Below are positions 1 through 37,876 of a stretch of DNA of 37,876 bases, in pieces. The position numbers and the translations under genes were made by a program. How positions within the stretch are numbered: position 1 is the first letter of the stretch; each line of letters opens with the position of its first letter. Under the pieces are notes generated by a model. It was not told where the DNA came from and did no database searches. It saw only the letters and a program-made list of their open reading frames with translations. Origin of the DNA: an uncultured bacterium (lineage in GTDB: Bacteria > Verrucomicrobiota > Kiritimatiellia > CAIKKV01 > CAIJXV01); assembly GCA_903824675.1 (NCBI GenBank), contig CAIJXV010000108.1:1-37876 (forward strand), given 5' to 3'.

Positions 1-13
1 AAAAATCCATAGC

Positions 14-805
14 CTATGCATCCGATGAGATATGACGCACTCGTTCAACGTCTCCGCTCCAGAAATTCTGTTGGATTCCCTCGCCGGTTTCCAGCAGCAG
101 TTGGCCCTCTGGATTGATTCCAAGATACCGGCCGGAGACGATTTCCCCGCTGGTCTCGATTTGCAGCAGTTGGTCCCGCAAGGCATCTTTTTCGGACCAC
201 GCGGACCGGAGGTCGGCGGGCGAAGCGCACTGACGCGCGGCCGACTCCAGACCCCGGACCAGGGTCTGCAGAACGGCCTCAAGTTCGAAGGTCTGTCCGG
301 TCTCCAGTTGGAGCGAAGTGGCGGGTCGGCGCAATTGGGCGGGCGGAAGGTCGGCGTGGGTGAGGTTGACATTCAGTCCAATGCCCAGGACCAGGCGGTC
401 CGGCCGGGATCCGAATTCGAGCAGAAGTCCGGCGATTTTGCGATTGGATATCAGAACGTCATTCGGCCATTTGACCCGGGCCGGGAGGTTCCAGGCCGCC
501 AAACCCTGCACGATACCGAGCGCGGCAACCTGGCCGAGGAGGGGGGGAGCCACGGGGAATTGGGTGGGGTCGAGAAGAATGGAAAAAGTCAGACTCCGGC
601 CCGGCGGGGCGATCCACGTTCGATCCAATCGTCCCCGACCAGAGGTTTGGTGGATGGCCCGGACCAGATCACCGGGTTGAAGGTCCTCCAAATGCGTGAG
701 AGCCCATGAATTGGTGGAATCCAACTCGGGAAAAACCCATAACCGTCCGCCGTTGAAGCCGGACCCCGGTGGGCCTATGATAGGAGAGGCAGAAAAGCTT
801 TGCAT
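14..805 (-). CDS. birA: Biotin--[acetyl-CoA-carboxylase] ligase, catalytic form without HTH
   Basis: Activates biotin with ATP to biotinyl-AMP and transfers it to the lysine of biotin carboxyl carrier proteins in the cytoplasm. The 263-residue product carries the family hallmark GRGRLDRTW at residues 56-64, the biotin-binding KWPND at 112-116, and NRKIAGLLLE at 121-130. A BPL C-terminal beta domain ends the protein (about residues 218-258). There is no N-terminal helix-turn-helix, so it should be a stand-alone ligase and not the DNA-binding repressor type of E. coli. The ATG at 803-805 has no strong Shine-Dalgarno site. The gene is divergent from the next gene, with a 125-bp shared upstream region. 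The family assignment is secure. Confidence 0.95.
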   Translation of the reverse strand: MQSFSASPIIGPPGSGFNGGRLWVFPELDSTNSWALTHLEDLQPGDLVRAIHQTSGRGRLDRTWIAPPGRSLTFSILLDPTQFPVAPPLLGQVAALGIVQGLAAWNLPARVKWPNDVLISNRKIAGLLLEFGSRPDRLVLGIGLNVNLTHADLPPAQLRRPATSLQLETGQTFELEAVLQTLVRGLESAARQCASPADLRSAWSEKDALRDQLLQIETSGEIVSGRYLGINPEGQLLLETGEGIQQNFWSGDVERVRHISSDA

Positions 806-930
806 TTATTAGCCGAAACCGTTTATTTTAAAGGGATTGCAAAAAGTTTTCCGGTTCCGACGTCAGAGGATAAAAGGCGGACGCCTCTTTGGCAAGCGGA
901 TTGACGATCCTCGTTGATAAAGGAGCGAGA

Positions 931-1236
931 ATGACGGATCAACAGAATAGTGGATTGAAGAGCTCTTTTGACCTGGCCATGGAACGGATGGCGGCCAAAA
1001 CGGGGGGGATAACCCGGCTCAGTGATGCGCAAAAGGCGGCGATCGCCGATATCAGTCGCAAAACCCAGGCCAAAATCGCCGAATTCGAAATCATGTATCG
1101 GGATCGGATTGCCGCGGCCCGGAAGTCTGAAGATCCGGAAAAATTAAAGGCGGTTGAAGCTGAATATCAGCGAGAAATCGAGCGCGCAAGATCCCGTGAA
1201 GAAGCTGACAAAGAGCGAATCCGGCAAACCCCTTGA
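931..1236 (+). CDS. Small charged coiled-coil protein, unknown function
   Basis: 101 residues, rich in Lys, Glu, Arg and Ala, with a predicted long helix over roughly residues 35-98 (heptad-like pattern through IADISRKTQAKIAEFEIMYR). No signal peptide, cysteine or catalytic motif is visible. The start is taken at 931 because AAAGGAGCG lies at the right distance upstream; the frame is open further back, but those earlier codons lack a ribosome site. It is the first gene of a plus-strand run and ends 10 bp before the glycosyltransferase start chosen here. I do not recognise a named family. Confidence 0.7.
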   Translation: MTDQQNSGLKSSFDLAMERMAAKTGGITRLSDAQKAAIADISRKTQAKIAEFEIMYRDRIAAARKSEDPEKLKAVEAEYQREIERARSREEADKERIRQTP

Positions 1237-1246
1237 TTCGGAATCA

Positions 1247-2284
1247 ATGACCATGGACCAGTGTCTTCAGGCGGGATTGGCGGGTCGGCGGATACTGGTG
1301 GTCAAGTTAAGTTCATTGGGCGATTTGTTTCACGCCCTGCCGGCCGTCCGCCGATTGAAAACAGGGTTGGGCGTGACAGTTGACTGGGTGACGCAGAATG
1401 AGTACGCTGAATTGGTTGAATGTTTTACGGACGTAGAGCGGGTGATCCGGTTTCCACGACGCGGGTGGGGATCGGGTTGGAAAGCCTTTTGGCGTGATTT
1501 GCGGCGGGAGGAATACGCCGGAGTCATTGATTTTCAAGGCTTGTTGAAAAGCGCCGGGGTCACCCGGCTGGCGCGAACAGGATATCGGATGGGCCCCTCC
1601 TTCCAGCGCGAAGGGGCCGGCTGGTTTTATACGGAGTTGGCAGGGCCGGCGAATCGGACCCGCCATGCGGTGGACGAGTGCCTGGATGCGGTGCGGCGAC
1701 TGGGATTAGCGGATACTCCGGTGGAGTTTCCGGTGCGATTCCCGTCGATTCCTGTGGTGGGCGGTGGGCGGCCGCGGGTGGCTTTGGTTCCGCTGTCGCG
1801 GTGGCCGAGCAAGAACTGGCCGGTGGAGTCCTATGGCCGGTTGGCGCGGCAGTTACAGGATCGGTTGGGTGCGATGATCTACCTGATGGGCGGGCCGGGA
1901 GTTGAAGAGACGGCAGCTTGTGAGGTGATTGCCACCCAACTCGTTGCGGATCGGGTGATGAATTTGGCGGGGCGGACCCGTCTGGTCGAGATGGGGGGCT
2001 GGTTGCAGGGGATGGATCTGGTGATCGGAAACGATTCGGGTCCCCTGCACATGGCGGCGGCGACGGGGACGCCGGTATTGGCGCTTTTTGGTCCGACCGA
2101 TCCGGTGCGGTCCGGGCCCTACGGAGTGGGCCACCGGGTGTTGGCGCCGCCGGAAGGTGTTTGCCGGGGTTGCCGGCAACGGATTTGCCGGCGGCATGAC
2201 GGAGCCTGCCTGGCCGCTGTGACAGTGGAGCGGGTGCTGGAAAGCGCCGAAAGCATGTTGAAAGCGAAGCAGCATTATGATTGA
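1247..2284 (+). CDS. Glycosyltransferase family 9 (LPS heptosyltransferase-like)
   Basis: Expected to transfer a heptose or related sugar from an ADP-sugar to the lipopolysaccharide core at the inner face of the cytoplasmic membrane. About 345 residues, normal for WaaC/WaaF relatives. The N-terminal Rossmann strand ILVVKLSSLGDLFHALPAVR and the C-terminal donor-site block GNDSGPLHMAAATGTPVLALFGP are both classic GT9 signatures. The frame is open back to a TTG at 1154 overlapping the previous gene; I chose the ATG at 1247 (an ATG at 1253 is equally possible), because the homologous part begins shortly after. No clear Shine-Dalgarno is seen, so translational coupling with the upstream gene is likely. 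The tail has a Cys/Arg-rich stretch, CRGCRQRICRRHDGAC. The acceptor sugar cannot be told. Confidence 0.9.
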   Translation: MTMDQCLQAGLAGRRILVVKLSSLGDLFHALPAVRRLKTGLGVTVDWVTQNEYAELVECFTDVERVIRFPRRGWGSGWKAFWRDLRREEYAGVIDFQGLLKSAGVTRLARTGYRMGPSFQREGAGWFYTELAGPANRTRHAVDECLDAVRRLGLADTPVEFPVRFPSIPVVGGGRPRVALVPLSRWPSKNWPVESYGRLARQLQDRLGAMIYLMGGPGVEETAACEVIATQLVADRVMNLAGRTRLVEMGGWLQGMDLVIGNDSGPLHMAAATGTPVLALFGPTDPVRSGPYGVGHRVLAPPEGVCRGCRQRICRRHDGACLAAVTVERVLESAESMLKAKQHYD

Positions 2285-3284
2285 CGACGGCAAAGCGTGG
2301 CGACCGGGAATATGGATGGGCCGGTTGGTCCTCGTATTGGCTTTGGTTTGGGGCGTGACGGGATGTCGCGATTCAGCCGGGCGGCTGGACCGATTGGAAG
2401 AGGACACCCCGATGATCCGCAAGGCCATCGAGCGCAAGCGTCTGGGCGATGATGACGGGGCCATTTCCCTTTACGGCAAGGCTCTGGATAAGGATCCCAC
2501 CCTGGCACGGGCCCACCTGGAACTGGGATTCTTGCTGGATCATCCCACCCGCGATTATGTTTTGGCGATCTACCATTACCGGCGTTACCTGGACATCCGA
2601 CCGGGAACCGACAAGAAAGAGATGATCGAGGATCGAATCCGCATGGCCAAATTGGCGCTGGCCGCCAGTTTGTCCCCGACGACGAGTTCCGGCGCGGAGC
2701 GGATGATGACGTTTGAAAAGGAGAATGCCGGGCTCCGCCAGGAGAACGATTATCTCCGGAACGAACTGGCGGATCTTCGCGAGCGAATGCGCTTGCAAGG
2801 CGACGTCGCGGTTCCCACCGCCCCCACCGCATCGCCGTCCCTGGTGAAAATTGTCCCCGTCCCGGCGCCTCCTTTGAATTTGACCGATCCCGGCAGTTCG
2901 CAAGTCGCCGCCGGGGAGGAAGGGTCGCCGATCCTCGACGCTCCGCCACCGGAGACATCCATACCCTCCGGAGTCAAGCCGCCGGTGGCGTCGAACGTGA
3001 AACCGCCCGTGGTGTCGAACGTGAAACCGCCGGCGAACAATGTGAAGCCCGTCGCGCGTCCGGTTCGGTTGGTCTCGTCGTCCCCCGTGACGACCCGGAC
3101 GACCTCCATCAGCTCCGGCAAGGTGAAGCAGTACAAAGTGCAGAAGGGTGACAGCCTTTCGACGATTTCGATGAAAGTGTATGGGGACACCCGGCGGTGG
3201 CGGGATATTTACACCGCCAATCGGGCCAGTATGCGCAATGAGCGCGATTTGCGGGTGGGACAGGTTCTGCGGATTCCCCCGTGA
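2277..3284 (+). CDS. TPR and LysM domain lipoprotein
   Basis: A 335-residue envelope protein probably tethered to a membrane and binding peptidoglycan. The signal peptide ends in a lipobox (GVTGC) with Cys30 as the lipidated residue. TPR-like helices cover about residues 40-130, a short coiled coil about 145-180 (ENAGLRQENDYLRNELADL), then a Pro/Ala/Val linker with four imperfect VKPP-type repeats (about 235-260), and a C-terminal LysM domain at about 286-334 (VQKGDSLSTISMKVYGD, LRVGQVLRIPP). The start overlaps the glycosyltransferase stop by 8 bp, which points to co-translation. An inner ATG at 2316 would give a more compact signal peptide and is an alternative start. The LysM fold binds N-acetylglucosamine glycans in this family; the partner of the TPR part is unknown. 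Confidence 0.85.
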   Translation: MIDDGKAWRPGIWMGRLVLVLALVWGVTGCRDSAGRLDRLEEDTPMIRKAIERKRLGDDDGAISLYGKALDKDPTLARAHLELGFLLDHPTRDYVLAIYHYRRYLDIRPGTDKKEMIEDRIRMAKLALAASLSPTTSSGAERMMTFEKENAGLRQENDYLRNELADLRERMRLQGDVAVPTAPTASPSLVKIVPVPAPPLNLTDPGSSQVAAGEEGSPILDAPPPETSIPSGVKPPVASNVKPPVVSNVKPPANNVKPVARPVRLVSSSPVTTRTTSISSGKVKQYKVQKGDSLSTISMKVYGDTRRWRDIYTANRASMRNERDLRVGQVLRIPP

Positions 3285-3330
3285 CCCTCCGGTGAGGGAA
3301 TGCGGTAATCAAACGGAAAGGAAATGACCG

Positions 3331-4065
3331 ATGAGCGACACCGATTTTTTTGACAGCGATTTGAGCCGGCAACGTGCCAATGTCTCCCGGCAAAGCCTGG
3401 CCGGACAGGCTCGGGAGAGTGGGAGCGGGGTGCATTACGATGAAATCCCGGTCCGTCCGGTTTCAGAGTTAAATCTCACCCGTCTGGCGCGCCAACGGGA
3501 GCAGATCAATGCCCAGGTTTCCGGGCAGGCCAAGGAGATTGAACAACTGAAGCGGCGGCAGACCGAAATCGAACGCCAGCGCCAGGAGGCGGATGAGACG
3601 TTGCGCAAGCAGGACACTTACGAGCGCGGGCGCGGGGAAATGATCGACCGGTTTAATCAGAGCGTCATCGCGTTGGAGAAGCAGGAGAACCGGGCCACCC
3701 GTATGGCCCAGCTCTATGCCAATACCCGGCAGCAGTTCAATGCCCTGCGCCAGGAGGTGGAGGCGGTCGATCTGGAGAGTTGCCCCGACGGCGCGCTGCG
3801 CGACGAATTAGGTAAAGCGGTGGCGGTCATCGATAGCGCCCGCCTGGAATACAACAAGTTGTTGGCGGTGGTGGAGGCCTCCGAGGCGGAAATGGGCGCC
3901 TCGCCGGCGGCCAAAATAGCCGCCATGGAACCCGCCTTGACGATCGATGATGAGCCCGAACGGGATTTCGTCGGCTGGATGAAAATCGGTGTGGCCCTAA
4001 CCCTGCCCCTGGGGGTCTTGATCCTCCTGTTGGGTGTCGTGATGTGGGTTTTGTTGAAAGCCTGA
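3331..4065 (+). CDS. Coiled-coil protein with C-terminal membrane anchor
   Basis: 244 residues of unknown function. A long Gln/Glu/Arg-rich coiled coil spans about residues 50-130, including QAKEIEQLKRRQTEIERQRQ. One hydrophobic helix near the C-terminus (about 218-242, LTLPLGVLILLLGVVMWVLL) would anchor it with nearly the whole chain in the cytoplasm. No signal peptide. GGAAAGGA precedes the ATG at a suitable distance. It lies 46 bp after the LysM lipoprotein and 24 bp before another single-anchor protein of similar design, so the three are likely one transcript. The topology suggests a scaffold or septation/envelope adaptor, but that is only a guess from shape. Confidence 0.75.
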   Translation: MSDTDFFDSDLSRQRANVSRQSLAGQARESGSGVHYDEIPVRPVSELNLTRLARQREQINAQVSGQAKEIEQLKRRQTEIERQRQEADETLRKQDTYERGRGEMIDRFNQSVIALEKQENRATRMAQLYANTRQQFNALRQEVEAVDLESCPDGALRDELGKAVAVIDSARLEYNKLLAVVEASEAEMGASPAAKIAAMEPALTIDDEPERDFVGWMKIGVALTLPLGVLILLLGVVMWVLLKA

Positions 4066-4089
4066 ACACGACTGTAGAGCGGATATACC

Positions 4090-4554
4090 ATGGCCCGCAA
4101 AATTAAACGAAATATTGCGCTGGAGAATCGGCGGAAGGATCTGGATGAAGAACTTCAGTCGGTTCAGCGCGAATTGCGTCGACGCCTTCGGGAGGATAAA
4201 AACCGTCCGGATCCGATAGCGGTGCTACGCCGTATTTGGACGGGAGGGGAAGAGGCGACAGAGAGTCCACGCCCTGCGTCCGGATCGGCGGCGGTCCCGC
4301 CGGTCGTGAATTCCCCCGGGGGGGGAGCCGACCGCCCGGCTCCGGTGGCGGGCGAGAACGGGTCGGGCGAAGCGGCCCCTTCACCGGGCCCCGTCCGGCG
4401 GGGCGATGCGCGATTCGCCAGTTATTTTGTCACCGGAGGATTGCATGGCATTGAACCCCTGCGCCATGAAAAAAGAATTCTTCGCAACCGGGCGATTGCC
4501 TGGCTGGTGCTTTTTTTGTTTATTCTGATCACGGTCTACGTGATCTTTTTTTAA
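4090..4554 (+). CDS. Small protein with basic N-terminal helix and C-terminal membrane anchor
   Basis: 154 residues. The first 40 are a highly charged helix (Arg/Lys/Glu), the middle (about 55-105) is a disordered Pro/Gly/Ala/Ser stretch, and a conserved-looking segment ARFASYFVTGGLHGIEPLRH precedes a terminal hydrophobic helix (AIAWLVLFLFILITVYVIFF) that runs to the stop codon. This is a tail-anchored layout, like the gene before it, and no signal peptide is seen. No strong Shine-Dalgarno lies before the ATG. It ends 40 bp before the converging lipoprotein gene. Not recognised as a named family. Confidence 0.65.
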   Translation: MARKIKRNIALENRRKDLDEELQSVQRELRRRLREDKNRPDPIAVLRRIWTGGEEATESPRPASGSAAVPPVVNSPGGGADRPAPVAGENGSGEAAPSPGPVRRGDARFASYFVTGGLHGIEPLRHEKRILRNRAIAWLVLFLFILITVYVIFF

Positions 4555-4594
4555 GCCGTCGTTATGGCGGCGGACGTTACCGTCCCTTTGATGG

Positions 4595-5821
4595 TTATCG
4601 GGGGGGGGCGATCAGGGCCGGCTGGGGGTCGGTTATCGGATCGATATCGCGGCAAAATGAGACCCATGTTTTTCCCCGCCGGGTGAGAGGGCGTGTGACC
4701 TTCATCCGCCGAATCACCATCCCATTGGGATGATAAAAGACGACGTCAAAAGATCCGAGATTGGCGGGGCAGGGAACACGGGCAACGCCCATCCATTGCG
4801 GGAGGGTGACCCAGTAGCGGTCATCCGGCATCTCCATGGCCAGAAGCCCCAGCCGGACCAAGGACCCCAGGTTTTCGTTGACCTGGCTGATGGCATTGCC
4901 GATCGCGACTTTCATGGCGATTCGGGCGGCGGTTTTTGACGTTTTCCGGAGGGCCAGTTCGCTCCACGTTTTGCGGGATAATTCATCGGTGGAGGTGAAT
5001 AAATAACCGCGTCCCAGGCAGATTCCGTTGGCGAAAATTTCAGCGTAGGGTGATTTTTGAACGACATTTCCATCCGGCGATTCAAGGCCCACCCGCGGTG
5101 CGGTTTGTCCGAAATTCAAAAAACAAACCAATTCGGAGGAGCCTGCAGGGATTGGGGCGGGAAGGGGAACGAGGGTGTTGGTTGAGGCATTGGCGGCGGG
5201 GGTGAGCCGACCTGTGGGTGGATCGATCCGGACCAAGCGATTGGATTCGCCGGCCAACCGGTATTGCATTTGCGCGTTATCGAAATCCCCGGCGAGTTCA
5301 AAAGTCAATCCGGCCATATACCGGCTATAGGAATCCTCGGGGAAAGTGCCGCGATTTTCCTGACGGCGGACGATATTCCGGCCTTCGACGGCGGCATCAT
5401 CCCATCGACCCTGGGCGAGATAGTTTTTGGCGAGAAAGGTGTGGAGGAGCGTTTGTTCGTAAGGAAAGCCACGAAAAGCGAGCGCCCGGTCATTGATCAT
5501 CATGCTGGCCGCGGCTTTGGAGGCGCTATGGGTTTCGAGATCTTCCTCCAGTTGAACGGCGGCCAGCCAATCCCGGGTGCTTTCTTCGTATTTGAAGAGG
5601 GATTGTCGGATCATTCCGCGCTCCATGAGGAAGAGCACGCGATCCTTGTCGTTATCCGGCAGGTTGGCGAGGTTTTCTTCAGCGCCTTGCAAGTGGCCAG
5701 AGGCGTATTGGGAACGCGCCTGGTTCAAGGGCGGCGTGGCGCATCCCGAGGCCAGCAGAAGGGCGGCGCCGAGGAGGACCACGCCGTCGCAGGGGATGAG
5801 CCGGCGGCGGCGGGGTGTCAT
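4595..5821 (-). CDS. TPR-type outer-membrane lipoprotein (COG3014-like)
   Basis: 408 residues with a basic N-terminus, a hydrophobic core and a lipobox (LLASGC, Cys27). Residues 30-190 are alpha-helical TPR-like (for example FLAKNYLAQGRWDDAAVEGR and MAGLTFELAGDFDNAQMQYR). The C-terminal half looks beta-rich, with conserved-looking blocks LVCFLNFGQTAPR and RIAMKVAIGNAISQVNENLG. It begins 4 bp after the lpoB stop, so both are made from one message. From memory it resembles COG3014 lipoproteins, which often sit next to lpoB-type genes; its biochemical role is not established. It probably works with LpoB in envelope or peptidoglycan assembly. Confidence 0.75.
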   Translation of the reverse strand: MTPRRRRLIPCDGVVLLGAALLLASGCATPPLNQARSQYASGHLQGAEENLANLPDNDKDRVLFLMERGMIRQSLFKYEESTRDWLAAVQLEEDLETHSASKAAASMMINDRALAFRGFPYEQTLLHTFLAKNYLAQGRWDDAAVEGRNIVRRQENRGTFPEDSYSRYMAGLTFELAGDFDNAQMQYRLAGESNRLVRIDPPTGRLTPAANASTNTLVPLPAPIPAGSSELVCFLNFGQTAPRVGLESPDGNVVQKSPYAEIFANGICLGRGYLFTSTDELSRKTWSELALRKTSKTAARIAMKVAIGNAISQVNENLGSLVRLGLLAMEMPDDRYWVTLPQWMGVARVPCPANLGSFDVVFYHPNGMVIRRMKVTRPLTRRGKTWVSFCRDIDPITDPQPALIAPPR

Positions 5822-5825
5822 GGGA

Positions 5826-6440
5826 TTACCATCCTATGATCGGCTTGCTTTCCACCCGGGCGCGTTCATATTGCTTTTGCCAGGTGATCAAGCCCGTGGT
5901 GAGATCGGTGATTTCCAGGGTCATCTGGTAAAACACCTCTTCTTTGCGCGCTAAGCGGACTTCCTTGGGGGCCTTTTTGATGATTTCGATCAAGGACCCC
6001 GAGATGATGTAATTGGCACCGAGCTCTTTCCCAATGGCCATGCGGGTTTCCGGGGTGCAGTTGGCCAGCTGATAGCCTTTTTCCCGCAGCATATCGTCGC
6101 GGCGGGATTCATTCACGAAGTTGGCTTTGCCGGCATCCAGTATGCCCCCGCGCATCGTGTCGGTGATGGCTTTGGTGTCCACATGCCGGGTGGTGCGGTT
6201 TTGGATTCCCATGATTACAAAGGTCGGCTTGCCCGGGAGACCTTTCAGGAAGCCGCTGGACAGGATGTCCTGACCGGATGCGCTCCCCAGCCATTTGAGG
6301 TCGGAGTAATCGTATTTGGCTTCCATCGGCTTGGCTTTGTCAACGTCCACGGGTGCAACCGAGGCTTTGAAAGCCGTGCAACCACCGCTGAAAACTGCGA
6401 GCAATCCGATACCGGCGACACAGGCGAAATGCTTCATCAT
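5826..6440 (-). CDS. lpoB: Penicillin-binding protein activator LpoB-like lipoprotein
   Basis: In enterobacteria LpoB is an outer-membrane lipoprotein that reaches through the periplasm and stimulates the bifunctional peptidoglycan synthase PBP1B. Here a 204-residue product has a lipobox (FSGGC, Cys21) and the core of the family: FVIMGIQNRTTRHVDTKAIT, then a block with a Glu-Ser-Arg-Arg-Asp-Asp run, GKELGANYIISGSLIEI, and the strand FYQMTLEITDLTTGLITWQK ahead of a final GW. The frame opens upstream to 6494, but AGAAGGAGC sits just before the tandem ATGs at 6440/6437, which fixes the start. The next gene follows after 4 bp. The cognate synthase is not in this window, so the target is inferred from the family only. 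Confidence 0.85.
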   Translation of the reverse strand: MMKHFACVAGIGLLAVFSGGCTAFKASVAPVDVDKAKPMEAKYDYSDLKWLGSASGQDILSSGFLKGLPGKPTFVIMGIQNRTTRHVDTKAITDTMRGGILDAGKANFVNESRRDDMLREKGYQLANCTPETRMAIGKELGANYIISGSLIEIIKKAPKEVRLARKEEVFYQMTLEITDLTTGLITWQKQYERARVESKPIIGW

Positions 6441-6851
6441 GAGAGGCTCCTTCTTAAATGGCCAAATTATAAGGCAGTTATAAGGGACAATCAATATCGA
6501 TATTTTCGGGTGTCGCGACCATGGAGCGTCTCACGCAGAGTCGCACAAGGTTCAGATAGAGTTAAATAAGAGGAAGGCAGGGCCGTGTGATCCCGCTTCA
6601 GAATCGGAATCACCCGTCCCCCGTTCTAATGAAGCCAAGTGGAGAAGATGACTTTTACTCTTACAAGAAAGTGGACGGGACATTCCGCAGCCCTGTGCGG
6701 GATGACACGGCCGTTCTTCACTCTGCGAACATGCGTCTGAACCTTGAGGAACTCTGCGAGAGCCTCTCCGCTTGTGAGAGAAGATAAATCCCCGGATTGA
6801 ATGCAAATGGGCCAATCACCCACTCTTAGCTAGTAAGGACCACACGATGAA
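6441..6851. other. Intergenic region upstream of lpoB
   Basis: About 410 bp with no convincing gene. Short open frames on both strands (6552-6815, 6587-6787) exist only because the centre is an imperfect palindrome, listed separately at 6534-6758. The lpoB promoter must lie here on the minus strand, but I see no clear -35/-10 pair. Confidence 0.6.
6534..6758. repeat. 225-bp nested imperfect palindrome
   Basis: Outer arms 6534-6556 and 6736-6758 are reverse complements at 20 of 23 positions (CGCAGAGT....CAAGGTTCAGA). Inside them, 6581-6596 and 6697-6712 match at 15 of 16 (GGCCGTGTgATCCCGC). A third, weaker pair of CCGTCC-containing arms lies further in. The transcript would fold into one long hairpin. 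No transposase is nearby. It could be a fold-back or MITE-like element, or a structured RNA. Confidence 0.7.
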
Positions 6852-8447
6852 TCAGCCCAGTTCGGGACCGGCAATTGCAAAAAGTTGATCCGGCCGGCCC
6901 GCGATGGGGTTGGTCTCCCGATACATGCGCAGAAGGGTTCGTTGGGTGATGAATCCCCGGGTTTTGAGCAGGTCAAGCGTGCGGGTCTGGGACTCGGGCA
7001 CATCCAACACCACGGCCTGTCCGGAAAGGGAACCGAGGGCGGTGCCGATCAACGACTCGGCGAACGCCGCGGAGGGCGCGACAACCGGACCCACCTGGTT
7101 GAAATGAAAACCGCGCCGGCCCAGACAAAAAGCGGACGGTTGATCCACGCCGATCCACGCCAGGTGGGGGGCCTCCTGAAAGAGGCGGGTCAACAGGGCG
7201 GAGCGGTCTACGCCGAAAGCCGCCCGGTCGGCGGCGATGACTCCGGGGAGATCGCCCGGGACCATGGGTCGGACCGCCGAGGAGGAGGGGGCCGCAACTA
7301 CCGGCAGTGCGCGGGTCACCATCCGGTGGAGGAGATATTCATCTTTGAACCCCAGCCGGTCGTAAAGCGCCTTTCCATCCGGAGTGGCGTCGAGTTTAAC
7401 GGAGGGGATATTCCGCAACGCCTCAAGCGCCGTGGACATCAGGCTCCGTCCGACTCCCTGTCGGCGGAATTCGGGATCGACGAGAACCATGCCAATCCAG
7501 GCGACCTTCTGGTCATAAACGGCCGCGAGGGTTGACCCGATGACTTTCCCGTTGTGAACCGCCACCCAGTAGGTTTCGGAAAACTGTTTAAAAAAGAAGG
7601 AGAGATCCGCTTCGGTCTGATTCCACCCGGCGATATTCTTCAGGCGCATGATATCCGGGAGATCGGAGGGGACGACCGGGCGGACCTGAATTCCGCCGGC
7701 CCCGGAATAGCGGGGATTTTTGCGCAGGCGGGCGATGCGATCGTTGAGCCAGGGGATTAGGTTGGTGAGAATGGAATCGACAATGGCCCGTCCGGTTTCG
7801 GGTGACGCCTTTTTGGGGAAACCGAGGTCGCCAGCGGGATTGAAGTGGCCGACCCCAAAGGTGGTGAGATCCGTGCGGGAGAGAGGGTAGGGTTCCCGGG
7901 GATCGACGGGCATGCCGGGGCCGGGTTTTCTGACCAAGTCGGGGCGAAGCGCCATCATCAGGGAGGTTTCCCATTCACCGACATGAATTTCAGGGCGGGG
8001 ATGGGCCTGGGTATCCACCACGTTGGGATCACAGCGCACCCAAAAGTCGACCAACAAGATTTTTAACGGACGATCCCGTCGATTCCAATCGCGGCAGGCG
8101 GGGGTCAGACTGAAATTCCCGCCATGACCATTGAGTACGATGAGGATTTTGAAGTTTTGGCGTTCGGCCTCTTCGGCCAGATCGCGGACCACATGCATCA
8201 GGGTTTCCGGGGTGAGGCCGAAGGTGCCCCGGAACCCGCTATGTTCCAGACAATTGCTGTAGGGAAGAGTGGGGAGCAAGGCGGCGTCGAGCGCATCGGC
8301 GATGGGGCGGGCAAACGTATCGGCCTCGATCCAGTCGGTGCCGACGGGCAGATGAGCGCTGTGTTGTTCGATGGAGCCGATGGGCAGGATGATGACATCT
8401 CCGGTAAACAGTTGCCAATCAACCGTAGTCGCATTTGAATCGATCAT
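6852..8447 (-). CDS. Creatininase-family amidohydrolase fused to two GNAT-type acetyltransferase domains
   Basis: 531 residues in three parts. Residues 1-240 are a creatininase-family domain: metal-binding SIEQH (Glu27, His29), Asp38 in PVGTD and NGHGGN (His108). This family hydrolyses cyclic or linear amides with two metal ions; NGHGGN replaces the NGHYEN of true creatininase, so creatinine need not be the substrate. Residues about 253-378 form a GNAT N-acetyltransferase with the acetyl-CoA loop RRQGVG at 328-333. Residues about 393-531 resemble the YitH/HolE-type second GNAT domain that often follows a first one. CAGGAG lies 8 bp before the ATG. The gene stands alone on the minus strand. 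No frameshift is needed to read through the joins. The substrate is unknown. Confidence 0.85.
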   Translation of the reverse strand: MIDSNATTVDWQLFTGDVIILPIGSIEQHSAHLPVGTDWIEADTFARPIADALDAALLPTLPYSNCLEHSGFRGTFGLTPETLMHVVRDLAEEAERQNFKILIVLNGHGGNFSLTPACRDWNRRDRPLKILLVDFWVRCDPNVVDTQAHPRPEIHVGEWETSLMMALRPDLVRKPGPGMPVDPREPYPLSRTDLTTFGVGHFNPAGDLGFPKKASPETGRAIVDSILTNLIPWLNDRIARLRKNPRYSGAGGIQVRPVVPSDLPDIMRLKNIAGWNQTEADLSFFFKQFSETYWVAVHNGKVIGSTLAAVYDQKVAWIGMVLVDPEFRRQGVGRSLMSTALEALRNIPSVKLDATPDGKALYDRLGFKDEYLLHRMVTRALPVVAAPSSSAVRPMVPGDLPGVIAADRAAFGVDRSALLTRLFQEAPHLAWIGVDQPSAFCLGRRGFHFNQVGPVVAPSAAFAESLIGTALGSLSGQAVVLDVPESQTRTLDLLKTRGFITQRTLLRMYRETNPIAGRPDQLFAIAGPELG

Positions 8448-8540
8448 GACGGGTCTCCTGAATTAAAAGCGGCATTATCATGCTATGAAAGTCAGGTTCT
8501 GTCAGCATTGAATATTTTCGTGCGGCAAACCTTCCGATGG

Positions 8541-8604
8541 AATTCTCTCTCCTCCAGCCCCTCACCCCGCCCTCTCCCGCCAGGGGCGAGGGAGGAGCGG
8601 GAGA
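8541..8604. repeat. GC-rich intergenic repeat unit
   Basis: C-rich tract followed by a G-rich tract (CCCTCACCCCGCCCTCTCCC then GGGGCGAGGGAGGAGCGGGAG), able to form a hairpin. It resembles in style the arms of the larger inverted repeat at 26057-26169 (shared CCCTCACCC and CCCTC/GAGGG blocks), so both may be units of one dispersed intergenic family. Confidence 0.45.
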
Positions 8605-8635
8605 GCCGAATATCTTACGAACAGTCCCAATTAAC

Positions 8636-8665
8636 TTGAATCCCGTGGCGGGTCTTGCATAAGAT
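8636..8665 (+). promoter_or_regulatory. Putative sigma70-type promoter of tRNA-Arg
   Basis: TTGAAT at 8636-8641 and TAAGAT at 8660-8665 are separated by 18 bp, each matching the consensus at four of six positions. The -10 box ends 12 bp before the mature tRNA 5' end, leaving a leader of about 5 nt. Confidence 0.45.
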
Positions 8666-8677
8666 AACCGGATCGAG

Positions 8678-8754
<77 letters not shown>

Positions 8755-8781
8755 GTCAGAAACCCACGAATACCCGAGACC

Positions 8782-8860
8782 CCGTTGTAGGCCGGGCCTC
8801 TGCGCCCGGTGCCCGCCACCGAAGGCGGGACGACATCGATCGAAACCGGTGGGATACCCC
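8782..8860 (+). repeat. Interspersed repeat, copy A (short form)
   Basis: Shares GTAGGCCGGGCCTCTGCGCC with copy B at 24011-24133 and the distal part (CCCGCC...GGCGGG, GACATCGAT.GAAA.CGGT) with copies B and C. It lacks the roughly 30-bp central segment present in those two, so it is an internally deleted version. Two hairpins, GCCGGGC/GCCCGG and CCCGCC/GGCGGG, are kept. Confidence 0.75.
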
Positions 8861-8886
8861 TTGAGATCGTTCCGTTATAGATAAAA

Positions 8887-9030
8887 TTGTTGCTTTTAAG
8901 GTGTGCAAAGATAATCATTCGCAGCTCCATCGATATCAAGAACGCGCGGAACCCGTTGTCAGATGAAGAGGTCGCGATGATTACGTTTCATGTGAAGCGC
9001 TACGTGATCGCGAAGGATACAGGGAAGTGA
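8887..9030 (+). CDS. Possible small or remnant protein (47 codons)
   Basis: A TTG-initiated frame whose last 40 codons read like real protein (IIIRSSIDIKNARNPLSDEE, then MITFHVKRYVIAKDTGK). There is no good Shine-Dalgarno, and a stop lies just upstream of the TTG, so it could equally be the 3' remnant of a decayed gene. I recognise no family. Confidence 0.2.
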   Translation: MLLLRCAKIIIRSSIDIKNARNPLSDEEVAMITFHVKRYVIAKDTGK

Positions 9031-9371
9031 GACGATGATACAGGTGTTTGGGTCATGAATTGCGGATAACTTGGGAAATTCGTTGACGAGTTTATGTTCA
9101 TCAGCACTCCTCAGCCCCATTTGCGGTTACCCTGGGTGGGGTTCTCCCATAAAATCCTAGGTCGAACTCATTATTGAGAATAAACGGATATTTAAGTCGC
9201 TTTATTGGGCGTTTATTGGCTAATCCAGCACTTGGCATGGGGCCTGCTTTATTAATAAATGTCCTCCGATTGGTTGGATAAAACGGCATAGGCCACTGGC
9301 CTTTTAAAACCGTTCCTTCTGGTCAAATGGAGTGCCAGCAGAGCAGGCAAAATAGCTCTGAAAACGCAATT

Positions 9372-9399
9372 GGCCGGTTTGACCGGCCTTTTGTGTTTT
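9372..9399 (+). terminator. Rho-independent terminator-like hairpin
   Basis: A perfect 7-bp stem, GGCCGGT-TTG-ACCGGCC (9372-9388), is followed by TTTTGTGTTTT. No plus-strand gene ends nearby. It may end a small RNA or the tRNA transcript, and a compound hairpin at 9281-9314 (AACGG...CCGTT around AGGCC/GGCCT) lies just upstream. Confidence 0.5.
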
Positions 9400-9536
9400 A
9401 TAGGGCTGGTGTTGGTTTCCGATGGGCGCATGGAAGTTCCGTGGGTGAAATAGCGTTCCGTCGGGATTGCGACTCGTTCCGATATCTTTCTTTGATTTCG
9501 CATCCGGTACCGGTTCCTTCCTTACCGGCAAAAGGG

Positions 9537-9755
9537 AGTTCTCACGCGGAGGCGCCAAGGTCGCGGAGTTGAGCGGGGAAGAGGAGCATGGCCGTGCGGT
9601 GAGCGATCACGGGACGTGATCGTGCACCGCGCGTCCGGTTCCCGTTTCGTAGGATCTTTCAAGAGCAGTAGCCGCGCGAGGCATCCCGCATCCGGGCGGG
9701 ACTCGTCGCGTGGCTTTCTGGGTCTTGGCGTGCTCTGCGGCTTTGCGTGAAATAA
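9537..9755. repeat. Intergenic repeat with imperfect inverted ends
   Basis: The left end (CACGCGGAGGCGCCAAGG) and the reverse complement of the right end (CACGCAAAGCCGCAGAGCAC, then GCCAAGAC) are similar, the style of the 'CACGCAAAGCCGCAAAGACGC' intergenic repeats common in many bacterial genomes. Inside, 9596-9630 forms a strong two-part hairpin: GATCACG-GGA-CGTGATC flanked by GCGGTG/CACCGC. Confidence 0.45.
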
Positions 9756-10005
9756 TGTTTTCTGGTCTCCTCGTTGTGATTCCACCCTTGCTTCTATTGT
9801 GCTAAAAAGCTTTCACTTCGCCTTTTTGCTAGCATAAGACCAGTACCCACGGAACTGCCATGCGCCCTTGGCGATGAGGTGGTTCATACAGGACTCTTGG
9901 GTTGGGGGGTGTTGACTTAAAATGGGATGTTGACGGGCGGGGCATATAGTTTCAGTATGCCGCAAGGGTGGGGGTGTTAAATCGAAGTGGCAATGGAGGT
10001 GTTTA

Positions 10006-10653
10006 GTGGCGGCCAGACTGAACCCTGTTTCGGACGAAATCATCGATCGTTTTGTTCAGGCCTGTCACCGGGTGGGGCAAAGGGGCTTGGCCCGATGCAG
10101 TACCGGGAATCTATCCCTGCGGGTGGGAGATGACCGGATGCTGGTCACGGCTTCAGGAAGCTGGATGGAACAGCTATCGCCGGATGATATCACTCTCTGT
10201 CGGATTAATGATGGGGCTCTGCTGCAAGGTAAAAAACCCAGCATAGAAGTCGGCTTTCATTCGGGAATCCTGAAGAGTCGGCCGGATGTGAATGTCGTCT
10301 TGCACTACCAATCGCCTTGCGCGACCACGTTGGCTTGTCAAGGGTTGAAGAACCTTAACTACTTTGTGATTTCTGAAATTCCGTTCCATATCGGTCCGGT
10401 GGCCACGATTCCATTCCTGCTCCCTGGAACGAAAGAACTCGCCCAAGCCGTGACCGATGCGATGCGTGACCACGATTTGGTCATGATGAGCAATCACGGC
10501 CAGACGACCGTTGCGTGCGATGTGGACCATGCCATTCAGAATGCCGAATTTTTCGAGATGGCCTGCGAAATCATCCTTAGATCCGGGGACCGGCTGGAGA
10601 CCTTGCCGGAAGAGGCCGTTCGCGCTCTTCTTGAAGCGCGAAGTCCGGCATAA
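10006..10653 (+). CDS. Class II aldolase/adducin family protein (FucA-like)
   Basis: Family members such as L-fuculose-1-phosphate aldolase and L-ribulose-5-phosphate 4-epimerase use a zinc held by three histidines to cleave or epimerise sugar phosphates. The 215-residue product has the expected size. Visible are the phosphate-binding region STGNLSLRV, the catalytic Glu81 (KPSIEVGFHSGIL), His100 of the HxH site and His164 in SNHG. The second histidine of HxH is Gln102 (LHYQSP), so one of the three usual metal ligands is changed. The start is GTG with GGAGG 7 bp upstream. The gene is isolated, with about 480 bp to the next one. Aldolase activity is plausible but not assured given the altered site. 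Confidence 0.85.
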   Translation: MAARLNPVSDEIIDRFVQACHRVGQRGLARCSTGNLSLRVGDDRMLVTASGSWMEQLSPDDITLCRINDGALLQGKKPSIEVGFHSGILKSRPDVNVVLHYQSPCATTLACQGLKNLNYFVISEIPFHIGPVATIPFLLPGTKELAQAVTDAMRDHDLVMMSNHGQTTVACDVDHAIQNAEFFEMACEIILRSGDRLETLPEEAVRALLEARSPA

Positions 10654-11131
10654 ATTTCGCCTGTTCCTCTGGGCATCTCCCGAGCGACAGGGGATTGCCG
10701 GTCTTCTGAGGGGTGGGAATGTGGAGAAATGATCATGAAGTATATGGTTATCGCAATGGTGGGTCTGGTGCTTGCAGGATAAGGGTCACTCACGTCTTCA
10801 CTTTTTACATCCGTTTCGTCGGACGTTTGGGGTCTTACCGGACTCTGTGTCAAGATGGGCGGCCGACGTCCGCCCCCACAGGAATATATTCAAAAATCAG
10901 GCACAGGTTGCGGAGACGCGCAAGTGATCCCGGGCTGGGATTCGAGGATCATATAGGCGGCCTGCAGACGGGATGATTCTGAGCCGGGTATCGATGCCGG
11001 CATAAAAACCCCTTTACCCCCCCCTGCAAAACCTCTATAAATCAAGGTTACTACCGGTTTGGTTATGGACCCATTGACGCCGGAAACCATTATCCGGTTG
11101 GGCTTTTTCCCGGTCGGGATGAGGAATGCAC
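10654..11131. other. Intergenic region before the ROK gene
   Basis: About 480 bp with no real gene. It contains a 15-codon signal-peptide-like frame (10735-10782), a GGGCGG/CCGCCC hairpin near 10857-10876 and a CCGGA/TCCGG hairpin followed by T-rich sequence near 11080-11112. The promoter of the polyphosphate operon should lie here, but I cannot point to it with confidence. Confidence 0.45.
10735..10782 (+). pseudogene. Signal-peptide-like mini-ORF (15 codons), possible gene remnant
   Basis: ATG at 10735, with GGAGA upstream, starts MKYMVIAMVGLVLAG and then a TAA stop falls exactly where a lipobox cysteine would be expected. It may be the stump of a small lipoprotein gene or a leader peptide. 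The sequence after the stop does not continue a recognisable protein. Confidence 0.25.
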
Positions 11132-12115
11132 ATGAAGAAAAAAACAGCCGGATACCGGGTGGGCTTCGACTTGGGCGGGACCAAGATGCTGGCCTCCGTC
11201 TATAATTCGGATTACAAGTTGGTCGGGTCGCGCCGCCGGAAAACCAAGGGCGGTGTCGGCGCGTCGGCCGGTCTGGTCCGCATCATCGAGACGATCGACC
11301 AGGCCCTGGCAGATGCCAAAGTGAAACGGAGCCAGATCCATTCGATCGGAATGGGGGTTCCGGGCATGTTGGATTTGAACAAGGGCATTCTCCTCCAGGC
11401 GCCCAACCTGGGCTGGCATCATCTCCCGTTACGCAAGGCGCTCCAAAAAGAATTCCGGGTGCCGGTGGGCGTGGCCAACGATGTCGACGCGGGGACCTAT
11501 GGCGAATACCGGTTCGGGGCGGCGCGCAAGGCCCGTTGTGTGGTTGGCGTTTTTCCGGGAACCGGGATTGGCGGGGCCTGTGTGTACGAAGGACGGATTT
11601 TACGCGGCAAGGTCGGATCCTGCATGGAACTGGGGCATCTTCAGGTGCGGCCCGGGGGCGACTATTGCGGCTGTGGGCGGCGGGGTTGTCTGGAGACGGT
11701 GGCCAGTCGGCTGGCGATTTCCGCCCAGTTGGCTGCGGCCGCTTTTCGCGGTGAAACCCCGCGCCTGCTGGCGATGGCCGGAACGGAACTATCCCAGATC
11801 CGAAGCGGGGTGATCGCCGCGGCGATCGCGGGCGGCGAGAAGACCGTTGAACGGATCGTCCGCGCGGCCGCCGCCCAATTGGGGCAGGCCATGGTGGGCC
11901 TGGTCCACTTGCTGAATCCCGATGTGTTTGTGCTGGGCGGCGGGTTGGTCGATGAATTGCCGGGATTGTATCGGACCGAAGTGGAACAGGCTTTGAAGGA
12001 AGGGGTCCTCCCGGCCTTTCGGGACAGTTACAAGGTCGTCATTGCCCGCCTGGGTGACCAGGCGACCGCCCTGGGAGCCGCCGCGTTGGCGGCGGATTTT
12101 GGGGAGGCCCCATGA
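11132..12115 (+). CDS. ROK family sugar kinase (glucokinase-like)
   Basis: Phosphorylates a hexose in the cytoplasm; ROK enzymes use ATP, and one branch uses polyphosphate. The 327-residue protein has the phosphate loop FDLGGTK (12-18), the sugar-site Asn117-Asp118, PGTGIGG (142-148), the sugar/metal motif ELGH (167-170) and the ROK zinc cluster with Cys179, Cys181 and Cys186 (CGCGRRGCLE). I start at the ATG at 11132, where GAGGAA has proper spacing; an ATG 6 bp earlier overlaps that site. The stop overlaps the next start by 4 bp (ATGA). It heads an operon with polyphosphate phosphatase and kinase genes, which raises the possibility of polyphosphate use, though nothing in the sequence proves the donor. 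Confidence 0.88.
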   Translation: MKKKTAGYRVGFDLGGTKMLASVYNSDYKLVGSRRRKTKGGVGASAGLVRIIETIDQALADAKVKRSQIHSIGMGVPGMLDLNKGILLQAPNLGWHHLPLRKALQKEFRVPVGVANDVDAGTYGEYRFGAARKARCVVGVFPGTGIGGACVYEGRILRGKVGSCMELGHLQVRPGGDYCGCGRRGCLETVASRLAISAQLAAAAFRGETPRLLAMAGTELSQIRSGVIAAAIAGGEKTVERIVRAAAAQLGQAMVGLVHLLNPDVFVLGGGLVDELPGLYRTEVEQALKEGVLPAFRDSYKVVIARLGDQATALGAAALAADFGEAP

Positions 12116-13713
12116 CTCCGGTCCCGGTCACCCGTTCAACGGCATCCGACTCAACCGTGCGACAGGTCGGCGTCATCGATGTGGGGTCGTCGGCGATTCG
12201 GATGGATATCGCCGAAATCGGGCCCGGGGGCGCGATCCGGATTTTGGAATCCCTTCAGCGCCCGGTGAAGCTGGGCAAGGACACCTATGCGGATGGGAGG
12301 CTTGAGGGCGCCTCGATTGAAGCCTGCGTGGGGATCATCCGGGATTTCCGGCATGTCTTGCACGAATACGGGATTGATTCCCCCCTCCAGATCGAGGCCG
12401 TCGCCACCAGTTCCGTGCGCGAGGCGGACAATCGGGATGCCTTCCTCGATCGTCTTTACATCGCCACCGGAATCGATGTGAAGCTCCTCGAGGATGCGGA
12501 GGTGGAGCACCTGATCCACCTGGCCCTGCAGGATCTGGTCCGGCAGGAGCCGGGACTCCAGGGCGCGGATTTATTGGTATTGGAGGTGGGCGGGGGGATG
12601 ACGAGGGTCCTGCTGGTCCAGGGCGGGCATGTCACTTTTTCAAGCGCGTTCCGGCTGGGATCGCTCCGGATGCGGGAAACATTGGAAACCTATCAACGTC
12701 CGGCCGAGCAATTGCCGGCTATTTTGGATGAGCATCTGCAACGGACCCTGCTCCAGATGCGACAGGCGGTGCCGACGGATCGGGTTCCGGTCGTGGTGGC
12801 GCTGGCGGGCGATGCGGAGTCGGCGATGAACCGGTTGTTGCCCGGATACCGCGAACGGCGGATGGCCCGGTTATCCCTGGAAGGTCCCTCGCTGGCGGAG
12901 TCCATTGTGTCCCTGCCTGCGGACGAATTGATGGTTCGATTTCAACTGCCTTCCCAGGAGGCCGAAACGGCGGGCCATGCGCTGTTCACCTATGATCGGA
13001 TCGGGCGGGCTTTTCAGGCCCGTGAAGTGGTGGTGACCGATCGAAGTCTGCGGCGGGGATTGTTGTTGCGCCTGGCCGGCAATGTGGCTGGCGTGGATCA
13101 GATGTCCGACCAGATGGCCTTTTCGGCGGCGGCGTTGGCCCGTAAGTATCATACGGACGAGAAGCATGCGAATCACGTGGCGGATTTGAGCCGCCAGTTA
13201 TTCCGCGAACTGCAGGCCGAACATCAACTGCCGCCGCGGTGTGCGGCGCTTCTGCAGACGGCGGCGATTCTGCACGATATCGGCGCCTTCGTGGGGGTGG
13301 CCAGCCATCACAAGCATTCCCAGTACCTGATTCAAAACAGTGAGATTTTCAGTTTGACCAAACAGGATACGACCTTGGTGGCGTTGATGGCGCGGTATCA
13401 TCGGCGCGCGCTCCCCTTGCCGAGCCATTCCGAATACATGGCGCTGGACCGGGAAAGCCGCATCATCGTTCTGAAGCTGGCGGCCTTATTACGGATTGCG
13501 GATGCCTTGGACCGGAGTCACACCCAGAAATACCGCAACCTGTCCTTTTCGCGGGAATCGCCGGATTTTGTGATCACGGCGCCCGAGGTGGATGATCTGA
13601 CCCTGGAGCGCGCCGCCTTGCGCGACAAGGGGGCGTTGTTTGTGGCCGTGTACGGGTTGAACGTGGTGTTGCGTCACGCGCCCGTTTTCCGGGGGAGTGT
13701 ATCGTATGAGTGA
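12112..13713 (+). CDS. Ppx/GppA phosphatase with C-terminal HD domain
   Basis: Ppx/GppA enzymes remove terminal phosphates from polyphosphate or hydrolyse pppGpp. The 533-residue protein has the ASKHA phosphate-1 loop VIDVGSSAIR (21-30), a region matching the catalytic Glu block (LLEDAEVEHL, about 125-134), and the phosphate-2 loop as LEVGGGMTR (157-165), where the usual Asp is Glu158. The C-terminal third carries an HD-type metal site (LHDIG, then HKHSQYLI), as in long exopolyphosphatases. It overlaps the ROK gene by 4 bp and the ppk gene by 8 bp, so the three proteins are made together. Polyphosphate is the likely substrate from context; guanosine pentaphosphate is an alternative. Confidence 0.88.
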   Translation: MTPVPVTRSTASDSTVRQVGVIDVGSSAIRMDIAEIGPGGAIRILESLQRPVKLGKDTYADGRLEGASIEACVGIIRDFRHVLHEYGIDSPLQIEAVATSSVREADNRDAFLDRLYIATGIDVKLLEDAEVEHLIHLALQDLVRQEPGLQGADLLVLEVGGGMTRVLLVQGGHVTFSSAFRLGSLRMRETLETYQRPAEQLPAILDEHLQRTLLQMRQAVPTDRVPVVVALAGDAESAMNRLLPGYRERRMARLSLEGPSLAESIVSLPADELMVRFQLPSQEAETAGHALFTYDRIGRAFQAREVVVTDRSLRRGLLLRLAGNVAGVDQMSDQMAFSAAALARKYHTDEKHANHVADLSRQLFRELQAEHQLPPRCAALLQTAAILHDIGAFVGVASHHKHSQYLIQNSEIFSLTKQDTTLVALMARYHRRALPLPSHSEYMALDRESRIIVLKLAALLRIADALDRSHTQKYRNLSFSRESPDFVITAPEVDDLTLERAALRDKGALFVAVYGLNVVLRHAPVFRGSVSYE

Positions 13714-15826
13714 TCCGGTGCCGCGTTTTATCAATCGCGAATTGAGCTGGCTGGAATTCAACGGGCGGGTACTGAATGAGGCGCTCGATCCGACTAATCC
13801 GCCGTTGGAACGATTGAAATACCTGGCGATCACCGGGTCGAATCTCGATGAATTTTTCATGGTCCGGGTGGGCGGGTTGCAGTTGATCTCGACTCATCAG
13901 CGCGCGAACGCCCTGCCGCCGGATCCGGCGGGGTTGTCCCTCGCCGGCCAGATCGCGGAGATCGGGGCGCGGGTTCGAGCCCTGACCGATCTGCAATATG
14001 ACACGTTGCGCGGATTGCTGGCCGAGCTGGACCCGGCGGGGATCCGTTGCCGGGCGATGGACGCCTTGACTCCGGCCCAAACGGAATATGCGGAGGCGTT
14101 GTTCACCCGCGAAATTTTCCCGATGTTGACCCCGTTGGCCGTGCCGGAACCGGAGGATTTCCCGCCGGTGCCCGGGCTGGGCTTGAATCTGTTGATTCGA
14201 TTGGCTCCCGCGGGGCGAAAGCGCCGGGATCGGTTCGCCGTGATCAGCCTTCCCCGATCGATTCAACGCCTGGTTTCCCTGCCCACGGCGGTGGGATTGG
14301 ATTACCTGATGATGGAAGATCTGATCGCGGCGCACCTGGACCAGTTGTTTCCCGGCGAGCAATTGTGTGAGAGCGTGGTTTTTCGGGTGATCCGCAATGC
14401 CGACATGGAAGTTCGCGAGGATCAGGCGGGCGATTTACTGGTCAAGATGCGCCGGATTTTACAGAAACGACAGGAAGGCCAGTGCGTGCGCCTGGAAATC
14501 GGGGCGCCCTGTTCGGCCCCGGCGCGTGATTTCCTGGTTCGCGGGTTGAATGCGCCGGAGGCGTTTGTCCTCGAGGCGGCGGGGCCGACCGGGTTAAGCG
14601 GGCTGATGGCGCTGGCGACGGTGCCCCGGTTCGATGCCCTGCGTTTTGAGCGGTGGGATCCGCAACCGGAACCCACGCTGATTCCCGGCGAATCGCTGTT
14701 TGAAGTGCTGGCCCGGCGCGACCTCTTGCTCCATCATCCCTATGACCGGTTTGATCCGGTGTTGAACCTGATTGAAGAGGCGGCCGACGATCCCGAGGTA
14801 CTGTCCATCAAGCAGATCCTGTATCGGACCAGCCGGAAAAGCCCGGTTGTGGCGGCCCTGATTCGCGCGGCGGAAAAGGGCAAGCAAGTGACGGTGATCG
14901 TGGAACTCAAGGCCCGGTTTGATGAGGAGCGCAATATTGAGGGGGCCCGCGCTTTGGAACGGGCCGGCGCCCAGGTGATTTACGGCATCCGCGATCTCAA
15001 GACCCATGCCAAACTCTGCCTGATTGTCCGCCGCGAGCCGACCGGAGTCCGGCGTTACCTTCATTTCGGAACCGGCAACTATAACGAGATTACGGCGCGG
15101 TTATACACCGATATCAGCTACCTGACGTCCAACGAGGACCTGGCGACCGATGCCTCGCTCTTTTTCAACACGATCACCGGGTATTCCCAGCCGGTGCGTT
15201 ACCGCAAGATCGAGGCGGCGCCGATCGGTTTACGGAATCGGATCCTGGAACTGATCGAAGGCGAGACGTTGCGCGCCCGGCAGGGGCAGGACGCCCGGAT
15301 TCTGGCGAAACTCAATGCCCTGGTGGATCCCCAGATTATCGAGGCCCTCTATGAAGCCTCCGCGGCGGGGGTGATCATCCGCCTCAATGTTCGCGGGATG
15401 TGTTGCCTGCGCGCCGGGGTCCCCGGGCTCAGCGGGAACATCTCGGTCATCAGTGTGGTCGATCGGTTTCTGGAACACGGGCGGATTCTCTATTTCCACC
15501 GGGGCGGTGAGCCGCAGGTGTTCATCACCAGTGCCGATTGGATGCCGCGCAACCTCGACCGGCGGATTGAGTTGTTGGTTCCGGTGGAAGAGCCCGCCTG
15601 CCGCGCCCGGTTGATCGGCGTTCTGGAAACCGGTTTGGCGGATAACGTCAAGGCCCGTCGTCTGTGTCCCGATGGCCGGTATGAATTGCGTCGGCCCAGC
15701 GGGGGGGAGACCCCGCTTCGAAGTCAGGCCTGGTTTAACGAAGAGGTGCGGCAACGGACGCGACGGGGGGTTATGAATCGCCGCCAGGAATTTGAACCCC
15801 ACCGTCCGGCATCCGGCGACAAATAA
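13706..15826 (+). CDS. ppk: Polyphosphate kinase 1
   Basis: Makes inorganic polyphosphate from the gamma-phosphate of ATP. The 706-residue product has full family length. The N-terminal block FINRELSWLEFNGRVL and SNLDEFFMVRVGG are diagnostic. The phosphorylated histidine is His434 in KTHAKL, and the second conserved His591 is in RFLEHGRI. The phospholipase-D-like body includes FGTGNYNEITARLYTD. Start at the ATG at 13706, with GGGGGAG upstream; it overlaps the phosphatase stop (ATGAGTGA). Pairing of kinase and phosphatase on one message is common and suggests tuned polyphosphate turnover. Confidence 0.97.
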   Translation: MSDPVPRFINRELSWLEFNGRVLNEALDPTNPPLERLKYLAITGSNLDEFFMVRVGGLQLISTHQRANALPPDPAGLSLAGQIAEIGARVRALTDLQYDTLRGLLAELDPAGIRCRAMDALTPAQTEYAEALFTREIFPMLTPLAVPEPEDFPPVPGLGLNLLIRLAPAGRKRRDRFAVISLPRSIQRLVSLPTAVGLDYLMMEDLIAAHLDQLFPGEQLCESVVFRVIRNADMEVREDQAGDLLVKMRRILQKRQEGQCVRLEIGAPCSAPARDFLVRGLNAPEAFVLEAAGPTGLSGLMALATVPRFDALRFERWDPQPEPTLIPGESLFEVLARRDLLLHHPYDRFDPVLNLIEEAADDPEVLSIKQILYRTSRKSPVVAALIRAAEKGKQVTVIVELKARFDEERNIEGARALERAGAQVIYGIRDLKTHAKLCLIVRREPTGVRRYLHFGTGNYNEITARLYTDISYLTSNEDLATDASLFFNTITGYSQPVRYRKIEAAPIGLRNRILELIEGETLRARQGQDARILAKLNALVDPQIIEALYEASAAGVIIRLNVRGMCCLRAGVPGLSGNISVISVVDRFLEHGRILYFHRGGEPQVFITSADWMPRNLDRRIELLVPVEEPACRARLIGVLETGLADNVKARRLCPDGRYELRRPSGGETPLRSQAWFNEEVRQRTRRGVMNRRQEFEPHRPASGDK

Positions 15827-15846
15827 AACGGCAGAAGGAGAGCGTC

Positions 15847-16233
15847 ATGTCAGAACGAAATAAAACCGTGGTGATCGCCGACGACGAAGCCCATGTCCGG
15901 CTTTATATGAAGGCCTTGCTCAAGACATTGAATTTCGACGTGGTGGGGGAAGCCAAAGACGGGGTTGAGGCCACGACGTTGGCCCTGGAAAAACGGCCGG
16001 ACCTGGTCCTACTCGATTTGAACATGCCGATGCGCACGGGCGAGGAGGCCCTGGAGGACATTCTGGGCAAATGGCCCCAGGCGCGGGTGGTCATGCTGTC
16101 TTCGGTGGCGGATCGTCTCAGTGTCGAGCACTGCCTCACCCTGGGGGCCCTGCATTTTATCCGCAAAGATTGTTCCCCCGCTGAAATTCGCACGATCTTA
16201 ACCGATCTGATTCAGGAAGGGGCTCCGACATGA
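15847..16233 (+). CDS. Single-domain response regulator (CheY-like)
   Basis: 128 residues, one receiver domain and no output domain. Acidic pocket Asp12/Asp13, phospho-acceptor Asp57 (LLDLNMP), a Ser pair at 85-86 in the Thr/Ser switch position, and Lys107 (RKD; the usual following Pro is replaced by Asp). AGGAG precedes the ATG. It lies 20 bp after ppk and overlaps the next gene by 4 bp. Acting through protein contacts, it might regulate the pilus/secretion ATPase or the polyphosphate enzymes encoded with it. No histidine kinase is in the window. Confidence 0.92.
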   Translation: MSERNKTVVIADDEAHVRLYMKALLKTLNFDVVGEAKDGVEATTLALEKRPDLVLLDLNMPMRTGEEALEDILGKWPQARVVMLSSVADRLSVEHCLTLGALHFIRKDCSPAEIRTILTDLIQEGAPT

Positions 16234-16415
16234 TCCAGCGTTATGATCTGTTTCGGATGTTCCGGGAAATTGCCGAGGATGAAACCCTTCCCCAGGCGAC
16301 GAATATCCGTCTGAGTCAGGCGGAGATCAACCGGTTGGTCAAATTGCGTAAACGGGTGGGGACAACGGGCGCTCCCGCTTCTTCCGGTTCCGCTTCCCGT
16401 CGGGAGGGAAAATGA
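16230..16415 (+). CDS. 61-residue hypothetical protein
   Basis: Real because it is translationally coupled on both sides: its ATG overlaps the response-regulator stop and its stop overlaps the PilB start (ATGA both times). A helical, charged N-terminal half (FREIAEDETLPQATNIRLSQ) is followed by a basic, Ser/Gly-rich tail. No known domain, signal peptide or cysteine. Its place suggests a small adaptor between the response regulator and the ATPase. Confidence 0.7.
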   Translation: MIQRYDLFRMFREIAEDETLPQATNIRLSQAEINRLVKLRKRVGTTGAPASSGSASRREGK

Positions 16416-18115
16416 GCACCAACCCCGGCGATTTTTGCGATTTTCTGGAAGCCCGCGGAGAAATTGCTCCGGAACAGCGCAACGCGTTACGCGGCCGGTA
16501 CCCGGGCGATGAACTGGGAATCCTGATGGATTTGGTCAAGCGGGATCTCCGGCGGCGTGATTTATTGGGCCGGATGTACGGCGACTATCTGGGGGTGGCC
16601 TATATCGATTGCGGGCGGACGCTGATTCATAACGATCTGATTTCCCGCCTGCCGGAGCAGTTCGCCCGTAAACGGCACCTTTTGCCGCTTTACGAATTCG
16701 GAGGGGCCATCACCGTGGCTTCGGCCTCGCCCAAGGATCCCCATCTGTTGGTGGAGGCGGAAAATTTTCTAGGGACGTTTTTGAGTCCCGTTTTTGCCTT
16801 CCCTGACCAGATCGATGCGGCGATTGAAATTGCCTATCAATCGGATTCCGAATTGGCCCGGATGATCGCCAGTCATTCGCTGCCCGAGTTGTCGTTCCAT
16901 CCCGGGACGCCGATCAAAGTGTCGGAACTCAAGCGGGTCACCGAAGATCGATCGATCATTGATTTTACCCGGGGCCTGATCCTGTTGGCTCTGAAGCACC
17001 GGGCCAGCGATATTCATATCGAGCCCGGGGAAGATGCGACACGCGTGCGATTCCGGATTGACGGTGTTCTGCAGGAAGTGCTGAAGTATGAAAACTCGAT
17101 GCAGACGGCGATCGTCGCCCGGTTGAAGGTCATGGCGGAAGCCGATATCTCCGAAACCCGCCGGCCGCAGGACGGACGATTGACCCTGGTTCTGCCGGAT
17201 CGATCAGTCGACATTCGGTTGGCCACCATTCCCGTTCACTTCGGCGAAAAAGTGGTATTGCGGATTTTGGGGCAAGCCCAGTTCGATTCGGTGCCTGACC
17301 TGACGGATTTGGATTTTGCCAAACCCATCCTGACGGGGCTGCGGAAAATCGGCGAGTCCCAGCATGGGATATTTTTTATTACCGGGCCGACCGGGTCGGG
17401 CAAGACCACTACGCTTTACGCCTTGTTGAAGTACCTGAACCATCCCGGGGTCAACATCCTGACGATCGAAAATCCGGTGGAATATCGCTTGCCGGGGGTC
17501 AATCAGGTGCAGACCAACGAGGCGGTGGGTCTGGATTTTCCGGATGCGTTGCGGGCCTTTCTGCGACTGGATCCCGACATCATTCTGGTGGGTGAGGTTC
17601 GCGATTTCGAGACGGCGCAGATCGCCTGCCGGGCGGCGCTGACCGGGCATTTGGTTTTGACGACGATGCATACCAATAATTCACTGCAAGCGGTGTTGCG
17701 TTTGGTGGAGATGGGGATCGATGCGTCCCTGGCCGCGCCGACCCTGCTGGGCGTGATGGCCCAACGGCTGGTGCGACGCTTGTGTCCGCATTGCAAGGTG
17801 CCCGTCAATCTCTCCCCCGAAGAGATTGAGCGGTATTTCGAGTGGGATGGCCAGACGTCCGTCCAGGTTTTTCGGGCCCAAGGTTGCGAACGGTGCAATC
17901 GGGTGGGGTATATGGGACGGATCGCCATCCATGAACTGGCGCCGATCAACGAAGCCCTTCGCGCGGCGATCATTCAAAAAGCGCCGATCAGCGTGCTCCG
18001 CGAACTGGCCGAGCGAGACGGGTTTACGGACCTGCGGTATGATGGAATTAAAAAAGTACTGCGAGGGATGACGACCTTTGAGGAGATTGAGCGGGCCACC
18101 GCGGGCGATGAATGA
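16412..18115 (+). CDS. pilB: Type IV pilus / type II secretion assembly ATPase (PilB/GspE)
   Basis: Hexameric ATPase that drives pilin or pseudopilin assembly at the inner membrane. 567 residues. An MshEN/T2SSE_N-type N-terminal region (about 1-145) precedes the catalytic core: SDIHIEP (199-205), Walker A GPTGSGKTT (325-333, Lys331), Walker B LDPDIILVGEVRD (Glu395), His box LTTMHTN, and the zinc tetracysteine CPHC (458-461) and CERC (492-495). These are all standard for the extension ATPase branch, not the PilT retraction branch. Its start overlaps the 61-residue gene. No other pilus or secretion gene lies in the window, so PilB versus GspE cannot be settled. Confidence 0.92.
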   Translation: MSTNPGDFCDFLEARGEIAPEQRNALRGRYPGDELGILMDLVKRDLRRRDLLGRMYGDYLGVAYIDCGRTLIHNDLISRLPEQFARKRHLLPLYEFGGAITVASASPKDPHLLVEAENFLGTFLSPVFAFPDQIDAAIEIAYQSDSELARMIASHSLPELSFHPGTPIKVSELKRVTEDRSIIDFTRGLILLALKHRASDIHIEPGEDATRVRFRIDGVLQEVLKYENSMQTAIVARLKVMAEADISETRRPQDGRLTLVLPDRSVDIRLATIPVHFGEKVVLRILGQAQFDSVPDLTDLDFAKPILTGLRKIGESQHGIFFITGPTGSGKTTTLYALLKYLNHPGVNILTIENPVEYRLPGVNQVQTNEAVGLDFPDALRAFLRLDPDIILVGEVRDFETAQIACRAALTGHLVLTTMHTNNSLQAVLRLVEMGIDASLAAPTLLGVMAQRLVRRLCPHCKVPVNLSPEEIERYFEWDGQTSVQVFRAQGCERCNRVGYMGRIAIHELAPINEALRAAIIQKAPISVLRELAERDGFTDLRYDGIKKVLRGMTTFEEIERATAGDE

Positions 18116-18245
18116 AGCGGGCGGGGGGATCACTCCAAAGGGAGGCCCTCGGGTTTGAGCGGCAGGTGACAGCGGAACAGGGCGCCGCTGACTCATTATT
18201 TACAAACCGTCGGGTGATGCTTGATGGGGCTGAGGAGTTCGTGGC

Positions 18246-19148
18246 ATGGGCGTGGAACCAGTTTATACCCGGGACGATTTGATTCGATTCACGCCGCGGC
18301 ACCCCACGTTTGTCGGGGTCGATTCGGATGGCTGTGTGTTTGATACCATGGAACGGAAACAAAAACTCTGTTTTCATGGGCTGATCGTGTCTCACTGGGG
18401 CTTGGAGCGAATCGAAAAAGCCGTACGGGCTTCGGCCGAATTCATCAATCTATATTCCTGCTGGCGCGGGCAAAACCGGTTTTTATGTCTACTGCGGACG
18501 TTCGATCTGCTCCGCGATCACCCCGAGGTCCTTTCGGCGGGGGTCGAACTGCCGGCATTGGCCGCGCTACGGCGCTGGATTGAGTCCGGACAACCGCTCA
18601 GCAATGCGGTCTTGAAGCAACGGGTCGAGGCCACCGGCGATCCGGAGTTGGCCTCCCTGCTCGTCTGGAGCGAGGCCGTGAACGGGCAAATCGCACAAAA
18701 GGTCAAAAAGGCGCCGCTTTTTCGCGGGGCGTTGGCCGGGTTGAAGCAAATCCGCGAACAGTCAGATGCCGTCTGTGTGTCGCAAACGCCCACCGAGGCG
18801 CTGGTCAGGGAATGGCGCGAGAACGGGGTTTTGGATTTTGTGTCGATCATTGCCGGGCAGGAATTGGGAACCAAGTCTGAACACCTCCGGTTGGTCGCTG
18901 CCGGGAAATATTCTGCGGATCGCATCCTGATGATCGGCGATGCGCCGGGCGATTTGCAGGCCGCGCGCGATAATGGCGCGCACTTTTTTCCGATTAATCC
19001 GGGCCGGGAAGAGGCGTCGTGGGAGGATTTTGTCCGGGAAGCCTATCCCCGGTTCCTGGCCGGCCGATATGGCGCCGAATACGAGGCCGGGCGGATCGCG
19101 GAATTTCAGGCGTTGTTGCCGGAGATCCCGCCGTGGAAACAAAAATGA
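18246..19148 (+). CDS. HAD-superfamily hydrolase
   Basis: 300 residues. HAD motif I is VDSDGCVFDTM (nucleophile Asp26, acid/base Asp28), motif II is near CVSQTPTEAL, and motif III/IV is KYSADRILMIGDAPGDLQAA. The large cap between residues about 45 and 180 (LYSCWRGQNRFLCLLRTFDL) is consistent with a sugar- or nucleotide-phosphate phosphatase, but the substrate cannot be read. GAGGAG lies 8 bp before the ATG. It lies 130 bp after pilB and before the isomerase gene, and may belong with the sugar genes downstream. Confidence 0.85.
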   Translation: MGVEPVYTRDDLIRFTPRHPTFVGVDSDGCVFDTMERKQKLCFHGLIVSHWGLERIEKAVRASAEFINLYSCWRGQNRFLCLLRTFDLLRDHPEVLSAGVELPALAALRRWIESGQPLSNAVLKQRVEATGDPELASLLVWSEAVNGQIAQKVKKAPLFRGALAGLKQIREQSDAVCVSQTPTEALVREWRENGVLDFVSIIAGQELGTKSEHLRLVAAGKYSADRILMIGDAPGDLQAARDNGAHFFPINPGREEASWEDFVREAYPRFLAGRYGAEYEAGRIAEFQALLPEIPPWKQK

Positions 19149-19171
19149 GAAGACTTGATCTTCCTGGTTTG

Positions 19172-19228
19172 GGAGTGCGGGACTACAGTCCCGCTTTGGG
19201 CAAAAGCGGCAGTGAACTGCAGCACTCC
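19172..19228. repeat. Compound hairpin repeat unit
   Basis: An outer stem GGAGTGC (19172-19178) / GCACTCC (19222-19228) encloses GCGGGACT-AC-AGTCCCGC (19177-19194) and GCAGT-GA-ACTGC. Such GGAGTGCGG...CCGCACTCC units are a style I associate with intergenic repeats of PVC genomes. It may also act as a transcription terminator or mRNA processing site between the HAD and isomerase genes. Confidence 0.55.
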
Positions 19229-19320
19229 ACAGTTTCCAAGGATTGACGCCCGGTCAAAAAATATGCGACAAACTTTTTTAACAAAACAGGCCCGTGGGGC
19301 CTGACCCAACACGAGGCTCC

Positions 19321-20565
19321 ATGAAATCCAAATCTGATGTTGCGCAAATAGCCCGGGAGGCGTTGGCTCAAATGCCCCTGATGGATCTGCATACCCACCT
19401 GTTCGATCCGGCTTTTGGTGAGCTTAGCCTCTGGGGCATCGATGAATTGCTGACCTACCACTACCTCGTCGCCGAGGTGTTTCGCGCCCGGCCGGATTTG
19501 GATGTGGAATCCTTCTGGAAACTCACCAAGACCGTCCAGGCCGACCTGATCTGGGACGAACTCTTTATCAAGCGCTCCCCCTTATCCGAAGCCTGTCGCG
19601 GGGTGGTCACAGTGATTCAGCGGCTGGGGCTCGATCCCCGCCGGGACGGGTTGGCGGGCATTCGCCGCTATTTCGCCGGACAAACGGCCCGGGGTTATAT
19701 CGACACGGTCTTTGGTCTGGCGAATATTTCCGAAGTGATCATGACGAACGACCCGCTCCATGACGGAGAGCGGGCGGTCTGGCAAAAAGGATTTGATCGG
19801 GATCCGCGTTTCCGGGCGGCCTTGCGGTTGGATAGCGCCCTGATGAACTGGCCGGAGGGTGCCGAGCGTTTGGCCGGGTTGGGCTACGAAGTGCGTGCCG
19901 ATCTATCCGGACCCACCTTGGCCGGGGTCCGGCGATACCTGACGGATTGGGTTCAAAAGATGGATGCCTGCTATATGGCCATCAGCCTGCCGCCGACCTT
20001 CCGCCATCCGGATTCCACTTCGCCCTTGATCCAACTATTGACGAAAGCCGTGATCCCGGTGGCCCGGGAATGTGGCCTTCCGGTGGCGCTGATGATCGGC
20101 GTCCGCAAACTGGTCAATCCCGCCTTGCGTCTGGCGGGCGATTCCGTGGGGCCGGCGGATGTATCGGCGGTTGAAAGCCTGGCGCTGGAGTTTCCTGATG
20201 TCCGGTTCCTGGTGACCTTTTTATCGCGCGAAAACACCCACGCTCTCTGTGTGGCGGCGCGCAAATTCCGGAATCTCCTGCCTTTCGGGTGCTGGTGGTT
20301 CCTGAATAATCCGAGCCTGATTCGCGAGATGACGGCCATGCGGCTGGAATTGCTGGGACTGGGCTTCACCCCCCAACACTCCGATTGCCGGGTGCTGGAC
20401 CAATTGGTTTACAAGTGGGACCATTCCCGCCGGCTGATCGGCGAGGTGTTGGGCGATAAATATACGGACCTGGCCCGCTCGGGCTGGGTGGCCGAACCCG
20501 GCGAGATTCTCCGGGATGCGGCAAGGCTTCTGCCGCCCGCCTGGCAGAAAGCGGGGAGCCGATGA
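19321..20565 (+). CDS. Uronate isomerase-like amidohydrolase
   Basis: 414 residues of the amidohydrolase (TIM barrel) fold, related to glucuronate/galacturonate isomerase UxaC. The metal-binding HxH is His24/His26 in MDLHTHLFDP. IWDELFIKRSPLSEACRGVV aligns in style with the UxaC block (SPxSEACRG). The C-terminal part has CWWFLNNPSLIREMTAMRLE and a conserved HSDCRVLDQLVYKWDH. It is somewhat shorter than classical UxaC (about 470), so it may be a side branch with another sugar or sugar-acid substrate. The start is the ATG at 19321, not the in-frame GTG at 19294, since ACGAGG sits before the ATG. It overlaps the kinase gene by 4 bp. Confidence 0.8.
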   Translation: MKSKSDVAQIAREALAQMPLMDLHTHLFDPAFGELSLWGIDELLTYHYLVAEVFRARPDLDVESFWKLTKTVQADLIWDELFIKRSPLSEACRGVVTVIQRLGLDPRRDGLAGIRRYFAGQTARGYIDTVFGLANISEVIMTNDPLHDGERAVWQKGFDRDPRFRAALRLDSALMNWPEGAERLAGLGYEVRADLSGPTLAGVRRYLTDWVQKMDACYMAISLPPTFRHPDSTSPLIQLLTKAVIPVARECGLPVALMIGVRKLVNPALRLAGDSVGPADVSAVESLALEFPDVRFLVTFLSRENTHALCVAARKFRNLLPFGCWWFLNNPSLIREMTAMRLELLGLGFTPQHSDCRVLDQLVYKWDHSRRLIGEVLGDKYTDLARSGWVAEPGEILRDAARLLPPAWQKAGSR

Positions 20566-22232
20566 GCGAAATCCGAGTACGCTTTGAAGATGGGTCGGAA
20601 CGGCCGGTCCCCTTCCATTCCGAAATCAAAAATCTGCAGGCGGACCTTCCGCCGGACCCCTCCGGCCTGCCTTGGATCGGCGCGGTGGTGAACAATGATG
20701 TCACCTCGTTGAGTTACCCTTTGGAATCCGATAGTGAGCTGCGTCTTCTGACCATGGCCGATCCGCACGGGTGGCCCATTTATGCCCGCACGGCGTCCTT
20801 CCTGCTGGCGAAAACGGCGCACGAACTTTTTCCCGAAGCGCGTTTCTCGGTGCGGTATGCCTTGGGCAGTGGGTTTTATTGTCTGTTTGAACGTCCGGAT
20901 TCGCCGGCCGGGATTACGGCTGAGGAAACGGCGCAACTCGAGGCGGCCATGCATCGGACGGTCGCGCAATATCTGCCGATTGAACGCCGCAAGATCGGCT
21001 TTTCCCGCGCCGTGGAATTGTTCGAGGCGTCGGGGCAACGGGATCTGTTGAATCTGCTGCAATATCGGAATCCACCGCGGGTGGTCCTGCATGTGTGCGG
21101 GGATTTTTACGATCTGGCACAAGGACCCTTGGCGCCGTCGTCCGGCTTGATTCCCCTTTTTCAACTGGTTCACCATGCACCAGGATTCGTGCTCCAGTTG
21201 CCGACGATTCAGGATCCCCGGACGGTTCCCGTGTTTGTCGATCAACCGCACCTGTTCAAGATCTTCCACGAACATCTGGAATGGGGGCGCATCCTCGGGG
21301 TGAGTACGGTCGGACGGTTGAATGAAATGATTACCACGGGGGAGGCCCGGGAAGTCATCCATCTGGCCGAAGCCCTGCATGAAAAGAAAACCGCCTTGAT
21401 CGCCGATCGCATCCATGCGCGGAGGCATCATGTGCGCCTGGTCCAGGTGGCCGGTCCTTCCTCGGCCGGCAAGACCACCTTCTCCAAACGCCTGGCGATC
21501 CAGTTGCGGGTGAACGGACTCCAGACGGCGATGATTTCGCTCGATGACTATTTTGTTGGACGAGACCGGACGCCGCGGGACGAGGCGGGGGGCTTTGATT
21601 TCGAACATATCGAAGCACTCGATCTGGAGTTGTTTAACCGCAACCTGGAAGATCTGATTGCGGGGCGGGAAGTCGATCTGCCTTCTTTTAACTTCGAAAC
21701 CAAGACCCGCGAATTCCGGGGACGAAAGCTGACCCTCGGGGAGGACCAGGTGTTGATCATCGAGGGGATTCACGGCTTGAATCCTTTACTGACGGCCCGG
21801 ATTCCCGACGACCGTAAATTCCTGGTTTATATCAACGCCATGTCCCAACTCGGGATCGATTCGAACCATCGGATTTCCACAACGGACAATCGCCTGATCC
21901 GACGGTTGGTCCGGGACTCCCAGTTCCGCAAGCACACGGCGTTGGAGACCCTGCGCCAGTGGGCATCGGTTCGGCGGGGCGAGGAGCGGTGGATTTTCCC
22001 CTTCCAGGATCGGGCGGATGCTGTTTTCAATTCGGCTTTGGATTATGAACTGGCGGTTTTGAAACCCCTGGCCGAGCCCCTATTGATGCAGGTCAAACCG
22101 TGTCACGTCGAATATGCCGAGGCCCGACGATTGGGCGCGTTTCTCTTGAATTTTCTGGCGATTGCGGAACGGGAGGTGCCCAGCACCTCGATTTTGCGGG
22201 AATATATCGGACGGAGCGGATTCCGGTATTGA
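20562..22232 (+). CDS. Nucleoside kinase with TGS/ThrRS-like N-terminal domains
   Basis: 556 residues. An N-terminal TGS-like segment and a region like the second additional domain of threonyl-tRNA synthetase (about residues 60-280) precede a uridine-kinase/phosphoribulokinase domain with the P-loop GPSSAGKTT at 298-306, SLDDYFVGRDRTPRDE, and LIIEGIHGLNP. This arrangement is a recognised family of uridine kinase-like proteins in anaerobes and PVC bacteria. Expected to phosphorylate a nucleoside or related ribose compound in the cytoplasm. Its ATG overlaps the isomerase stop, so the two are co-translated. The true substrate is not established by sequence. Confidence 0.88.
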   Translation: MSEIRVRFEDGSERPVPFHSEIKNLQADLPPDPSGLPWIGAVVNNDVTSLSYPLESDSELRLLTMADPHGWPIYARTASFLLAKTAHELFPEARFSVRYALGSGFYCLFERPDSPAGITAEETAQLEAAMHRTVAQYLPIERRKIGFSRAVELFEASGQRDLLNLLQYRNPPRVVLHVCGDFYDLAQGPLAPSSGLIPLFQLVHHAPGFVLQLPTIQDPRTVPVFVDQPHLFKIFHEHLEWGRILGVSTVGRLNEMITTGEAREVIHLAEALHEKKTALIADRIHARRHHVRLVQVAGPSSAGKTTFSKRLAIQLRVNGLQTAMISLDDYFVGRDRTPRDEAGGFDFEHIEALDLELFNRNLEDLIAGREVDLPSFNFETKTREFRGRKLTLGEDQVLIIEGIHGLNPLLTARIPDDRKFLVYINAMSQLGIDSNHRISTTDNRLIRRLVRDSQFRKHTALETLRQWASVRRGEERWIFPFQDRADAVFNSALDYELAVLKPLAEPLLMQVKPCHVEYAEARRLGAFLLNFLAIAEREVPSTSILREYIGRSGFRY

Positions 22233-22436
22233 AATAGGGCAGGGTTCGGGAACGATAGCGCAAGATGGGCCGGGGGCACCGGGCCACGGCCTCGGGTGCG
22301 CAAGAAGAGCGCAGAGCCCGCCGCCGGGACGCGTCGGGCCACCGGGAGATGAAGAGTCCGCCAGTTCAGCGGCTTATTCAAAGCGTAATAAGAAGGCGTA
22401 GCGTTAGGGAATGGGGGATTAACAGGGGAGGGGACG

Positions 22437-23897
22437 ATGCGCACCAGGGTGTGGGCGGGGGGTGAAGAGGGAAGGGTTTGGGAATGGCGCAAGGTTCGAC
22501 CGGCGGGGGTGGCTGAAGATCGCGAGGGACTGGATGAGGTCCCCTTCCAGGAACGGCATTTACGGTGTGTCTGGTTTGATCCGGCCTATCGACCGATGGA
22601 CCTGACCACCGTCGACGGGGAACCGGTGATCGTCGATCAGCCCGGACGTTGGAATCTCGAGGCCGGGCCGGATTTTCTGGATGCCCGACTCCGTATTGGA
22701 ACCCCCGGCCGCTGTTTAAATGGCGATGTGGAATTGCATATTCATCCCGAGGATTGGATCCGGCATGAACATGGGGCGGATTCCCGCTATCGGCGGGTGG
22801 TGGCTCATGTGACCTATTATGAGCGGCGGGTGGATCCCGCTTGCCTGCCGCCGGGAACCGTCCAGATCGCCTTACGCGGCCCCTTGCGAAAATGTCCATC
22901 CTTCTCCTTTGAAACGCTCGATCTCACCGCCTATCCCTATGCCTTGCGAACGGTCCGGGCTCCGTGTGCGGAGCGCTTGGCCGTCTGGCCGGCGGAACGG
23001 GTTGCCGGCTTCCTGGAAACCGCCGGGTTGGAACGGCTCTCGCAAAAAACCGCGAGAATGCGACAGGTGATCGGATTGCAGGGCGCCGACCAGGCGCTGT
23101 ACGAGGAGACCTTGGCGGCGTTGGGCTACAAATCCAATCGCCGGCCCTTCCGACTCCTGGCCCAACGGATTTCCCGGCGACTCCTGGCCGAGGAATCCCA
23201 GGGGGATTCCGATCGCGCCTATGCCTTGCTGTGCGGTGTGGCCGGGTTGTTGCCGACGGCCATCCGGTCCGAATGGGACGAGGAGACCCGGCGATATGTT
23301 CGCCGGATATGGGATCATTGGTGGAAATTTCAAGCCCGGCATTCCGCCCTCATTCTGCCGCGCGAGGCCTGGTGCTTGAGCGGTTTGCGCCCGGCCAACC
23401 ATCCCTTGCGCCGGCTGGCGGTGGCCGCGCTGATGTTTGGTTCCCCGGGTGGACCGGATGACGAATGGTCAGCCGTATTCAGGAAACCGGTGGGTGATTG
23501 GGCTGCAAACCTGACGGCGGGCTGGTCGCGAATGGCCCCCGAGAGTTACTGGAGAACGCGCTATGGATTTGGTGGACAACGGGCTGTGGCGCCAGTGGCG
23601 CTGTTGGGGCCCGATCGGCAGGCGGCCTGGATCGTGAATATCCTTGTGCCTTGGGCCATGGCCGCCGGCCGTTGGATTCCTGCGGAAGATGCTGAATTAC
23701 GGGATTTGCCGGTCGAGGAGGCCAATACGCTGGTGAAGCAAGCGGCGGTCAATCTTTTGGGGGCTGATCACAATCCGGCGATCTATCGGTCCAGTCTATG
23801 CCGTCAGGGACTGATCCAGATTTTCAGCGATTTTTGTTTGAATCAAGCCGCCGATTGTGGCGGGTGCGCGATGAGGAGAGAGTTGGAGAAAGGATGA
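22437..23897 (+). CDS. DUF2851 family protein
   Basis: 486 residues. The N-terminal core has the DUF2851 pattern EAGPDFLDARLRI, GDVELHIHPEDWIRHEHG and YRRVVAHVTYYE. The rest is helical, with a C-terminal cysteine group (DFCLNQAADCGGCAMR) that could bind metal. No membrane segment or signal peptide. GGGGAGGGG precedes the ATG. It lies 204 bp after the kinase in the same direction. The function of the family is unknown to me. Confidence 0.85.
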   Translation: MRTRVWAGGEEGRVWEWRKVRPAGVAEDREGLDEVPFQERHLRCVWFDPAYRPMDLTTVDGEPVIVDQPGRWNLEAGPDFLDARLRIGTPGRCLNGDVELHIHPEDWIRHEHGADSRYRRVVAHVTYYERRVDPACLPPGTVQIALRGPLRKCPSFSFETLDLTAYPYALRTVRAPCAERLAVWPAERVAGFLETAGLERLSQKTARMRQVIGLQGADQALYEETLAALGYKSNRRPFRLLAQRISRRLLAEESQGDSDRAYALLCGVAGLLPTAIRSEWDEETRRYVRRIWDHWWKFQARHSALILPREAWCLSGLRPANHPLRRLAVAALMFGSPGGPDDEWSAVFRKPVGDWAANLTAGWSRMAPESYWRTRYGFGGQRAVAPVALLGPDRQAAWIVNILVPWAMAAGRWIPAEDAELRDLPVEEANTLVKQAAVNLLGADHNPAIYRSSLCRQGLIQIFSDFCLNQAADCGGCAMRRELEKG

Positions 23898-23931
23898 ATG
23901 ACGGGAAACGGGATTGGCGGGACCGAACTGA

Positions 23932-24168
23932 GCGCATCTGCGATTCGGTGTAAATTCGCCTATTTCCTTGATAAACCGCCCCAGGTGGGGCTTCGCCCAC
24001 AACCCGATTCCCCGTCGTTTGTAGGCCGGGCCTCTGCGCCCGGCGTCCGCGGATTCAGCCCCTCCATCTCCAGACGCCCGCCACAGAGAAGGGCGGGTCG
24101 ACCTCGATTGAAAACGGTTGGTGTAAACGCCCTTTAGGCGGTTATTGTGCACCGAATCGCAGATGCGC
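23932..24168. repeat. 237-bp block bounded by 19-bp perfect inverted repeats
   Basis: GCGCATCTGCGATTCGGTG at 23932-23950 is the exact reverse complement of 24150-24168. The similarity does not extend inward. Copy B of the interspersed repeat lies inside, along with small hairpins (GTGGGGC/GCCCAC; CGCC/GGCG). No clear target duplication flanks it. Confidence 0.75.
24011..24133 (+). repeat. Interspersed repeat, copy B (full form)
   Basis: About 120 bp with two hairpins, GCCGGGC/GCCCGGC and CCCGCC/GGCGGG, ending ATTGAAAACGGTTGG. It matches copy C (35470-35570, opposite strand) over nearly its whole length, including GCGCCCGGCGTCCGC, CCCCTCCATC.CCAGACGCCC and GATTGAAAACGGT, and matches copy A at both ends. 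Confidence 0.8.
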
Positions 24169-24179
24169 CCGAAAGAACT

Positions 24180-24413
24180 GGGTGTAAGACAAATTTCGGA
24201 GAAATAGGGAATCGTCTTCTGATGCGGCTTGCGCCTATCTGCCAGAGAAGCCGTGCGATACGCCCGGCTGTACTGAGAGGCAGAGGCCCGTAGAGCCAGA
24301 CCTATGGGATGGCTACGGGGCGCATTGTGAGTGGGGCTTGGTTTATCGATATATCGTTCCGCGCAAACAAAAACGAGGCTTTCTTTTATTTTTCCGAAAT
24401 TTGTCTTACACCC
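24180..24413. mobile_element. MITE: 234 bp, 27-bp terminal inverted repeats, 9-bp target duplication
   Basis: The left end begins GGGTGTAAGACAAATTTCGG (24180-24206 is the full arm) and the right end 24387-24413 is its reverse complement with one mismatch in 27. The 9 bp just outside, GAAAGAACT, are identical on both sides (24171-24179 and 24414-24422). The interior has no open frame of note, so it must be moved by a transposase encoded elsewhere. TIRs with a 9-bp duplication point to a DDE-type transposase; I cannot name the family. A 24-nt interior segment (24291-24314) is shared with the duplicated repeats at 28876-29298. Confidence 0.88.
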
Positions 24414-24501
24414 GAAAGAACTTTTTTAGAAGTTTGAACCTTGAGTTTTTGGGATGAATCTTTATCATGCTGGGAAAGTTTGTCACCGGATAGGAGGCGC
24501 C

Positions 24502-25959
24502 ATGTTGTTTTCAATAATTCTGATCAGTGTGTTTTTGGTGGGGATGGTGGGGATCGGCGTTTGGGGGATGAAGAAGACCACGACGTTGGGGGATTTCTTC
24601 CTGGGGGGCCGGACCATCGGCCCGTGGGTTTCGGCGTTCGCTTATGGGACCACCTATTTTTCCGCCGTCCTCTTCATCGGGTTTGCGGGTAAACTGGGTT
24701 GGGGATATGGATGGAATGTTCTCTGGATCGCGGCCGGGAATACGCTGATCGGAACCCTCGCCGCCTGGCTGGTTCTCGGTCGCCGGACCCGTCGCATGAC
24801 GCATAATCTGGATGCCCTGACGATGCCGGAGTTTTTCTTTGAACGATTTCAGGCCAAGGGTCTGAAAATTCTATCCGCCCTGATCATTTTCGTTTTTCTG
24901 ATTCCCTATTCGGCCTCGGTTTTCAAAGGCTTGGGGCATATGTTCCAGATCAACTTTAATATTTCCTATGATGTGGCGTTATTGATCATGACGGTGATCA
25001 CCGGCATTTACCTGATCCTGGGCGGATACTTCGCCATCACCCTGACCGATTTCATCCAGGGGCTGATCATGATTGTCGGTGCCATCGCCCTCGTAGCCGT
25101 GATGACGATGAAAGGCGGGGGACCGGAACAGGTTTTTGCGACGATGGCGCAGAACTATCCCGCGCATATCCCTCCAGAAAAACAACCCAGCCTGCTCATG
25201 CTGGGCGCTCTGGTTTTTATGACCTCGTTCGGCGTCTGGGGGATGCCCCAGATGGTGCAGAAATTCTATGCCATCAAGGATGAGAAAATGATCTTCCGGG
25301 CCGCGATTGTGACGACGGTCTTTTCCTTCATCATTGCCGGTGCGGCGTATTTCAACGGGGCCTTGACCCATTTGTTTTTTAAAGCGCCCATCATGGGCGC
25401 CAAGGGGCCGGCGTTCGACCAGATGATCCCGGAAATGCTCAAGGCCAATCTGCCCCCGTCCCTGATGGGGGTGGTCCTGCTCCTGGTGTTGTCCGCCTCC
25501 ATGTCCACGCTGTCCTCATTGGTATTGGTTTCCTCCTCCTCGGTGGCGATTGATTTATACAAGGGGCATGTGAACCCCAAAGTGTCCAAGGAGACTTCGC
25601 TGGTGATGATGCGGTTCCTGAGCGCGGTTTTTGTAGGTTTTTCATTCTTCATCGCCAAGTATGAACTCGCGATCATCGTCACGCTCATGTCGCTTTCCTG
25701 GGGTGCGATTGCGGGCTCGTTCATGGCCCCCTTCCTTTACGGGCTCTACTGGAAACGCACCTCGGCGGCTGGGATATATGCCGGGATGATCGTCGGATTG
25801 TCGGTTTCCGTCGGCTTATTCTATTACTGGGGGGCGGCAAAATCACCCCTGGCCGCTTCGGTCGGCATGATCGTGCCGTTCCTGGTCGTTCCGTTGGTCA
25901 GCTGGTTTACGCCCGCACCCCCGCGCGAAATTGTGAACAAGGCGTTTGCCGGGATTTAG
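24502..25959 (+). CDS. Sodium:solute symporter (SSS family)
   Basis: 485-residue inner-membrane transporter with about 13 hydrophobic helices; the first starts at residue 1 (MLFSIILISVFLVGMVGIGV). The hallmark loop DFFLGGRTIGPWVSAFAYGT and the signature-region SSLVLVSSSSVAIDLYK are typical of Na+-coupled uptake of sugars, amino acids or carboxylates. The frame is open 16 codons further upstream, but AGGAGG sits just before the ATG at 24502. It is the first gene after the MITE, so the element may lie within its promoter region. The solute cannot be read from sequence. Confidence 0.92.
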   Translation: MLFSIILISVFLVGMVGIGVWGMKKTTTLGDFFLGGRTIGPWVSAFAYGTTYFSAVLFIGFAGKLGWGYGWNVLWIAAGNTLIGTLAAWLVLGRRTRRMTHNLDALTMPEFFFERFQAKGLKILSALIIFVFLIPYSASVFKGLGHMFQINFNISYDVALLIMTVITGIYLILGGYFAITLTDFIQGLIMIVGAIALVAVMTMKGGGPEQVFATMAQNYPAHIPPEKQPSLLMLGALVFMTSFGVWGMPQMVQKFYAIKDEKMIFRAAIVTTVFSFIIAGAAYFNGALTHLFFKAPIMGAKGPAFDQMIPEMLKANLPPSLMGVVLLLVLSASMSTLSSLVLVSSSSVAIDLYKGHVNPKVSKETSLVMMRFLSAVFVGFSFFIAKYELAIIVTLMSLSWGAIAGSFMAPFLYGLYWKRTSAAGIYAGMIVGLSVSVGLFYYWGAAKSPLAASVGMIVPFLVVPLVSWFTPAPPREIVNKAFAGI

Positions 25960-26370
25960 TACCTCAATCCTCAGAAACTGCTGAAGACACGGATCACACT
26001 GATAGGGAATGGGGTATGCTGAACCAGTGGTCTCTCTTCGATGACGGCTGTTCGCTCCTCCCTCCCCCCGGCGCGGGGGAGGGCCCGGGGAGAGGGGGAT
26101 CCGCCGAAACGAGACTCGATTTTCCAACGATCCCCCTCACCCTACCCTCCCCCGCGCCGGGGGGAGGGAAAACCTTACACCCCTTGCGAAACTGGATGAA
26201 GTTATTGGGGAGAGTCGCGCAACCCCGATTCCATCCGGAGAAGACGATCCGCCCGAATCTGGTGTTTTGGATTGTGGGCGAAGCCCCCCGTTGCTGTTTT
26301 TGGAGTGGCCGCCACCCGATCCTAAACGGAATGGCGTGCATTATTAGCCCCAATCCTTTAATGTGCCGGG
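25960..26370. other. Intergenic region with large GC-rich inverted repeat
   Basis: About 410 bp. The only clear structure is the inverted repeat at 26057-26169; the open frames on both strands across it follow from that symmetry and from base composition. No terminator with a T-run is seen after the symporter. Confidence 0.55.
26057..26169. repeat. Large GC-rich inverted repeat
   Basis: Arms 26060-26100 and 26131-26169 are near-perfect reverse complements, built on CCCTCCCCCCGGCGCGGGGG and AGGGGGAT, with about 30 bp between them. Each arm also folds on itself (CCCCCGGCGCGGGGG). It is the type of dispersed palindromic unit seen between genes in many GC-rich bacteria, and may help end transcription from the symporter gene. 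Confidence 0.75.
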
Positions 26371-28125
26371 ATGCCTGACTCCTCAGAGTTGATAGTGCCA
26401 GAACGTGAATCGTTCGGATTTGTGGCCGCCGCCCGGCGGGCCACGATCCTTCTGGCCCTGCTTTTTCTGCTGGTTTACCTGCCCATCCTGCCGCAAGTCA
26501 GTCTCTGGCGGGGGGATGAACGCTACTATACCGATGCCGCGGTCCAGATGGTGCATTCGGGTGATTATGTCACGCCGCGGTTTTTTGACGGATCCGAACG
26601 GTTTCGCAAGCCGGGATTGCTCTACTGGGTGATGGCCGGTTCCTACCAGGTATTCGGGGTCAATTACCTGACCACCCGTCTGCCCTTCCTTTTGGCGGGA
26701 GCCTTGATCATCCTGCTGACCCATGCCTGCGCGCGGATTCTTTTTCGTTCGGCCGAAGTGGCGGTCTGCGCCGCCGCAATCATGGCCTCGAATCCCACGC
26801 TGTTTCATCTGTCCGTCCGCTCCACACCCGATGTGCTCATGAGCTTTTTCATGACGCTGAGTTTTTATGGATTTCTGAAGATCCTCTTCGACGGAGACCG
26901 GCGGACGCGGTTTTATTTCATCGCGTATGGCGCGGCGGGTTTGGCGGTGTCGACCAAAGGGATGCTGGGTGTTTTGCCGGTGGTGTTCGCCTTCGTCTAT
27001 GGCGCCTGGGCCCGGCCGCGGAATCTGAAAATTCGGGAGTTGATTCACGGACCGGCGCTTTTGCTGGGGGTGGGGCTGGCGTTGTTCTGGTTCATCCTGG
27101 TTTATGTCAAACACGGCTCTGAATTTTTGCGCATCTTTTTCAATGATCAGGTGGGGAATCGGGTCAAGGGTAGTAAGTTTTACCTGCTCGACAATCTGGT
27201 GACCTATCCCGTGTCACTGCTAGTCCAATTTTTACCGTGGACCCTGATGCTGGCCCTTATCCTGGTCCGTGACCGGCAGATTCTGCAGCGGGAAGGGCGC
27301 CGGCATCGTTCCGCGATTCTGTTTATTGCGCTCTGGCTGGGGTTGTTATTTCTAATTTTCGTCAGCGCCAATATTCAGCGAACCCGTTACTTTTTGCCGG
27401 CCCTGCCCTTGTTGGCGGCCGGGTTGGGCGCGGTGCTGGTATTTGCGAAAAACAGCGATCGGACCTGGAAGGCGATGGTCAAATTCGATCGGAGCCTGAC
27501 CTTGATGTTGGGGGTGGCCGGAGTGGGGATTGCGCTGGCCGGTCGGCATCTGGGGGCCTTCCGGTTGGCTGGTCTGGTGTTGGTGGTCTATGCCGTGGCG
27601 CGCTATTTGACCGATCGGCAGCATCGGTCGGTTTTGCGGTTTGCGGCTTTGGCGGCGGGGATTTTATTGTTGTTCTCGGTGACGGATGGTCTGATGCGAC
27701 CGGTATTGATAGTGTCACCGGCGCCGGAACTGGCCCGTCGACTGGCCCGTGAAAAGGCTGGACGCGATCAGGTGGCGGCGTGGGAGGTCGCGACGAATTA
27801 CGTCACCCAGTTACGCGTGATCTCGGGAGGATCGATCTATCCCGTCTTTTTGGCCGGACCCCAAACGGAAGCCCAATTGGATGCCTATCCTTTTGTGATT
27901 TGCAATGATCGCCGGCGCGAGGAGGTTTTGCGGTGCGGGTATAGTTTGTATCCCTGCGGATTTGTCTATCGGAAATGGACCTGGCGACGGTTGGTCGCGT
28001 TGTTCCAGGCATCCGATCCGGATCCGGTCCTGCATGATCAACGTCAAGATTACTACCTGGGGATTCGGCGCCCGCCTCATTCCGGATCGAATCCGCCGGT
28101 TCAGAAAGAAGATGGGTTGAGATGA
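26371..28125 (+). CDS. ArnT/PMT-type membrane glycosyltransferase
   Basis: 584 residues with roughly a dozen membrane helices. The first extracytoplasmic loop has the catalytic-type acidic pair Asp49-Glu50 (WRGDERYYTDAA) and the block GDYVTPRFFDGSERFRKPGL, characteristic of the PMT_2/ArnT group that moves a sugar from a polyprenyl-phosphate carrier to lipid A or proteins on the outer side of the inner membrane. The soluble C-terminal part (after about 450) is less conserved. No Shine-Dalgarno is evident at the ATG. Its stop overlaps the next start (ATGA). Donor and acceptor are unknown. Confidence 0.88.
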   Translation: MPDSSELIVPERESFGFVAAARRATILLALLFLLVYLPILPQVSLWRGDERYYTDAAVQMVHSGDYVTPRFFDGSERFRKPGLLYWVMAGSYQVFGVNYLTTRLPFLLAGALIILLTHACARILFRSAEVAVCAAAIMASNPTLFHLSVRSTPDVLMSFFMTLSFYGFLKILFDGDRRTRFYFIAYGAAGLAVSTKGMLGVLPVVFAFVYGAWARPRNLKIRELIHGPALLLGVGLALFWFILVYVKHGSEFLRIFFNDQVGNRVKGSKFYLLDNLVTYPVSLLVQFLPWTLMLALILVRDRQILQREGRRHRSAILFIALWLGLLFLIFVSANIQRTRYFLPALPLLAAGLGAVLVFAKNSDRTWKAMVKFDRSLTLMLGVAGVGIALAGRHLGAFRLAGLVLVVYAVARYLTDRQHRSVLRFAALAAGILLLFSVTDGLMRPVLIVSPAPELARRLAREKAGRDQVAAWEVATNYVTQLRVISGGSIYPVFLAGPQTEAQLDAYPFVICNDRRREEVLRCGYSLYPCGFVYRKWTWRRLVALFQASDPDPVLHDQRQDYYLGIRRPPHSGSNPPVQKEDGLR

Positions 28126-28865
28126 AAATCATCGGTTCAGTACTGCTGGCCTTGTTGATCGGCCTGGTTTTGGGCGGATGGGGGCCTCGCCGGGATTTAA
28201 AAGAGGCCCAGCGGGAAATCGAGGACCTCAAGGCGCAGGTCAGCAAAAGGGGCGGGCATAGTGCCGGGCTGGACGGGATTGCCTCCCTGTTGCAAGTGCC
28301 GGATCGGTCGGAACGTGCGGCTCGCCGGACGGCGCATGACGGCGATATTCCGGCGGCGTCAGCCGGGACGAATACGACGGCCGAATTCCATCGGGCCGGT
28401 TCTCCGCCGGGGGCCGGCGGGACGAATGGTCCGGCCCGGGTTGATTTTCGGGAACGGATCAAAGCGGCGGCCGAGGTGTGGAAAATGCGGCGGGATCTGG
28501 CGCGGAACGGTTTTATGAGCCGGGTCAAGCCGACGCCCGTCGAGGCGGCGCAGGTGGACGTGGTCATGCAGGCGATGAATGTCCGACTGGAAGAAAGCGT
28601 GGCGCGCTGGGTGGAGTATATCAAGGAAGCCGAAGAGATTTCGCCGGAAGACGGGATTCGCATCATGAACGAGTTGAGCGGAATCGTCGTTACGACCTAT
28701 GACGATCTGGACCGGACCCTGCCGGAGGATTGGCGGGATAAGGCGGGCGAGAAATTCCAGGTTTTTGATTTCATCAATCCGGAAGTGGCCATGCCCCTGG
28801 CGGATGTGGAAGGGATCATGAACCGCCCGGGTGGCGGAGCTTTCCGGCGGCCGCCGGATCCGTGA
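28122..28865 (+). CDS. Membrane-anchored coiled-coil protein, unknown
   Basis: 247 residues. A single N-terminal hydrophobic helix (SVLLALLIGLVLGGW) without a clear cleavage site is followed by a short coiled coil (DLKEAQREIEDLKAQV), a low-complexity Gly/Ala/Thr linker (about 80-110) and an alpha-helical domain (about 113-230). It overlaps the glycosyltransferase stop by 4 bp and so is likely its partner or regulator. I do not recognise a family. Confidence 0.7.
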   Translation: MKIIGSVLLALLIGLVLGGWGPRRDLKEAQREIEDLKAQVSKRGGHSAGLDGIASLLQVPDRSERAARRTAHDGDIPAASAGTNTTAEFHRAGSPPGAGGTNGPARVDFRERIKAAAEVWKMRRDLARNGFMSRVKPTPVEAAQVDVVMQAMNVRLEESVARWVEYIKEAEEISPEDGIRIMNELSGIVVTTYDDLDRTLPEDWRDKAGEKFQVFDFINPEVAMPLADVEGIMNRPGGGAFRRPPDP

Positions 28866-28875
28866 TCCTGACCCT

Positions 28876-29069
28876 CTGATGCGGAGCCCAAAGTCCTCCG
28901 TCCAAATCCTTGCCTAAGAGCGCATCGGCGCATGGCTGCTCTCCCGCAAGCCAGCCCATAGGTCTGGCTTTACTGCCTGATGAACAGTATCGCCAGCGTC
29001 TCACCCTCCAGGGGAGAACACTTCATCTTGTATCGATTGACATTTGGAGGGCGAGACTCTGGCGAGCCG
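28876..29069 (+). repeat. 194-bp direct repeat, unit 1
   Basis: Matches unit 2 (29105-29298) at 191 of 194 positions, offset 229 bp. It contains an internal inverted repeat, 28991-29010 against 29045-29064 (18 of 20 paired; CGCCAG.GTCTC.CCCTCCA). 28949-28972 on the minus strand matches the MITE segment 24291-24314 at 22 of 24. Confidence 0.9.
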
Positions 29070-29104
29070 TCTGTCTGCGGATAAAGAACGAAGAGAATAT
29101 CCCG

Positions 29105-29298
29105 CTGATGCGGAGCCCAAAGTCCTCCGTCCAAATCCTTGCCTAAGAGCGCATCGGCGCATGGCTGCTCTCCCGCAAGCCAGCCCATAGGTCTGGCTTT
29201 ACTGCCTGATGAACAGTATCGCCAGCGTCTCGTCCTCCAGGGGAGAACACTCCATCTTGTATCGATTGACATTTGGAGGGCGAGACTCTGGCGAGCCG
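29105..29298 (+). repeat. 194-bp direct repeat, unit 2
   Basis: Second unit, differing from unit 1 by an AC-to-GT change near 29232 and one T-to-C change near 29252. A 35-bp unique spacer (29070-29104) separates the units. The low divergence implies a recent duplication or gene-conversion between copies. Confidence 0.9.
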
Positions 29299-29433
29299 CA
29301 CCGCGGAGATGACGCGAGGATCAGGGCATCCGGTTCCGGGATTGTATTTCGGGGGCGATGGGGGTAGGATATCCATTAATCAACCGTTTGCTTTGACTTT
29401 CAGAGGGATGACACCCCGGAAGCGGAAATTTCC

Positions 29434-31707
29434 ATGGCTGACCCAGCGAACATGAAATCGGTATGCTTTGCGGATGAACGAACCGATTTCGAGGGCGAGT
29501 TGGACGCCTATTTCAGCACTCCGCCCCTGGATATCGGGCCCTGGGAACGGGACTTACACGCCACGTGCAATGCGAATCCCCAGGGATCGCCCTTCCAGCA
29601 CAAGATTTTCGGCTATCGGTTCATGGCCGAACACTGTCCGGTCCATGTTTTCCGGCATTGCCCGTTCTATTTTGAATTGAATACCGGGCGACACCGTACC
29701 GACTTGGGCACGGGTGGGTTGGGAGGGTGGTTGAAACGAGAGCCGTTCGGCCAGGCTCTTTCCGCCTCCAGTGACCAATGGTTGGTGCCTTGCTGGGAAC
29801 GCGGGTTATCCCATAGCTGGCGGGTCCTCGACGACAATCATCATACGGTGAGTTACGAAAAAGTGTTGCATCGGGGACTGCGGGGACTGATGGCGGACGC
29901 TGAACAGGAAAAGGTCCGGGCCGGCTCTGACCCAGAGCGGGATTTTTTACAGGCCGCCATCGCTGGAAATCAGGCCTTGATCGATATTGCCGGACGTTTT
30001 TCGGCAGAGGCGGATCGACTGTTGGAAGTGGAGACAGAACCGCATATTCGCCGGCGGTTACAGCGCATCGCCGTTACAGCGAGGCGCGTTCCCGCGGAAC
30101 CGGCCGAATCTTTCTACGAGGCGCTGGGTGCCATTTTGTTCATCTTCCATGTGCTCCAGTCGGTCGAAGGCAACGGCATCAGCGTCTTTGGCCATATCGA
30201 TCGCCTCCTGTCTCCCTATTATCGGCGCGATATCGAAAACGGGCGGCTTACCCCGAAAGAGGCGCGGGAGCTGGTGGCGTTCTTCCTGGCCATCAGTGAC
30301 GTCCGCTATGGCCTGCGCACCCCGGCGTCTCCCTGGCATGTGGGGACCAATGGCACTATTACCCTCGGCGGATGCGAACGGGATGGAACCCCGGTATTCA
30401 ACGAGATCACCCGCCTGATGATCGAGACCCATCGCGATCTGAAACTGATTGACCCCAAGCTCAACGTGCGAATTTCGGCCCAACATCCGCCCGAGTTCTT
30501 TGACCTCCTGGCGGACAACATCGTCAACGGTGGTAATGCGCTGGCCATCTTCAACGATGATGTGGTCATTCCCGCCAACGTGAAGATGGGCAAGGCGTTG
30601 GAAGATTCCCGTCTGTATGTGGGGGGCGGCTGCCAGGAGAATGTTCTGGAAAACTGCGAGATCAATAGTCGGGCGACCTACTACCTCAATTTACTGCAGG
30701 TGTTCCTGATGGGCTTCTGCCCGGACTCGTGGGCCTTCTTTTTCGACCGGGCGGGCCTTCAAGCCGCCCGCTATGAGGGTTGCTCCACCTTTGACGAGTT
30801 GCGCCACGCGTTTCTAGCTAATCTAAAAGCCGTCGTCGGTGCCCATGTTGCCGAACGTAACCGGACCGAACGGGAAGGGGTGCGCTTCAATCCCTGTCCC
30901 CTGCATTCCGCCCTGCTGGACGACTGTCTGGCCAAACGTCGGGACATGATGGAAGGCGGTTGCCGCTACAGCTCGGGCAGTATTTCCCTCACCGGCATCG
31001 GCACGCTGGTGGATTCCCTGTTTGCGGTTAAGACCGCCGTCTATGACCGTCATCTGGTCTCGCTCGAAGATCTCCGTCGCCTGTTGGAGACTGATTTCAA
31101 AGGCGAGGATGTTTTTCGGAACTTCCTCGTGAACCGGATTGCCAAATTCGGGCAGGAGGACGAGGACATCCGGGCCTTCTCCGCCCAACTATTTGCCGAG
31201 GTTGCCCATGCTTCGTCCGGTCTCCCGAACTCCCGTGGAGGTCGATACGAAGCCAGTCTATTCGCGTTCCGCTCGTTCGTGGATTTCGGTGCCAAAACCG
31301 GGGCGACCCCCGACGGACGGCGGGCCGGAGAGCCGCTTTCACCGGGCATGAGTCCCAGCCGGTTGGCCATCGGTCACACGGCGAGCGTGGGACAGATTTT
31401 GTCGGCATTGGAACCGCTTGACCTGACACTTTACCCGGTGGTCGCCGTGTTGGATGTCAAATTGCCCGCGGCGCGGGGCGGCCTGTCACCGAACGCGGTT
31501 GTGCCGGTCGTTCGGCGTTTCCTCTCGGCTGGCGGCTCGGTCTTGCAGATCAACTGTGTCGATCAGGAAATGCTGCAGGATGCTCGTCTACACCCGGAAA
31601 TGCATCCCGATCTCGTGGTGCGAGTCAGCGGCTATAGTTCGGTCTTTGTCCGGCTGGGCGAATCCATTCAGGATGAGATCATGACCCGGACGATGGTCAG
31701 CACATGA
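29434..31707 (+). CDS. Glycyl radical enzyme (PFL/dehydratase superfamily), substrate unknown
   Basis: 757 residues. The radical site is the C-terminal VRVSGYSSVFVRLGESIQDE, with Gly733 as the radical residue. The active-site loop reads VGGGCQENVLENCEIN: Cys400 is the thiyl cysteine and Glu402 keeps the Cys-x-Glu spacing of the dehydratase/lyase branch, whereas PFL has two adjacent cysteines. Most known eliminases read GCVEP, so GCQEN is off the common pattern. At 757 residues it is shorter than choline or glycerol lyases. Oxygen-sensitive anaerobic catalysis is expected. The activase follows with a 4-bp overlap. Start at ATG 29434; an ATG at 29452 is possible. Likely a C-O, C-N or C-C cleaving lyase, unassigned. 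Confidence 0.9.
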   Translation: MADPANMKSVCFADERTDFEGELDAYFSTPPLDIGPWERDLHATCNANPQGSPFQHKIFGYRFMAEHCPVHVFRHCPFYFELNTGRHRTDLGTGGLGGWLKREPFGQALSASSDQWLVPCWERGLSHSWRVLDDNHHTVSYEKVLHRGLRGLMADAEQEKVRAGSDPERDFLQAAIAGNQALIDIAGRFSAEADRLLEVETEPHIRRRLQRIAVTARRVPAEPAESFYEALGAILFIFHVLQSVEGNGISVFGHIDRLLSPYYRRDIENGRLTPKEARELVAFFLAISDVRYGLRTPASPWHVGTNGTITLGGCERDGTPVFNEITRLMIETHRDLKLIDPKLNVRISAQHPPEFFDLLADNIVNGGNALAIFNDDVVIPANVKMGKALEDSRLYVGGGCQENVLENCEINSRATYYLNLLQVFLMGFCPDSWAFFFDRAGLQAARYEGCSTFDELRHAFLANLKAVVGAHVAERNRTEREGVRFNPCPLHSALLDDCLAKRRDMMEGGCRYSSGSISLTGIGTLVDSLFAVKTAVYDRHLVSLEDLRRLLETDFKGEDVFRNFLVNRIAKFGQEDEDIRAFSAQLFAEVAHASSGLPNSRGGRYEASLFAFRSFVDFGAKTGATPDGRRAGEPLSPGMSPSRLAIGHTASVGQILSALEPLDLTLYPVVAVLDVKLPAARGGLSPNAVVPVVRRFLSAGGSVLQINCVDQEMLQDARLHPEMHPDLVVRVSGYSSVFVRLGESIQDEIMTRTMVST

Positions 31708-32627
31708 CCGTGGGACGGCGAGAGGTGAAAGGCCGGATTTTCGAGATTCAGCGTTTTTCACTTCACGACGGGCCAGGAATTCGGACCACGGTTTTCCTCC
31801 AAGGGTGCCCCCTTTCCTGCCGATGGTGCCACAATCCCGAGGGTCAGGGCGGAAAGTCCATTCTCTCATTTCAGCCGGATCGATGTATCGGTTGCGGATC
31901 CTGTTTTCGGGTGTGCCCGCACGAGGTTCACCGGCGCGTTGCGGGCCGGCATGTGATCGAACGGTCGCTCTGCCAGGGGTGTGGCCTGTGTGCGCGGGAG
32001 TGCCATGCCCTGGCCTTGGAGATTGTGGGGCGCGAGGTAACGGTTGAGGAAGTGATTGCCACGGTGTTGCGCGATGAATCGTTCTACCGGATATCGGGCG
32101 GCGGGATGACGCTCTCAGGCGGCGAACCGTTGGCGCAGGTGGACTTTACCGAGGCCCTGCTCCGGGCGGCCAAGGCTTCGGATTTGCACCGTTGCATTGA
32201 AACCTCGGGTTACGCCGATTTCTCCGCCTTTGAGCGCGTGCGGCCGTTGGTGGATCTCTTTCTTTATGATATCAAGGAAACCGATCCGATGCGGCACGAG
32301 CACTTTACGGGCGTTCCCCATACGCTGATTCTCGACAATCTAAAGAAACTGCACAGCCGAGGGGCAAAGATTCGTTTGCGGCTGCCGATCATCCCAGGTT
32401 TCAACGACCGGGAGGATCACTTTTTAGCGGTGGCAGCACTGGCCGCTTCGCTTCCGGGGCTGGAGGGTGCCGAGATTGTGCCCTACCATCCGTTGGGTCT
32501 ATCGAAGTTGGAGTCCCTGGGAATGATCTGCCCGAGCGAGGCTGAAACAACTCTGCCTGAAGCCACAACGATCCAGTGTTGGATCCGACAATTTGCGCAA
32601 TGCGGCCTTGAAGTCAAGGTATCGTGA
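31704..32627 (+). CDS. Glycyl radical enzyme activase (radical SAM)
   Basis: 307 residues. Binds a [4Fe-4S] cluster through Cys35, Cys39 and Cys42 (GCPLSCRWCHNP) and cleaves SAM to create the glycyl radical on the enzyme encoded just upstream. A ferredoxin-like insert with two more cluster motifs follows (Cys61/64/67/71 and Cys90/93/96/100). That insert is typical of activases for dehydratase and decarboxylase-type radical enzymes and is absent from PFL activase. Also seen are FSLHDGPGIRTTVF at the N-terminus and the SAM-binding MTLSGGEPL. The start overlaps the stop of the partner gene. It supports a non-PFL role for the pair. Confidence 0.95.
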   Translation: MTVGRREVKGRIFEIQRFSLHDGPGIRTTVFLQGCPLSCRWCHNPEGQGGKSILSFQPDRCIGCGSCFRVCPHEVHRRVAGRHVIERSLCQGCGLCARECHALALEIVGREVTVEEVIATVLRDESFYRISGGGMTLSGGEPLAQVDFTEALLRAAKASDLHRCIETSGYADFSAFERVRPLVDLFLYDIKETDPMRHEHFTGVPHTLILDNLKKLHSRGAKIRLRLPIIPGFNDREDHFLAVAALAASLPGLEGAEIVPYHPLGLSKLESLGMICPSEAETTLPEATTIQCWIRQFAQCGLEVKVS

Positions 32628-32697
32628 ATGGTCTGAAGGTGGGCCGGGCGGTCCCTCGCACGGCTTCTGGTGGAGAAAGAAGCCACCCAGAAAGCGC

Positions 32698-35349
32698 TTA
32701 AGCCCCGGGCGATGCAAGCTGGGCTTGTAGTGCCCGGTAATCGGTTTTGCCGGTGCCCAGGACCGGAATGGCCGGCAGAGTTCGAACTTGCCGGATATTA
32801 TAGAGCGGGGCGAGTCCGCCGTCGCGGAGCCATTGATTGACCGTTTCGCGCTCGGCGGTACGAAGGGTGAACAGCACGATTTCCGGCTGAGTCTCATGGG
32901 CGGTGGCGATGACCGCCAATGCGGGACCTTCATCGCCGGACTGGGAAAGATGTGGTTGAAGCACTTCTTCGATGGCCGGTAAGGAAATCATTTCGCCCCC
33001 GATTTTCACGAAACGCTTGAGCCGGCCCGCGAAAAATAAAGTACCATCCGGCTCTTCCCGGACCAGGTCGCCGGTCCGGTACCAGGTGCGGCCTTCGAAT
33101 TCAATAAAAGGCGATGCGCCGTCGAAATTAAGATATCCACCAAACACCGAAGGGCCCCGGACCAGGAGCAGGCCCGGTGTTCCGGCCGGTACCCGATGGG
33201 AAGCTGTTTCGGGATCGACCAGGGCCTGTTCCAGCGAGGGCATGAATTTTCCGATGGAACCCCGGCGGGGTTCATTTTCGTCATTTAATGAAATGATGGG
33301 CGAACATTCGGTGATGCCGTAGCCCTCGACCATGACGGCATTCGGGAACCGCCGTGCGATTTCGTCGTGGAGCATATCGGGACATTTTTCGGCGCCGGTG
33401 ATCAGGCGGCGCAAGGTGGCGAGTTGGCGGTCGGTGGCCGCCCGCAGGATGCCGTTGGCGAAGGTCGGAGTTCCGGCGAGGATGGAAACCCGGTAGGCTT
33501 CGATCAGCCGGGCGAGGTGTCCGCCTTCGGTGGGGTTGGGATGGTAGATGGCGCGAATGCCGGTCAAGAGCGGCAGGAACAGGGTGCAAACCAGACCGAA
33601 AGAGTGAAAAGGCGGAAGCATCCCAAGGACCCGGTCCTGGGGGTGGAGTTTAAAAACACGCATGGCGTCGCGCAGATTAGCGAGCAAGTTGGCGTGGGTG
33701 AGCGGAACGGCCTTGGGCAGGCTTTCGGATCCGCTGGTGAAGAGTACGGCGGCGGTTTCGGAGACGGGAACTTGATCCAGTCCCCAACAGCCCGATCGGG
33801 CCCGTAAAAAGGCGGACAGCTTGGCGCGGCGCGTGATCCGGGCCGGCAGATCCTCGAGGGCCAGGATACGGTCTCCGAGTGCGGCGAGGGAAGTGCCTTG
33901 GGCTTCGAGGCGTTGGAGAAGTTGGCGCGAGGCGAGGACGGTGTTTACTTGGAGGCGGTCCAGACCATGGAGCATGTTGCGCGATCCCGTGGTCCAATTA
34001 ATCAAAACGGGAATTTTGCCGGCGAATTGAACCGCGAGGAGGACGGCTGTTGTACTGGCGGAGGCCGGCAGGAGCACGCCGACATAAGGGCCTTCAATCC
34101 GCTCGATCCGGGGTTTGAGGATCAGGATCGAGAGGATCAGATCGCGATACGAGAGGGCGCCGCGCAGTTGATCGGCGACGATGATCCGATCGGGATCGCG
34201 CCGGGCCTGGGCCAGGAAGACCGCAGGGATGGTTGTCCCTTCCGGGATTTCGGGCGGGCAGGTTTGGGTTTGGAACCAGGTGGGGGGAATCGGTTTGAGT
34301 TCCTCGATGCCGGTCGCGACGATCTGGCCACAGGCGGCGAGGAGGAGATCTCCGACGGTCTGGAGGGCATCATCGGCGGTCGGGTGAAATCCGAATTCTT
34401 TTTCGATCCAGAGTCCCAGATCCACCCGGGCGAGACTATCAAGGCCCAGGTCGGCGGCCAGATTCAGGTCCGGTTTGAAAGTCTGACGGCCGGTTAATTC
34501 AGTGAGATGCCGGAAAACGAGGGCGCGGACGGAATCCGGGATTTCGGATAAATCGCCCTGGATACGGTCGTCCGGCGGTTCCGGAACAGGGCGGGCGGCC
34601 CCTTTTTCAAAAAAGGAATAGGGGACATAAGTATTGGGAGGGGCGTCCTCGTTATACCAATTTTCAAGGGCGCGGTTGAGGGTGGTCCGATCCGCCTGAC
34701 GGGGCAGGTCAGGGGGTTCGTACAATTCCAGCGTCACTCGTCGTCGCGGGGTGAAAAGCAGGCCGTTTCGAAGGAGCGCGCCGATGGCATGAAGAAGAAC
34801 CTCTCCCAACTTGGGAGCCCGACCGGAGGCCCGGCTGAAGGAACTGCCCCAGATGCCGCGAGTCCGGACGAGAACCACCCGGGCGGAGGGGACCTCGCGC
34901 AGGATACTTTCGACGGCGCTGTTTCCGCCCAGTTGTTCGAGGCGACTTCGGTAAATATGGCCCGAGGGATAAAGCATGACCGAATCGCCATTTTTCAGGT
35001 CCACTTTACACTGTGCAAGGACCGCTTCGATTTCAGGGCGTGCGGCGGGACCATCGGTGATCGGATCCGGCAGGGCATAGGCGCGGAAAAGGCGGGCGAG
35101 CGAGCGAACGATGGGCCGGTCGATCTGGTGAGTATCGGCGATGGTTCGAGGGTAAAAACTTGGCATGAGACGACTTAAGACGATGGGAGGGTCGATCAGG
35201 GCGGGGTGATTGGGGAGGATCAGGATGCCGCGGGTCCCACGGGCCCGGATGGGTTCCAAACCGGTTACCGTTACCCGGTAACGCAGGGCCAGCAGGAGGC
35301 GTGCGACGCGGGCGATGGCGTTGATGAGAAATCTTTGAGAAAGATTCAT
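32698..35349 (-). CDS. Fused acyltransferase - acyl carrier protein - acyl-ACP/CoA ligase
   Basis: 883 residues in three parts. Residues about 1-235: PlsC-type lysophospholipid acyltransferase with NHPALID (His48, Asp53; HX4D) and a second block YPSGHIYRSR. Residues about 265-340: acyl carrier domain with the phosphopantetheine serine Ser303 in LGLDSL. Residues about 370-880: AMP-forming acyl ligase with P-loop TSGSESLPK (536-544), YGITE (675-679), YRTGDLV and catalytic Lys868 (GTGKTDY). It resembles E. coli Aas (2-acylglycerophosphoethanolamine acyltransferase plus acyl-ACP synthetase) but with its own carrier built in, so fatty acids could be activated, held and transferred on one chain. 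Only about 70 bp separate its stop from the convergent activase gene. No strong ribosome site. Confidence 0.88.
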   Translation of the reverse strand: MNLSQRFLINAIARVARLLLALRYRVTVTGLEPIRARGTRGILILPNHPALIDPPIVLSRLMPSFYPRTIADTHQIDRPIVRSLARLFRAYALPDPITDGPAARPEIEAVLAQCKVDLKNGDSVMLYPSGHIYRSRLEQLGGNSAVESILREVPSARVVLVRTRGIWGSSFSRASGRAPKLGEVLLHAIGALLRNGLLFTPRRRVTLELYEPPDLPRQADRTTLNRALENWYNEDAPPNTYVPYSFFEKGAARPVPEPPDDRIQGDLSEIPDSVRALVFRHLTELTGRQTFKPDLNLAADLGLDSLARVDLGLWIEKEFGFHPTADDALQTVGDLLLAACGQIVATGIEELKPIPPTWFQTQTCPPEIPEGTTIPAVFLAQARRDPDRIIVADQLRGALSYRDLILSILILKPRIERIEGPYVGVLLPASASTTAVLLAVQFAGKIPVLINWTTGSRNMLHGLDRLQVNTVLASRQLLQRLEAQGTSLAALGDRILALEDLPARITRRAKLSAFLRARSGCWGLDQVPVSETAAVLFTSGSESLPKAVPLTHANLLANLRDAMRVFKLHPQDRVLGMLPPFHSFGLVCTLFLPLLTGIRAIYHPNPTEGGHLARLIEAYRVSILAGTPTFANGILRAATDRQLATLRRLITGAEKCPDMLHDEIARRFPNAVMVEGYGITECSPIISLNDENEPRRGSIGKFMPSLEQALVDPETASHRVPAGTPGLLLVRGPSVFGGYLNFDGASPFIEFEGRTWYRTGDLVREEPDGTLFFAGRLKRFVKIGGEMISLPAIEEVLQPHLSQSGDEGPALAVIATAHETQPEIVLFTLRTAERETVNQWLRDGGLAPLYNIRQVRTLPAIPVLGTGKTDYRALQAQLASPGA

Positions 35350-35903
35350 GGGCTAGTGTCGGATTTTCACAGGAGATCGTCAAATCTAGAAATCGCCTCT
35401 GATAACGAGTGCTTCCTTTAGATCAGGTGGATGGTAAAGTTAAATGCCGCACAAGTTTTCCCTGATCTCCGACCGTTTTCAATCGATGTCGGCCGCCCTC
35501 GGTGGCGGGCGTCTGGTGATGGAGGGGATTGGATCAGCGGACGCCGGGCGCAGAAGCCCGGCCCACAACAACATGAGATCCCTCGACTTCGCCTGCCCTG
35601 AGGATGTGGAAGGGCTCGGGATGACAATGGGTAGGACGAGATCTCTGAGCGAGCCAGATCTGAATATAAGATGTCTAACAACAATAAGTTATAAAGCGGC
35701 ATTTCGCATTACAATTCTGTTTCTTTAGGTCGTTATTTTACCCTTCCATTTTACGCCTAGGATGTGATACTATTTACCTTGTAAGGTTTTTTGTGACCTG
35801 AAATGGCCGATGGGATCCGCCGGAGTGCTTCCGGAGGATATTCTTGTTGGGCAACAGCGCTGTTTCGAATACGCCCGTTTTTTTTGTAATGAGGAGTCAT
35901 GTC
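35350..35903. other. Intergenic region before the secreted repeat protein
   Basis: About 550 bp between divergent genes. It holds interspersed repeat copy C (35470-35570), a following stretch of the common intergenic style CCTCGACTTCGC...GCTCGGGATGACA (35575-35665), and a CCGGAGTGCTTCCGG hairpin near 35820-35835 in the probable 5' leader of the next gene. No gene is seen. Confidence 0.55.
35470..35570 (-). repeat. Interspersed repeat, copy C (reverse orientation)
   Basis: Reverse complement matches copy B nearly end to end: GGGCCGGGCTTCTGCGCCCG, CGTCCGC, CCCCTCCATCACCAGACGCC, CGACATCGATTGAAAACGGT. Copies B and C define the full unit of about 100-120 bp. Confidence 0.8.
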
Positions 35904-37772
35904 ATGTTGAAATTGGCACGGTATATTATTGCGACCCTGATGGTCGGGATGGTTTCACTTTCGCAAGCCGCCCAGTACTGGGATCCATCCTCCACCGCCG
36001 GCTTTCAACCCGGCGATGGTTTTTGGAGCACGGTTGCAGCCGACGCCAATTGGAATAACGGGAGCGGCAACGGAGTTCCGTCCACCTGGGTGAATGACAC
36101 GGCCAGCGCGGCCCTATTTGGCGAGAATGGCGGCACGTCCCGCATCACGATCAGCAATGCCAATCTGAGCTGTTGGTATGTTCAAGTGGATGGCCAGAAC
36201 TACGCGGTCGTTCAGACCAATGGCGGTCGCTTGCTCTGTACCTATGTCGGGGGCTCCAGCTTTAAGCTCAGTTCGTCAAATCTCTCCTGGCTGGTGGCCG
36301 GGAGTTCCTCCGCGACTTCGATTTTAAACAGCGCGAACACCGGCGGTGCATCCATGTATTTGGGCAGTACGGCTTTGCCCTCGAGCAATGTGGTCCTGAC
36401 CGTTGACGGCGGCGGCTTTCCGAACAGTGCGATCGTGACGAATAGCGGATCCGGAAGTGTTGCTATTGGCAATTACACCGGTTCTCAAAACTGCGGTATC
36501 AATGTCGTCAATGGCGGCTACTGGCATAGCGGAGATATTACGGTTGGAACCACCGGAGCCACGAATTGTTTTATCAATGTGGATAATGGCACGCTTAAGG
36601 GCGTCGGCAGTGTGTATATTTATGGGGTTTCGGGGAGAGCGGTCGTTAAAAATGGCGGACAACTGGCGACCGGTGGCGCCGGCTTACTGCAGGTGGGTAA
36701 CGGGAACACCTCAACCAACTGTTCGCTGACGGTGGATGGCGGACAGGTCGCGGCCCGAGGAAATGGTCGGATGCAGATTGCCGGCAGTTATTCCACCCTG
36801 ATCATCACAAACGGCGGTTTCGTGACGAATTCGGGGGGGGTTATTTACATTGGGGGGAACGGCACGGTCCCAGTCATCAATGGCACGGTGATTGTCGCTG
36901 GCGGATCGTCGACGCAATCCTTGTGGTCTTTGGGCGGGATGGCCCTGACGGTTGGAACCATGGCGGGCTCGATCAGCAATGAAGTGCGGGTCGATGGGGC
37001 CGGTTTGCCCAACAGTGCGGTCATCACCAATGCGGGGGCGCTGATCGTCGGCAATGGCGAGGGTTCCATCGCGAATGGCCTGGTGGCCACCAACGGGGGA
37101 CGGCTGTTCACCGCCGCGGCCGTGACCATCGGGTCCGGGTCGTTGGGGAATTATGCCCGGGTGGTAGGATCCACGGGGTCTTTGTGGAATGTGGGAAATC
37201 AGACCCTCACCATCGGCAGCGGTAATGTCGGGAATAACAGCCTGACGATTGACGGCAAAGGGGTTCTGGGGGGTGCGATGGTGACCAATGTAGGCGCGTT
37301 GGCCGTCGGCTATTCAGGTGCCGCCAGAGTACTCGCCGCTAATAATTCCGTACTCGTCACCAATGGCGGCGTGCTGTATCTCGGGGCCGGAGCCGCTTGG
37401 GGGCAGGGTACCGGGCATGGGATCGGCATGGCGGATAACCAAATCAACACAGCCCGATCCAATACACTGGAGATCGTCCAGGGCGGAAGAGTCTATTCGA
37501 GCGGTTCGATCTTTGTCGGCTATAATGACTACAATGCGATCCTGACGGGGAACCGATTGATTGTACGGGATATCGATTCCCTTCTGGATATGCGTAATAA
37601 TGCGATCTATGCGCCCTTAAGCGCTCCGGCGAATGCCGCCAGTACCAGCGGAGTGGACGTGCTCATTGATGGCGGGGTGGTGACCAATGTCGCCGGCTTG
37701 TTCCTGGCCCACCGGACGACCGGAGCCAACTTGAATGGGTCCTACCGGGATTTGGTTGGGATAATTCATTGA
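35904..37772 (+). CDS. Secreted Gly/Asn-rich beta-helix repeat protein, probably 3'-truncated
   Basis: 622 residues. The signal peptide MLKLARYIIATLMVGMVSLS ends at an AQA-type site just before QYWDP, and GAGGAG precedes the ATG at 35904 (the open frame starts 20 codons earlier without a ribosome site). The N-terminal WDPSSTAGF...ADANWNNGSGN and the later repeats (LTVDGGGFPNSAIVTN about 162; VRVDGAGLPNSAVITNAGAL about 360; LTIDGKGVLGGAMVTNVGAL about 446) have the layout of autotransporter-associated beta-strand/PEP-CTERM surface proteins common in PVC bacteria. No C-terminal sorting signal or beta-barrel is present: the frame stops in unrelated sequence 15 bp before a minus-strand transposase-like frame, so the 3' part seems lost by insertion. 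Confidence 0.75.
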   Translation: MLKLARYIIATLMVGMVSLSQAAQYWDPSSTAGFQPGDGFWSTVAADANWNNGSGNGVPSTWVNDTASAALFGENGGTSRITISNANLSCWYVQVDGQNYAVVQTNGGRLLCTYVGGSSFKLSSSNLSWLVAGSSSATSILNSANTGGASMYLGSTALPSSNVVLTVDGGGFPNSAIVTNSGSGSVAIGNYTGSQNCGINVVNGGYWHSGDITVGTTGATNCFINVDNGTLKGVGSVYIYGVSGRAVVKNGGQLATGGAGLLQVGNGNTSTNCSLTVDGGQVAARGNGRMQIAGSYSTLIITNGGFVTNSGGVIYIGGNGTVPVINGTVIVAGGSSTQSLWSLGGMALTVGTMAGSISNEVRVDGAGLPNSAVITNAGALIVGNGEGSIANGLVATNGGRLFTAAAVTIGSGSLGNYARVVGSTGSLWNVGNQTLTIGSGNVGNNSLTIDGKGVLGGAMVTNVGALAVGYSGAARVLAANNSVLVTNGGVLYLGAGAAWGQGTGHGIGMADNQINTARSNTLEIVQGGRVYSSGSIFVGYNDYNAILTGNRLIVRDIDSLLDMRNNAIYAPLSAPANAASTSGVDVLIDGGVVTNVAGLFLAHRTTGANLNGSYRDLVGIIH

Positions 37773-37786
37773 GTGGAACGTGAGGT

Positions 37787-37876
37787 CATGTCGAGTCTGC
37801 CGAAATGGAAGTAGATCTCGGCCATGAGACGATGGGCATTGCGATAGCCACAGGCTTGGTTGATCAGGGCTTGAAT
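37787..37876 (-). mobile_element. C-terminus of a probable transposase, running off the window edge
   Basis: The minus-strand frame open from the right edge reads IQALINQACGYRNAHRLMAE then IYFHFADST and stops. The GYRN...R followed by a hydrophobic IYFHF motif is reminiscent of the C-termini of some DDE transposases (ISL3-like in feel), but only 29 residues are visible. Its position right at the abrupt end of the secreted repeat protein supports an insertion sequence whose boundary lies around 37750-37785. Confidence 0.4.

Follow-up and report, generated by a model that had tools for sequence, protein, structure and literature searches.

The gene for a giant surface repeat protein at the right edge of the DNA analyzed here has been split by an insertion sequence (IS): we consider it close to certain that an ISL3-family element inserted itself at codon 612 of this 3,572-codon gene, duplicating the eight bases CTTGAATG. 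The window (the whole analyzed stretch of 37,876 nucleotides) is the entire contig C108 of a 4.24-Mb genome in 124 contigs, and the contig terminates within the element. The 5' part of the gene (35904..37737, plus strand) supplies 611 complete native codons and, by a simple signal-peptide rule, opens with the signal peptide MLKLARYIIATLMVGMVSLSQAA; as it stands in the window, the open reading frame (ORF) extends from an ATG at 35904 to a stop at 37770-37772 and encodes 622 amino acids. Its last segment (37738..37772, plus strand) is a run-out encoded by the IS, namely the 11 residues GSYRDLVGIIH followed by a stop, with the first of these codons borrowing one base from the target duplication, the left copy of which lies at 37730..37737 (plus strand). 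The left end of the element (37738..37876), cut by the contig end, recurs as the reverse complement of positions 1-139 of contig C71, with all 139 bp identical; it begins with the terminal inverted repeat GGTCCTACCGGGATTTGGTTGGGA (37738..37761, plus strand) and carries on the minus strand the last 36 residues and the stop codon of the transposase (IQALINQACGYRN...STQ-stop, 37876 to 37766). The sequence-only reading, which had proposed that an insertion sequence cuts the gene, is borne out in this central point, as the transposase N-terminus, the inverted ends, the duplication and the 3' part of the gene have all been found, and its details can be refined. The break that it placed near 37755 is real, but the element starts about 17 bp further to the left; the final VGIIH, noticed as off-pattern, is indeed encoded by the IS, but belongs to the longer foreign run; and the opposite-strand transposase C-terminus is present, but overlaps the end of the surface ORF instead of starting 15 bp beyond it.

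The remainder of the gene, which had been expected beyond the right edge, was located on contig C104, where the right end of the IS is followed immediately by CTTGAATG, the eight bases also present just before the left end in the window (C104 30714-30707, minus strand). Joined at the duplication, C108 and C104 yield a single open frame of 3,572 codons, 2,961 of which are contributed by C104. Joins shifted by 1, 2 or 4 bases in either direction run into a stop after 612-619 codons, and only a shift of 3 bases leaves the frame open. Residues 561-680 of the joined protein align over the junction with the paralogues g2 (also on C104), C10 and C48, the best of these alignments reaching 47% across 107 columns (1e-25). 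That the protein ends naturally and the element merely adjoins the gene, as might be suspected from an ORF stop situated only 35 bp into the element, has a negligible probability given that both the frame and the repeat pattern resume exactly past the duplication on C104; homologues with a natural end at this point, for which the earlier reading had allowed, are excluded, since the paralogues align straight through the junction.

The element has imperfect terminal inverted repeats of about 24 bp that start with GG, and both of its copies are flanked by exact 8-bp target duplications (CTTGAATG and GTCTTTTG), as is characteristic of the ISL3 family. The inner part of the inverted repeat (37742-37761 in the window) agrees with the right end in 20 of 20 positions. 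A genome-wide search with a 23-base IS-end pattern, allowing up to three mismatches, returned four sites, the left ends on C108 and C71 and the right ends on C104 and C56, and a control pattern returned none. The transposase gene starts in the right end (MNDITVFQTMLGNTDPWVVKG...), its C-terminus being on the minus strand in the left end, and the two termini of the protein align moderately with the complete ISL3 transposase encoded on C106 (PF01610, 8.7e-67). The search for the rest of the transposase was thus successful for the N-terminus, at the right ends on C104 and C56, but not for the middle of the interrupting element, which was not found in the assembly, the C106 gene being the only PF01610 match in the genome. 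C106 itself was considered as the missing middle and rejected; it is a separate and divergent ISL3 copy on an 18-kb contig, with a transposase (L037, C106:465-1181, minus strand) in an open frame of 414 amino acids. According to PMC7643977, ISL3 elements classically duplicate 8 bp, and a Pseudomonas ISL3 element is described there with 24-bp imperfect repeats beginning with GGGTATCCGGAATTT. The CLJ-ISL3 element described there, an ISPst2 isoform, shares with the present one the GG ends, the imperfect inverted repeats of about 24 bp and the 8-bp duplications, and its copies in contig gaps were likewise located through inverted repeats at contig ends; it carries extra genes, whereas just 139-141 bp of each end of our element have been assembled.

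The way in which the contigs end is compatible with a repeated element. The final 141 bp of the window equal C71:1-141 in reverse complement, with a difference (A versus T) at the base just before them; similarly, the right ends on C104 and C56 coincide over exactly 141 bp and diverge beyond. At repeats, a de Bruijn assembly with k = 141 is expected to leave contigs ending in an exactly shared 141-mer, and C108 probably stops here because the element is present at least twice in the genome and an assembly with 141-base overlaps breaks at repeats. An Rfam scan of 35300-37876 matched no family. The second copy of the element, at the C71/C56 junction, is inside the tnpC gene of an IS66 element and has its own duplication, GTCTTTTG. 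The two halves of tnpC match positions 1-54 and 58-284 of the DDE_Tnp_IS66 profile, adjoining segments which indicate that this gene, too, has been split. The IS66-family element itself (tnpC, tnpB and a probable tnpA; L004:113-1551 and L035:2442-3287) is accordingly a nested insertion, with its tnpC interrupted by the ISL3 copy. An assembly chimera, in which a contig end was mis-joined and the gene is intact elsewhere, might be entertained because mis-joins occur at contig ends and because the middle of the element was not found in the assembly; we regard it as very improbable, as a mis-join would not create matched inverted ends, an exact 8-bp duplication for each copy and the restoration of both genes. 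With two genes interrupted and a separate duplication at each, a chimera is in practice excluded.

The insertion is in itself an ordinary event, a clean case in which a surface gene has been inactivated and an assembly has been broken. The 5' half may still yield a short exported fragment, and the 3' half, deprived of a signal peptide, is probably silent as an exported protein. A more dynamic scenario is that the insertion is reversible, or confined to part of the population, and acts as an on/off switch of the surface protein. The two copies do not differ in the visible 139-141 bp of either end, which would fit recent movement but is a weak sign, as contigs that meet in the assembly graph share their overlap by construction; in addition, contigs branch within the repeats of other surface genes (C90 and C16 into C48). 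Among the assembly contigs, however, no uninterrupted C108-C104 junction came up, and there is no sign of precise excision, so that we consider the switch unlikely and retain a plain insertional inactivation.

What the gene has lost is of more interest than how it was lost. The sequence-only reading supposed that the missing C-terminus would carry an export or sorting domain and that the product is therefore probably not displayed. The first supposition was partly upheld, in that the restored protein ends in a short tail shared with other proteins, but no known sorting domain was matched. The half of the protein encoded in the window matches no Pfam or NCBIfam family. In the 3' half, PATR (PF12951) scores 23.9 bits, below the gathering cut-off of 27, and TIGR04393 scores 16.8 bits, below the curated cut-off of 23; neither is detected in the window half. 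PATR is the only Pfam family found at an E-value of 0.01 in the 2,966-residue 3' half, no autotransporter β-barrel being matched, and neither TIGR02595 (PEP-CTERM) nor any other known sorting model matches the C-terminus. The protein therefore resembles the TIGR04393/PF12951 repeat proteins in its long, N- and G-rich repeats, its signal peptide and the weak matches of its 3' half, and differs from them in that these matches remain below the cut-offs and are accompanied by neither an autotransporter barrel nor a PEP-CTERM match. As the N-terminal signal peptide is kept in the window half, export to the periplasm should not need the lost C-terminus, and the claim that the product is not displayed holds only if the tail acts as a sorting tag.

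The gene ends in GSIFKVY, its paralogue g2 in GTVFKVF, and large ORFs on C48 and C10 in GAVFTIY and GSIFSIY. With a first, stricter pattern the own genome gave seven matches and none for the control, four of the seven closing large ORFs. The tail was searched as a DNA pattern, G-[STA]-h-F-x-h-x-stop, in 20 genomes with the reversed pattern as control; in raw counts, which include matches ending in TGG instead of a stop, there were 25 matches versus 8 in the own genome, 154 versus 56 in 17 genomes of the same order (the own genome included) and, with no excess in sum, 10 versus 16 in three genomes of the same class outside the order. Within the order, the raw excess stems mainly from G010 (37/8), G012 (28/7), the own genome, G004 (13/4), G007 (11/1) and G006 (8/0); G002 (5/3), G008 (7/3) and G015 (7/4) are slightly raised, and 8 of the 17 genomes (G001, G003, G005, G009, G011, G013, G014 and G016) have little or no excess. 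In a 194-genome sample of the phylum, where the last residue of the tail was restricted to MGN codons (Arg and some Ser) and raw counts again include TGG ends, five genomes of the same order total 20 matches against none for the control, three of the same class look raised (G112, 6/1; G029, 4/0; G030, 3/1) and each of the remaining genomes has 0 to 3.

Of the 25 matches in the own genome, 21 end at true stops, and the four that end in TGG were dropped before ORFs were counted. Fourteen of the 21 terminate open frames of 622 to 3,244 codons, measured from stop to stop, and the other seven close frames of 9 to 185; the latter were set aside as noise (C13:157097, C103:47380 and those on C46, C47, C61 and C93, with frames of 9-45 amino acids) or treated as such (C55:23707, 185 amino acids). 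The 14 large ORFs end in G-[STA]-[IV]-F-x-[LIV]-x, where a rough calculation with assumed residue frequencies and an assumed 4,000 genes leads one to expect 0.2. By the simple rule, which also called 5 of the 20 window ORFs of at least 300 amino acids (the split surface gene among them), nine of the 14 ORFs encode a signal peptide themselves. For others the signal peptide lies elsewhere, that of the window gene in the window half and that of g2 in an upstream ORF in another frame; that of the C48 ORF is probably supplied, as judged by eye, via C90/C16, the C10 ORF (L057) runs off its contig, and L148 has no signal peptide by the same rule.

Within the tail proteins conservation is limited to positions -7, -6, -5, -4 and -2; glycine and phenylalanine are present in 14 of 14 by selection, and arginine is the commonest residue at -8 (6 of 14). 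Since the 14 proteins, like the seven modeled ones described below, were found by the motif, the invariance of the motif columns arises by construction, and the unselected evidence consists of the excess over the reversed control, the lengths of the ORFs, the variety of contexts and the alignment columns that the pattern does not cover. A rival to the sorting function, to which we give an appreciable though minor share of probability, is that the tail forms the last β-strand of a widespread fold or is a pattern arisen by chance. Half of the 14 proteins share one C-terminal domain family, and short hydrophobic patterns are cheap, as is illustrated by four internal copies of the motif in the 28,176 amino acids of the 14 proteins; against this, BLAST comparison of the 300 residues that precede the last 10 separates the proteins into four mutually unrelated groups (of 7, 4, 2 and 1), and the 14 ORFs found far exceed the roughly estimated number. 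Structure predictions bear on the same question. For the C-terminal 260 residues of one protein ending in GSVFKIR, modeled with AlphaFold from a 7-row alignment, the best mean pLDDT was 78.6, the other four models ranging from 68.1 to 54.2; in the best model 14 residues have a pLDDT below 50, and the only run of at least three among them is 252-260, the tail. A run of low predicted confidence at the tail would be expected of a short linear tag and speaks against this rival, although an alignment of so few sequences can by itself give the same result. Outside the motif pattern, P252 is conserved in seven of the seven modeled proteins.

Judged from the sequences, there is about an even chance that the tail is a sorting tag, and comparison with relatives contributes to this reading. 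Matches to the C-terminal region of the gene occur in 6 of 38 relatives, and the ends could be read in five of these, G010 being the exception. Three homologues from other families of the same class have PEP-CTERM-like ends (L046, TIGR02595 score 17.4 against 16; L043, 15, just under; L044, by eye), and two relatives of the same order, with two loci in G009 and one in G016, close with the tail or with a relaxed version of it (GTLFFIR, GSLIFIR and GTIFKFR). The tail thus takes the position that PEP-CTERM-like ends have in more distant homologues, which points to a sorting tag. When the last 450 residues of 10 tail-pattern proteins were scanned, one, L144, had its tail six residues past a choice-of-anchor Q domain (NF041518, 28.8 bits, cut-off 25, residues 388-437 of 450). 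Choice-of-anchor domains are named for their position before varied sorting signals, and the placement in L144 counts towards the same reading. The fuller proposal, which we hold tentatively and at slightly less than an even chance, is that a short C-terminal tag without a transmembrane helix, G-[ST]-[VI]-F-x-[IVL]-x-COOH, marks the giant exported proteins of a group of uncultivated bacteria and replaces PEP-CTERM, implying an undescribed surface-sorting or outer-membrane export system, in which case the IS would be a natural tag-deletion allele. If the lost GSIFKVY is such a tag, the fragment made from the 5' half might be exported yet neither anchored nor displayed.

Among the known systems, the LPXTG, PEP-CTERM and GlyGly-CTERM signals each combine a transmembrane helix with a basic cluster (PMC3237569), and the tail has neither. 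PEP-CTERM-like ends occupy the same place in more distant homologues, but the tail lacks the PEP motif. The own genome contains two exosortase matches and two weak PEP-CTERM matches (L091, C74:40750-41529; L092, C25:24440-25108; L151; L152), one of the exosortase matches being situated within a 1,345-amino-acid open frame, and a PEP-CTERM system may therefore exist beside the tail. With the C-terminal domains (CTDs) of the type IX secretion system (T9SS) the tail shares the property of a C-terminal signal common to otherwise different cargo; whereas the short CTDs of Prevotella intermedia comprise 43-55 amino acids (PMC11969387), the conserved part of the tail has seven residues. NCBIfam scans of C-terminal parts yielded no T9SS model, and a search of the own genome for the T9SS translocon SprA gave no match, the control genomes being silent too. 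Searches of open-licence literature, including ones that paired Kiritimatiellia or Verrucomicrobia with C-terminal sorting, secretion, exosortase or PEP-CTERM, revealed no description of such a tail. The tail, which several of the largest proteins in a single lineage have in common, is the interesting part of these observations. Should it prove to be a sorting tag, it would identify the substrates of an undescribed secretion or anchoring pathway in uncultivated bacteria and offer a handle for locating the machinery through phylogenetic profiling, the approach used for PEP-CTERM (PMC1569441).

The exact end GSVFKIR-stop was also scanned for in 84,980 species genomes, from which near records of the own genome were possibly left out, with 17 matches in 16 stretches. 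Eleven stretches with 12 matches belong to Loc090907-8m_bin-482 and Loc080925-8m_bin-101, a pair of genomes derived from metagenomes whose contig numbers and coordinates resemble those of G010 and G015; five further matches are singles in unrelated taxa and close frames of only 7-14 amino acids. Seven of the 12 close ORFs of 651-925 amino acids, one is cut by the end of its stretch, and four close frames of 19-36 amino acids (L098, L101:4557-4580, L106 and L108); three of these short frames are alike, with the form GDSCHSxGxW..GSVFKIR, and they are possibly frame-broken copies. In the own genome, large ORFs near the tail-bearing ones (L094, L097, L104, L095 and L102) end in TGTLLQLY, TGMLLEIY, TGGIIMLQ, AGMILRFY and PGFVLTIQ, looser look-alikes which suggest that the pattern counted here may not capture every form of the tail.

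Other irregularities were seen among the giant repeat genes. In paralogue g2 the frame changes after a 158-codon signal-peptide ORF that ends in LQRKIL-stop, and a 2,202-amino-acid repeat frame begins alongside it (L029:5958-5980, about 20957-20979 of C104, minus strand), reflecting either a frameshift or an assembly error. C90:1-141 (L028) and C16:43702-43842 (L030) end in the identical 141 bp that open C48:1-141 (L027), and the two contigs contain paralogous surface-repeat genes with 5' parts about 75% identical; the identical stretch of at least 141 bp may have arisen when giant repeat genes recently recombined or underwent gene conversion. Elsewhere in the window, at 26016-26378, overlapping ORFs on both strands read PPPGAGEGPGRGG and LPSPAPGGG, which suggests short, G+C-rich inverted repeats between genes.
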